This document shows positions 1 through 64,000 of a DNA stretch of 64,000 nucleotides, in pieces. Source of the stretch: Nitrosomonadales bacterium (GTDB taxonomy: Bacteria; Pseudomonadota; Gammaproteobacteria; Burkholderiales; Gallionellaceae); NCBI GenBank assembly GCA_016214695.1, contig JACRNY010000006.1, forward strand, positions 124,001-188,000, in the 5' to 3' direction. The notes beneath the pieces were generated by a model, which made no database searches, was not told the origin of the DNA, and was given only the letters and a program-made list of their open reading frames with translations. Position 1 is the first letter of the stretch. The number at the start of each line of letters is the position of its first letter. The position numbers and the translations under genes were made by a program.

Positions 1-632
1 TCCGCTCCGATGGCGACCACATCCGCGCCGAGTTCATGGAATACATTGCGTGCAATGTGGTAAGTCGCACCGTGCGCGCTGTCCACCACGATCTTCATGC
101 CGCGCAGGTTCATGTCTGCGGGGAAGGTGCTCTTGCAGAATTCGATATAACGGCCGACTGCATCATCGAGGCGTTTGGCCTTGCCGAGCGCCTCGGAGGG
201 GTTGGTCAGCATCGGCTCGTCCAGCGCGGCCTCGATGGCAGCTTCGACCGCATCCGGCAGTTTCTCCCCGTTGCCGGAGAAGAATTTGATGCCGTTGTCC
301 TCGAACGGGTTGTGGGAAGCCGAGATGACCACCCCCGCCTGCAGGCGCAAGGCTCGCGTGAGGTAGGCCACGGCCGGCGTCGGGATCGGGCCGGCCAGAT
401 AGACATCGATACCCGCCGCGATCAGCCCTGCCTCCAGCGCAGATTCCAGCATGTAACCGGAGATACGCGTGTCCTTGCCGATCAGTACTGCCGGACGCTC
501 CCCCTGTGAATGCTCGGCTTTTGCCAGCACCTTGCCCGCCGCATAGCCCAGATGCATCACGAACTGCGGGGTGATGGGATGTTCACCCACACGTCCGCGC
601 ACTCCGTCGGTTCCGAAATATTTTCTACTCAT
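1..632 (-). CDS. glmM: Phosphoglucosamine mutase, N-terminal part (cut by window edge)
   Basis: Converts glucosamine-6-phosphate to glucosamine-1-phosphate in the cytoplasm, on the way to UDP-GlcNAc for peptidoglycan and lipopolysaccharide. About 210 N-terminal codons are visible. The protein opens [13 protein letters not shown], and the active-site loop reads [11 protein letters not shown], whose Ser is the phosphorylated residue of this mutase family. The rest lies beyond position 1, so this is an edge truncation and not a broken gene. Its ATG overlaps the folP stop as ATGA, so it is the last visible gene of the rlmE-ftsH-folP-glmM transcription unit, an order also found in gammaproteobacteria. 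Confidence 0.96.
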
Positions 633-1456
633 CGCTCACTCTCGTTGATCGCTTCCAATATCTTCAGTGCATCCACTGTCTCACGCACATCGTGCACGCG
701 CACGATGGCCGCACCGCGCTGCACCGCCAGCAAGGCGGCAGCCACGCTCGCGGCCAGACGTTCGTTCACATCGCGCCCGGCGATCGCGCCCAGCATGGAT
801 TTGCGCGACAGTCCGGCCAGCAACGGCACACCCAAAGCGCGAAATGACTCCAGCCCTCGCAACAGTTCGAGATTATGCGCCACTGTCTTGCCAAAGCCAA
901 AACCCGGGTCGATCACGATACGCTCGCGTGCGATGCCTGCGGCTTCAACCGCCGCGACGCGCCCGCCCAGAAAATCGCTCACCTCCTCGACCACATCACG
1001 GTATTGCGGGCGCTGCTGCATGGTCTGCGGATCGCCCTGCTTGTGCATCAGACACACCGCTGCGTCTGTGCGGGTAACGACCTCCAGGGCACCTGCCGCC
1101 TGCAGTGCATTCACGTCGTTGACCATGCTCGCCCCCGCCGCCAGCGCCGCGCGCATCACTGCCGGTTTGTACGTGTCGATGGAAAGGGGAATGGATATGC
1201 CGCACAGCCCTTCGATGACCGGCAGCACGCGCTCCAGCTCCTGCTGTTCGCCCACCTCCGCAGCCCCGGGACGCGTCGACTCGCCACCGATATCGAGTAT
1301 GTCGGCGCCATCTGCAATCAGTTGCCGCGCATGGGCGATGGCGGCGGCAGTCGAGGCATGCTGCCCGCCGTCGGAGAAGGAATCCGGCGTGACGTTGACG
1401 ATGCCCATCACAATGGGGCGCGCCAGGTCGAGTTGGAATTTACCGCAATGGAGCAT
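629..1456 (-). CDS. folP: Dihydropteroate synthase
   Basis: Condenses p-aminobenzoate with dihydropterin pyrophosphate to dihydropteroate in folate synthesis; the sulfonamide target. The 275-residue length is normal. Signature 1 ([15 protein letters not shown]) starts near residue 17 and signature 2 ([11 protein letters not shown]) near residue 56; the TIM-barrel loops continue with DPGFGFGKT and GLSRKS. It lies 39 bp downstream of ftsH, with a GC hairpin in the gap, and overlaps glmM by 4 bp, which suggests coupled translation. Confidence 0.97.
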
Positions 1457-1465
1457 GGAAAGAAG

Positions 1466-1485
1466 ACGGGGGCCGAAGCCCCCGT
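1466..1485 (-). terminator. GC-rich hairpin with TTCG loop between ftsH and folP
   Basis: Eight paired bases (ACGGGGGC / GCCCCCGT) close a TTCG tetraloop as read on the minus strand, followed by CTTCTTTCC rather than a pure T run. It could be a weak terminator or attenuator that lowers folP-glmM relative to ftsH, or an mRNA stabiliser. Only the structure is seen; the role is inferred. Confidence 0.5.
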
Positions 1486-1495
1486 AGTAGTTTGG

Positions 1496-3394
1496 TTAAA
1501 CGCCTTCAGCAGGCTTGTTGGTCGCTGCTGCTGTGGGCGTCTCATCCTTGGGCGGCTCGGCCGACTTGCTGCTCTGGCTCGGTTTGGGCGGACGCGGCGG
1601 TTTGCCTGCCATGATGTCCTGGATCTGCTCGGCATCGATGGTTTCCCATTCCATCAGCGCGTTGGTCATGGCTTCGACTTTGTCGCTGTTCTCTTTAAGC
1701 AGTTTGGTGGCGAGGGCATATTGTTCGTCGAGGATGCGGCGGATCTCGGAATCGACCTTCTGCATGGTCGCCTCGGAGATGTTCTTGTGCGTGGTCACCG
1801 AGCGGCCGAGGAACACTTCGCCCTCGTTCTCTGCATACACCATCGGGCCCATCAGGTCGGACATGCCGTAGCGCGTGACCATGTCGCGCGCCATCTGGGT
1901 CGCGCGCTCGAAATCGTTGGAAGCGCCGGTCGAGATGTCGCCGGTAAACAGTTCTTCCGCCACGCGCCCGCCGAAAAGCATGCTGATCTTGTCCAGCATC
2001 TGCTCGCGATAGACGCTGTAACGGTCTGACTCGGGCAGCGACAGTGTCACGCCCAGAGCACGGCCGCGCGGGATCACGCTGACCTTGTGTACCGGGTCGC
2101 AGCCTTTCAACAACGAGCCGATGATGGCGTGACCGGACTCGTGATACGCGGTCTTTTTCTTGTCCTCGGGCGTGATCACCATGGTCTTGCGTTCGGCGCC
2201 CATGAATATCTTGTCCTTGGCCGCTTCGAAATCGTCCATCTCGACGAAGCGCTTGCTGCGACGCGCGGCGAACAGGGCAGCCTCGTTCACCAGATTGGCG
2301 AGGTCGGCGCCGGACATGCCGGGTGTGCCGCGCGCCAGGATATCGGCCTTCACATCGGGCGCCATTGGCACCTTGCGCATGTGCACCAGCAGGATCTGCT
2401 CGCGACCGCGGATATCGGGCAAGGGCACCACCACCTGGCGGTCGAAACGGCCCGGACGCAGCAGCGCTGGGTCTAGCACATCGGGACGGTTGGTCGCGGC
2501 AATGACGATCACGCCGGAAGTACCTTCGAAACCGTCCATTTCCACCAGCAAGGCATTCAGCGTCTGTTCGCGCTCGTCGTTGCCGCCGCCCAAGCCCGCG
2601 CCGCGCTGGCGGCCTACCGCGTCGATCTCGTCGATGAAGATGATGCAGGGCGATTGTTTCTTGGCCTGCTCGAACATGTCGCGCACGCGCGCGGCGCCGA
2701 CACCGACGAACATCTCGACGAAATCGGAACCGGAGATGGAGAAGAACGGCACCTTGGCTTCGCCCGCGATGGCCTTGGCCAGCAGCGTCTTGCCGGTACC
2801 TGGACTGCCCACCATCAGCACGCCGCGCGGGATGCGCCCGCCCAGATTCTGGAACTTGGAGGGGTCGCGCAGGAAATCGACCAGTTCGGAGACTTCTTCC
2901 TTGGCTTCGTCGCAACCGGCCACGTCGGCGAAAGTGATCCGTTCCTTGGAATCATCCAGCATGCGCGCCTTGCTCTTGCCGAACGAGAACGCACCGCCGC
3001 CCTTGCCGCCCTGCATCTGGCGCATGAAGAATATCCACACACCGATCAGCAACAGCATGGGGAACCAGGACACGAAGATGCTCATCAGGACCGATTGCTC
3101 CTCTTCCGGCTTGGCTTCGATGCTGACGCCGTACTTGAGCAGATCGGAAACCATCCAGATATCGCTGGGCGCATAGCTGGTGATGCGTTTTCCATCGATG
3201 GTCGTCGCCTTGAGTGTGCGGCCTTCGATCGTCACCTTCTCGATCTGCCCGGACTTCACCGCTTCAAGGAACTGCGAATAATCCAGCTGCGCCTGCGCAG
3301 TCGATTGCTGGCGCGCATTGAATTGATTGAAGACGGTCATCAGCACCAATGCCACGACCAGCCAGATTCCGACACTTTTGAAAAGATTATTCAC
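1496..3394 (-). CDS. ftsH: ATP-dependent zinc metalloprotease FtsH
   Basis: Inner-membrane AAA+ protease that degrades misassembled membrane proteins and short-lived regulators. The 632 residues are typical. An N-terminal membrane helix (about residues 7-23), a short periplasmic loop and a second helix (about 103-124, ending WIFFMRQM) precede the AAA domain: Walker A GSPGTGKT, Walker B IIFIDEID and the arginine-rich second region of homology (RPGRFDR). The zinc site HESGH lies near residue 418. The C-terminal tail is rich in Pro, Lys and Ser. It follows rlmE by 55 bp. Confidence 0.98.
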
Positions 3395-3449
3395 ATATGC
3401 TCCTTAATGAGCGGCAATACGATGCTGCATTAGACACTGTCCAAGGCTA

Positions 3450-4070
3450 TTACTCAAGTTTGCCCAGACCCACCAGATACTGTTCGCTGCTGCGGTCGCG
3501 CGAGGCTTTCGGCTTGCGCGCGACCACTTTTGTGAAATGGTTACGCATCGCCTTCATGTAGCCCTCAAAACCGGCGCCCTGAAACACTTTCACCACAAAA
3601 AATCCACCCGGCGCGAGATGTTTGTCCGCAAAGTCCAGCGCCAGTTCCGCCAGATACATGGCGCGCGCCTGGTCCGCAGAAGTCACACCACTGATATTGG
3701 GGGCCATATCGGAAATTACAAGGCCGATACGCCTGCCTTCCAGCTTTTGTTCGAGCTGCGCCAGCACGCTGTCCTCGCGGAAGTCGCCCTGGATGAACTC
3801 CACGCGCGGCAGCGGTTGCAGGGGCAACAAGTCCAGCGCGATGATGCGCCCCTTTTCGCCCAGCTTCTGCGCCACCACCTGGCACCAGCCTCCGGGAGTC
3901 GCCCCCAGATCAACCACCACCATGCCCGGCTTGATCAGATGATCGCGCTCGTCGATCTCCTGCAGCTTGTAGGCAGCTCGCGAACGGTAGCCCTCCTTCT
4001 GCGCACGCTGCACATAGGGATCGTTCACATGCTCAAGCATCCATTGTTTGCTGGTTTTAGAGGCCTTCAT
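3450..4070 (-). CDS. rlmE: 23S rRNA 2'-O-methyltransferase RlmE
   Basis: Methylates the 2'-OH of U2552 in the A-loop of 23S rRNA, a late 50S assembly step. The 206 residues match the family. The K-D-K-E catalytic tetrad can be placed in [26 protein letters not shown] and SSEQYLVG; the SAM-binding motif is [11 protein letters not shown]. First gene of the ftsH operon and divergent from yhbY across 34 bp, so two opposed promoters must sit in or near that short gap. Confidence 0.97.
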
Positions 4071-4104
4071 CGTTTAGAATCCATACCCGCACTGAAAGGT
4101 CATC

Positions 4105-4449
4105 ATGTTATCTCTCTCCGTCACCCAACGTCTCGAACTCAAAGGCCGCGCCCACGCACTCAAGCCAGTGGTCATCATCGGCAATGCCGGACTGACACCC
4201 GCAGTGCTGGACGAGATCGAACGCAGTCTGAAAAGCCATGATCTGATGAAGATCCGCGTGATGAGCGACGACCGCGAGTTACGCGCGACCATGTTGCAGG
4301 AGATATGCGAAATTCTGAAAGCCGGGCCGGTACAGCACATCGGCAAGATATTGGTGATATACCGCCCGCTGGAGACCCCCATCGCAAAAGCCCCCAAACG
4401 CCCCAGAGGCAAACCGCTCACCAAGAAGCAGCTCGCCAACCGCAGCTAG
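4105..4449 (+). CDS. yhbY: YhbY/CRS1-type RNA-binding protein
   Basis: CRM-domain protein that associates with pre-50S particles in the bacteria studied. The core runs from LSVTQRLELKGRAHALKP to about residue 90 and includes the GNAGLTP loop, which corresponds to the GxxG-type RNA-binding loop of the family. The tail is rich in Lys, Arg and Pro (AKAPKRPRGKPLTKKQ). Divergent from rlmE, another 50S assembly gene, as in E. coli. Its 3' end overlaps the greA stop by 4 bp, tail to tail. Confidence 0.93.
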   Translation: MLSLSVTQRLELKGRAHALKPVVIIGNAGLTPAVLDEIERSLKSHDLMKIRVMSDDRELRATMLQEICEILKAGPVQHIGKILVIYRPLETPIAKAPKRPRGKPLTKKQLANRS

Positions 4450-4922
4450 ATATACTGCACGTCCACCACTTCATACTCGCGGATGCCGCCGGGTGCCTGC
4501 ACCTCGGCGATATCCCCGCTGGACTTCCCGATCAGTGCACGGGCGATCGGCGAGCTGATGGATATCTTGCGTTGCTTGATGTCGGCTTCATCGTCACCCA
4601 CGATCTGGTAGGTCATCACGTCGCCGTTGTTGGTGTCTTCCAGCACCACGGTCGAACCGAACACGCAACGGCCATCGGCATTGATGGTCTTGGGATCGAT
4701 GATCTGCGCACTGCCAAGCTTGAACTCCAGCTCCACGATACGGCCCTCGACGAAGGACTGGCGCTCCTTGGCTGCCTCATATTCGGCGTTCTCCGACAAA
4801 TCGCCCTGCGCACGCGCTTCCGAGATCGCATTGATAACGGACGGACGATCGACCGTTTTGAGGCGGTGCAATTCCATGCGCAATAGCTCTGCGCCGTTCA
4901 CTGTCAATGGAACCTTACTCAT
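4446..4922 (-). CDS. greA: Transcription elongation factor GreA
   Basis: Enters the secondary channel of RNA polymerase and stimulates cleavage of backtracked transcripts. The 158 residues are the family length. An N-terminal coiled coil (to about residue 75) carries the acidic tip in ARAQGDLSENAEY; the C-terminal FKBP-like domain contains the GKSSGD segment and ends VQAPGGIREYEVVDVQYI. It is preceded by a GAAGGGAAG ribosome-binding region and follows carB on the same strand, separated by about 100 bp holding a palindrome and a dispersed repeat. Confidence 0.97.
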   Translation of the reverse strand: MSKVPLTVNGAELLRMELHRLKTVDRPSVINAISEARAQGDLSENAEYEAAKERQSFVEGRIVELEFKLGSAQIIDPKTINADGRCVFGSTVVLEDTNNGDVMTYQIVGDDEADIKQRKISISSPIARALIGKSSGDIAEVQAPGGIREYEVVDVQYI

Positions 4923-4950
4923 ACCGCACTTCCCTTCTTTTTATTTCTTG

Positions 4951-5006
4951 AAACGGGCATGCCCGTTTTCCCTCACCTCAATCCTCTCCCGCAGGCGGGA
5001 GAGGAG
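4951..5006. repeat. Palindrome plus copy A1 of the CTCTCCCGC-GCGGGAGAG repeat
   Basis: In the carB-greA gap, a perfect palindrome (AAACGGGCATGCCCGTTT, 4951-4968) is followed by a dispersed repeat unit with CCTCTCCCGC (4983-4992) pairing with GCGGGAGAGG (4995-5004). Four more copies of this family lie in the window, at 12266, 12733, 26916 and 26991. The palindrome could act as a terminator, but its T run is short. Confidence 0.8.
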
Positions 5007-5026
5007 ACAAACGGATCGCCGCGCGA

Positions 5027-8251
<3,225 letters not shown>

Positions 8252-9373
8252 TTACTTGCCCATCATCGCAACGAAGCGATCAAACAGTGTGTCCACGTCA
8301 TGCGGTCCGGGGCTCGCCTCGGGGTGGCCCTGGAAACAGAATGCGGGTTTATCGGTCAATTCGAAACCTTGCAGCGTGCCGTCGAACAGCGAGATGTGGG
8401 TGACGCGCGCGTTCTTCGGCAGCGTCGCCGCATCCACCGCGAAACCGTGGTTCTGGCTGGTGATCATCACGCGCTTGGTCTGCGTGTCCTGCACCGGGTG
8501 ATTGGCACCGCGGTGGCCGAACTTCATCTTCACCGTCTTCGCACCCGCGGCCAGACCCATGATCTGGTGCCCCAGACAGATCCCATACAGGGGGATGCCG
8601 ACTTCAAGGAATTTCCTGGTCGCTTCGATCGCGTAATCGCAAGGCTCGGGATCGCCGGGGCCGTTGGACAGGAACACACCGTCCGGCTTCATCGCCAGCA
8701 CTTCGGCGGCCGAAGTCTTGGCCGGCACTACGGTGATCTTGCAGCCGCGCTCGGCCAGCATGCGCAGGATGTTGCGCTTAACGCCGAAGTCATAGGCCAC
8801 CACGTGGAATTTCGATTCAGTAACGTCGCGATAGCCCGCACCCAGCTCCCATTCACGCTGTTTCCATTCGTAGGGCTTGTCGCAGGTGACCACTTTCGCC
8901 AGATCCATGCCCGCCAGACCGGCAAAACCCTTGGCCGCCTTCAGCGCCGCTTCGACGTCGTCACCCGAGGCGATGCAGCCGTTCTGCGCGCCCTTGCTGC
9001 GCAGGATACGCGTCAGTTTGCGCGTGTCGATGCCGGCGATGGCGACCACGTTGTTGGCCTTGAGATATTCGGGCAGGGATTGTGTCGCGCGGAAGTTGCT
9101 CACCGTCATCGACAGGTCGCGGATGATGAGGCCGCTGGCGAACACCTGGCGCGACTCCACGTCTTCCGGATTGCAGCCGACATTGCCGATATGCGGGTAG
9201 GTCAGCGTGACGATCTGTTTGCAGTAGGACGGGTCGGTCAGAATCTCCTGATAGCCGGTGATGGAGGTGTTGAACACCACCTCGCCGACGCTGCTGCCTT
9301 CAGCACCGATGGAAATGCCGCGAAACACCGTTCCATCGGCTAAAACAAGGATGGCTGGCTTCGTTTGCGACAC
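8252..9373 (-). CDS. carA: Carbamoyl-phosphate synthase small subunit (glutaminase)
   Basis: Hydrolyses glutamine and channels ammonia to CarB. The class I glutamine amidotransferase domain carries the nucleophile in [12 protein letters not shown] and the His/Glu pair in [12 protein letters not shown] place the start at the GTG at 9373 ([14 protein letters not shown]) because AAGGAG lies six bases before it and the family normally begins about here. An in-frame ATG at 9397 would add eight residues but has no Shine-Dalgarno sequence and directly follows a strong hairpin. Its product is shared by the pyrimidine pathway and by argF-argG at 36.4-38.6 kb. Confidence 0.96.
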
Positions 9374-9401
9374 AGGATGCTCCTTCAAGCTGGACATAAA
9401 G

Positions 9402-9432
9402 AAGCGGGAAGAACCGTGTGTTCATCCCGCTT
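9402..9432 (-). promoter_or_regulatory. Stem-loop in the carAB leader
   Basis: AAGCGGGA-GAAC pairs with GTTC-TCCCGCTT around a 5-base loop, giving 12 pairs with one A-A mismatch. It lies between the predicted carA promoter and the start codon, and the minus strand continues CTTCTTT, so it has the look of a weak terminator or attenuator. Regulation by this hairpin is inferred, not shown. Confidence 0.55.
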
Positions 9433-9446
9433 TTGGACTGCCGCGC

Positions 9447-9475
9447 ATTATAGCCGATTAGGGGTGCTGCATCAA
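9447..9475 (-). promoter_or_regulatory. Predicted sigma-70 promoter of carAB
   Basis: On the minus strand, TTGATG (9475-9470) is separated by 17 bp from a consensus TATAAT (9452-9447). This places the start of transcription near 9440, just before the leader stem-loop. Confidence 0.75.
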
Positions 9476-9577
9476 ACCGGAGCGCAAACCGCGCCGCTGC
9501 TGGAAACAAGCCATACCGTATAATCCCGCGCCGCCGCACGGGCAGCAGGCGAACAACCGCATCGGAGAAGCTTTAGC

Positions 9578-10111
9578 ATGATTGAAGTGATCATTTTGGC
9601 CGTCGCATTGAGCATGGACGCCTTCGCCGTCTCCATCGGTTTGGGTTCCAAGGGCCATAGCAGGGGATTGGGCCTGAAGGCCGGACTCTACTTCGGTGTC
9701 TTTCAGGCACTGATGCCTTTCATCGGCTATCTGGGCGGCAAAGGCGTGCTGGGTTGGGTGGAGGCCTATGCCCACTGGATCGCTTTCGGCCTGCTGGCGC
9801 TGATCGGCGGCAAGATGGTCCATGAAGGATTGAGCGACGACATCGAGGAAGACATCGAAGCCCTCACCCACAAGACCATGCTGCTGCTCGCCATCGCCAC
9901 CAGCATCGACGCCATGGCCGCCGGTTTCAGCCTGAATCTGCTGGACATCAATGCTTATCTGGCCTGCTTCATCATCGGCGTGACTACCTTTGTTTTCAGC
10001 TGGGTGGGCGTGCGCATCGGGGAGAAGAGCGGCACCTGGCTGGAGAGCAAGGCGGAGGTCTTCGGCGGAGTGGTATTGATCCTGATCGGGGTCAAGATGT
10101 TGGTGATGTGA
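9578..10111 (+). CDS. mntP: Manganese efflux pump MntP
   Basis: Inner-membrane exporter that protects against excess Mn(II). The 177 residues and about six hydrophobic helices match the family. The duplicated half-signature is visible: [13 protein letters not shown] near residue 10 and [12 protein letters not shown] near residue 108, each with the conserved Asp. A TATAAT-like hexamer (9519-9524) lies about 54 bp upstream without a clear -35. I could not recognise a yybP-ykoY manganese riboswitch in the leader, although mntP genes elsewhere often have one. Divergent from carA. Confidence 0.95.
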
Positions 10112-10120
10112 ACAACCCAA

Positions 10121-10179
10121 CCCGTTCGTGCTGATCCTTCGACTTCGCTCAGAACTAAAGGCAAGTCGAAGCATGAACG
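10121..10179. repeat. Copy B1 of the CCTTCGAC/GCTCAG dispersed repeat
   Basis: The unit starts CCGTTCGTGCTG and ends AGCATGAACG, so its outer ends are inverted (CGTTCGTGCT / AGCATGAACG), and it contains CCTTCGAC and GTCGAAG as inner arms. The same unit recurs at 25852-25940 and a shorter form at 22627-22660. It lies just after the mntP stop. Confidence 0.8.
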
Positions 10180-10212
10180 AATTCAGCGCTCCTCTCCTGA
10201 TGCAAAACCAAC

Positions 10213-10750
10213 ACCGTCGGGGGTTGCCCGACAGCAAGTTACCTTTCTTGTCTTGCCAAGAAAGGTAACCCAAAGAAGGCGCCCCCGGTACGCCGCCCCT
10301 TCGGGGTTCCCTGCGTTGCTCGACTGGTCAGGCGGCTGCGGAACTCGCGCTGCGCGCTCAGACAGTCCTCGCCGAAATCCCCTGACCAGCCTGCGCTACT
10401 CGGCGGACGTACAGGGGAGAAAATTCAAAAACCAAACCCCAAATGCAGTGAGGCGGGCAATGCCCGCCTCACAAAAAAAACGTGCGCAAAGCGCACACAA
10501 AACCGGCTCACCGCCTTTGACCTACCTTCCCCTGTGCGCCGCCGAGTAGCGCAGAACAGCCGGGGGTAGTCCGACGAATATGTTTGAGCACGTGACCGCG
10601 TAGCGGGTCGTGCGAGTTTATGAGGAGGCCCGGCTGTTCGAGCAACGCAGGGAACCCACGAAGTGGGCGGCGCACCGGGGGCGCCCTCTTTTGGTTACTT
10701 TTCTCGGCAAGACGAGAAAAGTGACTAGCTGTCGGGCTACCCCCGACGGT
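10213..10750. repeat. 538-bp element of two inverted copies of a structured unit
   Basis: This explains most of the 670-bp gap between mntP and the next gene. The outermost 22 bp (10213-10234 and 10729-10750) are inverted repeats with one mismatch. Homology continues inward for about 205-220 bp per arm: a 12-bp stem with loop TCTTGC, the string GGCGCCCCCGGT, a small TTCG-type hairpin, TTCCCTGCGTTGCTCGA, a third stem enclosing a variable loop, then CTGCGCTACTCGGCGG and ACAGGGGA. The centre (about 10425-10525) holds two more hairpins, one with 12-bp arms (10448-10472) and GTGCGC-AAA-GCGCAC. Short open frames inside show no protein signature. A dispersed non-autonomous element or structured RNA locus is likely; no transposase is adjacent. 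Confidence 0.85.
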
Positions 10751-10780
10751 TTTCGATGAGCATCACTATGAGCCCGTCCT

Positions 10781-11446
10781 TCACTCGCCGATTAATTCCC
10801 ATTGCGCGATTTCACCTTGGCATGCCTCTCCTAGCTTGAACTGCTGTACACCATATTTCGCCAACAAATCTGGGGACAAAGGAATCTGTGCGTGGGGATT
10901 ATGATAGACGGTCAAACTAACGCCCTCCGTCTTCTCACTGAGCACGCCAATAGCACTTATAGTTGTATTTGAATCGGAGGTCATCTTACGTCCACGCCCA
11001 TACTTCCGACCTATCTGATACGGGGCCTGCCGAGGACTATCAGGTACAGCAAATACAATAGATTCAAAGCCAAACATTGCAACTCGAACTTGATACTCAT
11101 CTATGTGTCGAGGGAGAAGCCCTCCCTCATAAACAATGAGTAATCCGGGATAGCTGCCGCGCGACCGAGACTTGATTTGTGGAACAGAATCGGAAATTTT
11201 CCCCCGCAACCGTTGCCCAGGGGTTATAGAAACAACACTTGGCTTTCCCATAGCCAATGCTTTTGCGGCGGCTTTCTCTGAAGAGTTAGGAGTAATTTCC
11301 TTGACTTCCGCCACCACCTTTTGGCCCCCAAGGAACACATCATAATCCGGCGATCTTGTAGCCCCAGTCTGTACGCGAGAAAACCTAATGCCCTTGCAAG
11401 CACAAAATTTTTCGAACAGCTTTTCAGAATGGGTGCGAAGTGGCAA
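10781..11446 (-). CDS. Orphan PD-(D/E)XK nuclease-like protein
   Basis: Not recognised as a named family. The 221-residue product has a plausible PD-(D/E)XK core: an N-terminal helix with Glu (HSEKLFEKF), then SPDYDVFL (P33-D34) and VVAEVKE (E47-x-K49), the metal-binding arrangement of many restriction and repair nucleases. No membrane segment or signal peptide. The start is TTG, with AAAGGG about seven bases upstream; no ATG fits. It begins 15 bp after the dapB stop and ends 30 bp from the inverted twin-unit element. Its base composition is more AT-rich than its neighbours, which suggests transfer. A solitary defence or restriction-like nuclease is possible; no methylase partner is nearby. 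Confidence 0.7.
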   Translation of the reverse strand: MPLRTHSEKLFEKFCACKGIRFSRVQTGATRSPDYDVFLGGQKVVAEVKEITPNSSEKAAAKALAMGKPSVVSITPGQRLRGKISDSVPQIKSRSRGSYPGLLIVYEGGLLPRHIDEYQVRVAMFGFESIVFAVPDSPRQAPYQIGRKYGRGRKMTSDSNTTISAIGVLSEKTEGVSLTVYHNPHAQIPLSPDLLAKYGVQQFKLGEACQGEIAQWELIGE

Positions 11447-11461
11447 CTGCGTGCCCTTTAA

Positions 11462-12686
<1,225 letters not shown>

Positions 12687-12732
12687 TTGGATTAGGTTCT
12701 CACAAAACAGGCGGCATGATACCGCAAGTCAC

Positions 12733-12768
12733 TCCCTCACCCCATCCCTCTCCCAGAGGGAGAGGGGG
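12733..12768. repeat. Copy A3 of the palindromic repeat at the recN 3' end
   Basis: CCCTCTCCC (12746-12754) and GGGAGAGGG (12758-12766) form a hairpin with loop AGA, preceded by the CCTCACCCCAT arm. It abuts the recN stop and lies in the recN-bamE gap. Confidence 0.8.
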
Positions 12769-14430
12769 TTAGACAGTGGTTCCCAGAAGTTCGGCGGCAT
12801 GCTTGCGCGTGGTTTCGGTGATCGTCACCCCGCCCAGCATGCGCGCGATCTCCTCGATGCGCTCGGCCTCGTTCAGCACGCGGATACTGCTCAAGGTCTT
12901 GCCCGCATGGGCGGCCTTGCTCACCTGCCATTGCGCGTCGGCCTGTGCCGCCACTTGCGGCAGGTGGGTGACGCACATCACCTGGTGGCGCTTGCCCAGT
13001 TGTTTGAGCAGGTTGCCGACGATCTCGGCCACGCGCCCGCCGATGCCGCTATCCACTTCGTCGAAGATCAGCGTCGGTACGGTGGCGGCGCGGCTGGCGG
13101 CGACCTGGATGGCCAGGCTGATGCGCGACAGTTCGCCGCCGGAAGCGACCTTGGCCAGGTTGCGGAAGGGCGTGCCCTGGTTGGCCGCCACCTGGAATTC
13201 CACCATCTCCAGGCCGTGCATATTGCCTTCGTTCAGCGGCAACAGGGCGACGGAGAACTTGCCGCCCTGCATCGCCAGCGTCTGCATGGCGGCGGTGATC
13301 TCCTTCGACAATGCATCTGCCGCGCTGATGCGCGCTTCGCTCAGTTTCATCCCCTCGCGCAGATAATGGCCGCGCGCGGCTTCGTCCTGTTTCGCCAGTT
13401 CGGCCAGGTCGGCGTTGCCGCCCAGTTCGTCCAGCCGTGCCGCGACCTTCGCCAGTACCTCGGGCAACTGCTCCGGCGGTACGCGGTATTTGCGCGCGGC
13501 CTCGACCACGTCGGCCATGCGCTGCTCCTGCTGGCGCAACTGCTGCGGGTCGGTATCCAGCCGCTGCTGGTAATGACGCAGTGCGTACACGGCTTCCTGC
13601 AGCTCGTTCTGTGCGCTCTCCAGCATGGTCAATGTGTCCTGCAAGCCGCTGTCGAACTCCAGCCCGCCGCGCAGGCGCGCGGTCAGCGCGTTGAGCTGCG
13701 CCAGGCAGGCAGTGTCGGATTCGGACAGCACCTCGACGCCGAACTGTGCGGTCTCCAGCAGGCTGGCGGCATGCGACAGGCGCGCATGGTCGGCCTGCAA
13801 GGCCGTCCACTCGGCCACCGAGAAATTCAGGGTCTCCAGCTCGCGGCGCTGGAACGAGAGCAACTCGCGTTCGGCGGCCACCGCCTCGGCGTTCTGTTCC
13901 AGTTGCTGGCGGCGGCGGTGCAGCGTCTGCCATGCCTTGAACGCGGTGGCGACTTCTTCCACCTGCCTGCCCAGCCCGGCATGGCTGTCCAGCAGGTCGC
14001 GCTGGGCATCGGCACGCAACAGCGACTGGTGTGCATGCTGGCCGTGGATGTCGAGCAGCATCTCGCCCGCTTCGCGCATCTGCTGCAGGGTGGCTCCGCG
14101 CCCGTTGATGAAACCGCGCGAACGCCCGGCCACATCCAGCACGCGGCGCAACAGGCAAACGCCCTCGTCGCCCTCCAGTTCCTGCTCGCGCAGCCATGCC
14201 TGCAGCTGCGGCAGCCGGGCGATGTCGAACTCGGCGCTGATGTCGGCCTTCTCGCAGCCGGTACGCACCATGCCCGCATCCACGCGTTCTCCGAGAGCAA
14301 GTGATAAAGCATCGATAAGTATGGACTTGCCCGCACCGGTCTCGCCGGTCAGCGCGGTGAAGCCGGAGGAGAAGTCGAGATCGAGGGTGTCGACGATGAC
14401 GAAATCGCGGATGGTGAGATGCTTGAGCAT
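12769..14430 (-). CDS. recN: DNA repair protein RecN
   Basis: SMC-like ATPase for double-strand break repair. Walker A TGETGAGKSILIDAL at about residue 29, a long coiled-coil centre (about 150-365), then the ABC signature ASGGELSRISLA and Walker B TLIFDEVDSGIGG, followed by the D-loop/His region CVTHLPQVAAQAD. 553 residues is the family length. It starts one base after the nadK stop, so the two are probably cotranscribed. Confidence 0.97.
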   Translation of the reverse strand: MLKHLTIRDFVIVDTLDLDFSSGFTALTGETGAGKSILIDALSLALGERVDAGMVRTGCEKADISAEFDIARLPQLQAWLREQELEGDEGVCLLRRVLDVAGRSRGFINGRGATLQQMREAGEMLLDIHGQHAHQSLLRADAQRDLLDSHAGLGRQVEEVATAFKAWQTLHRRRQQLEQNAEAVAAERELLSFQRRELETLNFSVAEWTALQADHARLSHAASLLETAQFGVEVLSESDTACLAQLNALTARLRGGLEFDSGLQDTLTMLESAQNELQEAVYALRHYQQRLDTDPQQLRQQEQRMADVVEAARKYRVPPEQLPEVLAKVAARLDELGGNADLAELAKQDEAARGHYLREGMKLSEARISAADALSKEITAAMQTLAMQGGKFSVALLPLNEGNMHGLEMVEFQVAANQGTPFRNLAKVASGGELSRISLAIQVAASRAATVPTLIFDEVDSGIGGRVAEIVGNLLKQLGKRHQVMCVTHLPQVAAQADAQWQVSKAAHAGKTLSSIRVLNEAERIEEIARMLGGVTITETTRKHAAELLGTTV

Positions 14431-15303
14431 TTAGAGCGTTTGATTCCAGAGCAGTTTTTCGCGCAGGGTATGGTAGTAGCTGTGTCCCTTGGGATGCAGC
14501 AGGCAGACCGGCTCGATATAGCGGGAGACGGACACCTTGTCGTCGCGATGCAGGTCGAAATGGGTATGCCCGTCGAAACGGACCCGCGCCTCGTCCGCCC
14601 GGTGCATCAGTATCTCCAGCTGCGCATCGCTCTTCAGCACGATGGGCCGGTTGCTCAGGGTATGCGGCGACACCGGCACCAGCGCGATCGCCTCCAGCGC
14701 CGGATGCAGGATGGGACCGCCGGCTGACAGTGCATAGGCGGTGGAACCCGTGGGCGTGGAGACGATCAGGCCGTCGGCGCGCTGGTTGTACAGGTATTCG
14801 CCATCGATGAGCACTTCGCATTCGATCATGCTGCTGTTGTTGCCGCGATGGATGACCACGTCGTTGAACGCAAGCGAGTCGAAGATCTGTTTGCCGCCGC
14901 GCGATATGGCGGCGCTCAGCAGCATGCGCTGTTCGGTGACATAGTCGCCGCGCAGCATGCCGGAGATGGTGCGCTGCATGGTATCGAGGGAGATATCGGT
15001 GAGGAAGCCCAGCCGCCCCTGGTTGACGCCGACCAGCGGTATGTTGAACGGTGCCAGTGTGCGTGCGACATTGAGCAGCGTACCGTCGCCGCCCAGCACG
15101 ATGGCCAGATCGACCTTGCCGCCCATCTCGGCCAGGGCGATCTCGCTGTAGGGATGGCGCTTGAGATGGGAACCGGTCAGGTTGTCGACCACCACCGTCA
15201 GGCCCATGTTCGCCAGGAAATCGGCCAGCTTCAGCAACGGCTCGGCGATCTCCAGCGACTTGTACTTGCCGATCAGGGCGATGGTCTTAAAGGTCGGATT
15301 CAT
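14431..15303 (-). CDS. nadK: NAD kinase
   Basis: Phosphorylates NAD to NADP using ATP or polyphosphate. The GGDGT motif (AIVLGGDGTLLNVART) lies near residue 70 and the NE/D-type motif follows in SLAFNDVVIHRG; TPTGSTAYALSAGGP is the third conserved block. 290 residues. First gene of nadK-recN-bamE-dapB and divergent from hrcA across about 95 bp. Confidence 0.97.
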   Translation of the reverse strand: MNPTFKTIALIGKYKSLEIAEPLLKLADFLANMGLTVVVDNLTGSHLKRHPYSEIALAEMGGKVDLAIVLGGDGTLLNVARTLAPFNIPLVGVNQGRLGFLTDISLDTMQRTISGMLRGDYVTEQRMLLSAAISRGGKQIFDSLAFNDVVIHRGNNSSMIECEVLIDGEYLYNQRADGLIVSTPTGSTAYALSAGGPILHPALEAIALVPVSPHTLSNRPIVLKSDAQLEILMHRADEARVRFDGHTHFDLHRDDKVSVSRYIEPVCLLHPKGHSYYHTLREKLLWNQTL

Positions 15304-15398
15304 AGTGCGCGATTAAACCATATCGGGCGTACAGCCGCCACGAGCATGCATGAAGGCACGCCGCGACGTCCGGAGTCTTGGTGATAGAATCTGCCGTC

Positions 15399-16418
15399 AT
15401 GTTGAACGACCGCGCACAGATCCTTCTGAAAACCCTGGTGGAACGCTATATCAGCGACGGCCAGCCGGTCGGATCGCGCGCATTGCAGCAATTCTCCGGA
15501 CTGGAAGTCAGTCCTGCCACCATCCGCAACGTGATGGCCGACCTGGAAGCGATGGGTCTGGTCGCCAGTCCGCATACCTCTGCCGGCCGCATCCCAACCG
15601 CGCTGGGTTACCGCCTGTTCATCGACAGGCTGATGGTGGTGCAACCGCTCTCGGAAGCGCGCGTACAGCAACTGGAGAGCCAGTTGCAACCGGACAATCC
15701 CTCGCGCCTGCTGACCCAGGCCTCCAATGTGCTGTCCGAGCTCACCCAGTTCGCCGGTGTGGTCGCCACGCCCAAACGCGCCAGCATAACCGTGCGCCAG
15801 ATCGAGTTCCTGCGCCTGTCCGAAAAACGCGTGCTGCTCATCATCGTGATGCCGGACGGCGAGGTGGAGAACCGCGTACTGGTGACGCACAAGGATTACA
15901 GCCAGGCGCAACTCACCGAGGCAGGCAACTTCCTCAGCCAGCATTACGCCAACCTCGCCTTCGGCGACATCCACCAGCGCATGCAGAACGAACTGCGCCA
16001 GCTGCAGCACGACATGACCGCGCTGATGAGCGCGGCGATGGCGGTGAGCGACGAGGCCATCGCGCGCAAGAGCGAGGATTACGTCATCAGCGGCGAACGC
16101 AACCTGCTGCACATCAACGATCTCGCCGCCAACATGAACCAGCTGCGCAACCTGTTCAATGTGTTCGAACAGAAGACCGAACTGCTGCAGCTGCTGGATG
16201 CCGGACGCCAGGCACCGGGCGTGCACATCTTCGTCGGCAACGAGTCCGGACTGGTCGGACTGAACGAATGCAGCGTGGTCAGCGCCCCCTACACTGCCGA
16301 CGGGCAGATCATCGGCACGCTCGCCGTGGTCGGCCCCAAGCGCATGAACTACGAACGTGTCGTACCCATCGTGGATATCACCGCCAAACTATTGAGCAAC
16401 GCGCTCTCCCAACACTGA
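15399..16418 (+). CDS. hrcA: Heat-inducible transcription repressor HrcA
   Basis: Repressor of groE and dnaK operons that binds CIRCE elements. The winged-helix N-terminus ([34 protein letters not shown]) is followed by a GAF-like domain and the dimerisation region. The start is the ATG at 15399, where the family begins; upstream TTG and GTG codons in frame are less likely. About 339 residues. I see no CIRCE inverted repeat upstream of this gene itself. hemH follows by 7 bp. Confidence 0.95.
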
Positions 16419-16425
16419 ACCGACG

Positions 16426-17514
16426 ATGTCCTATCAAGCCGAACCTTCATACACCCACGGTACGCCGGAAAAGACCGGCATCCTGCTGGTCAATCTGGGC
16501 ACGCCGGATGCACCCACGCCCAGGGCTGTGCGCACCTACCTCAAGGAATTCCTCAGCGATCCGCGCGTCGTGGAGATACCGCGCGCGCTCTGGTGGCTCA
16601 TCCTCAACGGCATCATCCTCAACACGCGCCCGAAGAAATCTGCCGCGAAGTACGCCAGCATCTGGCTGAAGGAAGGCTCGCCGCTGCGGGTCCATACCGA
16701 GAAGCAGGCCGCCCTGTTGCAGGGCTTTCTCGGCCAGCGCAGCAAGGCGCCGTTCGTGGTCGAATACGCCATGCGCTACGGCAATCCTTCCATTCCGGGC
16801 GTGCTGCACAAGCTCAAGGAACAGAATTGCCAGCGCATCCTGGTCGTGCCCATGTATCCGCAATACGCTGCCAGCACCACTGCCACGGTGAATGACATCG
16901 TGTTCGCCGAGTTGCAGCGCATGCGCAACACCCCTGCCTTGCGCACCATCAAGCACTTCCACGACCATCCCGGCTACATCAGGGCGCTGGCAGGCAACAT
17001 CAACGACTACTGGCTGAAGAACGGCCGCCCGGAGAAGCTGCTGATGAGCTTCCACGGCCTGCCGCAATACACGCTGGACAAGGGCGACCCTTATCACTGC
17101 GAATGTCACAAGACCGGCCGCCTGCTGGCGCAGGAACTGGGACTGCAGCCCGGGCAATATTCCATCAGCTTCCAGTCGCGCTTCGGCAAGGCGGCCTGGC
17201 TGCAACCTTATACCAGCGCGACACTGAAGGAATGGGGAAAACAGAAGACCGGACGCGTGGATGTGGTCTGCCCCGGATTCGTGGCCGACTGCCTGGAGAC
17301 GCTGGAAGAGATCGCCATGGAAGGCAGGGAGGATTTCCAGCATGCGGGCGGCGGCGAATATCACTATATCCCCTGCCTCAACGGCCGCGACGACTGGATA
17401 CGGGCTCTGACCGACCTGGTCGCGGACAATCTGCAGGGCTGGCTGGTCGAAACGGATGCTGCCGAACTGGAACAGGGCCGGCTGCGCGCGCTGGCCATGA
17501 ACGCCAAGCGCTGA
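16426..17514 (+). CDS. hemH: Ferrochelatase
   Basis: Inserts Fe(II) into protoporphyrin IX, the last step of heme synthesis. The protein opens with [14 protein letters not shown]; the catalytic His is in LLMSFHGLP and the acidic metal-path residues in [13 protein letters not shown]. The extended segment [13 protein letters not shown] is typical of the proteobacterial enzyme. 362 residues. It ends 6 bp before the end of the convergent ycgR-like gene. Confidence 0.97.
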
Positions 17515-17520
17515 ATCCTG

Positions 17521-18243
17521 TCAGCCCAGGCTGATCCGCTCTGCTTCCAGCTGGATGATATAGCGCTGGATGACGTTGGCAGCCCCTCTGCTCAGCCCTT
17601 CGAACTCCAGACCGATACGGCACATCTGCTCTCCGCTCCTGGTCGTTGTCGACGCCCAGATGCCGCGCACCCGCAAATTCGTGGGGACCGCCCCGATCAC
17701 CGGCAGTGTGATGCTGCATCCTTCCAGCAGAGCGCCTTGCGAGAACATCTCGGGCGGCATCCCCCTGATGGATATCCCGACGCCGCCCACGCTGATATCG
17801 ACGACGGTCGCTTCCAGCACCCCGGTATCGGTCGGTATCCTGCAGATCAGCGCATTGCTTCCCTGCGGGGTGCCCAGCCTGAAATATTCCCTGCGCTGCA
17901 CACGCTCGATGACGGCCGGAACAAGCATGGAAAAGGCCTCTCCATCCTGCAGCTCGACCAGGCGCAGGTGCGTCGCGTGCCAGCGCACCTTGACCCCGGT
18001 TTGCGTCACGAACGAAACGTATTTGCTGTTGGTGATCTTCTCGTTGACCTGCTCATCGGAACTGGCATCCATATAGACATGGTTCCCTTCCGAACTCACT
18101 CCCAGCACCGAAGTCACCATGCCGACACCTTCCGCGGTGTCCAGATTGATCGCCACCCGGTGTTTCGCAAGATCTTCCAGAATGAAGACGATCTCCTTGC
18201 GGTTATGCAGTGCGAAAGGCGAATCTTCCACGTGGTGCGTCAT
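17521..18243 (-). CDS. YcgR-type PilZ c-di-GMP effector (flagellar brake family)
   Basis: Likely c-di-GMP receptor. The N-terminal YcgR domain (about residues 10-105) precedes a PilZ domain. The c-di-GMP binding signature is complete: RxxxR in VQRREYFRL and D-x-S-x-x-G in VDISVGGVGI. In enteric bacteria YcgR slows the flagellar motor when c-di-GMP is high; no flagellar gene is in this window, so the target here is unknown. 240 residues, soluble. It lies 92 bp downstream of a diguanylate cyclase on the same strand. Confidence 0.9.
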   Translation of the reverse strand: MTHHVEDSPFALHNRKEIVFILEDLAKHRVAINLDTAEGVGMVTSVLGVSSEGNHVYMDASSDEQVNEKITNSKYVSFVTQTGVKVRWHATHLRLVELQDGEAFSMLVPAVIERVQRREYFRLGTPQGSNALICRIPTDTGVLEATVVDISVGGVGISIRGMPPEMFSQGALLEGCSITLPVIGAVPTNLRVRGIWASTTTRSGEQMCRIGLEFEGLSRGAANVIQRYIIQLEAERISLG

Positions 18244-18335
18244 CGTTGCCTGCCAACCCGATATTTAAACTGTGTGTACCCGGCGATCCCTTGTGCGGAG
18301 CCGGCCCCTGTCATCCAGGAGCGCATTCTGCCGCA

Positions 18336-20030
18336 TCAGGCGAAGAACTTGTAGTTGTTCCTGCCGCTCTCCTTGGCGGCATACATGGCATCGTCGGCAT
18401 GCTTGATCAGCGTCTCGTCGTCCGCCGCATCATCGGGACAGATGCTGATACCGATGCTGAACGTGATGACCAGATCCCTGTCTCCGATCCGGTGCGGCTC
18501 GGACATCGCGGCGATGATCTTGCGCGCGACTGTTTCGGCATCCGCCGCTACGCCGACTTCCGCCAGCAGGATCATGAACTCGTCGCCGCCCTGGCGGCAG
18601 ATGGTATCGGATTCGCGCACGCAGGATCTCAGGCGATCGGCGACCGATTGCAGCAGCATGTCGCCGGCCAGGTGACCCATCGTGTCGTTCACCGATTTGA
18701 ACTTGTCCAGATCGAGGAACAGCAAGGCACTTTTCTTGTTGTGGCGCGCCCCGGCCAGCAGGGCATGCCTGAGCCGGTCGGAGAACAGCGCCCGGTTGGG
18801 CAGGTGCGTCAGCGAGTCGTAGTGCGCCAGATGCTCGATGCGCGCCTCCGCCTCCTTGCGCTTGGTGATATCCGAGAACAGCGCGATGTAGTTGATGATC
18901 TCGTCATGGGCGTTCTTCACGGTGCCGATCGACAACCATTCCGCATAGATCTCGCCGCTCTTGCGCCGGTTCCATATCTCGCCCTGCCACATGCCGGTCT
19001 CGTTGATGGCGCGCCACATCGCCTGATAGAACTTCTCATCCTGCCGGCCCGAGCGCAGGATGTTCGGATTCTTGCCGATGACCTCTTCCTCGGTATATTG
19101 GGTGATCGTGTAGAAGGCCGGGTTGACCGCGATGATCCTCAGCTGCGCGTCGGTGATGACGATGGCCTCGCCGCTGTTGTCGAACATCTTGACGAACAAT
19201 TGCAGACGCTCGTTGGCATGTTCCAGCTTCTCGACCAGCAGATTGAAGTTCTTCGCCATCTCGCCGATGTCGGGATTGTTGGTGTCGACGTCCGCGCGTC
19301 TGGACAGGTTCATGTCGCGCTGTATCTCGGCCATCGCCTGCTGCAGGTTGCCGATGGGGCGGGTGATGTTGCGCACGATGACCATGCGCACGAACATGGT
19401 GATGACGACGAGCAACAGCACCTGCAGCGCGGCGTGGCCGATCCACATCCAGTCCTCGATCTCGGCGAGCTGCGCCAGCTCTTCGGACAGATCGATGGTC
19501 ACGCTGGCCGCCCCGTTCACGCTCCCCGCCTCGGTGATATGGCAAAGCATGCAGTTGGTGCCGCGAAAATCCTGCTTGGCGATGAAAGGCACCACCACAC
19601 GCAGCGCGGGCCGGCCGTTCTCGTCGGTCAGCTCACGGAACAGCGTCCTGCCGGAGGAAAGCACCTCGCGATCCATATCGTCCACCGGCGCTTCCTCCGG
19701 CAAGCCGGGGCCGAACTGTTCCACCACCGCGCGGCCGCGCACGATGCGCAGTTCGATGATGCCGCGCGATTGCGACATCTTGCTCAGCAGCATCCTGCGG
19801 TTCTCGGGATCGGATATCTGGCCGGTCAGCATCAGCATGTTCATGCCGTTGATGAGACCGTTGGCGGTCTCTTCGGCGCGCACTTCGGCCGCGCGATCGA
19901 CCTGCTCGTCGAAGCGGTCCAGCATCCATTCCGTGAGAGCGAAGAACAGGATGATCAGCGTACCCTGGATCAGGATGTGCAGCTTCTCCTGCACGCCGGT
20001 GGCACGCCAGCCGTTTATGAGGTCCTTCAT
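18336..20030 (-). CDS. Membrane diguanylate cyclase with periplasmic CxxCH sensor, HAMP, PAS and GGDEF
   Basis: Makes c-di-GMP. Start chosen at the ATG at 20030, preceded by GGGAGGGG; earlier in-frame starts run into orn. Order in 564 residues: membrane helix (about 17-37), periplasmic region with C160-M-L-C163-H164 (predicted c-type heme site, as in DUF3365/Tll0287-like sensors), second helix (about 195-215), HAMP, PAS (AIVITDAQLRIIAVNPAF) with PAC, then GGDEF. The active site RQGGDEF is intact, and an inhibitory-site RESD lies just upstream, so product inhibition is likely. The cofactor is inferred from the motif. Same strand as orn and the YcgR-type gene. Confidence 0.92.
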   Translation of the reverse strand: MKDLINGWRATGVQEKLHILIQGTLIILFFALTEWMLDRFDEQVDRAAEVRAEETANGLINGMNMLMLTGQISDPENRRMLLSKMSQSRGIIELRIVRGRAVVEQFGPGLPEEAPVDDMDREVLSSGRTLFRELTDENGRPALRVVVPFIAKQDFRGTNCMLCHITEAGSVNGAASVTIDLSEELAQLAEIEDWMWIGHAALQVLLLVVITMFVRMVIVRNITRPIGNLQQAMAEIQRDMNLSRRADVDTNNPDIGEMAKNFNLLVEKLEHANERLQLFVKMFDNSGEAIVITDAQLRIIAVNPAFYTITQYTEEEVIGKNPNILRSGRQDEKFYQAMWRAINETGMWQGEIWNRRKSGEIYAEWLSIGTVKNAHDEIINYIALFSDITKRKEAEARIEHLAHYDSLTHLPNRALFSDRLRHALLAGARHNKKSALLFLDLDKFKSVNDTMGHLAGDMLLQSVADRLRSCVRESDTICRQGGDEFMILLAEVGVAADAETVARKIIAAMSEPHRIGDRDLVITFSIGISICPDDAADDETLIKHADDAMYAAKESGRNNYKFFA

Positions 20031-20071
20031 CGCCCCTCCCTGTCCGCGCAGGCGGTGCCTGCCGGATCTTT

Positions 20072-20617
20072 TTATAGTTTGATGAAATGCTCGCGGTAAT
20101 GCTTCATTTCGGCGATGGACTCGTAGATGTCCGCCAGTGCCTCGTGCTTGCCGTGTTTCTTGATGCCGTTCGCCACCTCCGGTTTCCAGCGCTTCGCCAG
20201 TTCCTTGAGCGTGCTGACGTCGAGGTTGCGGTAGTGGAAATAATCCTCCAGCTTGGGCATCCAGCGCGCCAGGAAACGGCGATCCTGGCAGATGGAATTG
20301 CCGCACATCGGCGAGGTGCGGATCGGCACATATTCCTTGAGGAATTCGATCATCTGCGCCTCCACCGTCGCTTCGTCCAGCGTCGCGGCCTTGACCTTGT
20401 CAATGAGGCCGGATTTGCCGTGGGTGGATTTGTTCCAGTTGTCCATGCCGTCGAGCACGCTGTCCGGCTGGTGCACCACCAGCACGGGGGCTTCGGCAAC
20501 CGTGTTCAGGTCGCCATCGGTCACCACCAGGGCGATCTCGATGATGCGGTCGCTATCCGGGAAAAGCCCCGTCATCTCCATGTCTATCCAGACGAGGTTG
20601 TTTTGGTTTTGTGCCAT
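20072..20617 (-). CDS. orn: Oligoribonuclease
   Basis: DEDDh 3'-5' exonuclease that hydrolyses very short RNAs, including pGpG, the linear product of c-di-GMP breakdown. The first acidic pair is in [11 protein letters not shown], then [17 protein letters not shown], and the His of the active site in [16 protein letters not shown]. 181 residues, normal length. It lies 41 bp upstream of the diguanylate cyclase, which fits its role in c-di-GMP turnover, and is divergent from the M48 protease gene. Confidence 0.97.
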
Positions 20618-20682
20618 AATCCGCCGCAGTTCCTGTTATTGAGTCCGGTGCATTGTCGCACAGCCGCAGCGCCCAATCCACG

Positions 20683-21939
20683 ATGAATACCACGCAATTT
20701 ACCGCCCTCTTTGTCTCCGCCCTGCTCACCAATGCCATCGTCAAACTCTGGCTGGCATGGCGACAGCTCGATCATGTCGCCGCGCACCGCGCGGAAGTCC
20801 CCGTCGCCTTCCGCGACAAGATCGACCTTGCCGCCCACCAGAAGGCCGCGGATTACACGCGTGCACAGGTGCTGTTCGGCATCGTCGCAGTCCTGTTCGA
20901 CACCGTCCTGCTGCTTGTCCTGACCATAGGCGGCGGCATCCAGTGGTTCAGCGAATGGATCCCGGCCTTGTCGGACAACGTCCTGCTGCAGGGCGCCGCT
21001 GTCATCGTCGCCGTGCTGATGCTGCAATCGCTGCTGGAGATGCCGTTCGACCTCTACCGCACCTTCAGCATCGAGGCCCGCTTCGGCTTCAACAAGATGA
21101 CACTCAAGCTCTACCTGAGCGATGCCGCAAAGAGTCTGCTGCTCGGCGCCGCACTCGGCCTGCCTCTGCTGTTCGGCGTATTGTGGCTGATGGAGCGCAT
21201 GGGCGAACTGTGGTGGCTGTACGTATGGGGCGTCTGGGTGGTGTTCAACCTGCTGATACTGTTCATCTACCCCACCTTCATCGCGCCGCTGTTCAACAAA
21301 TTCGAACCGATGCGGGACGAAACACAAAAGACGCGCATCGAAGCGCTGCTGGCCAGATGCGGCTTTGCCGCCAGCGGACTGTTCGTGATGGACGGCAGCA
21401 AACGCAGCACGCACGGCAATGCCTACTTCACCGGCTTCGGCAAGACCAAGCGCATCGTGTTCTTCGACACGCTGCTGCAGCGTCTCACCCCGGACGAGAT
21501 CGATGCCGTGCTGGCACACGAGCTCGGGCACTTCAAACACCGCCATGTGCTGAAACGCATCGCGCTGACCTTCATCGTCAGCCTGGGCTTCCTGTGGCTG
21601 CTGGCGCAACTGCTGCATGCCGACTGGTTCTATGGGGGGCTCGGCGTGAGCTCGCAATCGACGGCAGTGGCACTGCTGCTGTTCGTCATGGTGCTGCCGG
21701 TGTTCACCTTCCTGCTGCATCCGCTCGCCTCGGCCTACTCGCGCAAACACGAATTCGAGGCCGATGCCTACGCCGCGCGGCATACCGACGCGAATGACCT
21801 TTCCAGCGCACTGGTCAAACTGTACCAGGACAACGCCAAGACACTGACCCCCGATCCGGTGTACGCTACCTTCTACGAGTCGCACCCGCCCGCGCCGATC
21901 CGCATCGCGCATCTACAAAGAAAAGGAGAAAGCAAATGA
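20683..21939 (+). CDS. M48 family metalloprotease (Ste24/CAAX-protease-like)
   Basis: Integral-membrane zinc protease. HELGH at about residues 278-282 with third ligand Glu in KHEFEADAYAARH near residue 356; several hydrophobic helices on either side of the catalytic domain, as in Ste24p relatives. Prenylated substrates do not exist in typical bacteria, so the natural substrate is unknown; quality control of membrane proteins is likely. I use the ATG at 20683; a TTG 30 bp upstream is possible. Its stop overlaps the start of the cytochrome gene as ATGA. Confidence 0.9.
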   Translation: MNTTQFTALFVSALLTNAIVKLWLAWRQLDHVAAHRAEVPVAFRDKIDLAAHQKAADYTRAQVLFGIVAVLFDTVLLLVLTIGGGIQWFSEWIPALSDNVLLQGAAVIVAVLMLQSLLEMPFDLYRTFSIEARFGFNKMTLKLYLSDAAKSLLLGAALGLPLLFGVLWLMERMGELWWLYVWGVWVVFNLLILFIYPTFIAPLFNKFEPMRDETQKTRIEALLARCGFAASGLFVMDGSKRSTHGNAYFTGFGKTKRIVFFDTLLQRLTPDEIDAVLAHELGHFKHRHVLKRIALTFIVSLGFLWLLAQLLHADWFYGGLGVSSQSTAVALLLFVMVLPVFTFLLHPLASAYSRKHEFEADAYAARHTDANDLSSALVKLYQDNAKTLTPDPVYATFYESHPPAPIRIAHLQRKGESK

Positions 21940-22241
21940 AGAAATATCTCTTTCTGGCCTTGCTCGCCGCCAGCGCAGCCCACGCCGAACCGTTCGCCAA
22001 AGGCAACGCCGAGAGCGGCAGGCAACTCGTCGCCAAATACGACTGCAACAGCTGCCACAAGGGCAAGATGGGCGGCGACGGCAGCGCCATCTACACCCGC
22101 GCGGACCGGCGCGTGACCAGCGCCGACATCCTCATCGACCGCATGGAACAATGCTCCGGCGCGATCGGCAAGCAACTCACCGAACAGGAGAAGCTGGATC
22201 TCGCCGCGCACCTGAACAAGACCTATTACCATTTCAAGTGA
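21936..22241 (+). CDS. Small periplasmic class I cytochrome c
   Basis: A 101-residue c-type cytochrome. The signal peptide (MKKYLFLALLAASAAHA) should be cut near residue 17; the single heme site is C37-N-S-C40-H41. Candidate distal Met ligands are M45 and M70. Translation is probably coupled to the protease upstream (4-bp overlap). Electron partner unknown; a soluble monoheme carrier of this size can serve an oxidase or dehydrogenase. An AAAGGAGAAAG sequence gives a strong ribosome-binding site. Confidence 0.9.
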   Translation: MKKYLFLALLAASAAHAEPFAKGNAESGRQLVAKYDCNSCHKGKMGGDGSAIYTRADRRVTSADILIDRMEQCSGAIGKQLTEQEKLDLAAHLNKTYYHFK

Positions 22242-22248
22242 GGCGATC

Positions 22249-22587
22249 ATGGCTTTTGTCTGCGACCTGAGCAACAAGAACTGCAAACCCTGCGAGGGCG
22301 GCATCCCGCCGCTATCGCCCGATGAAGCGAACACGCTGCTCAAGGAACTTGACGGCTGGAGTCTCAACGACAACCACATCAGCAAGAACTTCGAGTTCAA
22401 GAACTACTACCAGGTGCTGGCCTTCGTCAACGCCGTGGCCTGGATGACGCACCGTGAAGACCACCACCCCGACATGGCGGTGAGCTTCAACCAGTGCCGC
22501 GTGGATTACACCACCCACGCCATCGGCGGTCTGTCCGAGAACGATTTCATCTGCGCCGCGAAAGTGGATGCGTTGTTCAAGATTTGA
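22249..22587 (+). CDS. phhB: Pterin-4a-carbinolamine dehydratase
   Basis: Recycles 4a-hydroxytetrahydrobiopterin in the systems studied. The family signature THREDHHPDM is intact and the fold is complete (DGWSLNDNHISKNFEFKNYY to DFICAAKVDALF). No aromatic amino acid hydroxylase is nearby, so another role (moonlighting or molybdopterin/folate-related) is possible. 112 residues; the first 20 hold three Cys (CDLSNKNCKPCEGG), often seen in bacterial members. Confidence 0.9.
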   Translation: MAFVCDLSNKNCKPCEGGIPPLSPDEANTLLKELDGWSLNDNHISKNFEFKNYYQVLAFVNAVAWMTHREDHHPDMAVSFNQCRVDYTTHAIGGLSENDFICAAKVDALFKI

Positions 22588-22626
22588 AACCGGGCTCCTC
22601 ACGCATTCGCCCGGCAATCTATAGCA

Positions 22627-22660
22627 CCGTTCGCCCTGAGCCTGTCGAAGGGTTGAACGG
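22627..22660. repeat. Copy B3 of the CCTTCGAC/GCTCAG dispersed repeat
   Basis: A short form of family B in the phhB-rsgA gap: CCGTTCGCCCTGAGCCTG continues to GTCGAAGGGTTGAACGG, with inverted ends CCGTTC / GAACGG. Confidence 0.8.
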
Positions 22661-22706
22661 CGCTCAGAACTGTCCGTTCCCGCTTCACTTGATCGGTAAT
22701 TAAAGT

Positions 22707-23564
22707 TTGAAACTGCAAGGCCAAATCATCGCCGCCTACGGTCGGCACTACCTGGCGGAACTGCCGGGCGGCGAGATCCTCGAATGCGTGCCGCGCGGCA
22801 AGAAAAGTGACACCGCATGCGGGGATGTGGTCGACATCGAGCGCACCAGTGCCGACCAGGCCGTCATCGACAGCATCGCCCCTCGCTCCACACTGCTGTA
22901 TCGCTCCGATGCCTACAAGCAGAAGATCATCGCGGCCAACGTCACCCAGATCATCGTCGTCGTCGCCACCGAGCCCTCGTTCAACGACGAGTTGCTGGCG
23001 CGCTGCCTGATCGCCGCGCATGACCAGAAGCTGGAAACTCTCATCGTATTGAACAAATGCGACCTGCCGCAGATCGCGGCGGCGCGCGCGCAACTCGCAC
23101 CGTACGGCAAGATCGGCTACCGCGTGCTGGAGCTATCAGCCAAGCAGGACGTGGCGCCGCTGCTGCCCTACCTGCAAGGCCACACCAGCGTACTCGTCGG
23201 ACAAAGCGGCATGGGGAAATCCACCCTCATCAACGCCCTCATCCCCGACGCGCTTGCCGCCACACGCGAGATATCGACCGTGCTCGATTCCGGCAAACAC
23301 ACCACCACCCACGCGCGCCTGTACCACCTGAACGCAGACAGCGATCTCATCGACTGCCCCGGCGTGCAACTGTTCGGATTGCACCATCTGGATTTTGCCG
23401 CGATAGAAAGAAGCTTCCCCGAATTCCTGCCCCACTTGGGCAATTGCCGTTTTGCCAATTGCAGCCATTCACACGAGCCGGACTGTGCGATACGCAAGGC
23501 TACGGCAGAGGGGAAGATCGACGAACGAAGGTTGAAGCTGTTTCAGCAGATCGCCGGACACTAA
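22707..23564 (+). CDS. rsgA: Ribosome small subunit-dependent GTPase RsgA
   Basis: Circularly permuted GTPase acting late in 30S maturation. After an OB fold the G motifs appear in permuted order: NKCD (G4), GQSGMGKSTLIN (G1), DCPGVQ (G3); a C-terminal zinc knuckle follows (CRFANCSHSHEPDC). The start is TTG at 22707: a stop codon lies six bases upstream in the same frame and no ATG follows near enough, so the TTG is forced. 285 residues. Its end overlaps the convergent CobD-like gene by 4 bp. Confidence 0.96.
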   Translation: MKLQGQIIAAYGRHYLAELPGGEILECVPRGKKSDTACGDVVDIERTSADQAVIDSIAPRSTLLYRSDAYKQKIIAANVTQIIVVVATEPSFNDELLARCLIAAHDQKLETLIVLNKCDLPQIAAARAQLAPYGKIGYRVLELSAKQDVAPLLPYLQGHTSVLVGQSGMGKSTLINALIPDALAATREISTVLDSGKHTTTHARLYHLNADSDLIDCPGVQLFGLHHLDFAAIERSFPEFLPHLGNCRFANCSHSHEPDCAIRKATAEGKIDERRLKLFQQIAGH

Positions 23565-24496
23565 CCCAGCAGGTTCGCCACCGTCAGCAACAACAGCAGG
23601 ATGAGCTGGAACACCAGTGCTCGCCACACCAGGCCGATCGCGCTCTGCATGTAGTCGGCGTCGGCCTCGTCACCGGTGCCGAGCTCGGGGCGGAACACGG
23701 GTTGGTCGTCCTGCATGATGTTCTGGCCGAGTTTGACGCCGAGCGCCCCGGCACCGCTGGCGAGCAGGATGCCGGCTTCGGGATCGGGCCAGTCCGCGGC
23801 CTGGTTGCGCCAGCAGTACGCCGTGTCTTCGAAGTTTCCGACGATGGCAAAGGTGGCCGCAGTGAAGCGCAGCGGCAGCCATTCCATGACGTGATAGGCC
23901 TGCCGCGCGAACACGCCGAATTGTCCATACTCGGCCTCATCCTTGCTGCCCCAGCGGTTGTACAGGAACAGCGCGAGCCGGTACAGGATGGCGCCGATGG
24001 GTCCCAGACCCAGCATCATGAAGATGACGAACCAGAACACCACGCCGAACACGTTGCGGTGCGAACACAGCAAAGCCTGTTCGATGGTGACGCGCGCGAC
24101 CTCCTCATGGCTCAGTTCGCGGCAGGACTTGCCCAGCCAGCTGCCGAGCTGGTCGCGCGCTTCATCCAGCTTGTTATTGCGCAAGGCCAGATGGATATCG
24201 GTGTAATAGTGGCTGAACTGGCGGAAGCCCATGGTCAGATACAGCACCAGCACGCTGAAGGCCCAGGCGAACACGGGATGCGCTTCCAGCAACAGGCAAT
24301 GCAACGCGACCGCCAGCAGCAACGGCAATGCGATGGCCAGCATCCAGGCGATGCGGCCATGTTTCTGCTGGCCTGCATTGAAGTTGCGCTGGAAGAATTC
24401 CACATAGCCGGACAGCCATGTGAACAGGTATTTGCGCGATGACAGCGGGTGGACTTGTTCCAGCAGCAGCGCGGTGATCAGGGAAAGCAGGCTCAT
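23561..24496 (-). CDS. CobD/CbiB-family membrane protein
   Basis: Resembles adenosylcobinamide-phosphate synthase CobD/CbiB, an integral membrane protein of cobalamin synthesis. The 311 residues contain several hydrophobic helices (for example WMLAIALPLLLAVALHCLL and FWFVIFMMLGLGPIGAILYR) and the LWSD-like region seen as WPDPEAGILLASGAGALGVKLG. No other cobalamin gene is nearby, and betaproteobacteria carry a housekeeping paralogue of this type next to rsgA and orn, so a function outside B12 synthesis is likely. Confidence 0.8.
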   Translation of the reverse strand: MSLLSLITALLLEQVHPLSSRKYLFTWLSGYVEFFQRNFNAGQQKHGRIAWMLAIALPLLLAVALHCLLLEAHPVFAWAFSVLVLYLTMGFRQFSHYYTDIHLALRNNKLDEARDQLGSWLGKSCRELSHEEVARVTIEQALLCSHRNVFGVVFWFVIFMMLGLGPIGAILYRLALFLYNRWGSKDEAEYGQFGVFARQAYHVMEWLPLRFTAATFAIVGNFEDTAYCWRNQAADWPDPEAGILLASGAGALGVKLGQNIMQDDQPVFRPELGTGDEADADYMQSAIGLVWRALVFQLILLLLLTVANLLG

Positions 24497-24565
24497 GGCT
24501 TCAAACGGGCATCAGACTCGAATGGGAGAAAGATACCACAAGCCTTGAGCCTGCCGCACGCGCAA

Positions 24566-25819
24566 CTAGGCGATCATGCCTGCCGCCACCGTGTTGTTGC
24601 TCGCCTCGTCGATCACGATGAAGCTGCCGGTCGCCCGGTCTATCCCGTAGCTGTCGAACACCAGCGGCTGCTGGGTCCTGATCGCCACGCGCGCGATGTC
24701 GTTCATGTTGAGCTTATCCGCACCATGCTGTTCCAGCGTGTTCACGTCGACGCGGTAGTCGAGGCGCGAGAACAGCGCCTTCGCCGTGCGCGTGGTGTGC
24801 TTGACCAGGTACTTGCGGCTGCGGTCCAGCGGCGTTTCCGACAGCCAGCACAGGGTCGCCTCGAATTCCTTCTCCATTTTGGGCGGATGCGCGCTGCTCC
24901 TGACGAACATGTCGCCGCGCGAGATGTCGATCTCGTCTTCCAGCGTCAGCGTGACCGACTGCGGCGCAAAGGCGGTCTGCAGCTTGCCGTCGTAGGTATC
25001 GATCTCCTTGATCCTGGTAGTCCAACCCGAAGGCAGGACGGTGATCTCGTCGCCGACCGACACTTCGCCAGCTTCGATGCGCCCGGCAAAGCCGCGGAAG
25101 TCGTGATATTCCCCGGTCTGCGGGCGGCATACCCACTGCACCGGGAAACGGAAGTCGCTGGTATTCACATCGTGGTCGATCTCGACCTCTTCCAGCAGCT
25201 CCAGCAGGGCCGGGCCTTGGTACCAGTCTAAATTGTCGCCGCGATCCACCACCATGTCGCCGTTCAGCGCTGAAAGCGGGATGCAATGCACATCGTGCAG
25301 CCCGAGTTGCGCAGCGAACACCTTGTACTCGGCCACGATCTCGTCGAAGCGCGCCTGCGAGTAATCCACCATATCCATCTTGTTCACTGCCAGTACCACA
25401 TGCGGCACCCCCAGCAGGCTGGCGAGGTAGCTATGGCGGCGTGTCTGCGTCAGCACGCCCTTGCGCGCATCGATGAGGATGATGGTGAGGTTGGCGGTGG
25501 AAGCAGCCGTCACCATATTGCGCGTGTACTGCTCATGCCCCGGCGTGTCGCCGATGATGAACTTGCGCTTCGGCGTGGCGAAGTAGCGGTAGGCCACGTC
25601 GATGGTGATGCCCTGCTCGCGCTCGGCCTGCAGGCCGTCGGTGAGCAGCGACAGATCGACCGCCGCCATGCCGCGCTTCTCGCTGGTCTTCGAGATGGCC
25701 GAGAACTGGTCCTCGAAGATGGACTTCGAGTCGTGCAGCAGGCGGCCGATAAGGGTGCTCTTGCCGTCATCGACGGAACCGGCGGTGATGAAACGTAATA
25801 GTTGTGTTGTGGTGCTCAT
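24566..25819 (-). CDS. cysN: Sulfate adenylyltransferase subunit 1 (GTPase)
   Basis: GTPase subunit that drives adenosine-5'-phosphosulfate (APS) formation by CysD. G1 [16 protein letters not shown]3 [13 protein letters not shown]4 NKMD; the EF-Tu-like beta-barrel domains follow. 417 residues, so there is no fused APS kinase (CysC), which fits the APS-type reductase next door. Last gene of the operon, 132 bp after cysD; that gap is filled mostly by repeat copy B2. Confidence 0.97.
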
Positions 25820-25851
25820 GATTGTCCATTTCCCAAGTTCAATTTACCGCT

Positions 25852-25940
25852 CCGTTCGTGCTGTCCCTTCGACAAGCTCAGGACTAAAGGCAACGTCGAA
25901 GCATGAACGTTCACCCTTCGACAAGCTCAGGGCGAACGGC
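25852..25940. repeat. Copy B2 of the CCTTCGAC/GCTCAG dispersed repeat (longest copy)
   Basis: The unit CCGTTCGTGCTG... AGCATGAACG (as in B1) is followed directly by a second half, TTCACCCTTCGACAAGCTCA to GGGCGAACGG, resembling B3 in reverse. It occupies two thirds of the cysD-cysN gap within an operon. Confidence 0.85.
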
Positions 25941-25951
25941 TCTATATATGA

Positions 25952-26878
25952 TCAGAAATACCCTTCCTTCTTCCTCAACTCCATCGACGCATCCGAAGTC
26001 TGGTCGTCCATGCGCGTCGCGCCGCGTTCGGTGATGCGCGTGGTCGCGGTCTCTTCGATGATCTCTTCCACCGTGCGCGCGGCGGATTCCACCGGCGCGG
26101 TGCAGGTCATGTCGCCCACGGTGCGGAAGCGCACGGTGGCGATCTCCACTTTTTCGCCCGGCTTCGGCTGCACCAGATGCGACACCGGGATCACGTTGCC
26201 GCCGCGGCGGATCACCTCGCGTTCATGCGCAAAGTAGATGTTCGGGATGTGCAGCTTTTCGCGGCCTATGTATTCCCAGATATCCATCTCGGTCCAGTTG
26301 CTGATCGGAAACACTCGGATGTTCTCGCCGGCATGCACGCGGGTGTTGTAGGTGTCCCACAACTCCGGGCGCTGGTTCTTGGGGTCCCACTGGCCGAACT
26401 CGTCGCGGAAGGAGAAGATGCGTTCCTTGGCACGCGCCTTTTCCTCGTCGCGGCGCGCCCCGCCCAGGCAGGCATCGAACTCGAACTCGGCGATGGTCTC
26501 CAGCAGCGTAACCGACTGGAACGGATTGCGTGGTTTGCTCTCGTCCTTGATGACGATGCTGCCGCGTTTGATCGAGTCTTCCAGCGAACGCACGATGAGC
26601 CGCTCGCCCAGATCAGCCGCCAACTTGTCGCGGCAGGCGATCACCTCGGGGAAGTTGTGCTCGGTGTCGATGTGCACCAGCGGGAACGGGAACTTCGCCG
26701 GACGGAACGCCTTCTCCGCCAGACGCAGCATGACAATGGAATCCTTGCCGCCGGAGAACAACAGCGCGGGATTTTTGCACTCCGCCGCCACCTCGCGCAT
26801 GATGTGGATGGATTCGCTCTCCAGCGCGTCCAGATGGGTGAAAGTGTGTTTGCGCAGATTGTCCTCGACCAGTTTCAT
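25952..26878 (-). CDS. cysD: Sulfate adenylyltransferase subunit 2
   Basis: Catalytic subunit that adenylates sulfate to APS. The PP-loop motif LLFSGGKDSIVML is near residue 40; VHIDTEHNFPEVI and RRDEEKARAKERIFSFRD are family blocks. The C-terminus (DQTSDASMELRKKEGYF) is complete. 308 residues. It lies 155 bp after cysH, a gap that holds two inverted repeat copies (A4 and A5). Confidence 0.97.
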   Translation of the reverse strand: MKLVEDNLRKHTFTHLDALESESIHIMREVAAECKNPALLFSGGKDSIVMLRLAEKAFRPAKFPFPLVHIDTEHNFPEVIACRDKLAADLGERLIVRSLEDSIKRGSIVIKDESKPRNPFQSVTLLETIAEFEFDACLGGARRDEEKARAKERIFSFRDEFGQWDPKNQRPELWDTYNTRVHAGENIRVFPISNWTEMDIWEYIGREKLHIPNIYFAHEREVIRRGGNVIPVSHLVQPKPGEKVEIATVRFRTVGDMTCTAPVESAARTVEEIIEETATTRITERGATRMDDQTSDASMELRKKEGYF

Positions 26879-26915
26879 TGTTTTCTACTCCATACTATTC
26901 AATGCTTCTCGAACT

Positions 26916-27028
26916 CCCTTCTCCCGCAAGCGGGAGAAGGGCCGGGGATGAGGGACTATGCGATAAAGCCAAAGTGGCGATTACTCAACGCCCCTCACCC
27001 TAACCCTCTCCCGCTTGCGGGAGAGGGA
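26916..27028. repeat. Inverted pair of palindromic repeats A4 and A5
   Basis: A4 (26916-26954) has arms CCCTTCTCCCGC / GCGGGAGAAGGG with loop AA and then GGATGAGGG; A5 (26991-27028) has CCCTCACCC, then CCCTCTCCCGC / GCGGGAGAGGG with loop TT. The two are in opposite orientation, so the whole cysH-cysD gap can fold as a larger palindrome, similar in layout to paired REP elements. Confidence 0.85.
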
Positions 27029-27033
27029 ATCTG

Positions 27034-27792
27034 TTATGCCGTTTCCTTCTGTGCAACCCCTGCCTGTGCCGCGATCCCGATGATGCGTTCGCGGCTCGCC
27101 TGCAACGAGGTCGGGCTGGCATGCAATCCGCACTCCTTGGTCTCGGGGTTCTCCCACCACCAGCGCCCGGCGCGGATGTCTTCGCCCGCCGAGACGGAAC
27201 GCGTGCAAGGCGCGCAACCCAGGCTGGGGTAGAACTGGTCGTGCAGTTTGTTGTAGGGCACGTCGTACTCGCGGATGTAGGCCCACACGTCGTTGTGGCT
27301 CCAGTCCAGCAGCGGGTTGATCTTCTGCAGGCCGTTGTCGTTGTCGAAGGACGAGACTTCCAGCGTGCCGCGCGTCACCGCCTGATCACGGCGCAGTCCG
27401 GTGATCCATGCGTCCTGCCCTTTCAGTGCGCGGCGCAGCGGTTCCACCTTGCGCGCGAAGCAGCAAGCCTTGCGGCTCTCCACGCTGTCGTAGAAGCCGT
27501 TGATGCCGTTCTTCGCCACATACTCTTCGGTCAGCTTGCTGTCGGGGAAATACACCTTGAGCGGGATGGTGTACTGCTCGCTCACTTCCTGGATCAGGTC
27601 GTAGGTTTCTTTGGGCAGGCGGCCGGTGTCCAGGCTGAACAGCTTGATGCCGGGCGCATGCTTGGCGATGAGGTCGGTCAGCACCATGTCTTCCGCGCCC
27701 AGGCTGTTGGCGAACACCACGGACGGATATTCCTTCGCGGCTTGCTGCAATACCGCGACGGTGGCGGCGATCTTGTCTTTCAACGTGCTCAT
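27034..27792 (-). CDS. cysH: Adenylyl-sulfate (APS) reductase
   Basis: Reduces activated sulfate to sulfite. The [4Fe-4S] cysteines of APS-type enzymes are present (CC in SRKACCFARK and CxxC in GCAPCTRSV), as is the nucleophile in ETKECGLH, so APS rather than PAPS is the likely substrate; this agrees with the absence of cysC. SLGAEDMVLTDL is the nucleotide-binding region. 252 residues. Its ATG overlaps the stop of the DUF934 gene (ATGA). Confidence 0.95.
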   Translation of the reverse strand: MSTLKDKIAATVAVLQQAAKEYPSVVFANSLGAEDMVLTDLIAKHAPGIKLFSLDTGRLPKETYDLIQEVSEQYTIPLKVYFPDSKLTEEYVAKNGINGFYDSVESRKACCFARKVEPLRRALKGQDAWITGLRRDQAVTRGTLEVSSFDNDNGLQKINPLLDWSHNDVWAYIREYDVPYNKLHDQFYPSLGCAPCTRSVSAGEDIRAGRWWWENPETKECGLHASPTSLQASRERIIGIAAQAGVAQKETA

Positions 27793-28307
27793 AGTGCTAC
27801 TCCTCTCTCTACTCGATTGAACAATGGCGTATCCACATCGGCGGACGCCTGATATTTCACGGAAAAAACATCAAAACCTGCCAGCACGCTGTGCGGGTCT
27901 TTGTCTGCGCGCACGGCGAAGCTGTCGAACCCGGCGCGCTGCAAATAGAACAACTGGTCCTGCAAAATGTCGCCCGTGGCGCGCAGCTCGCCGCGATAGC
28001 CGTGCTGCTTGCGCAGACGGTAGGCCAGCGTATAGCCGCGTCCGTCGGTGAACTTGCGGAAGTCCACGGCGATCACCGGGAAGCGGTGGATGTCGTCGGG
28101 GATGTCTTCGATGCGCTCGAACCCGGCCAGCCACAGCCCCAGTTCGCGGCGTTGACGCAGGGCCTCCCACTGGCAGTTCCACACCGGCAACGGCACGATG
28201 AGCTTGCCCTGCGGCACGATGATGCTGTCGGCGGCATCGCCTTCATGCAGGCGCAACACTTGCCAGTCGTCGGCCACCACGGTCTTGTTTTTGATGATCG
28301 TCGTCAT
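27789..28307 (-). CDS. DUF934 family protein of the sulfite reduction operon
   Basis: 172 residues, soluble. It belongs by sequence and position to DUF934, which sits between cysI and cysH in many beta- and gammaproteobacteria. The conserved block is FPVIAVDFRKFTDGRGYTLAYRLR. Function is not established; as the operon has no flavoprotein CysJ, a role in supplying electrons to, or assembling, the sulfite reductase is an inference. Overlaps both neighbours by a few bases. Confidence 0.85.
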   Translation of the reverse strand: MTTIIKNKTVVADDWQVLRLHEGDAADSIIVPQGKLIVPLPVWNCQWEALRQRRELGLWLAGFERIEDIPDDIHRFPVIAVDFRKFTDGRGYTLAYRLRKQHGYRGELRATGDILQDQLFYLQRAGFDSFAVRADKDPHSVLAGFDVFSVKYQASADVDTPLFNRVERGVAL

Positions 28308-30052
28308 TAAAACCTCGGCGAAAAATAGGGCAGTTCATACGGCGTGCCGACCTGCAATGCGGCGTATTCGGGCAGCAACAAGGCTTCGTCCTGCGGCACT
28401 TCGTCGGCATACACGTGATCCTTGAACGGTTCGATGCCAAGGCGACGCACGGTGTCGATGAAGCGCTCGCCGTCGAAGCGTTCGCGCACATACACCTGCA
28501 ACAAACGCTCAACCACCTGCGGGATCTGCGCGAAGGAGAACGAGCGACCGATGATCTTGCCGATGGCAGCGGGCGTTCCCTGATTGCCGCCGATGGTGAC
28601 CTGGTACCACTCGCTGCCCGATTTATCCACGCCCAGGATGCCGATGTGGCCGACATGGTGGTGACCGCAGGCGTTCACGCAGCCCGAGATGTTGAAGTCG
28701 AGTTCGCCGATGTCGTGCAGGTAGTCGAGATCATCGAAGCGTTCGGCGACCGCCTTGGCCAGCGAGATGGAACGCGCATTGGCCAGTGTGCAGAAATCGG
28801 CACCGGGGCAGCAGATGATGTCGGTGAGCAGGCCGACGGTGGGCGTGGCCAGTCCGGCGCGCTTCGCCTCCAGCCACAGGTCGTGCAGATCGGCCTGCTT
28901 CACGTCGGCCAGCACCAGGTTCTGCGTGTGCGAGAAGCGCACCTCACCGAAGCTGTAGCGGTCGGCCAGATCGGCGACGATGTCCAGTTGCGCGGCAGCG
29001 ATGTCGCCGGGGGCTTTCCCCGACTGCTTCAGCGACAGCACCACGGCGGCGTAGCCATCCACCTGGTGCGACTTCACGTTGCGCTTCACCCAGTTGGCAA
29101 AGGCCTTGTCACTGCGCTGCTCGACCTCGAATGCCGCATCGGTACGCGGCAGGCTTGCGTAGGCAGGCTTGGCAAAGGCGGCGCTCACGCGATCCAGCTC
29201 GCCCTGGGTCAGGGTGCCGGGACCGTCCTTGTTCAGTTGCCACTCCGCTTCGACCTGACGGCGGAACTCTGCTATGCCGAGGGTCTGCACCAATATCTTG
29301 ATGCGCGCCTTGTACAGGTTGTCGCGACGGCCAAATTCGTTATAGACGCGCACGATGGACTCAAGATAGGTCAGCAGGTGCTGCCAAGGCAGGAACGAAA
29401 CGATCTCCTGTCCGATGACGGGCGTGCGGCCCAGACCGCCGCCGACCAGCACGCGGAAGCCAAGCTCGCCCTGCTCGTTCTTCAGCAGTTGCACGCCGAC
29501 GTCGTTGATCTCGGTCGCGGCGCGGTCTTCTGTCGCCCCGGTGACCGAAACCTTGAACTTGCGCGGCAGGAAGGCGAATTCCGGGTGGAAGGTACTCCAC
29601 TGGCGCAGGATCTCGGCGAACGGGCGCGGATCGGCGATCTCGTCGCGTGCGACACCGGCCAGTTCGTCCGACGTGATGCTGCGGATGCAACTGCCGGAGG
29701 TCTGGTTGGCGTGCATCTCGACCGTGGCGAGTTCGGCCAGTATCTCCGGCGTATCTTCCAGACGCAGGAAATTGAACTGGATGTTCTGGCGTGTGCTGAT
29801 GTGGCCGTAGCCGCGGTCATAGGTGCGCGCGATGTGCGCCAGCTTGCGTACCTGGCCGCTGTTCGCCGTGCCATAGGGGATGGCGATGCGCATCATGTAA
29901 CCGTGTACCTGCATGTAGATGCCGTTGTGCAAACGCAGCACGCGGAAGTCGTCTTCCTTCAGTTCGCCGGAAATGCGGCGGCGCACCTGGTCGCGGAACT
30001 GCGCGACGCGCTCGGCGGTAAGCTGGTGATCGAATCGGTCGTAGCGATACAT
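28307..30052 (-). CDS. cysI: Sulfite reductase hemoprotein (CysI-like)
   Basis: Six-electron reduction of sulfite to sulfide. The siroheme/[4Fe-4S] cysteines are visible in two clusters (CCPGADFCTLA and GCVNACGHHHVGH). The ferredoxin-like half-domains IAIPYGTANSGQVRKLA and GYGHISTRQNIQFNFL also match. 581 residues from the ATG at 30052; a GTG three bases earlier is possible. The ATG overlaps the stop of the upstream 77-residue gene (TGATG). No CysJ in the window, so ferredoxin or another donor is likely. It could in principle reduce nitrite, but the cys context argues for sulfite. Confidence 0.93.
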   Translation of the reverse strand: MYRYDRFDHQLTAERVAQFRDQVRRRISGELKEDDFRVLRLHNGIYMQVHGYMMRIAIPYGTANSGQVRKLAHIARTYDRGYGHISTRQNIQFNFLRLEDTPEILAELATVEMHANQTSGSCIRSITSDELAGVARDEIADPRPFAEILRQWSTFHPEFAFLPRKFKVSVTGATEDRAATEINDVGVQLLKNEQGELGFRVLVGGGLGRTPVIGQEIVSFLPWQHLLTYLESIVRVYNEFGRRDNLYKARIKILVQTLGIAEFRRQVEAEWQLNKDGPGTLTQGELDRVSAAFAKPAYASLPRTDAAFEVEQRSDKAFANWVKRNVKSHQVDGYAAVVLSLKQSGKAPGDIAAAQLDIVADLADRYSFGEVRFSHTQNLVLADVKQADLHDLWLEAKRAGLATPTVGLLTDIICCPGADFCTLANARSISLAKAVAERFDDLDYLHDIGELDFNISGCVNACGHHHVGHIGILGVDKSGSEWYQVTIGGNQGTPAAIGKIIGRSFSFAQIPQVVERLLQVYVRERFDGERFIDTVRRLGIEPFKDHVYADEVPQDEALLLPEYAALQVGTPYELPYFSPRF

Positions 30053-30285
30053 CACTGCACCTCGGCTTCTATAAAGTAGCGGGATACCGGCAGCAGCAGC
30101 GCCGCTTCCAGCGGGAACCTGGCACCGTAGGCAAGGATATGCGCCACGTCCTCCTCCTCGCTGTGACGCAGGGCCGAGCCGATGTAGGCGTGTTCGCCCT
30201 CTTGTCCGACCACCACGCCGATGCGTCCGCCGCAGCCGTTGAACCAGCTCACTTGTTTCGCTTTATTGGGATTGTTCGCACTCAT
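30052..30285 (-). CDS. Small unrecognised protein coupled to cysI
   Basis: I do not recognise this 77-residue protein. It has no signal peptide or clear membrane helix; it opens with a Lys/Asn-rich stretch, then GCGGRIGVVVGQEGEHAYIG and an acidic HSEEEDVAHIL. One Cys only, so no metal cluster of its own. Its stop overlaps the cysI start and it is 27 bp downstream of the TauE/SafE gene, so it is expressed with the sulfite reductase. It may be an accessory subunit; that is inference from position. Confidence 0.75.
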   Translation of the reverse strand: MSANNPNKAKQVSWFNGCGGRIGVVVGQEGEHAYIGSALRHSEEEDVAHILAYGARFPLEAALLLPVSRYFIEAEVQ

Positions 30286-30312
30286 TTCAGTTTCCCTCGT
30301 TTCAAATCGGTT

Positions 30313-31101
30313 TCAATGCAAAACCAGTCGCGTGCCGATGATCAGCAACATCACCGCCAGGATCGGACGCAGTACTTTTTCCGGGACTTTCGCGGAGAGG
30401 TGGCTGCCGAGATAGATGCCCGGCAAAGACCCAAGCAACAGGCTGCCCAGCAACACCAGATCGACCGTGCCCAAGGCCAGATGACCGAGACCGGCAATGG
30501 CGGTGAGCGGCACGGCGTGGGCAATGTCGGTGCCCACCACCTTGACCGCCGTCAAACGCGGATAGAGGAACAGCAGCGCCACCGTGCCCAGCACACCGGC
30601 ACCGATGGAGGAGATGGTCACCAGCACGCCGACGATGGCGCCGGTGATGATGGTCGCGGGCGCCAGATGGCGGTGGTGCAGCTCGTACACCGTGCCGTCT
30701 TCGCGCTGCGCGATCTTTTTGATCCAGTCTTTCAGCAACAGCGCGGTCGCGGTCAGCAGCAGGGCGACGCTCAACACGCCGGTCACCAAGCCCTTCAGGG
30801 TCTTCTCATCCAGTGAGAGGAACTTGAACAGCGCGATGGTCAGCAGTGCGGCGGGCAGGCTGCCGAGGCTCAACAGGCCGACGATTTTCCACTCCACGCT
30901 GCCGTTGCGGCTGTGCACCCAGCCGCCCAGCGACTTGGTGATCGAGGCATACAGCAGATCGGTGCCGACCGCCGTGGCGGGCGAGACGCCGAAGAACAGC
31001 ACCAGCAGCGGGGTCATCAACGACCCGCCGCCGACGCCGGTCACCCCGACGATCAAACCAACCAGAAAACCCGAAACCGTATAGAGCCAATCCATATTCA
31101 C
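30313..31101 (-). CDS. TauE/SafE-family sulfite/anion permease
   Basis: Predicted inner-membrane transporter of 262 residues with about eight helices. Both family repeats can be seen: GFLVGLIVGVTGVGGGSLMTP near the start and GAIVGVLVTISSIGAGVLGTV after the middle. First gene of the cys operon, so sulfite export or sulfate import is likely; the direction cannot be read from sequence. Divergent from cysB across 95 bp. Confidence 0.9.
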   Translation of the reverse strand: MNMDWLYTVSGFLVGLIVGVTGVGGGSLMTPLLVLFFGVSPATAVGTDLLYASITKSLGGWVHSRNGSVEWKIVGLLSLGSLPAALLTIALFKFLSLDEKTLKGLVTGVLSVALLLTATALLLKDWIKKIAQREDGTVYELHHRHLAPATIITGAIVGVLVTISSIGAGVLGTVALLFLYPRLTAVKVVGTDIAHAVPLTAIAGLGHLALGTVDLVLLGSLLLGSLPGIYLGSHLSAKVPEKVLRPILAVMLLIIGTRLVLH

Positions 31102-31196
31102 CTCACTCGAATGAGGCGCATTCTAGGAATCTGGCTTTATTTTAAGAAATACTTTATTGTTACTTCTACATAACTATTGGCTATAAGGAGGGGAAA
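31102..31196. promoter_or_regulatory. Divergent control region between the cys operon and cysB
   Basis: This 95-bp AT-rich stretch holds both start regions. It contains ATAACTATTGGCTATAAGG just before cysB; the last bases (AAGGAGGGG) form the cysB ribosome-binding site. A CysB box is expected here, since LysR-type regulators usually act in the divergent gap, but the motif is too degenerate to place by eye. Confidence 0.6.
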
Positions 31197-32123
31197 GTGA
31201 ATTTGCAGCAATTGAGATATCTGAACGAGATCGTGCGCTGCGACCTGAACATCTCCGATGCAGCCAACGCGCTGTACACCTCGCAGCCCGGCGTGAGCAA
31301 ACAGATCAAACTACTGGAAGAGGAACTGGGCGTAGACATCTTCGTGCGCAACGGCAAGCGCGTCGTTGCCATCACCGAGCCGGGCAAGGCCGTGCTGGAG
31401 ATCGCCCAGCGCATGCTGATCGAGACCGAGAACCTGAAGCATGTCGGGCAGGAGTTCCGCACCCAGGACAGCGGCAGCCTCTCCATCGCCACCACCCACA
31501 CCCAGGCGCGCTACGCCCTGCCGCATGTGGTCAAGGAGTTCACCAAGGCTTATCCCAATGTGAAACTCGGCCTGCACCAGGGCAGCCCGACCCAGATCGC
31601 CGAGATGGTGTTGAGCGGTGAAGTAGATATCGGTATCGCCACCGAGAGCCTGGCCTTGTATGACGAACTGGTGACCCTGCCCTGCTACGAGTGGCATCAC
31701 TGCGTGGTGGTGCCGCCCAAGCATCCGCTATTACTGGAAAAGAAGCTGACGCTGAAGAAGCTGGCGCAGTACCCCATCATCACCTACGACTTCGCCTTTA
31801 CCGGCCGCAACAAGATCAACCAGGCGTTCCACGATGCCGGTATCGAGCCGAATATCGCGCTCACCGCCATCGACGCCGACGTGATCAAGACCTATGTCGA
31901 ACTGGGACTGGGCGTGGGCATCGTGGCGCAGATGGCCTTCATCCCCGAGCGCGACCGCCACCTGCGCATGATCGATGCTGGGCATTTGATCCAGCCCAGC
32001 ACCACACGCATCGCCATCCGCAAGAACCAGTACCTGCGCGGCTTCGGTTATCATTTCATCGAACTCTTTGCGCCGCACCTGACGCGCGACGTGGTAGCGA
32101 AGGCTTTACACCTGACTACATAA
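31197..32123 (+). CDS. cysB: LysR-type regulator CysB
   Basis: Activator of sulfur assimilation that senses N-acetylserine or O-acetylserine. The winged helix-turn-helix opens MNLQQLRYLNEIVRCDLNIS, with ANALYTSQPGVSKQIKLLEE as recognition region; the effector domain begins near residue 90 (TTHTQARYALP). 308 residues, GTG start with a strong AAGGAGGGG. Divergent from the operon it should regulate; its stop overlaps the next ATG (TAATG). Confidence 0.95.
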   Translation: MNLQQLRYLNEIVRCDLNISDAANALYTSQPGVSKQIKLLEEELGVDIFVRNGKRVVAITEPGKAVLEIAQRMLIETENLKHVGQEFRTQDSGSLSIATTHTQARYALPHVVKEFTKAYPNVKLGLHQGSPTQIAEMVLSGEVDIGIATESLALYDELVTLPCYEWHHCVVVPPKHPLLLEKKLTLKKLAQYPIITYDFAFTGRNKINQAFHDAGIEPNIALTAIDADVIKTYVELGLGVGIVAQMAFIPERDRHLRMIDAGHLIQPSTTRIAIRKNQYLRGFGYHFIELFAPHLTRDVVAKALHLTT

Positions 32124-32335
32124 TGAATCCCGAACTCTTGCAAAAACTAGTCACCCGCGAGATGCCCTACGGCAAATACAAGGGACGCCTCATCGCCGAC
32201 CTGCCCGGCAACTACCTCAACTGGTTCGCGCGCACCGGCTTCCCGCCCGGCGAGATCGGCATGCTGCTGGCGCTGATGCAGGAGATGGATCACAACGGGC
32301 TATCGCACCTGCTCGAACCCCTGCGCAAGATATGA
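32123..32335 (+). CDS. DUF3820-like small protein
   Basis: 70 residues. The core REMPYGKYKGRLIADLPGNY, with FPPGEIGMLLALMQEMDHNG after it, matches the DUF3820 family, whose function is poorly known. The MPYGKYKG block is also found near exonuclease proteins in other contexts. Translation is probably coupled to cysB (TAATG) and to the next gene (ATGA). Confidence 0.85.
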   Translation: MNPELLQKLVTREMPYGKYKGRLIADLPGNYLNWFARTGFPPGEIGMLLALMQEMDHNGLSHLLEPLRKI

Positions 32336-32838
32336 AGCCCAAGCCTCCGCCAGACTATCTCGCCGGCTATCCCGCTGCCCTGGTCGCACAAGTGCAGCAA
32401 TTGATAGCGCAGGGGAAACTGCTCGACTTACTGAAGCAGAAATATCCGCAGACTCATGCCGTCCGCACCGACACAGCGCTGTACGGCTACGTACTGGCGA
32501 TCAAGAACGAGTACCTGGGCAACGTTGGCCAGTTGAGCAAGGTGGCATACGACAGCAAGCTGCATGTGATGAAGAACGCGCTGGGCACGCACACCACCAT
32601 CTCGCGGGTGCAAGGCGGCAACCTGAAGAGCAAACGCGAGATCCACATCGCGGCCATGTTCCGCGAGATGCCGGTGGAGTTCCTGCGCATGATCGTGGTG
32701 CATGAACTGGCGCATATGAAGGAGCGCGAGCACGGCAAGGCGTTCTATCAGTTATGCATGCACATGGAGCCGGATTACGCCCAACTGGAGTTCGACCTGC
32801 GCGCTTATCTGACCTGCCTCGAAGCCGACAAGCGGTAG
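32332..32838 (+). CDS. YgjP-like zinc metallopeptidase (DUF45)
   Basis: 168 residues with the zinc motif HELAH in MIVVHELAHMKEREHG near residue 125 and the third ligand His a few residues on (HGKAFYQLCMHMEPDY). This is the YgjP/WLM-type minimal peptidase; its substrate is unknown. No signal peptide, so cytoplasmic. It overlaps the preceding gene by 4 bp. Confidence 0.87.
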   Translation: MKPKPPPDYLAGYPAALVAQVQQLIAQGKLLDLLKQKYPQTHAVRTDTALYGYVLAIKNEYLGNVGQLSKVAYDSKLHVMKNALGTHTTISRVQGGNLKSKREIHIAAMFREMPVEFLRMIVVHELAHMKEREHGKAFYQLCMHMEPDYAQLEFDLRAYLTCLEADKR

Positions 32839-32949
32839 CCACCTTATCTGCCTGTTTTAATTATTGATAATTCAGAAAAATCAACCCAATCCAAGACATA
32901 GGCCGCCCGGCATATGGACAGTTGCGATGAATAGTCGACAATGCCTGTC

Positions 32950-32973
32950 AACCTGATAAGTTCTTATCGGGTT
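32950..32973 (+). promoter_or_regulatory. Hairpin in the leader of the zinc-finger gene
   Basis: AACCTGATAA pairs with TTATCGGGTT across loop GTTC (10 pairs, one G-T). It lies 20 bp before the start of the 63-residue finger gene and not at the end of a gene; no T run follows, so it is more likely a leader structure or operator than a terminator. Confidence 0.5.
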
Positions 32974-32992
32974 CCCATCACGGGGGTGAATC

Positions 32993-33184
32993 ATGAAGAC
33001 AAGCAAACCATTGTGGCTGAATGAGCCAGATGCCGAGCAGACCAGTGTGCGCTTCTGTTGCCCGTATTGTTTCGAGTGGATACGCAACCGGGAACTGGAA
33101 GCGCATATGAATTCCGCTCATCCCGGCATCGCCAAGTTATCCGCGACCGGGCAATTGCCAACTCTGCATCCGCCGCGCAAGTGA
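32993..33184 (+). CDS. 63-residue C2H2 zinc-finger-like protein
   Basis: Small protein with C23-x2-C26 and H38-x4-H43 (CPYCFEWIRNRELEAHMNSAH region), the spacing of a classical C2H2 finger with an 11-residue linker, plus an extra Cys22. GGGGGTG six bases before ATG supports translation. Tail rich in Pro (GQLPTLHPPRK). DNA, RNA or protein binding cannot be decided. It ends one base before the murJ stop of the opposite strand. Confidence 0.75.
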   Translation: MKTSKPLWLNEPDAEQTSVRFCCPYCFEWIRNRELEAHMNSAHPGIAKLSATGQLPTLHPPRK

Positions 33185-34726
33185 TCAGGCGCCGCGCTTG
33201 GCGAAATCCCTGAGGCGGAATCCCAGCACGAACAGCACGGCGAAATACATCACCACGCCAAGCACCACCAGCCAGGAAAGATGGAAGATGCGTGCCCAGC
33301 CGTGGCTGGTGAGCCAGTGCTGTTCGCTGCCCATGCCGAACCAGAGCACCCAGGCCAGCGCCAGCAGGGCGGCACACAACTTCAGGAAGAACTTGCCCCA
33401 GCCCGGTTCGGGCTGGTAGATGGCGCGCTTGCGCAGGAAGTAGAACAGGATGGCGGAGTTGAAACAGGCGCCGAGCCCGATGGCGAGCGCGAGCCCCGCG
33501 TGTTGCAGATCGAACACGAACACGAACAGGACGTTCATCAACTGCGTGGCGAGCAAGGTGGCGATGCCGATCTTGACCGGAGTCCTGATGTCCTGGCGCG
33601 CGTAGAAACCGGGGGCCAGCACTTTCACCGCGATGATGCCGATGAGGCCGACGCTGTAGCCAACCAGTGCGTAGCTGGTCTTCAGCACGTCGGTGGCGTC
33701 GAAGGCACCGTGCTGGAAGAAGGTCGACAGCAGGGGCACGGCGATCATGCCCAGCGCCAGGGCGGCAGGCAGCGTGAGCATGCAGACCAGGCGCAGGCCC
33801 CAGTCGAGAAGTTTGGAATATTCCGCCGTGCTGTTGTCGGCATGGTGTTTGGAGAGCGAGGGCAGCAGGATGGTGCCGAGCGCAGCGCCCAGCAGGCCGG
33901 AGGGGAATTCCATCAGGCGGTCGGCGTAATACAGCCAGGATACGCTGCCCGCGACAAGGAATGAGGCGAAGATGGTGTTGATGATGAGGCTGATCTGCGC
34001 AATGGAGACACCGAACAGCGCCGGGCCCATCTGTTTGATGATGCGCCACACGCCCGCATCTTTCAGATTGAAACTCCACTTCGGCAGCATGCCGATCTTT
34101 TTCAGGAACGGGATCTGGAAGGCGAGCTGCACCACGCCGCCGATGAACACCGCCCAGCCCATCGCCAGGATGGGCGGGTCGCAATATGGCGCCAGCCACA
34201 GCGCCGCGGCGATGAAACAGACATTCAGCAGGATGGGCGCAAAAGCCGGCACCCAGAACTTGTTATAGGTATTGAGGATGCCCGCCGCCACGGCGACCAG
34301 CGAGATAAAGAAGATATAGGGCGAGGTGATCTGCAGCAGTTGCACGGTGAGCGCGAACTTTTCCGGCTCCTTCACGAAACCCGGCGCACTTATATATACG
34401 AGGATGGGCGCGGCGATGATGCCGATGAGCGTGACGAAGAACAGGATGATGGCCAGCAGCGTGGTGACATGGTCGACCAATTGTTTGGTCTCGTCGTGCC
34501 CCTTGCGGTTCTTGTATTCACCGAAGATCGGTACAAATGCCTGCGAGAACGCGCCTTCCGCAAACATGCGACGCAGCAGGTTGGGCAGTTTGAACGCGAC
34601 AAAGAAGGCGTCGGTGGCCATACCCGCACCAAAGATGCGGGCAATAAGCACATCACGGACGAAAGCCAGGATGCGCGAAACCAAGGTCAAACTGCTGACG
34701 GCCGCAAGGGCTTTGAGGAGATTCAT
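33185..34726 (-). CDS. murJ: Lipid II flippase MurJ
   Basis: Flips the peptidoglycan precursor lipid II across the inner membrane. 513 residues with about 14 hydrophobic helices; SRILAFVRDVLIARIFGAG is the family N-terminus and the central Arg residues near 24 and 52 (LLRRMFAEGAFSQAFVP) are kept. Divergent from rpsT, the order found in many beta- and gammaproteobacteria. Confidence 0.97.
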   Translation of the reverse strand: MNLLKALAAVSSLTLVSRILAFVRDVLIARIFGAGMATDAFFVAFKLPNLLRRMFAEGAFSQAFVPIFGEYKNRKGHDETKQLVDHVTTLLAIILFFVTLIGIIAAPILVYISAPGFVKEPEKFALTVQLLQITSPYIFFISLVAVAAGILNTYNKFWVPAFAPILLNVCFIAAALWLAPYCDPPILAMGWAVFIGGVVQLAFQIPFLKKIGMLPKWSFNLKDAGVWRIIKQMGPALFGVSIAQISLIINTIFASFLVAGSVSWLYYADRLMEFPSGLLGAALGTILLPSLSKHHADNSTAEYSKLLDWGLRLVCMLTLPAALALGMIAVPLLSTFFQHGAFDATDVLKTSYALVGYSVGLIGIIAVKVLAPGFYARQDIRTPVKIGIATLLATQLMNVLFVFVFDLQHAGLALAIGLGACFNSAILFYFLRKRAIYQPEPGWGKFFLKLCAALLALAWVLWFGMGSEQHWLTSHGWARIFHLSWLVVLGVVMYFAVLFVLGFRLRDFAKRGA

Positions 34727-34814
34727 GCCGGTTGTGATCTATCCCTGTGAACGCCGCGCATCATACCACCGCCCACTCCCCGGCCGACCTAAGCCCCTCC
34801 CCCGAAAAAACAAT

Positions 34815-34843
34815 TTGCCAAACATTGGAAGAGCCTCTAGAAT
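34815..34843 (+). promoter_or_regulatory. Predicted sigma-70 promoter of rpsT
   Basis: TTGCCA (34815-34820) and TAGAAT (34838-34843) separated by 17 bp, about 43 bp upstream of the rpsT ATG. Confidence 0.75.
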
Positions 34844-34885
34844 GCGCCCCTTTCTGAAAAGCCGAATTCTCAAGGAGTAGTACTC

Positions 34886-35149
34886 ATGGCAAATAGTGCA
34901 CAAGCCCGCAAGCGTGCTCGTCAGGCAGTAAAGCAGAATATCCACAATACCAGCCTGCGTTCCGAGCTGCGTACTGCGATCAAGAAGGTCGCCAAGGCGA
35001 TCGAAGCCGGCGACAAGGCCGCTGCCAAGGCAGTGTTCCAGGAATCCACCAGCGTGGTGGACTCCATCGCCGACAAGAAGATCATCCACAAGAACAAGGC
35101 GGCCCGCCACAAGAGCCGATTGTCCGCTGCGATCAAGGCGATGGCCTGA
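34886..35149 (+). CDS. rpsT: 30S ribosomal protein S20
   Basis: Binds 16S rRNA near its 5' end and helps 30S assembly. The 87-residue Lys/Arg/Ala-rich sequence [17 protein letters not shown] is typical. AAGGAG lies nine bases before the ATG. It has its own promoter and a strong terminator, so it is a single-gene unit. Confidence 0.98.
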
Positions 35150-35176
35150 TAACATTGCAGACGTTAAGTCTGCGAC

Positions 35177-35205
35177 AAAAGGCCGACGAACTGTCGGCCT
35201 TTTTT
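35177..35205 (+). terminator. Rho-independent terminator after rpsT
   Basis: AAGGCCGAC and GTCGGCCTT pair around loop GAACT, followed by a run of six T. Confidence 0.92.
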
Positions 35206-35252
35206 GTTTATAGTCCTGCATCAGTAGAAACAACAAGACCGGAAAGCTTGCC

Positions 35253-36428
35253 ATGTCACACTTGATGAACACCTATGCTCGGCAACCCGTCACCTTCACC
35301 CACGGGGAAGGTGCCTGGCTTTGGGATACCAACGGCAAGCGCTATCTGGACGCCCTGTCCGGCATCGCGGTCAACACACTGGGACATGCCCACCCGAAAT
35401 TCACCGCCGCGCTTTCCACCCAGATCGGCAAGCTGATCCATACTTCCAATCTCTATCAGGTACGCGAACAGGAACTGATCGCGGACAAACTGTGCGCGCT
35501 GTCCGGGATGCAGGAAGTGTTTCTGTGCAACTCCGGTTGCGAAGCGAACGAGGCCGCGATCAAGCTGGCACGCATGTACGGCAATCAGCGCGGCATCGAC
35601 ACGCCGACCATCATCGTGATGGAAAAGGCCTTCCACGGCCGCACGCTGGCCACCCTCTCCGCCACCGGCAACCGCAAAGTGCAGGCCGGCTTTGAACCGC
35701 TGGTGAAAGGCTTCGTGCGCGTGCCATACGACGACCTCGAAGCCATCCGCCAGGTCGCCGCGAACACCCCCAATATCGTCGCCGTGCTGGTCGAACCGAT
35801 CCAGGGTGAAGGCGGCATCCGCACGCCGGACATCAGCTATCTCCAGGGGCTGCGCAAGATTTGTGACGAGCACGAATGGCTGCTGATGCTGGACGAGGTG
35901 CAATGCGGTCTGGGCAGAACCGGCAAATGGTTCGCCTTCCAGCACACCGGCATCATGCCGGACGTGATGACCCTGGCCAAAGGCTTGGGTTCCGGCGTGC
36001 CGGTCGGCGCCTGCCTGGCCGCCGGCAAGGCTGCGGGCACATTCAAACCGGGCAATCACGGCTCCACCTTCGGCGGCAATCCGCTGGCCTCCACCGCCGC
36101 GCTGACCACGCTGAACATCATGGAGCAGGATAAATTGCTCGCTCACGCGGACAAGCTGGGCGCATGGCTCAAGCAACAGTTGCAAGCCAGACTTGGCGGT
36201 GTAAAAGGCGTCGTCGCCGTGCGCGGTCAGGGGCTGATGCTGGGCATCGAACTGGACAAACCCTGCGGCGAACTGGTTGCCAAGGCGCTGGCGCAAGGCC
36301 TGCTCATCAACGTCACCGCCGACAGCGTGGTGCGCTTGTTGCCGCCACTGGTCTTCACTGAAGCAGAAGCACAGCAATTGCTGGACATGCTGTGCCCGCT
36401 GATCACGGAATTTCTGGGGCAGGAGTGA
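35253..36428 (+). CDS. argD: Acetylornithine aminotransferase
   Basis: PLP enzyme of arginine synthesis that converts N-acetylglutamate semialdehyde to acetylornithine; may also act in lysine synthesis. The PLP Lys is in MTLAKGLGSGVPVGA; LDEVQCGLGRTGKWF and FHGRTLATLSATGN are family blocks. 391 residues. argF follows after 3 bp, then argG after 17 bp, a compact arg operon that uses carbamoyl phosphate from CarAB. Confidence 0.95.
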   Translation: MSHLMNTYARQPVTFTHGEGAWLWDTNGKRYLDALSGIAVNTLGHAHPKFTAALSTQIGKLIHTSNLYQVREQELIADKLCALSGMQEVFLCNSGCEANEAAIKLARMYGNQRGIDTPTIIVMEKAFHGRTLATLSATGNRKVQAGFEPLVKGFVRVPYDDLEAIRQVAANTPNIVAVLVEPIQGEGGIRTPDISYLQGLRKICDEHEWLLMLDEVQCGLGRTGKWFAFQHTGIMPDVMTLAKGLGSGVPVGACLAAGKAAGTFKPGNHGSTFGGNPLASTAALTTLNIMEQDKLLAHADKLGAWLKQQLQARLGGVKGVVAVRGQGLMLGIELDKPCGELVAKALAQGLLINVTADSVVRLLPPLVFTEAEAQQLLDMLCPLITEFLGQE

Positions 36429-36431
36429 GTC

Positions 36432-37361
36432 ATGGACCGCAAACCCATCAGGCATTTCCTGCAATTCAAGGATTTCACCCGCGAAGAGTTTGAGTACCTG
36501 TTCGAGCGCACCCGCATCATCAAGGAACGCTTCAAGCGTTACGAGAAATACTGGCCGCTGGAAGACCGCACGCTGGTGATGATCTTCGAGAAAGCCAGCA
36601 CGCGCACTCGCCTGTCGTTCGAGGCCGGCATGCACCAGCTAGGCGGCTCGGCCATCTACCTCAACACCCGCGATTCGCAACTGGGCCGCGGCGAGCCGGT
36701 GGAGGACGCCGGCCAGGTCATCTCGCGCATGAGCGACATCGTGATGATCCGCACCTTCGAGCAGAGCATCATCGAACGTTTCGCCGCCAATTCGCGCGTA
36801 CCGGTGATCAACGGACTGACCAACGAATACCACCCTTGCCAGGTGCTGGCCGACATCTACACCTACATCGAACATCGCGGCTCGATCAAGGGCAAGACCG
36901 TGGCCTGGATCGGCGATTCCAACAACATGTGCAACACTTGGCTGCAGGCCGCCGAGATACTGGATTTCAACGTGCACGTCTCCACTCCGCCCGGCTACGA
37001 GGTCGAGCCGGAACGTGCCGGCCTGTACGGTCACGAGCACTACGAAGAATTCACCGACCCGATGGATGCCGCGCGCGACGCCGACCTGGTGACCACCGAC
37101 GTGTGGACTTCGATGGGCTACGAAGCCGAGAACGAGGAACGCATGAAGGCTTTCGCCGATTGGCAGGTGGATGGCGACATGATGCGCATCGCCGCCAAAG
37201 ATGCCCTGTTCATGCACTGCCTGCCCGCCCACCGCGGCGAGGAAGTGGCGGCCGAGGTCATGGACGACCCGCAATCCGTGGTGTGGGATGAGGCGGAGAA
37301 TAGATTACATGTACAAAAAGCGCTGATGGAATTTCTGCTGCTGGGCAAGATCAACAACTAA
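36432..37361 (+). CDS. argF: Ornithine carbamoyltransferase
   Basis: Makes citrulline from ornithine and carbamoyl phosphate. Carbamoyl phosphate site [11 protein letters not shown] near residue 56, ornithine region and the [11 protein letters not shown] motif near residue 258. 309 residues. Second gene of argD-argF-argG. Confidence 0.97.
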
Positions 37362-37378
37362 ATCGGAAGCAACTCACA

Positions 37379-38608
37379 ATGAGCGACATCAAAAAAGCCG
37401 TCCTCGCCTACTCCGGCGGACTCGACACCTCGGTCATCCTCAAGTGGCTGCAGGACACCTACCAGTGCGAAGTGGTGACCTTCACCGCCGACCTCGGCCA
37501 GGGTGAAGAGCTGGAACCCGCACGCCAGAAGGCGCTGCAGTTCGGCATCAAGCCCGAGAACATCTTCATCGACGACCTGCGCGAAGAGTTCGTGCGCGAT
37601 TTCGTGTTCCCGATGTTCCGCGCCAACACCATCTACGAGGGCGAATACCTGCTCGGCACCTCCATCGCGCGGCCGCTGATCGCCAAGCGTTTGATCGACA
37701 TCGTCAACAAGACCGGCGCCGATGCCATCTCACACGGTGCCACCGGCAAGGGCAACGACCAGGTGCGTTTCGAGCTGGGCGCTTATGCACTGAAGCCCGG
37801 CATCAAGATCATCGCACCGTGGCGCGAGTGGGACCTGCTGTCGCGCGAGAAGCTGATGGCCTATGCCGAGAAGAACGGCATCCCGGTCGACATGAAACAC
37901 AAGCAAGGCGGTTCGCCCTATTCCATGGACGCGAACCTGCTGCATATTTCCTACGAAGGTCGCCATCTGGAAGACCCGGCCGCCGAAGCAGAAGAGAGCA
38001 TGTGGCGCTGGACCGTGTCGCCCGAGAAGGCGCCGGACGTGGCCGAATACCTCGACCTTGAATTCGTCAACGGCGACATCGTGGCGCTGAACGGCAGCAA
38101 GATGTCGCCCGCACAGGTGTTGACCAAGCTGAACGAACTGGGCGGCAAACACGGCATCGGTCGTCTCGACCTGGTGGAGAACCGCTACGTCGGCATGAAA
38201 TCGCGCGGCTGCTACGAGACCCCCGGCGGCACCATCATGCTGAAGGCGCACCGCGCCATCGAATCCATCACCCTGGACCGCGAAGTCGCCCACCTCAAGG
38301 ACGACCTGATGCCGCGTTACGCCAGCATGATCTACAACGGCTACTGGTGGAGCCCGGAGCGCAAGGCTTTGCAGGTGCTGATCGACCATACCCAGCAATC
38401 CGTGAACGGCTGGGTGCGCGTCAAGCTGTACAAGGGCAACGTCATCGTCGTGGGGCGCGATTCCAAGACCGATTCGCTGTTCGATTCCAGCATCGCCACC
38501 TTCGAGGACGACAAGGGCGCCTACGACCAGAAGGACGCGGCCGGCTTCATCAAGCTGAACGCCCTGCGCATGCGCATCGCGGCGAACCTGCATAACAGGA
38601 AGAAATAA
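37379..38608 (+). CDS. argG: Argininosuccinate synthase
   Basis: ATP-dependent joining of citrulline and aspartate. The N-type ATP pyrophosphatase loop [12 protein letters not shown] is at residue 9, and [16 protein letters not shown] is the citrulline/Asp region. 409 residues. argH is not seen in the window. Confidence 0.98.
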
Positions 38609-38629
38609 TTCCTCGCCAAGGAGAGCAGC

Positions 38630-39118
38630 ATGATCCATGAACTGAGCGGTGATATCCTGTTGAGCGGCGCACGGGCAATCGCCCAGGGCGTCGCCCCGAA
38701 CGACGATTTCCATCACGGCCTCGCGCTGCAACTGCGCGAACGCATGCCAGCCATGTACAAGGATTTCCGCCACTATTGCCAGACCAAGCACCCGAAGTCC
38801 GGCGAGTTGTGGACATGGATGAGTTCCGATGGACACTACATCGTGAGCCTGTTCACCCAGGATGCGGCATATGATCACGGCAGCAAACCCGGACATGCAT
38901 CGATCAGTCATGTGAACCATACCCTGCACGCCCTGCGCACCTTCGCGCAGAAGGAGAAGGTCGGCAGCCTCGCCCTGCCGCGCCTTTCCTGCGGCATCAA
39001 TGGATTGGATTGGAACGACGTGAAACCGCTGATCGAGAAGCACCTCGGCGACCTCGGCATCCCGATATATATCTATACCAATTATCAAAAAGGCGTCAAA
39101 GCCAGCGAACCCAAGTAA
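38630..39118 (+). CDS. Macro-domain protein (ADP-ribose binding or hydrolysis, predicted)
   Basis: 162 residues, a single macro fold: GDILLSGARAIAQGVAPN at the N-terminus corresponds to the ADP-ribose loop, and LALPRLSCGINGLDW to the second binding loop. This resembles the Poa1p/ALC1-like macro group. A deacylase or ADP-ribose-1''-phosphatase activity is possible but not provable from sequence. It follows argG by 21 bp and is probably in the same transcript. Confidence 0.82.
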   Translation: MIHELSGDILLSGARAIAQGVAPNDDFHHGLALQLRERMPAMYKDFRHYCQTKHPKSGELWTWMSSDGHYIVSLFTQDAAYDHGSKPGHASISHVNHTLHALRTFAQKEKVGSLALPRLSCGINGLDWNDVKPLIEKHLGDLGIPIYIYTNYQKGVKASEPK

Positions 39119-39139
39119 TCGAAACCCAAAGGAACCAGC

Positions 39140-39454
39140 ATGTCGGACAAGATCGATAACATCTCAGTAGTCAAGAAGGCCAACGTCTATTTCGACGGCA
39201 AGTGCGTCTCGCACACCGTGCAGTACGCCGACGGCAGCAAAAAATCGGTCGGTGTGATCCTTCCCGCCACGCTCACCTTCAATACCGGCGTACCCGAGGT
39301 CATGGAGACCGTGGCCGGAAGCTGCCGCTACAAGATCAAGGGCGAAGACTGGAAAACTTGCCAGCCGGGACAGTCCTTCTCCGTACCGGGCAACTCCAGC
39401 TTCGACATCGAGGTGACTGCAGAGCCGTATCACTACATCTGTCACTTTGCCTGA
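39140..39454 (+). CDS. ppnP: Pyrimidine/purine nucleoside phosphorylase PpnP
   Basis: Small cupin-like phosphorylase (DUF1255, YaiE) of 104 residues that cleaves several nucleosides with phosphate. The family blocks [32 protein letters not shown] and [15 protein letters not shown] are complete. AAAGGAACC precedes the start. It sits between the macro-domain gene and yajQ. Confidence 0.93.
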
Positions 39455-39472
39455 TCAGTTCGAGGAATAACC

Positions 39473-39961
39473 ATGCCATCTTTCGACATCGTTTCCGAAG
39501 TAGACAAGACCGAGGTCAAGAACGCGGTCGAACAGACCAACAAGGAAGTCAGCACGCGTTTCGACTTCAAGGGTAGCGACGCCCGCGTCGAGCAGGCCGA
39601 ACTGGTGCTCACCGTACATGCCGATAACGAGTTCCAGATGAACCAGGTGCAGGACATCCTCAACGGCAGGCTGGCCAAGCGCGGTGTCGACATCAAATGC
39701 CTGGAGATCAGCGACAAAATCGAAAAGGTCAGCGGCAACAAGGTCAAGCGCAACTGCACTGTGAAAGTGGGCGTGGAAACCGAACTGGCGAAGAAGATCG
39801 TCAAACTGCTCAAGGACAGCAAGATGAAGGTGCAGGCCAGTATCCAGGGCGATACCGTGCGCGTCACGGGCAAGAACCGCGACGATTTGCAGTCCGCCAT
39901 CGCATTCGTCAAGAAGTCCATCACCGATTTCCCCCTGCAGTACCAGAACTTCCGCGATTGA
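39473..39961 (+). CDS. yajQ: YajQ-family (DUF520) nucleotide-binding protein
   Basis: 162 residues; [20 protein letters not shown] at the N-terminus and the two RRM-like half-domains are typical. A Xanthomonas member binds c-di-GMP, others bind nucleotides or RNA, so a c-di-GMP role here is possible but unproven. The stop overlaps the TTG start of the PAP2 gene. Confidence 0.93.
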
Positions 39962-40743
39962 GCCGCAGCCTGCGCGCATCCCTGCTTTCGCTGCTGACCC
40001 TGTGTTCGATACCCGGGGCCGGCGCAGGCGAGCTTTCCTATCCCGATATCCTGCTCGATGACGTGAAATACGTCGTCACCGCCCCTGCGCGCTGGGAAGA
40101 CGCGGAATGGCACAGAGCCGGCTGGACTTCGCTGGCGGTAGTCGGCACAGCACTGGTCATCGACCGCCCCTTGCGTGACGAGATGCGCCGCCATAACGGC
40201 GACAACTCGTTCATCACCCAAGTCGAGCGCTTCGGTGCGCAATATGCGGCAGCCAGCGTCGGTGGCTTCTATCTGTTCGGGGTGCTGACCGATGACGAGC
40301 GATCTGTACAGGTCGCGCAGGACGGCATCGCTGCCAGCCTGATCGCCAGCGGCATCATCACCCCGGCAATCAAGCTGGTCACCGGCCGCAGCCGCCCGCG
40401 CACCGACCAGGGCGTGTATCACTTCAAACCGTTCAGCGAGACCAATTCATCCTTCCCGTCCGGCCACACCACCGAAGCGTTCGCGCTGGCTGCGGTCGTC
40501 GCAGAGCACTACCGCGAGGATTGGGTCACTTACACCTCGTATTCCCTCGCCGGCCTGGTCGGGCTCGCGCGTACCTACCATCACGCCCATTTCGCCTCCG
40601 ATGTACTGGCAGGTGCGATGATCGGCACGCTGGTCGGAAAAAGTGTTGTCGCCCACAATACCGACCTGCGTTCAGACAGAGTGGTCTTGCTTCCGGACGC
40701 CAGCGGGGGTCTAATCGGCTTACGTATCGCCGGGAGTTTTTGA
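39958..40743 (+). CDS. Exported PAP2-family phosphatase
   Basis: Acid-phosphatase-like PAP2 protein, probably periplasmic, of 261 residues. The three PAP2 motifs are visible: [20 protein letters not shown] and the R...H...D set in [13 protein letters not shown] signal peptide ([20 protein letters not shown]) starts the protein. No ATG fits; the start is TTG at 39958, overlapping the yajQ stop (TTGA), and it needs proof. Lipid phosphate (undecaprenyl or lipid A) or non-specific substrates are possible. Confidence 0.85.
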
Positions 40744-40744
40744 C

Positions 40745-41290
40745 ATGAAATCCGTACTCGTCCCTCTCGCCAACGGCAGCGAAGAACTGGAAGCCGTGAC
40801 CGTGCTCGACATCCTGCGCCGCGCCGGCATAGAGGCCGTGAGCGCCAGCCTGGACGGACACCCGATACGCGGCAGCCGCGGCACCATGCTGATACCTGAC
40901 TCTGCCCTGGCTGAAGCACTCAAGCGCGAGTTCGACATGGTGGTGCTGCCAGGCGGACAACCCGGCACCAACAACCTCAAAGCCGATGCGCGCATCATCC
41001 AGCTGGTCCAGCATATGGCGGCAAAGGATCGTTATGTCTGTGCCATCTGTGCCGCGCCCTCGGTGCTGGCCGCAGCCGGCCTGCTCGACGGCAAGCGTGC
41101 CACCAGCTTCCCCGGCTCTCTGGACGCATTCCCCGAAGTATTGCGCCACCCGCAAGCTGTGGTTGAGGACGGCAAGTTCATCACCTCGCGCGGTCCCGGC
41201 ACCGCCATGGATTTCGCGCTGACGCTGGTGGAACGCCTTGCGGGCAAAGCAAAGCGTGACGAGGTTGAAGCCGGGCTGGTGCGCGCGTGA
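40745..41290 (+). CDS. DJ-1/PfpI family protein (YajL-like)
   Basis: 181 residues with the DJ-1 nucleophile elbow, VCAICAAPSVLA (Cys106 equivalent), and acidic partner near residue 14 (SEELEAVT). YajL-type proteins protect against oxidative or glycation damage; the biochemical role is debated. It begins two bases after the PAP2 stop region and overlaps the next gene by 4 bp. Confidence 0.88.
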   Translation: MKSVLVPLANGSEELEAVTVLDILRRAGIEAVSASLDGHPIRGSRGTMLIPDSALAEALKREFDMVVLPGGQPGTNNLKADARIIQLVQHMAAKDRYVCAICAAPSVLAAAGLLDGKRATSFPGSLDAFPEVLRHPQAVVEDGKFITSRGPGTAMDFALTLVERLAGKAKRDEVEAGLVRA

Positions 41291-42048
41291 GTCTGCGACC
41301 CAAGCGAATCCCCCCCGCGATCCTTGCGCTACTGCTGCAATTCGCAGCTTTCATACTTGCCCTGCTGGCCGTGCGCCTGTCCGGCTTGCAACCCACGCCC
41401 CTTGTCTTCGCGCTGTTTTGCGGCGCACTGGCCGCCATACTCAGTCGTATCGCAGGCTTGGCGTTCTGGTGGCTATTGATTCAGTTCGCTTTCGCTCCTG
41501 CACTGGTGCTGATGCTGGCACTCCATATCCCGCCCGCCTTCTTCCTGGTCGCCTTCCTCGTCATGCTGGCGGTGTACTGGAGTACGTTCCGCACGCAGGT
41601 GCCGCTCTATCTTTCCAGCAACAAGGTATGGCAGGCGCTGGAAAGCCGGCTGCCAGCGGATCAGCCATTCTCCCTGATCGATCTCGGCTCCGGCATCGGC
41701 GGTGTGCTTACCTATCTCGCACAAAAGCGTCCGCTGGGACACTACCACGGCATCGAGTCTGCACCTTTGCCGTTCCTGTGGAGCTGGCTGCGCATCCGCT
41801 TCGGCGGCCACCGCGACTGCTCCGTGCATTGGGGCAGCTTTTGGGACCATGACCTGTCGCAATACGATGTGGTGTTCGCCTACCTCTCGCCTGTGCCGAT
41901 GAAAGCGCTGTGGGAGAAGGCCAGGAATGAGATGCGCCCTGGCAGCCTGTTCATCAGCAACACCTTCGCCGTGCCTGACCATCCGCCACAGGAAACGATC
42001 TCCGTTGACGATTTGCACCAGTCCACGCTTTTTCTGTGGCGCATGTAA
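41287..42048 (+). CDS. Membrane-anchored class I SAM methyltransferase
   Basis: 253 residues. The N-terminal half has about four hydrophobic helices (AILALLLQFAAFILALLAVRL; AFFLVAFLVMLAVYW); a methyltransferase domain then starts near residue 120, with motif I LIDLGSGIGGV. The helices are closely spaced and short of loops. Substrate unknown; a membrane lipid or quinone-like molecule is plausible. GTG start overlapping the preceding stop (GTGA). Confidence 0.8.
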   Translation: MSLRPKRIPPAILALLLQFAAFILALLAVRLSGLQPTPLVFALFCGALAAILSRIAGLAFWWLLIQFAFAPALVLMLALHIPPAFFLVAFLVMLAVYWSTFRTQVPLYLSSNKVWQALESRLPADQPFSLIDLGSGIGGVLTYLAQKRPLGHYHGIESAPLPFLWSWLRIRFGGHRDCSVHWGSFWDHDLSQYDVVFAYLSPVPMKALWEKARNEMRPGSLFISNTFAVPDHPPQETISVDDLHQSTLFLWRM

Positions 42049-42209
42049 GCCAGCACATCAAGTCATATCAATAACTTAGAGCCAAGCTGTTGAAACCCTT
42101 CCCAACCCTGATTTTTTTGGTTAGGATGCCGCCCAGTCCTGTTGTACTTCCAAGCGGCTCAGACCGTACCTAAAACAAAACACATAATCTTACTAAGCGA
42201 GAATCCAAC

Positions 42210-42536
42210 ATGAGCGAACATATCCGTTATGTCACCGATGCCACTTTCACCGCCGAGGTACTGCAATCGCCGTTGCCTGTGCTGGTCGACTACTGGGCTG
42301 AGTGGTGCGGTCCCTGCCGCATGATCGCCCCGATCCTGGATGAAGTCTCCAAGGAATACGCAGGACGTCTGAACGTCGCCAAGCTGAACGTGGACGAGAA
42401 CCAGCAGACCCCGCAAAAATATGGCGTGCGCGGCATCCCGACGCTGATGCTGTTCAAGAACGGCAATATCGAAGCGACCAAAGTCGGCGCATTGTCCAAG
42501 TCGCAACTCACCGCATTCATTGACAGCCATATCTGA
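42210..42536 (+). CDS. trxA: Thioredoxin
   Basis: Cytoplasmic disulfide reductase of 108 residues with the active site W32-C-G-P-C36. It can serve the APS reductase and arsenate reductase of this window. Gap of 161 bp upstream, GC-poor; no clear promoter could be placed by eye. rho follows on the same strand, the order found in many proteobacteria. Confidence 0.97.
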
Positions 42537-42698
42537 ACCCTTTAATCTCCCGCCCGTTCTGCCCTGTTTCGTCCTGAAACCCAGTAGCGCCCAATAAGCA
42601 AAAGACAACCACGGCAAGCGGCGCGGGATATCCCGCAAACACCGCAACACTTTCCCTAGCGACCTATCTCAACCAGCGCCAGCGCGCACCATCCACAT
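42537..42698 (+). promoter_or_regulatory. C-rich leader of rho, candidate rut site
   Basis: The 162-base trxA-rho gap has C-rich, G-poor stretches (for example CCCTTTAATCTCCCGCCCG at its start and CCTATCTCAACCAGCGCC near its end) interrupted by the palindrome GCGGGATATCCCGC (42623-42636). rho genes elsewhere are autoregulated by Rho-dependent termination in the leader, and C-rich unstructured RNA is what Rho loads on. Confidence 0.5.
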
Positions 42699-43955
<1,257 letters not shown>

Positions 43956-43970
43956 CCCAAAAAAAGGGTT

Positions 43971-43998
43971 TTGACGGTTAGTGTTGTTTATGTATAAT
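43971..43998 (+). promoter_or_regulatory. Strong predicted sigma-70 promoter of rplU-rpmA
   Basis: TTGACG (43971-43976) and a consensus TATAAT (43993-43998) separated by 16 bp, directly after the rho stop. This would give an 80-base leader for rplU. Confidence 0.85.
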
Positions 43999-44030
43999 GC
44001 GCGGCTCTGAAAATCCACAATTTCAGTGGA

Positions 44031-44051
44031 GGCTAACCTTTAGGTTATGCC
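44031..44051 (+). promoter_or_regulatory. Hairpin in the rplU leader
   Basis: GGC-TAACC pairs with GGTTA-GCC around loop TTTA, eight pairs with a single bulged T. The position, 31 bases before the ATG, would suit autoregulation by a ribosomal protein; no such leader for L21 is known to me in this group, so this is inferred from structure only. Confidence 0.5.
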
Positions 44052-44082
44052 ATAACTAAAAACCGCATCAAGCGAGGTCGTT

Positions 44083-44394
44083 ATGTACGCAGTAATCAAA
44101 ACCGGTGGCAAGCAATATCGCGTTGTCGAAGGTGAAACTCTGAAGGTCGAATCCATTGACGGCGACGTCGGCGGCGCGATCGTATTGGACAAAGTGCTGA
44201 TGGTTGGCAATGGCGACAAGGTCTCCGTTGGCAAGCCTCTGCTGAGCGGCGCGACTGTGAAGGCGACCATCGTCGCCAACGGCCGCCACGACAAAGTGAC
44301 CATCTTCAAGATGCGTCGCCGTAAGCACTACCAGAAACATCAAGGTCATCGTCAAAACTACACTGAGATCCGCATCGACGGCATCTCGGCTTAA
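44083..44394 (+). CDS. rplU: 50S ribosomal protein L21
   Basis: 103-residue protein that binds 23S rRNA domain I with L20. [20 protein letters not shown] is the typical start; the basic tail [20 protein letters not shown] carries the rRNA contact. 18 bp to rpmA. Confidence 0.98.
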
Positions 44395-44412
44395 TTCTGA
44401 AGGAGCTGCAAC

Positions 44413-44670
44413 ATGGCATCGAAAAAAGGCGGAGGCAGTACCAGTAACGGCCGCGACTCGCACTCGAAACGACTGGGTGTCAAGAGCTACGGCGGCGAAC
44501 TGATCAGCGCGGGCAGCATCATCATCCGTCAGCGCGGCACACAGGTTCACGCAGGCGACAACGTCGGCATGGGCAAGGATCACACCCTGTTCGCCAAGAT
44601 CACCGGCAAGGTGGTGTTTGCGGTCAAGGGTGCAATGAAGCGCAAGACGGTCAGCATCGTCGCAGCTTAA
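44413..44670 (+). CDS. rpmA: 50S ribosomal protein L27
   Basis: 85-residue protein whose N-terminal arm reaches the peptidyl transferase centre. [20 protein letters not shown] is the uncleaved short form of proteobacteria. AAGGAG precedes the start. Followed by a terminator. Confidence 0.98.
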
Positions 44671-44691
44671 ATCGCGCAAGCGGTTAAAATG

Positions 44692-46968
<2,277 letters not shown>

Positions 46969-46993
46969 AACACAGCAGGACCAAGTTGTGGCA

Positions 46994-47224
46994 TCACTCC
47001 ACGGTCAGAAAGCGCCTGAGCGCTTCAGCATCGAACGGCCATCCCAGTTCCGCTCCCGTATCCTGCCGCTTCAGCACCGGAATGCGGATAGCGTATTTTT
47101 CCTGCAATTCAGGGTCTGTCGTAATATCGGCGTAATCGTACTCGACCGCGATCCCGCGCAAAATGACTTCCGCGTCATCGCACAGATGACAGGAGTCCTT
47201 CCCGTACAGAACCAGTTGCGTCAC
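46994..47224 (-). CDS. Glutaredoxin-like (DUF836) protein at the end of the ars operon
   Basis: 76-residue thioredoxin fold with C12-H-L-C15 in YGKDSCHLCDDAEVIL and the cis-Pro in RIPVLKRQ. DUF836 members are small glutaredoxin-like proteins of unproven substrate. It starts with GTG one base after the acr3 stop, so it belongs to the ars operon and could reduce the ArsC; equally it may be a general protein that happens to sit here. SD region: part of the acr3 end. Confidence 0.85.
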   Translation of the reverse strand: MTQLVLYGKDSCHLCDDAEVILRGIAVEYDYADITTDPELQEKYAIRIPVLKRQDTGAELGWPFDAEALRRFLTVE

Positions 47225-47225
47225 C

Positions 47226-48245
47226 CTAACCCCGTTCGTACCAGCCCTGGCTGCGCTTCACCAGGTACACCACGCTCAGCATCACCGGCACTTCGATCAG
47301 CACGCCCACCACGGTAGCCAGTGCCGCGCCAGACTCGAAGCCGAACAGGCTGATCGCCGCCGCAACGGCCAGTTCGAAGAAGTTGGATGCCCCGATCAAT
47401 GCCGAAGGCCCCGCCACGCAATGCGCCTCGCCGAAGCGGCGGTTGAGCCAGTAGGCAAAGCCGGAGGTGAAATACACCTGGATGGTGATCGGGACTGCCA
47501 GCATCAGGATGATGAGCGGCTGTTCGACGATGGCTTTGCCCTGGAATGCGAACAGCAGCACCAGCGTCAGCAGCAGTGCCGAGATGGAGATGGGACCGAG
47601 CGCCAGCAAGGCGCGCTGGAGCACTTCCTCTCCCTGCACCAGCAACCATTTGCGCCACATCTGCGCCAGCAACACCGGCAACACGATATACAGCACCACC
47701 GACACCAGCAGCGTGTCCCAAGGCACCACGATGGCCGACAGGCCCAGCAACAACGCTACCAGCGGCGCGAAGGCGAACACCATGATGGTGTCGTTGAGCG
47801 CGACCTGACTCAGCGTGAACAGCGGCTCGCCGTTCACCAGACGGCTCCACACGAACACCATCGCGGTACAGGGAGCAGCCGCGAGCAGCACCAGTCCGGC
47901 GATATAGCTGTCGAGCTGTTCGGCAGGCAGGTAAGGCGCGAACAACTGGCGGATGAACAGCCAGCCCAGCAGCGCCATCGAGAACGGCTTCACCGCCCAG
48001 TTGATGAACAGGGTGACACCGATGCCGCGCCAGTGTTTGCGCACCTCGTGCAGCGCGCCGAAATCGATGCGCAGCAGCATGGGGATGATCATCACCCAGA
48101 TCAGCAGGCCGACCGGGATGTTGACCTTGGCGACTTCCAACTCGCCCAGCCAGTGGAAAGGTGCGGGGATGGCCTGGCCCAGCACTACGCCGACTATGAT
48201 GCACAGGAACACCCACACGGTGAGGTAACGCTCGAAGATGCTCAT
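47226..48245 (-). CDS. arsB: ACR3-family arsenite efflux permease
   Basis: Inner-membrane As(III) exporter of 339 residues with about ten helices. The start is ATG at 48245 (MSIFERYLTVWVF), just after the arsC end; upstream extension would run into arsC. The essential Cys of ACR3 is in LLAAAPCTAMVFVWSRL; LNDTIMVFAFAPLVALLLG and IGASNFFELAVAAAISLFG are family blocks. Often named acr3. Confidence 0.95.
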   Translation of the reverse strand: MSIFERYLTVWVFLCIIVGVVLGQAIPAPFHWLGELEVAKVNIPVGLLIWVMIIPMLLRIDFGALHEVRKHWRGIGVTLFINWAVKPFSMALLGWLFIRQLFAPYLPAEQLDSYIAGLVLLAAAPCTAMVFVWSRLVNGEPLFTLSQVALNDTIMVFAFAPLVALLLGLSAIVVPWDTLLVSVVLYIVLPVLLAQMWRKWLLVQGEEVLQRALLALGPISISALLLTLVLLFAFQGKAIVEQPLIILMLAVPITIQVYFTSGFAYWLNRRFGEAHCVAGPSALIGASNFFELAVAAAISLFGFESGAALATVVGVLIEVPVMLSVVYLVKRSQGWYERG

Positions 48246-48249
48246 GATG

Positions 48250-48747
48250 TCAGTCCTGAATGCGACCGATCTCGGCAAGCTTCTCTTTCACCGTGAGCTT
48301 GTCCAGCTTCTCGATAGGCAAGTTCAGGAACAGATGGATGCGGCGGGCCAGTTGATCGGCTGCCTTTTTGAAGGCGGCACGGCGCGCCTCATCGCCTTCC
48401 ACATGCGCCGGGTCGGGGATACCCCAATGTGCCGTCATCGGCTTGCCCGGCCAGACCGGGCAGACCTCGCCAGCCGCGTTGTCGCACACGGTGAAGACGA
48501 AATCGAAGTCCGGCGCACCGGGTGCGGAGAACTCATCCCAACTCTTGCTGCGCAGGCCCTCAGTGCTGTAGCCCTGTGATTGCAGCCATTCCAGCGCCCC
48601 CGGGTTGACTCGTCCGGCAGGGTGGCTGCCCGCGCTGTAGGCCTTGAACTTGCCCTTGCCCAGCACATTGAACAACACCTCGCCCAGAATGCTGCGCGCG
48701 GAATTGCCGGTGCACAACACCAGCACGTTATATGTTTTTTCACTCAT
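48250..48747 (-). CDS. arsC: Arsenate reductase (LMW phosphatase type)
   Basis: Reduces arsenate to arsenite for export. P-loop VLCTGNSARS (first Cys) and a second Cys pair in VFTVCDNAAGEVCP near residues 80-90, then HWGIPDPA. This is the low-molecular-weight tyrosine phosphatase class, whose members use thioredoxin (trxA at 42.2 kb) or glutaredoxin. 165 residues. Confidence 0.94.
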   Translation of the reverse strand: MSEKTYNVLVLCTGNSARSILGEVLFNVLGKGKFKAYSAGSHPAGRVNPGALEWLQSQGYSTEGLRSKSWDEFSAPGAPDFDFVFTVCDNAAGEVCPVWPGKPMTAHWGIPDPAHVEGDEARRAAFKKAADQLARRIHLFLNLPIEKLDKLTVKEKLAEIGRIQD

Positions 48748-48767
48748 CTGTCTTTCCTTTCACTCGA

Positions 48768-49088
48768 TCAACATTTCTTTACCGGAGCGCACCGACTTGC
48801 ATCACCGGCACAACAATGCTCGGTGAGATAGGCGATCAGCTTGTCCATCGCGGAAAAATCGGCGCTGTAGATCACAAAACGCCCTTCCGTCCGCGACTTG
48901 ACCAGCCCGGCATGCGCCAGCGTCTTCAGATGGAACGACAAGGTGGCTGGCGGTATGCCCAGCTTCTCGCCCAGCACGCCCGCAGCGATACCCTGCTGCC
49001 CGGCCTGCACCAAGAGGCGGAAGATCGACAGACGCGTTTCCTGCGCCAATGCCGCCAGAGCCTCTACCGCCGATCCTATCTTCATCAT
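48768..49088 (-). CDS. arsR: ArsR-family arsenic-responsive repressor
   Basis: Winged-helix repressor of the ars operon, 106 residues. The recognition helix region is IPPATLSFHLKTLAHAGLV. The classical ELCVCDL As(III) site in the helix is replaced here by GVLGEKLG; instead Cys92, Cys93, Cys100 and Cys106 lie at the C-terminus (HCCAG...RCAPVKKC), as in Acidithiobacillus ferrooxidans-type ArsR. First gene of the operon. Confidence 0.93.
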   Translation of the reverse strand: MMKIGSAVEALAALAQETRLSIFRLLVQAGQQGIAAGVLGEKLGIPPATLSFHLKTLAHAGLVKSRTEGRFVIYSADFSAMDKLIAYLTEHCCAGDASRCAPVKKC

Positions 49089-49103
49089 TCACCCCGCCAA
49101 CGA

Positions 49104-49127
49104 TTCTACGTTTCCAATATTATAGAA
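49104..49127 (-). promoter_or_regulatory. Possible ars promoter and ArsR operator
   Basis: A dyad TTCTA (49104-49108) / TAGAA (49123-49127) overlaps a TATAAT on the minus strand; a TTGCCA lies 15 bp upstream of it, a short spacer. The location, 16 bases before the arsR start, suits repression. Confidence 0.45.
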
Positions 49128-49218
49128 ATGTTAAGGGGCTGGCAACCCGACCGGCCGCAAACCTTGGGACCATGCCCGTGATAGCATGCCTCCAGATTCA
49201 AGTCTCTCTTTTCCCACT

Positions 49219-49299
49219 ATGTTCATGTTCATCGAATTGATCATCCTCGTGGCACTGGTCGCTGTCGTCGTGTTCGCCCTGCGCCCGCCGCGAAAATGA
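49219..49299 (+). CDS. Possible 26-residue membrane microprotein
   Basis: An ATG reading frame of 26 residues encodes one hydrophobic helix (IELIILVALVAVVVFAL) with a basic tail (RPPRK), the look of small membrane proteins. No Shine-Dalgarno sequence precedes it and no promoter is obvious. It fills part of the arsR-pbpG gap and ends 12 bp before a hairpin that serves pbpG. Weak call. Confidence 0.3.
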   Translation: MFMFIELIILVALVAVVVFALRPPRK

Positions 49300-49310
49300 T
49301 GCAAAAGAAA

Positions 49311-49330
49311 AAGGGGGCGCAAGCCCCCTT
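49311..49330 (-). terminator. Terminator of pbpG
   Basis: AAGGGGGC and GCCCCCTT pair around TTGC, and on the minus strand T-rich TTTCTTTT follows. It lies 26 bp past the pbpG stop. Confidence 0.8.
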
Positions 49331-49355
49331 CCCTTGTGTCCATCCCTGCGCTGGA

Positions 49356-50255
49356 TCAGCTGCGATGGCCGGCCTGGCGTACCGAACGGGCGACCGCCCC
49401 TTCCATCCATTGCTTGATACGGTTGGCATCGCCGACGCGGGTGCGTTTGCCCCATGAATCCAGCAGCACGATGACCATCGGACGCTGCAGAATATTGGCC
49501 TGCATGACCAGGCAGCGCCCGGCCTCGCTGATATAGCCGGTCTTGCTCAGCCCGATATCCCAGGAGGCACTGCGCACCAAGGGATTGGTATTGCTGAAGC
49601 GCAAGGACCTGCGACCGTCCACGCTCACGGTATGGGAATGTGAAGTGCTGTATTGATGGATCAGGTCATAACTCTGTGCCGCCATGACCAGCTTCACCAA
49701 TTCCCTCGCAGTGGAGACGTTGTTGCTATGCAAGCCGGTCGGGTCGTAAAAACGGGTTGAGACCAACCCCATCTCGCGCGCCTTGGCGTTCATCATCGCC
49801 AGAGCGACCTGGGTACCACCGGGGTAGGTCCGCGCCAGAGCCGCGGCAGCCTGGTTCTCGGAAGCCATGAGTGCAAGTTTCAACAACTCGCCGCGCGTCA
49901 GCGTCATGCCGTTGCGCATGCGCGAGCGCGAGCCTTTCAGCCGGTCACGGTCCTCGGATTCGATGCTGATCGGTTCATCCAGCGGCAATTTCGCATCCAG
50001 GATGACCATCGCTGTCATCAGCTTGGTGATGGAGGCGATAGGCACCACCGTATCCGCATTCTTGGAATAGAGCGGGCGCTCGCCCTGCTCGTCATAGATC
50101 AGGGCGATGGCCGATCCAAGCCGGGGAGCGGATGCTTTATGCAATGCGGCAGTGACGAATTCATCGTCCCGCACCAGAGACGGAACGCCATCCTCGGCCG
50201 CGTGAGCCAGTAAAACCTGGCTCAATAACGACAGCAATACGATCCTTTTACGCAT
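49356..50255 (-). CDS. pbpG: D-alanyl-D-alanine endopeptidase (PBP7 type)
   Basis: Periplasmic penicillin-binding protein that cleaves cross-links. Start at ATG 50255 with AGGGAA; signal peptide MRKRIVLLSLLSQVLLAHA. Active-site motifs: SITKLM (SxxK), SENQA (SxN) and LSKTGYISEAG (KTG). 299 residues. Terminator just downstream. Confidence 0.92.
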   Translation of the reverse strand: MRKRIVLLSLLSQVLLAHAAEDGVPSLVRDDEFVTAALHKASAPRLGSAIALIYDEQGERPLYSKNADTVVPIASITKLMTAMVILDAKLPLDEPISIESEDRDRLKGSRSRMRNGMTLTRGELLKLALMASENQAAAALARTYPGGTQVALAMMNAKAREMGLVSTRFYDPTGLHSNNVSTARELVKLVMAAQSYDLIHQYSTSHSHTVSVDGRRSLRFSNTNPLVRSASWDIGLSKTGYISEAGRCLVMQANILQRPMVIVLLDSWGKRTRVGDANRIKQWMEGAVARSVRQAGHRS

Positions 50256-50344
50256 AGATTCCCTGTAAAACATTCAGCCAAACTGCAGACGGGAGGCAGA
50301 ATACCCCATAAATCTCAAATAAATCAAGGAATGTGGGAAAATCG

Positions 50345-52123
50345 CTAATGCTCTTCCTGCTGTTGCAGCGCCCACATCTGGGCATACACCCCCTGTTTTT
50401 CCAGCAATTCGCGATGGCTGCCGCGCTCGATGATGCGGCCTTTGTCCATCACCAGTATCTGCTGCGCATCCACCACGGTCGACAGACGGTGCGCGATGAC
50501 CAGGGTGGTGCGATTCTGCGCGATGCTGCGCAACTCGTCCTGGATAGCCTTCTCCGACTTGGAATCCAGAGCCGAGGTCGCCTCGTCGAAGATCAGGATC
50601 GCCGGCTTTTTCAGGATGGCCCGGGCGATCGCCACGCGCTGTTTCTCGCCGCCCGACAGCTTGAGGCCGCGCTCTCCGACCATGGACTCATACCCCTGCG
50701 GCAGCGACTCGATGAAGTGATGGATATGCGCCGATTTCGCCGCCGCGATCACTTCCTCGCGCGTCGCATCGGGGCGGCCATAGGCGATGTTGTAATAGAT
50801 GGTGTCGTTGAACAGCACGGTATCCTGCGGCACGATGCCGATGGCCGCACGCAGGCTGGCCTGGCTCACCAGACGGATATCCTGCCCGTCGATGGAGATG
50901 CGCCCTTCGTTCACGTCGTAAAAGCGGAACAGCAATCTCGACAGTGTGGACTTGCCTGCCCCGCTCGCTCCCACCACCGCCACGGTATGCCCGCTCGGGA
51001 TGTCGAAGCTCACGTCATGCAATATCGCGCGCGCCGGGTCGTAATGGAAGTTGACCTGCTCGAAACGCACCGCCGCCTGTGTCAGCCGCAGCGGGGGCGC
51101 ATCCGGTGCGTCGGCGATCTCGCGGTTCTCGTCGAGCAGACGGAACATCTTCTCCATGTCCGCCAGTGCATTCTTGATCTCGCGGTAGACGAAACCGAGG
51201 AAATGCAACGGCATGTACAGCTGTAGCATGAATACGTTGACCAGCACCAGATCGCCGATGGTCATGGTGCCCTTCACCACGCCGTCGGCCGCCAGCAGCA
51301 TGAGCAGGGTGACGCCGACCGCGATGATGATGCTCTGCCCGGCATTGAGCGTCGCCAGCGAAGTCTGGTTGCGCACCGCCGACACTTCCCAGCGCTGCAT
51401 CTGCTCATCGTAGCGCGCGACCTCGTAACGCTCGTTGCCGAAATACTTCACCGTCTCGTAATTGATCAGACTGTCGATGGCGCGCGTATTGGCCTTGGAA
51501 TCCATGTCGTTCATGGTGCGGCGGAACACCATGCGCCACTCGGTGACGACCAGTGTGAACGCGATATACAGCGCCAGCGTGAGAAAGGTGATGATGGCGA
51601 ACCACGGGTCGTATTTGACGAACAGGATACCCGCCACCAGACCGATCTCCAGCAGCGTCGGCAGGATGTTGAACAGCAGGAAGGTGAGCAGGAAACTGAT
51701 GCCGCGCGTGCCGCGTTCGATGTCGCGCGACACCCCCCCGGTCTGCCGCTCCAGGTGGAAACGCAGACTCAGGCTGTGCAGATGCTCGAACACCTGCAAA
51801 GCGATACGGCGGATGGCACGCTGGGTGACTTTGGCGAACAGGGCATCGCGCAATTCGCCGAACAGGGTGCTGAACAGACGCAACAGGCCGTAGCCAAGGA
51901 TGAGGAACACCGGCAACACCAGCATCGCCTGCGGTTTGCTCATCGCATCCACGATCTCCTTGAGCGCCAGCGGCACGACCACGTTGGCCAGCTTGGCCAG
52001 CACCAGCAACAGGATGACGAAAGCGACCCGCCACTTGAATTCCAGCAGGTACGGCAGCAGGCTGCGTATGACTTTCCAATCGGTTCGGGTAGCGGCGGCG
52101 GGGGTGTGCGAGTAGTGTCTCAT
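50345..52123 (-). CDS. Atm1-type ABC exporter (fused membrane and ATPase domains)
   Basis: Half-transporter of 592 residues: six helices, then an ATPase with Walker A VVGASGAGKSTLSR, signature LSGGEKQRVAIAR and Walker B ILIFDEATSALD. The segment NYETVKYFGNERYEVARYDE is the mark of the Atm1/HMT1 group, which exports glutathione-related compounds linked to Fe-S metabolism or metal tolerance. I start at ATG 52123; the longer frame from 52189 would read through the terminator at 52176-52205. Confidence 0.92.
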   Translation of the reverse strand: MRHYSHTPAAATRTDWKVIRSLLPYLLEFKWRVAFVILLLVLAKLANVVVPLALKEIVDAMSKPQAMLVLPVFLILGYGLLRLFSTLFGELRDALFAKVTQRAIRRIALQVFEHLHSLSLRFHLERQTGGVSRDIERGTRGISFLLTFLLFNILPTLLEIGLVAGILFVKYDPWFAIITFLTLALYIAFTLVVTEWRMVFRRTMNDMDSKANTRAIDSLINYETVKYFGNERYEVARYDEQMQRWEVSAVRNQTSLATLNAGQSIIIAVGVTLLMLLAADGVVKGTMTIGDLVLVNVFMLQLYMPLHFLGFVYREIKNALADMEKMFRLLDENREIADAPDAPPLRLTQAAVRFEQVNFHYDPARAILHDVSFDIPSGHTVAVVGASGAGKSTLSRLLFRFYDVNEGRISIDGQDIRLVSQASLRAAIGIVPQDTVLFNDTIYYNIAYGRPDATREEVIAAAKSAHIHHFIESLPQGYESMVGERGLKLSGGEKQRVAIARAILKKPAILIFDEATSALDSKSEKAIQDELRSIAQNRTTLVIAHRLSTVVDAQQILVMDKGRIIERGSHRELLEKQGVYAQMWALQQQEEH

Positions 52124-52175
52124 CTGGGTAAAGCGTTCAATGACGGCGGGCATTATAGCCTGCCGCACAAGTCCG

Positions 52176-52205
52176 AAAAAAACGGGCATCCTCAGCGGAT
52201 GCCCG
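52176..52205 (-). terminator. Terminator after the hybrid kinase
   Basis: CGGGCATCC (52183-52191) pairs with GGATGCCCG (52197-52205), and on the minus strand a run of seven T (52182-52176) follows. It separates the two-gene signalling unit from the ABC exporter. The 185 bp between it and the kinase stop hold nothing that I can recognise. Confidence 0.88.
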
Positions 52206-52390
52206 AAACAGGAGGAGAAACATGAAAGCGGCGGGCGGGGAGGCCCAAGATCGCCTTCACCTGCTTGTCAGCAAGGCGCGTGCCAAGCCGGCTTGATGTT
52301 GATTGGAAAAGGATTATCCCCTGACACACGAAAAAACACCGGCCGCCGATGCACCCCGATGTCGCATGCCGCACCAGGATGAGGCCGCGT

Positions 52391-55015
52391 TCAGGATGAC
52401 GTGCCGGGTTTCGGCGCCAGCCCTTGCGCACTGAGGGCCGAGATCAGTTTCGAGGTATTGATCGGTTTGTGCAGCACCAGCCAGTCGCAATCCACCGCAT
52501 GACGAATGAAGGCCGCGGAAGTGTCGCCTGTCACCAGGACGGCGTTGATGGGTTTGCCCAGCTTGTGGCGCACCATGTTCAGGAACTGGATCCCGTTGAT
52601 CGCACCGCCCAGCATGTAATCGGCGATGAAATAATCAGCATAGTCGATGTTGGCATGACGCAAGGCATCTTCCGCGCTGTGGAAACACTTCACCTCCCCG
52701 CCCATGCCTTCCAGCCAGTTGACCATCCCCTGTGCCACCAGAGCATCGTCTTCGACCACGACGAATCGTTTTCCTTGCGCAAAGGATTCGTTCACCACGT
52801 CCGGCTGTTCTTTGGCATCCCCGGCTTTGGGCAGCCGCTCGTCGGGCGATGCGTCCAAAGGCAAGCGGAACTCGAACACCGTACCCTGCCCCACCCTGGA
52901 ACGGCAGATGACTTTGGATCCCAGCAGGGTCAGGGCGCGCTTGACGATGGCGAGACCCAAGCCGAGACCGCTCGATCTTTCGCGCTGCGGATTGTTGATC
53001 TGGTAGAACTCGTCGAAGACATGCTCGATATGCTCCGGCGGGATACCCGGGCCGGAGTCCCATACCTGCAACAACACGCTGCCACCGCGCCGCCGGGCGC
53101 TGACCAGAATGGCGCCGCCGGGAGTGAACTTGACGGCATTGGAGACCAGATTCATCAAGATCGATTTGACCAGCCCGATGTCGCTGCGCAACACCAGCGC
53201 CTCCCGCATGGGAAAGTAGAGCCTGAAGCCAAGCCCTTTCTCGCTGGCCATAGGCGCGAAGTTCTGTTCCAGCCAATTGAATATCTCGGCCACATTGATC
53301 GATGTGTACTCGGGTTTGATCATGCCCGCATCCAGCTTCGACACATTCAGCAAGGCATCGAGCAGACCATTGAACGTGGCCATCGACTGATCCAGGCGTT
53401 TGATGATCTCCTGCTGGTGCTGGGTGGACTCGGTGAGTTTCAGCGCATCGATGAACAAACTGGCCGCGGCCACCGGCTGGCGCAGGTCGTGGCCGGCAGC
53501 AGCAAGGAAGCGGGTCTTGGCAAGCTCCTTCTCCTCCAGCTGCTGCATCGAATCGGTCAACGCCCGGCGCGCTTCCGCGCGGTCGGAAACGTCGTTCACG
53601 ATCAGCAGCAAGTGGGGGTTCCCCGAGACGTTGATGGGTGCAAAGGTGCATTCCACGACCACCTTTTTTCCGAATGAGGTCTCGCCCTCGATGTCGCGGC
53701 GGATGGCCAACCCGCTCGCTAACGCCTGATTGGCATAATCGAACAGTCCGTTGCGACGCCACGAGGCGTTGATGCTGAAATCCTGCTGCAACACTTCATC
53801 GACCGTCCCGCCGATGGCTCTGGCATAAGCCTCATTGGCCATGACGCACGGCCCGTTCGCCATGAACACGGCGATACCGGAGGGTGATTTCTCCAGTATC
53901 GCCTCATTGAACATGTGCAGGTCGCGGGTCTTGTGCTCGGCCAGCTTGCGCATTTCGAGTTCGCGTCCGATCGCCTGCGCCGAGTACAGCGCGCGCATGC
54001 GGTCGCGCATCAGCAACCAGGTGACCGCCGACAGCAGCAGACTCAGCAGTACACCGGCGATAGCGGTGTTCCGGGCGCCGGAGCCATCCCGCACTTCCTC
54101 GAATTCCGGCAGAGAGGAGAGCTGCATCGTCCAGCTATGCCCGGCGATCTCGATCGGCACGACGACGGAATAGAGCGATTTTTCGTAACGCGGCACGCCG
54201 TACATCCTGAACGGTTCCGAGGCCGCGCCGCCATCGAAGATGCCGATATCGATGCCTTCGGCTCGTCTCTCGAGAGCCCCGTCCAGCAGATCATCCATGC
54301 GAAAGGCCGCCGCGAACCAGCCTGCCATGTTTTCCCGTCGGGCTGCGACAGTGCCATGTGCCGCATCACGCCGGAAAGCCGGCAGGAACATCAGAAAGCC
54401 GACCTGAGGCGCCTGGGCGGCCTCCTGCTTCAACACCAGCATCTCGGAAATGATCGCGCGGTCTTCGTCACGCGCGCGCTCTATGGTCGCCTTGCGGGTC
54501 GGACTGCTCAGGTTGTCGAACCCCAGCACGCGCGCGTTGCGCTCGTTCAGCGGCTCGATATAGGCGACCGGCGCATATGCGGGGCGCCTGCCTTCGGGCT
54601 TGATGGCATAAGCCGGCAAACCGGAGCGCCGCATCGCCCCGACATGCGCGGATTTGCCGGCATCGGAGATCAACGGCGCAAAACTGATCGCCTGTATGCC
54701 GGGGAAATTCTTTTCGATAGCCAGCGCCGAGATATAGCCGCCGAACTCGCCGCGCTCCATGCTGTGCTGATTGAGATAGAACGCGCGCACGCCATGCAGC
54801 ACCTGCTCGTAATAGGTGATGCGGCGATGGATACGGTCACTGATATCGCTAACCCGGAATTCGAACTCGATGCGCTGTTCCTGGATGGCCGACTGGACAG
54901 CGCTCTGCCAGAGCAACAGGGTGACCAACAACGAAACGGCCAATACCATCCAGGGGGCATGACGCCCGATGCCATACTCACCGCGAATTGCTGCTGCTTC
55001 CGGCATCCGCATCAC
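52391..55015 (-). CDS. CHASE-domain hybrid sensor histidine kinase
   Basis: 874 residues. Order: membrane helix (about 21-45), periplasmic CHASE domain (about 60-310), second helix (near 325), PAS (residues 372-480), HisKA with H-box FLAAAGHDLRQPVAAA near residue 505, HATPase (N-box NLVSNAVKFTPGG, G-box SGLGLGLAIVKR), and a C-terminal receiver with the EDD pair, Asp in FIADYML and Lys in LHKPINTS. So it is a complete kinase with its own receiver; no DNA-binding domain and no histidine phosphotransfer domain. It lies 34 bp after the GGDEF-EAL gene. Signal unknown. Confidence 0.93.
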   Translation of the reverse strand: MMRMPEAAAIRGEYGIGRHAPWMVLAVSLLVTLLLWQSAVQSAIQEQRIEFEFRVSDISDRIHRRITYYEQVLHGVRAFYLNQHSMERGEFGGYISALAIEKNFPGIQAISFAPLISDAGKSAHVGAMRRSGLPAYAIKPEGRRPAYAPVAYIEPLNERNARVLGFDNLSSPTRKATIERARDEDRAIISEMLVLKQEAAQAPQVGFLMFLPAFRRDAAHGTVAARRENMAGWFAAAFRMDDLLDGALERRAEGIDIGIFDGGAASEPFRMYGVPRYEKSLYSVVVPIEIAGHSWTMQLSSLPEFEEVRDGSGARNTAIAGVLLSLLLSAVTWLLMRDRMRALYSAQAIGRELEMRKLAEHKTRDLHMFNEAILEKSPSGIAVFMANGPCVMANEAYARAIGGTVDEVLQQDFSINASWRRNGLFDYANQALASGLAIRRDIEGETSFGKKVVVECTFAPINVSGNPHLLLIVNDVSDRAEARRALTDSMQQLEEKELAKTRFLAAAGHDLRQPVAAASLFIDALKLTESTQHQQEIIKRLDQSMATFNGLLDALLNVSKLDAGMIKPEYTSINVAEIFNWLEQNFAPMASEKGLGFRLYFPMREALVLRSDIGLVKSILMNLVSNAVKFTPGGAILVSARRRGGSVLLQVWDSGPGIPPEHIEHVFDEFYQINNPQRERSSGLGLGLAIVKRALTLLGSKVICRSRVGQGTVFEFRLPLDASPDERLPKAGDAKEQPDVVNESFAQGKRFVVVEDDALVAQGMVNWLEGMGGEVKCFHSAEDALRHANIDYADYFIADYMLGGAINGIQFLNMVRHKLGKPINAVLVTGDTSAAFIRHAVDCDWLVLHKPINTSKLISALSAQGLAPKPGTSS

Positions 55016-55049
55016 CCCGTTTCACTATGTCAAGTTCGCAACAACTGCT

Positions 55050-57104
55050 TCATTCCGGTCGCGCTGGCCGCCCGAAATAATAGCCCTGAGCATAATCCAC
55101 ACCGATCTCGACGAGCATCTTGGCCGTCATCTCATCCTCGACGAACTCGGCCACGGTCTTCAGACCGAACTCATGCGCCATGCTGTTGATGTGCGAGACC
55201 ATGATGCGGTCACGCTGGTCGGCGACGATCTGACGCACGAAACTGCCCTCGATCTTGACGTAGTCGATCTCCAGATATTTCAGATAGAGGAACGATGAGA
55301 AGCCGCTGCCGAAATCGTCCAGTGCGACAGCGATCCTGCTCTCGCGCAACTCCTCGATCACCGCACGCACCTGGGTCAGATTGGGCAGCGCCTCGCGTTC
55401 GGTGATCTCCAGAACAATGTTCTCGCAGGGGACGCCCATCGAACGCACCAGTTCGGGGATAGCACGCACCCACTCGATATCGTTGAAACTGCGCGGGAAC
55501 AGATTGAAGAAGAGCTTGGCCTGCGGATATTTCCTGGAGATCCGCGCATAATGCGCCAGGCCCTTGCGGAACACCTCGCGATCGAGCTCCTGCGCCATGC
55601 CGAGTTCCTCGGCGACCTCGATGAACTCGCCCGCCGGGATGATGGTCTCGCCATCGCGGATGCGCACCAGCACTTCATAGGCCACCACGTTCCCGCTCTT
55701 CAGTTCGATGATGGGCTGCAGGAATGCCTCGATGCGGTTCTCGCGCAAGGCATTGCGCAGGAAATCTCCCTGCTTGAAGATATTCATCATGCTGCGATCC
55801 GCCTCGGAATCGGCGGTCATCACCTGGTTCTTGCCCAGCATCTTGGCCTTGTACAGCACCACATCCATCGCGGAATAGAGCGCCTCCTCGGTCCTGCCGT
55901 CCTCGGGATAGCTCACCATGCTGAAGCTGGCGGTAGAACGGATCTTGCCGACCGGCAATTCGAACTCCCTGCCCGCCAGTGCCTGGTGCAGCTTGTTCGC
56001 AACCTGCAGGCCGTTGGCGGCCGGCGTCTCCGGCAGGATGATGGCGAACTCGTCTCCGCCCAGGCGCGCCAGCACATCGCCCTTGCGCAGCCCGTCGCCC
56101 AGCATCGCGGTCAATTCCTTGAGCACCATGTCGCCGATCGGATGACCGAAGGTGTCGTTGATGTACTTGAAGTTGTCCAGGTCGATCATGACCACCGAGA
56201 AACCGTGCTGATGCCGCTCGGCGCGGATGATCTCGTACTGCAGGAACTCGTGGAACTTGCGGCGGTTGTAGAGCCCGGTCAGCGGGTCGCGCACCGACAG
56301 CTCCTCCAGCTTGGCGTTGTATTCCTGCACCGTCTGCAGCAGGTGGTTGAAGTACTCGGCCAGATGCCTGATCTCCACCAGCCAGGTCGCCCCGGTAACA
56401 CGCCGGCTCATGTCCATGTCCACCGTCACACTGCGCATCACCCCCACCAGATTGGCGATAGGCTGCGCCACCAGGTAGCGCAATTTCAGATACAGGATGA
56501 TGAACACGATGGCGATCACCACCAGGGTATAGCCGACGATGGTGTTGATCACCACGCTGAAGGAGACTTTCAGGTCCCGGATCGGATAGGTGATGTCGAT
56601 CACCCCGTGCACGGCCCCGAGTCGCGACTGGGTATGGCAGCCGAGGCATTCCTCCTGCGCCACCAGCGGATAGAGATAACGGATGGACTCTTCGTCCGGA
56701 AAGGACATCGAATCCTCGCCGCGTTGCAATGCCGTGGCCAGCAGGCTGTCGCCCTTCACGACCTCGGTCTCCCCTTGCATGGAGCCAAACTGCCTGGAGA
56801 CCACCTCGCCGCGGAAGACGCGTATCTTCAGATCGGGAAAGGTCGAATTGAGCCGCTCGATGGAATCATTGATCTCGCGCTTGTTCCAGCCCTTGCGCAT
56901 GGCAGAGTACAGGCTCTGGAACACCATTTTGGAGGTCTGCTGCGCATCCTCCCGCGCCAGCTCATGGATGGCCCGGTTGCGAATGGTCTCGGAGAGATAG
57001 AAGATCAGCATCGCCGCAAGCGCGGCCGCCATGAATGAAAGCAGGATCAGCAGTCTGCCCAGGGTCAGCTGCCTCAAGTTGTCGATAATACTCCGCATCC
57101 CCAT
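55050..57104 (-). CDS. GGDEF-EAL protein with periplasmic CxxCH sensor
   Basis: 684 residues, c-di-GMP synthesis and breakdown domains in one protein. A membrane helix (about 17-38), a periplasmic region with C153-L-G-C156-H157 (predicted c-type heme site), second helix (about 180-205), HAMP-like linker, GGDEF domain (RLGGDEFAIIL intact), EAL domain with EVL in place of EAL, metal ligands EITERE, LDDFGSGFSS, YVKIEGSF and VAEFVED present. Both active sites look usable, so which activity dominates is unclear. Cofactor inferred from the motif. First gene before the hybrid kinase. Confidence 0.92.
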   Translation of the reverse strand: MGMRSIIDNLRQLTLGRLLILLSFMAAALAAMLIFYLSETIRNRAIHELAREDAQQTSKMVFQSLYSAMRKGWNKREINDSIERLNSTFPDLKIRVFRGEVVSRQFGSMQGETEVVKGDSLLATALQRGEDSMSFPDEESIRYLYPLVAQEECLGCHTQSRLGAVHGVIDITYPIRDLKVSFSVVINTIVGYTLVVIAIVFIILYLKLRYLVAQPIANLVGVMRSVTVDMDMSRRVTGATWLVEIRHLAEYFNHLLQTVQEYNAKLEELSVRDPLTGLYNRRKFHEFLQYEIIRAERHQHGFSVVMIDLDNFKYINDTFGHPIGDMVLKELTAMLGDGLRKGDVLARLGGDEFAIILPETPAANGLQVANKLHQALAGREFELPVGKIRSTASFSMVSYPEDGRTEEALYSAMDVVLYKAKMLGKNQVMTADSEADRSMMNIFKQGDFLRNALRENRIEAFLQPIIELKSGNVVAYEVLVRIRDGETIIPAGEFIEVAEELGMAQELDREVFRKGLAHYARISRKYPQAKLFFNLFPRSFNDIEWVRAIPELVRSMGVPCENIVLEITEREALPNLTQVRAVIEELRESRIAVALDDFGSGFSSFLYLKYLEIDYVKIEGSFVRQIVADQRDRIMVSHINSMAHEFGLKTVAEFVEDEMTAKMLVEIGVDYAQGYYFGRPARPE

Positions 57105-57113
57105 TCCTTATTG

Positions 57114-57190
57114 TTGTGGCGCAACGATCCGTCTCTGGTCGGATCACAATCGCGATTGCCGGAATCGGCCGGCAGCGCATCGTGCCACAA
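57114..57190 (-). promoter_or_regulatory. Dyad-rich leader before the GGDEF-EAL gene
   Basis: In the 119-bp glk-GGDEF gap, TTGTGGC (57114-57120) plus ACGAT pair with ATCGT plus GCCACAA (57178-57190) with a three-base bulge, and GATCCG / CGGATC (57126-57145) forms an inner stem. It may be a structured RNA leader or the end signal of glk; no known riboswitch motif was recognised. Confidence 0.4.
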
Positions 57191-57223
57191 TGTTCCCTAG
57201 CTAACAATAAGCCTGCTCGCGAA

Positions 57224-58210
57224 TCAGATATTGCCGGCTTGCGCCACGCATAAGGCAGGACCATACAGGGCCGTACGTCCATCGAGGATCACATGCACCG
57301 GCATCGCCTCCAGTACATGGCGCATGCGGCCTTTGTTCAGGAATGCCTGCAGGAAGGCATCCTGCTGCAGCAGCGGCAGTATCTTCGGTGCGATCCCGCC
57401 CCCCACATACAGTCCGCCCCGGCTCATGACCTTCAGGGCGAGGTTGCCCGCTTCGGCCCCATACAGCCGGACAAAGCAATCCATCGTCTCGATGCAGACC
57501 TGATCGCTCCCGGCCGCTGCCGCGCGCGAAATCGCCGCGGCCGGATCGCCCGCGTGCATCTCGTCCGCCAGCCATTGCGGCAAGGACGATTTCAGATGGA
57601 TCCTCATGAAGTCATGCATATCGACCAGACCCATGCCGGAAACGATGCGTTCCCAGCTGACATGTGCATAGCGCCGCTGCAGATAGCGCAGCAATTCCAC
57701 CTCGAGCTCGCTTTGCGGGCTGAAACTGCAGTGGCCTCCTTCGGTCGCATACGGGTGATGGCGCTCGCCGTCCCAGAACAGGCCGGCCTCGCCCAAGCCC
57801 GTACCGGCAGCGATGACCGCGATATTGCCGGCCGCTCCCGGTGCGCCTTGCTGCAAGGTCAGCAGATCCGCAGTGCCTAGGGCCGGCAAACCGTAAGCCA
57901 CCGCTTCCAGATCGTTGAGCAGATGGCAATGCTTGAAGCCGAAACGCTGATGCAGGGCTGCAGCCTCGATATACCAGGGCAGATTGGTCGTGCGCACCGC
58001 CCCGCCCAGTACCGGCCCGGCGATGCCGAAGGCCGCAAGCTCCGGCACAGCCACCTCCTTGAGGAAGTCCGTCAGCAAGGCCTCGAACGTGGCAAAACCG
58101 CGACTGCCGAATTCAGCCTCGCGCTCGATATGCACACGGCTGCCGTCAACCTCAACGATCGCCAGCCTGGTCTTGGTCCCGCCGATATCCCCTGTGATGA
58201 CACGGCTCAT
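57224..58210 (-). CDS. glk: Glucokinase
   Basis: ATP-dependent phosphorylation of glucose. VITGDIGGTKTRLAIVE at the start, the sugar region HLLNDLEAVAYGLP, AGTGLGEAGLFWDG and YVGGGIAPK. 328 residues. ATG overlaps the glgP stop (ATGA). With GlgP it would process glycogen and free glucose toward glucose-6-phosphate. Confidence 0.95.
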   Translation of the reverse strand: MSRVITGDIGGTKTRLAIVEVDGSRVHIEREAEFGSRGFATFEALLTDFLKEVAVPELAAFGIAGPVLGGAVRTTNLPWYIEAAALHQRFGFKHCHLLNDLEAVAYGLPALGTADLLTLQQGAPGAAGNIAVIAAGTGLGEAGLFWDGERHHPYATEGGHCSFSPQSELEVELLRYLQRRYAHVSWERIVSGMGLVDMHDFMRIHLKSSLPQWLADEMHAGDPAAAISRAAAAGSDQVCIETMDCFVRLYGAEAGNLALKVMSRGGLYVGGGIAPKILPLLQQDAFLQAFLNKGRMRHVLEAMPVHVILDGRTALYGPALCVAQAGNI

Positions 58211-60684
58211 GTCTTATCCGCCTTCACTGGTTCGACATGCCAGACATGTTCCGCATACTCGCGGATGGTACGGTCGCTGGAGAACTTGCCCATGCCGGCG
58301 ACGTTCAGGATGGCACGCCTGGTCCATTCCCGGCGGTCGCGGTACAACTCGCCCACCTTGTCCTGGCAAGCGACATAGGCCGCATAGTCCGCCAGCAACA
58401 TGAAACCGTCCCCCTGCATGAGCAACGCATCGACCACGCCCTGATAACGCTTCGGCTCGTCCGGACAGAAATATCCGGAAGCGAGCATGTCCAGCGCCTG
58501 GCGCAATTCGGCATTGCTGCGGTAAATGTCCATGGGAAAATAGCCCTGACGGCGCGTCTGCTCGACCTCCGCTGCCGTCAAGCCGAACAGGAAGAAATTC
58601 TCCTCCCCCACTTCTTCGCGGATCTCGATGTTCGCTCCGTCCAGCGTGCCGATGGTGAGCGCGCCGTTCAGCGCCAGCTTCATGTTGCCGGTACCGGAAG
58701 CCTCCGTTCCGGCGGTGGATATCTGCTCGGAGAGGTCGGCCGCCGGCACGATGCGTTCTGCGTTGGACACGTCGTAATTGGGGATGAACACCAGCTTCAG
58801 TCTGCCGCCGACCTGCTGGTCGTTGTTGACGATATCCGCGATATCGTTGATCAGCCGGATGATCAGTTTGGCCATGGCATATCCGGGAGCAGCCTTGCCC
58901 GCGATGATCACCGTACGCGGCACGATATCGGGATGCGTGCCTGAGCGCATGCGGTTGTACAGCGTGACCACATGCAACACATTGAGCAGCTGCCGCTTGT
59001 ATTCGTGGATGCGTTTGATCTGGATGTCGAACAGCGAAGTGGTGTCGACATCGATGCACAACTGCTTGCGTATCACATCGGCCAGGCGCTCCTTGTTCGC
59101 CTGTTTGACGGCGTGGAACTGTTGCTGGAACGGCACATCGTCGGCGTATTCGCGCAAGCGCTTCAGTTGGTCCAGCTCGGTCAGCCAACCCTTGCCGATA
59201 CGTTCCGTGATCAGCCCGGCCAGCCCCGGATTGGCCTGGTGCAGCCAGCGGCGCGGCGTGACGCCATTGGTCAGGTTGATGATCTTGCCGGGCGAGATGC
59301 GTTCGAAGTCGGCGAAGATGGTTTGTTTCATCAATTCGGTATGCAGTGCCGCGACCCCGTTCACCGTGTGGCTGCCGACGATGGCCAGATGCGACATGCG
59401 CAAACGGCGACCGTTGCCCTCGTCGATGATGGACAGGCGGCGCAGCAGATCGCCGTCGCCGGGGAACTGGTGCATCACCTGCTGCAGGAAACGGTGGTTG
59501 ATCTCGTAGATGATCTGCAGATGCCGCGGCAACAGCGCTTCGAACATCGCCACCGGCCAGGTCTCCAGCGCCTCCGGCATCAGCGTGTGGTTGGTATAGG
59601 AGAATATCTGCGTACTCAGTCTCCAGGCGTCATCCCAGGCGAGCTTGTGCACATCGACCAGCAGACGCATCATCTCGGCCACGGCGATGGACGGATGGGT
59701 ATCGTTCAGCTGCACCGCCAGCTTGTCCGGCAACTGCATCCAGCTCTCGTGGTTCTTCTTGTAGCGGAACAGCATGTCCTGCAGCGAGGCACTGACGAAG
59801 AAATACTGCTGTTTCAGGCGCAGCTCGCGCCCCATCTCGGTGGTGTCGTTCGGATACAGCACCTTGGACAGGTTCTCCGATTCGTTCTTGTCGGCCACCG
59901 CCTGGATGTAGTCGCCCTGGTTGAAATAGCGCAACTCGAAATCGCGCGAGGATTTCGCCGCCCACAGGCGCATGTTGTTGACCGTCCGGCCGCCGTAGCC
60001 GGGCACCGGCGTGTCGTAGGCCATCGCCATCACGTCGTCGGTATCCACCCAGTGGTGGCGCAGCAGACCGTCCTCGTGCTTGTACTCCACCACGCGGCCG
60101 TAGAACTTCACCGGGTACAGCAATTCGGGACGCGGGAACTCCCAGGGATTGCCGTAGCGCAGCCAGTTGTCGGGGTGCTCCATCTGCATGCCGTTCTCGA
60201 TGCTCTGGCGGAACATGCCGTATTCGTAGCGGATGCCGTAGCCGTAACAGGGCAGGTCGAGCGTCGCCATGGAATCGAGGAAGCAGGCGGCCAGCCGTCC
60301 CAGGCCGCCGTTGCCCAGCGCCGCATCGGACTCGATGCCGGCGACCGCCTCGAAATCCTGCCCCAGTTCGTAGAGTGCGGCCTTGGCCGGCTCGTCCATG
60401 CCCAGATTGAGCATGGCATTGCTCAGCGTACGCCCCATCAGGAACTCCAGCGACAGGTAGTAGATGCGCTTGGGATCGTGCTCGTAATAGCGCTGCATGG
60501 TTTCCATCCAGCGCTCGACCAAGCGGTCGCGCACACTGTACGCCGCGGTCTGGAACCAGTCGCGCGTGGTCGCGTTGATGGGATATTTGCTGTTGGAATA
60601 GATCAGGTGATCGGCAAGCGAGACCATGATCGCCTCCTTGCTCATGCCCGCACTGCGATGCTGCGGCGCCGCTTTGCTGCTCAT
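58207..60684 (-). CDS. glgP: Glycogen/starch phosphorylase
   Basis: Releases glucose-1-phosphate from alpha-1,4-glucans. 825 residues from ATG 60684, which has GGGAGG before it; the upstream in-frame region adds 33 residues with no family match. PLP Lys is in EASGTGNMKLALNGALTIGT; ALGNGGLGRLAACFLDS and NLTNGVTPRRWLHQANP are family blocks. Coupled to glk. Confidence 0.97.
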   Translation of the reverse strand: MSSKAAPQHRSAGMSKEAIMVSLADHLIYSNSKYPINATTRDWFQTAAYSVRDRLVERWMETMQRYYEHDPKRIYYLSLEFLMGRTLSNAMLNLGMDEPAKAALYELGQDFEAVAGIESDAALGNGGLGRLAACFLDSMATLDLPCYGYGIRYEYGMFRQSIENGMQMEHPDNWLRYGNPWEFPRPELLYPVKFYGRVVEYKHEDGLLRHHWVDTDDVMAMAYDTPVPGYGGRTVNNMRLWAAKSSRDFELRYFNQGDYIQAVADKNESENLSKVLYPNDTTEMGRELRLKQQYFFVSASLQDMLFRYKKNHESWMQLPDKLAVQLNDTHPSIAVAEMMRLLVDVHKLAWDDAWRLSTQIFSYTNHTLMPEALETWPVAMFEALLPRHLQIIYEINHRFLQQVMHQFPGDGDLLRRLSIIDEGNGRRLRMSHLAIVGSHTVNGVAALHTELMKQTIFADFERISPGKIINLTNGVTPRRWLHQANPGLAGLITERIGKGWLTELDQLKRLREYADDVPFQQQFHAVKQANKERLADVIRKQLCIDVDTTSLFDIQIKRIHEYKRQLLNVLHVVTLYNRMRSGTHPDIVPRTVIIAGKAAPGYAMAKLIIRLINDIADIVNNDQQVGGRLKLVFIPNYDVSNAERIVPAADLSEQISTAGTEASGTGNMKLALNGALTIGTLDGANIEIREEVGEENFFLFGLTAAEVEQTRRQGYFPMDIYRSNAELRQALDMLASGYFCPDEPKRYQGVVDALLMQGDGFMLLADYAAYVACQDKVGELYRDRREWTRRAILNVAGMGKFSSDRTIREYAEHVWHVEPVKADKT

Positions 60685-60779
60685 TACCACCTCCCTGTGT
60701 GAAGCCGCGAGTGCTCGTTGCAAGAGCACGGCACCCTGTTGAGGATTCTCCGCGCGACAAGAGGCAGTGTCAATTAAGG

Positions 60780-61940
60780 TCAATGCCTCCTGGAGTAACC
60801 CAGCACACCGATGGTGAAACGGATCAAACCGTAACTCATGCGCGCCAGCAGACGAGTGAACACCCCCCGTTCAGCCAGCTCCACCCGCCGCCCGTCCCGC
60901 TCGATGGCATTCCACAAGTCGCTCCGCAGGGCACCCGCAAAAGCGCTGTCGCGAACGACCAGGTTCGCCTCGCGCGCCAGCAGCAGACTGAAAGGATCGA
61001 TGTTGAACGAGCCCACCGTCGCCCACGCGCCGTCGACGACGGCGACCTTGGCATGCAGAAAACTGGGCTGGTATTCATGTATCTCCACCCCCGCGGCGAT
61101 CAGCCTTTCATACAGGGCCAGCGTGGCGTAATGCTGCAGGTGATACTCCACCTTGCCCTGCAACAACAGCACCACGCGCACGCCGCGCCGTGCCGCCTGC
61201 ATCAGGGCGCGACGGAACAACCGTCCCGGCAGGAAATAGGCGTTGGCGATGACGATCTCGCGCTGCGCTCCCGCCAGCGCCCTCAGATAGGCGCGCTCGA
61301 TATCGCGGCGGTGGCGCACGTTGTCACGCAGCACAAGTCGCACCTTCGCGCGCGCGTCCTGCGGCTTCCGCCAGTGCAACCGCCAGCCTTCGTTCTTGAT
61401 GCGCCTGCGGAACGAGGCCCAGGAAACCATCTCCCACAGACGTTGCATGACCGCCTGCACCTCACCGGCCAGATCACCCTGCATCCGCACGCTGTAGTCC
61501 AGCCGGGGGGCATCGAAATCCAGTTCTGCGGGAATGTCGTTGATGATATTGATGCCCCCGACAAAGGCGATCTTGCCGTCCATCACCGCCATCTTGCGGT
61601 GCATGCGGCGCAGGCGGTGGCGCCGGATACTGAAGCGCGCGATCTCGCGTCTGAACCACTGCACCTGCACTCCTGCCTCACGCATCTCCTCAACGAAGCT
61701 GACGGGAAGTTCCGCGGAACCGAACCCGTCCAGCAACAGGCGCACGATCAGACCGCGCGCTGCAGCGCGCTGCAGCGCCTGCGCGACCATATTACCGGTC
61801 TGGTCGGCAGCGAAGATGTAGGTCTCCAGATAGATGCTCTGCTGCGCGGCATCGATGTCGGCACAGAGTCGGGGAAAGAACGCCGCGCCGTTCTTCAACA
61901 GCATCAGTTCGTTGCCGTCGATACGATGGGGACGGTTCAT
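60780..61940 (-). CDS. clsB: Cardiolipin synthase B-type (phospholipase D family)
   Basis: Makes cardiolipin from phospholipid substrates. Two HKD motifs: MHRKMAVMDGKIAFVGGIN and LHAKVAVVDGAWATVGSFN. 386 residues from ATG 61940, in the stop of the upstream gene (ATGA). The pairing with an EEP-family gene matches E. coli ybhP-clsB. No large N-terminal membrane domain, in line with the ClsB group. Confidence 0.9.
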   Translation of the reverse strand: MNRPHRIDGNELMLLKNGAAFFPRLCADIDAAQQSIYLETYIFAADQTGNMVAQALQRAAARGLIVRLLLDGFGSAELPVSFVEEMREAGVQVQWFRREIARFSIRRHRLRRMHRKMAVMDGKIAFVGGINIINDIPAELDFDAPRLDYSVRMQGDLAGEVQAVMQRLWEMVSWASFRRRIKNEGWRLHWRKPQDARAKVRLVLRDNVRHRRDIERAYLRALAGAQREIVIANAYFLPGRLFRRALMQAARRGVRVVLLLQGKVEYHLQHYATLALYERLIAAGVEIHEYQPSFLHAKVAVVDGAWATVGSFNIDPFSLLLAREANLVVRDSAFAGALRSDLWNAIERDGRRVELAERGVFTRLLARMSYGLIRFTIGVLGYSRRH

Positions 61941-62680
61941 GGTCTTTTCAGGAGCGCGGACAGTGCCGCATGGTCGGACAAACGCTGCCATTTTCCGCCG
62001 GTATGCACGTCACACAGTTGCACATCGAAACCCCGCACATAGATGCGATCCAGCCGGAACAGCGGCAAACGGGATGGGTAGCTGCGTGCGGGCTGGCCGT
62101 TATGCACATCGAACACGTCGCGCACGCCCAGCTCGCGCATCAACACCGGACTCAACTGGTCGCGCCAGTCGTTGAAATCGCCCGCGATGATCAGCGGCTC
62201 ATCGTCGGGGATGGCACTGCGCACATACTCGATCAGCGCGCGTTTCTGCATGCGCCGCCCCTTGGCGAACAGCCCGAAGTGCGCGCACAGACAATCCACC
62301 TTCTGCCCCCCGACATCCACCTCGCAATGCAGCAGTCCGCGGCTTTCGAAGCGGTGCGCCGAGACGTCCTTGTTCGAAGACTGCAAGATGGGAAAGCGGC
62401 TGAGGATGGCATTGCCGTGATGCCCCGCGTCGTACACCGCGTTCATGCCGTAGGCGTGGTGCGACCAGAATTCCTCGGCGAGGAACTCGTGCTGCGGCAC
62501 GCAAGGATAGTCGGTGTGGCGCTGCGGATGCCGCAGATGCTCGCCCTGCACCTCCTGCAGGAACACGATGTCCGCATCCAGCTCGCGCAGCCGCTCGCGC
62601 AACTCGTGCAGCACCACGCGGCGGTTGAATTGGGAGAAACCCTTGTGGATGTTGTAGGTGGCGATCTTGAGGGAGGTCAT
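61937..62680 (-). CDS. Endonuclease/exonuclease/phosphatase-family protein (YbhP-like)
   Basis: 247 residues with the EEP metal site: TYNIHKGFS (Asn), VFLQEVQGE (Glu), IAGDFNDWRDQ (Asp, Asn) and LSDHAAL (Asp, His). Substrate uncertain; neighbours suggest phospholipid work. I start at ATG 62680; ATG 62689 and GTG/TTG farther up are possible. Coupled to clsB. Confidence 0.85.
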   Translation of the reverse strand: MTSLKIATYNIHKGFSQFNRRVVLHELRERLRELDADIVFLQEVQGEHLRHPQRHTDYPCVPQHEFLAEEFWSHHAYGMNAVYDAGHHGNAILSRFPILQSSNKDVSAHRFESRGLLHCEVDVGGQKVDCLCAHFGLFAKGRRMQKRALIEYVRSAIPDDEPLIIAGDFNDWRDQLSPVLMRELGVRDVFDVHNGQPARSYPSRLPLFRLDRIYVRGFDVQLCDVHTGGKWQRLSDHAALSALLKRP

Positions 62681-62847
62681 GGGCGGCATTCTACCCAATC
62701 GGCGGAATATCTTGCTTAGGCTAATTGCCTGCGCATTATTTTGGATCAAACGGAACGACTGCTGTTAACCCATAAGAGAGGTGGCCGCTGTGAAGAAAAA
62801 CGGACACTCAGATTCGCTACGTGAACTTGCTGCCTTGTGGCGAATTT

Positions 62848-63396
62848 TCATTCGGAGGCTAATCTCCGCTCAATATTGCCTACAGCATCTTGCATTGCAC
62901 GAAGACTCTCATCATCTCCAGTCTCGCCGAACCCGACTAGTGTATTCAATGTAATGATTTCCTTGTCCAACTTGCCCGTAAAATCCAGATCCTTAAACCC
63001 ATCCCACTGAGCGCTTTGGGCGGCGCGATATAGTGCCCCACATGCAAAATAGTCATCGCGCAACTTTCCCATTCGTTTGCGCGCATCTTGAGAGAAATAT
63101 CTAGTCCAATCCTGGGTTGGTTGGCGAACTTGCAAGGTCGGACGAATGTCTTTGACCAGAAAGTCTTGGAGGGTTTTCCGCAGCGCATGGCAGTTTATTC
63201 CAAGACGCGTCTGCTCTGACGTAATGTATTGAACTGTATATTGCTGCCTAATCTTATTCAAATCGCTCTGGCTAGGCTGATGCCGGAACACAATCATCAC
63301 AACACCCAAGACACCAATTATCACACCAGCCAATACCAATACAGCGCCTTTCCCAACTCCCAGCAGCCGACTTTTTTTGAATTGATCAAAGCCCAT
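62848..63396 (-). CDS. Unrecognised membrane-anchored protein, low GC
   Basis: I do not recognise it. 182 residues from ATG 63396, with AGAGGG upstream. A hydrophobic helix (GAVLVLAGVIIGVLGVVMIV, about residues 17-36) follows a short basic start; the rest is a soluble, mostly helical domain with two Cys far apart (INCHAL and FACGALY). The bases are more AT-rich than the neighbours, so it may be a later arrival. A GC hairpin (CGGAG/CTCCG) lies at its 3' end. Out of place between the clsB pair and nadA. Confidence 0.7.
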   Translation of the reverse strand: MGFDQFKKSRLLGVGKGAVLVLAGVIIGVLGVVMIVFRHQPSQSDLNKIRQQYTVQYITSEQTRLGINCHALRKTLQDFLVKDIRPTLQVRQPTQDWTRYFSQDARKRMGKLRDDYFACGALYRAAQSAQWDGFKDLDFTGKLDKEIITLNTLVGFGETGDDESLRAMQDAVGNIERRLASE

Positions 63397-63479
63397 ATTA
63401 ATCCCTCTACGTCGCCTCACTACTTTGAGTCAGAGATGGCAGCAACTGTCCGCTTGTGGCCGAGAACAGCCGCCAAGCA

Positions 63480-64000
63480 TCAAGCATTCCCAATCCCCTT
63501 CGTCGGCAGCTTGATCTGCTTCGCAAAATCCAGCATGCGTTTGATGGGCAGCACGGCGCGCGGGATGATGGTGGGGTCGACGTGGATCTCGTTGTTGCCC
63601 TTTTCCAGCACCTCAGCCAGATTCAACAATCCGTTCATTGCCATCCACGGGCAGTGGCTGCAGCTGGTGCAGTTGGCGCCGCGCCCGGCGGTGGGCGCCT
63701 CGAGGAAGAGTTTGTCCGGGCACAGGGTGCGCATCTTGTGCAGGATGCCGTTGTCGGTGGCGACGATGAATTCCTTGTTGGGGGCGCTCTGCGCGGCCTT
63801 GATGAGCTGGGTGGTGGAGCCGACCACGTCGGCCTGCTGCACCACGGCGCGCGGCGATTCGGGATGCACCAGCACCAGCGCGCCCGGATGCTGCGCTTTC
63901 AATTCCTGCAATTCCCTGGCCTTGTATTCGTCGTGCACGATGCAGGAGCCCTGCCACAGCAGCATGTCCGCGCCTGACTCTCGCTGCACATAATCACCGA
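63480..64000 (-). CDS. nadA: Quinolinate synthase, C-terminal part (cut by window edge)
   Basis: [4Fe-4S] enzyme making quinolinate from iminoaspartate and dihydroxyacetone phosphate for NAD. About 173 codons are visible, from [17 protein letters not shown] to the C-terminus. Cysteines that can bind the cluster are in GSCIVHDEY and [15 protein letters not shown]. The start lies beyond the right edge. Confidence 0.95.

What the first reader, a model, noticed from the sequence alone, without database searches (positions are those of the whole stretch)
10213..10750. Twin-unit inverted element with compensatory base changes between its halves
The two arms are diverged copies of one unit, placed head to head. 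In stem 1, left CTTG/CAAG is right CTCG/CGAG, and a C-G pair is replaced by T-A; in stem 2, left CCC-CTTCG-GGG gains an A-T pair on the right (CCCA-CTTCG-TGGG); stem 3 is CTGGTCAGG/CCTGACCAG on the left and AACAGCCGGG/CCCGGCTGTT on the right. Linkers (GGCGCCCCCGGT, CCCTGCGTTGCTCGA, CTGCGCTACTCGGCGG) are nearly invariant. Such covariation within one locus says that the folded form, as RNA or single-stranded DNA, was selected. The unit has the look of a dispersed repeat family, possibly mobilised in trans, or a structured RNA of unknown role.
Basis: partly seen in the sequence, partly recalled or inferred. Interest (0 to 1): 0.75.

Follow-up and report, generated by a model that had tools for sequence, protein, structure and literature searches.

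The report
Swappable-gene platforms between hairpin-rich arms
The repeat in this window is an empty copy of a widespread DNA element in which two mirror-image, hairpin-rich arms bracket a slot that in other copies holds one foreign gene, and at the same chromosomal site different species carry different genes, so the element behaves as a gene-swapping platform with no enzyme of its own.

Summary
The ~215-nt unit recurs 10-16 times per genome in this genus (Gallionellaceae relatives) and, by covariance model, in 40 of 272 sampled genera of the class. In the genus it nearly always comes as a convergent pair. The pair encloses either ~65-140 bp with two hairpins ('empty', as here) or 0.6-2.1 kb carrying one or two genes. 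61 distinct spacers over 200 bp are almost all unrelated, and all 43 large cargoes tested are AT-richer than their flanks (GC 0.45 vs 0.59). At the same site in different species, 51 comparisons show different cargo, 18 cargo versus empty, and 1 the same cargo (a second turned up later). At three sites a relative has only the outermost hairpin, CCGTCGGGGGTNGCCCGACGG: an excision scar or an unused target.

The compensatory changes are real (91 doubly changed cells against 24 expected), but wobble intermediates are nearly absent and arm types mix freely between left and right. This points to DNA palindromes rather than a conserved RNA. No transposase or recombinase was found in the cargo. I judge it a transposase-less gene-cassette platform whose contents turn over by recombination at the arms; the enzyme is unknown.

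The parts
10203..10759 (.). whole element, empty form: two inverted arms and an 87-bp spacer
   Evidence: profile hits 10203-10428 (+) and 10516-10759 (-); inverted repeats
10216..10232 (+). left outermost hairpin P1, GTCGGG-GGTTG-CCCGAC; boundary of the element
   Evidence: sequence; pattern match G000:C7:134216; remains alone in unoccupied orthologous sites
10238..10269 (+). left hairpin P2 (13-bp perfect stem)
   Evidence: I7
10283..10417 (+). left core: closing stem P3 with P4, P5 and P6 (subtype A)
   Evidence: covariance model R1 match, 147 bits; fold
10324..10389 (+). left P5/P6 stem, CTGGTCAGG...CCTGACCAG
   Evidence: I5; covariation
10448..10472 (+). inner hairpin of left arm, GTGAGGCGGGCA/TGCCCGCCTCAC
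   Evidence: I8; the same position holds a hairpin in most copies
10482..10496 (-). inner hairpin of right arm, GTGCGCAAAGCGCAC
   Evidence: sequence; conserved in empty copies
10529..10680 (-). right core: P3, P4, P5 and P6 (subtype B, with the ACGACCCGC...GTCACGT extension)
   Evidence: covariance model R1 match, 136 bits; fold
10694..10725 (-). right hairpin P2
   Evidence: I9
10731..10747 (-). right outermost hairpin P1'
   Evidence: pattern match G000:C7:134729
10748..10764 (.). T-rich outer linker and remnant of an outer GTAG-type REP (GGTTTTCGATGAGCATC)
   Evidence: same junction GGTTTTCGATGGGTATC in L180

Best explanation
The feature is the empty form of a non-autonomous gene-cassette platform. 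Two convergent ~215-nt arms, each a chain of DNA hairpins (P1, P2, then a P3-closed domain with P4-P6, then an inner hairpin), bracket a slot. In many copies the slot holds one or two small foreign genes. SHOWN: the paired convergent layout, the diversity and low GC of the cargo, the same chromosomal sites carrying different cargo in different species, unoccupied orthologous sites that keep only the P1 hairpin, and no recombinase recognised among the cargo families listed. INFERRED: cassettes are exchanged in trans by recombination that uses the arms as portable ends. The default is RecA-type exchange between the near-identical arms of an incoming and a resident copy, which can also put cargo in either orientation. 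The whole element is lost by deletion between P1 and P1' at the base of the long palindrome. The arms are kept as near-perfect Watson-Crick palindromes at DNA level, by selection on both strands or by template-switch correction, not as one conserved RNA. The window copy is an empty platform between mntP and dapB.
For: Pairs are convergent in 88 of 110 neighbouring profile hits; most of the other 22 look like fragments of split or nested units. 61 distinct spacers over 200 bp with almost no mutual similarity (alignment of 50 ORFs at about 13% identity). Cargo GC 0.446 vs 0.587 in flanks, lower in 43/43. Same-site comparisons across species: 51 different cargo, 18 cargo/empty, 1 same, 52 both empty. 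At one site (L036 vs L068, flanks about 87%) the cargo and left arm are replaced while the right arm is kept. One cargo family found only twice in 60 genomes is inside elements at two different sites. Unoccupied sites with only P1: mntP site in L180, L187, L185 against occupied L186, L177 and window; L271 against L042 and L148; L272, L267, L264 against L280. Arm subtypes are independent between left and right (AB 17 vs 16.5 expected; P2 same type 18 vs 13.4). Double changes without wobble intermediates. No transposase or recombinase in the Pfam, PADLOC and NCBIfam lists of cargo (25 families shown of 32, 37 and 27).
Against: No exchange was observed directly, and every comparison is between species, not strains. 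Arms at the same site are hardly more alike (85.3%) than random arms (83.4%), so whole-element replacement fits as well as exchange inside the arms. P1-only sites always have the same junction while none fused at P2 was found in 34 genomes, which could mean a specific enzyme. True solo units exist in more distant genera.
Confidence: 0.5

Rival explanations
1. A site-specific, integron-like system: an unidentified recombinase supplied in trans recognises the folded arms and recombines at P1 (GTCGGG-N5-CCCGAC). It excises the element to leave the P1 hairpin and inserts other elements into such hairpins.
For: Unoccupied sites all carry CCGYCGGGGGTNGCCCGACGG. No deletion of the expected form fused at P2 was found, although P2 offers a longer direct repeat (0 in 34 genomes). 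The whole arm-to-arm segment appears inverted at one site (L048 vs L277). Arms are replaced along with cargo.
Against: No recombinase gene was found with the arms. The 5-nt centres of the two ends are inverted relative to each other, unlike a standard tyrosine-recombinase overlap. Slippage at the base of a long palindrome also predicts P1 junctions.
Confidence: 0.27
2. A MITE- or MIC-like DDE/HUH transposon family mobilised by a transposase elsewhere, with cargo in place of the transposase gene.
For: Inverted ends, dispersed copies, cargo without transposase, many genera.
Against: No target-site duplication: the empty allele continues directly from P1 on both sides. The same sites are re-used across species. 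RAYT (PF01797) is absent from several element-bearing genomes, and no RAYT locus read carries a unit.
Confidence: 0.12
3. A structured RNA (terminator, 3'-UTR element or ncRNA) expressed from each arm; cargo association is secondary.
For: Complex, covarying fold with conserved single-stranded linkers; hairpins followed by T-rich linkers when read outward.
Against: Almost no wobble intermediates, contradictory strand polarity, convergent pairing, no Rfam match.
Confidence: 0.1

Closest known systems
Minimal mobile elements of Neisseria (definition in PMC3898611)
   Same: A fixed site between conserved genes holds different whole-gene cassettes in different genomes; the cassettes carry no mobility gene; homologous recombination is the proposed exchange route.
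   Different: Here the borders are not the conserved genes but a dispersed, hairpin-rich arm that recurs at many sites in one genome and in many genera, and the site can be empty or reduced to one hairpin.
Mobile insertion cassettes, MIC (PMC3913671)
   Same: Cargo gene between inverted repeats, no transposase.
   Different: MIC ends are short transposase-type inverted repeats (24 bp in the cited case), usually with target duplication; here the arms are ~215 nt, modular and structured, with no target duplication.
REPINs/BIMEs and TIRtrons (GTAG and CGTC REPs; PMC3733652)
   Same: Inverted pairs of palindromes in intergenic DNA, a CGTC-tagged end hairpin, A-rich linkers; ordinary GTAG REPs often form the next outer layer.
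   Different: REPs are 20-40 bp; this unit is ~215 nt with a branched core; no RAYT gene read carries it; it encloses varied cargo genes.
Integron gene cassettes
   Same: One small, AT-rich, diverse gene per cassette; structured recombination sites; no enzyme in the cassette.
   Different: Cassettes sit singly at many sites, not in an array; two inverted arms per cassette instead of one attC; no integrase found with them.
Correia elements of Neisseria (PMC3898611)
   Same: Small dispersed inverted-repeat elements without transposase; Correia repeat-enclosed elements are known from the literature.
   Different: Correia elements are 100-155 bp with 26-bp ends and TA duplication.

Membership tests
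REP/REPIN mobilised by RAYT | 20-40 bp palindrome tagged GTAG or CGTC | tested here: not met
   unit ~215 nt with branched core; only its end hairpin P1 resembles a CGTC-tagged palindrome (PMC3733652)
REP/REPIN mobilised by RAYT | copies flank a RAYT gene | tested here: not met
   no unit at E <= 10 in the RAYT loci read, L206-L235; RAYT absent from element-bearing G004, G032, G021 and G014
Mobile insertion cassette (MIC) | cargo between inverted repeats, no transposase inside | tested here: met
Mobile insertion cassette (MIC) | target-site duplication | tested here: not met
   occupied and unoccupied alleles share flanks directly up to P1
Mobile insertion cassette (MIC) | ends match a known transposase-bearing IS | tested here: inconclusive
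   no transposase in cargo family lists; no plasmid or phage match; ISfinder not available
Integron gene cassette | cassettes in an array next to an integrase gene and attI | tested here: not met
   single elements at dispersed sites
Integron gene cassette | attC site with R'/R'' core | not tested
   no attC model was run
Minimal mobile element | different gene cassettes at one conserved site | tested here: met
   51 different-cargo comparisons at shared sites
Minimal mobile element | incorporation solely by homologous recombination in flanking conserved genes | tested here: inconclusive
   one site with one arm kept and the other replaced; P1 junctions suggest another route at others
Structured RNA family | match to a curated family | tested here: not met
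   no Rfam match at gathering score, only sub-threshold chance matches
Structured RNA family | covariation with wobble intermediates on a consistent strand | tested here: not met
   91 double vs 10 one-sided cells, 8 of them at one pair; G.T and A.C conflict between stems
Structured RNA family | transcribed | not testable with these tools
   no RNA data

The most novel reading that the evidence does not exclude
A new, integron-like gene-capture system of Proteobacteria: folded DNA arms with a P1 hairpin attachment site, worked by an unknown recombinase in trans, that shuttles single foreign genes (some defence-related) in and out of fixed chromosomal platforms across many genera.
Probability: 0.25. 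Interest if true: 0.92.

Novelty: new variant of a known kind. Interest (0 to 1): 0.7.

Why it matters
Foreign genes usually arrive with an obvious vehicle. Here is a recurrent, easily recognised address for single-gene cargo that carries no vehicle of its own; the arm itself is found in about one in seven sampled genera of the class. It gives a way to list hidden cargo genes (some match phage-defence families, most match nothing) and makes testable how small genes enter and leave chromosomes without an integrase. It is also a case in which strong covariation need not mean a functional RNA.

Tried and rejected
Known RNA family: no Rfam match. RAYT-mobilised REP: no RAYT locus read carries the unit, although two RAYTs (L224, L225) are flanked by ordinary REPs of the kind that also forms outer layers of some elements. 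Plasmid or phage borne: no blastn match. Distinct left and right ends of a transposon (the A/B types first looked like this): pairing is random. Strand polarity: an early count in P2 and P5 suggested the outward strand, but on re-alignment it rests largely on single inherited positions and conflicts with P3, so it was dropped. Deletion by slippage in P2: no such product found. Cargo as a pure defence set: only 6 of 40 proteins match PADLOC at 1e-6, plus a GapS1 relative and three HEPN proteins among 50 ORFs, with no background rate measured, so no enrichment is claimed. Literature searches by words and by sequence found no description; bioRxiv and most subscription papers are not held.

Full report
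OBSERVATION. The twin-unit inverted element is present and slightly longer than reported, 10203-10759. Each arm reads from outside inward: P1 hairpin GTCGGG-N5-CCCGAC; P2 hairpin GTTACYTTTCTTG/CAAGAAARGTAAC; linker; a core closed by P3 (CCCCGGTGCGCCGCC/GGCGGCGCACAGGGG) with P4 and the branched P5/P6; an A-rich linker; and an inner GC hairpin. In the window the 87-bp spacer is just the two inner hairpins back to back. The arms differ in subtype (left 'A', right 'B').

FAMILY. Blastn finds 19 matches in the own 2.66-Mb genome, and 37 of 61 genomes in the relatives search (own genome included) have copies, typically 5-16 matches each. A collection scan names carriers as Gallionella, Sideroxydans, Sideroxyarcus, Ferrigenium, other Nitrosomonadales, Uliginosibacterium and Lysobacterales. 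A covariance model of the core (R1) finds it in 45 of 369 genomes drawn evenly from the class, 40 of 272 genera. The convergent pairing is seen there too, although some distant genera have solitary units.

COVARIATION. In 24 diverse cores 97% of cells pair (shuffled 85%), 15 pairs show double changes, and 91 cells are doubly changed against 24 in shuffles; sliding the partner by one column destroys the signal. Their pattern is unusual: apart from one position, one-sided (G-U) intermediates are almost missing. G.T and A.C mismatches point to opposite strands in different stems. Folding energy, corrected by shuffles, does not prefer one strand (z -3.6 vs -3.8). A conserved RNA should leave wobble pairs on one strand (general knowledge). 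Near-perfect complementarity on both strands is what a DNA palindrome would show, kept by selection or by hairpin-templated correction. This is inference; wobble rates of true RNAs in these genomes were not measured.

PAIRS AND CARGO. Of 110 neighbouring profile hits, 88 are plus-then-minus, and most of the rest look like fragments of split or nested units. Spacers are of two kinds: about 64-140 bp with two hairpins, or 600-2101 bp with one or two genes (rarely more), with only a few in between. The inner hairpins mostly remain next to the arms when cargo is present. Cargo proteins are unrelated to each other. They include RiboL-PSP-HEPN proteins, DUF4145, a Mrr-type restriction enzyme, a BstA/KilA-N-type protein, a GapS1 relative, PADLOC candidates, DUF3800, XRE regulators with lipoproteins, and many without any family; 6 of 40 match PADLOC at 1e-6. 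Twenty further loci gave the same picture. Cargo GC is 0.446 against 0.587 in flanks, lower in 43 of 43. The Pfam, PADLOC and NCBIfam lists show no transposase, integrase or recombinase; each list shows only its first 25 families of 32, 37 and 27.

FIXED SITES, CHANGING CONTENT. Grouping elements by their flanking DNA puts 68 of 100 into 13 shared site groups (single linkage may merge neighbouring sites). Among 122 same-site comparisons between species, 51 have different cargo, 18 cargo versus empty, 1 the same cargo and 52 both empty. These comparisons are not independent: large site groups contribute many pairs. A later fetch added one further same-cargo pair (L373 and L050). Arms at the same site are barely more alike than random arms (85.3 vs 83.4%), so arms turn over as well. 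In L036 versus L068 the cargo and left arm are replaced and the right arm kept. In L048 versus L277 the arms appear inverted with new cargo. One cargo family occurs twice in 60 genomes, both times inside elements, at different sites.

UNOCCUPIED SITES. Between mntP and dapB, where the window element lies, L186 and L177 carry elements; L187, L185 and L180 carry only a hairpin CCGTCGGGGGTNGCCCGACGG (in L187 with flanks that match L186 base for base nearly throughout); L182, L191, L192 and L193 have neither. The same occurs at two other sites: L271 versus L042 and L148; and L272, L267 and L264 versus L280. The lone hairpin equals P1 of one end closed by the outer bases of the other. There is no target-site duplication. 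It is either the scar of a deletion between P1 and P1' or the target used for insertion. No product of the form expected for fusion at P2, which has longer repeats, was seen in 34 genomes; deletion at the base of a palindrome and a P1-specific enzyme both predict this. The own genome also holds one lone hairpin (G000:C2:984175) and one deletion remnant (G000:C2:908921, L041).

LAYERS. The next DNA outward is often another dispersed palindrome, such as GTAG-type REPs, and differs between species at one site. Where RAYT genes in the genus have flanking repeats they are ordinary REPs or other repeats, not this unit, and several element-bearing genomes lack RAYTs.

MECHANISM. Left and right arm types combine at random, arms are mosaic, and cargo has no enzyme. 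The most economical reading is exchange in trans between near-identical arms, plus loss at P1. A dedicated recombinase acting at P1 is the strongest rival. Neither was observed; both make clear predictions at strain level.

COMPARISON. It works like a minimal mobile element (PMC3898611), but with portable, structured borders. It resembles a mobile insertion cassette (PMC3913671) but lacks the target duplication. It shares a CGTC-type end with REPs (PMC3733652) but is far larger and not RAYT-linked. No earlier description was found in the papers held; absence from unheld papers cannot be claimed.

Noticed in passing
window 10781-11446: A 221-aa ORF with no Pfam family sits between the element and dapB in this genome; L177 has a different stretch there and L186 none, so the DNA just outside the platform also varies.
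   Followed up: partly
G000:C2:908921-908998 (L041:5900-6010): Deletion remnant: left P1 half fused to the outer part of a right arm at the microhomology GGGGTCGCC, at a site that holds varied cargo in other species.
   Followed up: yes
L224, L225: RAYT genes flanked by inverted GTAG-type REPs (CGTAGGTCGGGTTAGCGCAGCGTAACCCGAC; CGTAGGGCGCAATAACCAACGGGCATTGCGCC); the second type also forms outer layers of some elements.
   Followed up: partly
L177:2591-2849 and L038:4296-4548: Arms in which the P5 domain is replaced by an unrelated long stem (CTCGAAAGTCTGCAAACAAGCGG / CTCGATATTTCGCAAACAAGCGG), so the core is modular.
   Followed up: no
L042, L036, L053, L148 and others, cargo edge: A shared stretch close to GTCAAAACAATTCGACTCCGGTACATT lies just inside the inner hairpin of many cargo-bearing elements; possibly a promoter or terminator.
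   Followed up: no
L335, L336, L348, L349, L351, L352: Solitary units in distant genera often lie with their inner end facing the 3' end of a neighbouring gene (rough count by eye, about 15 of 24).
   Followed up: partly
window 9458-10273: A 271-aa reading frame (-) starts inside the left arm and overlaps mntP; probably a spurious ORF that annotation could list as a hypothetical protein.
   Followed up: no
L277:1986-2113 and 3538-3612: At a shared site, an extra outer pair of palindromes (CCCTCTCCC type) is present in one species and absent in another, suggesting nested palindrome layers.
   Followed up: no
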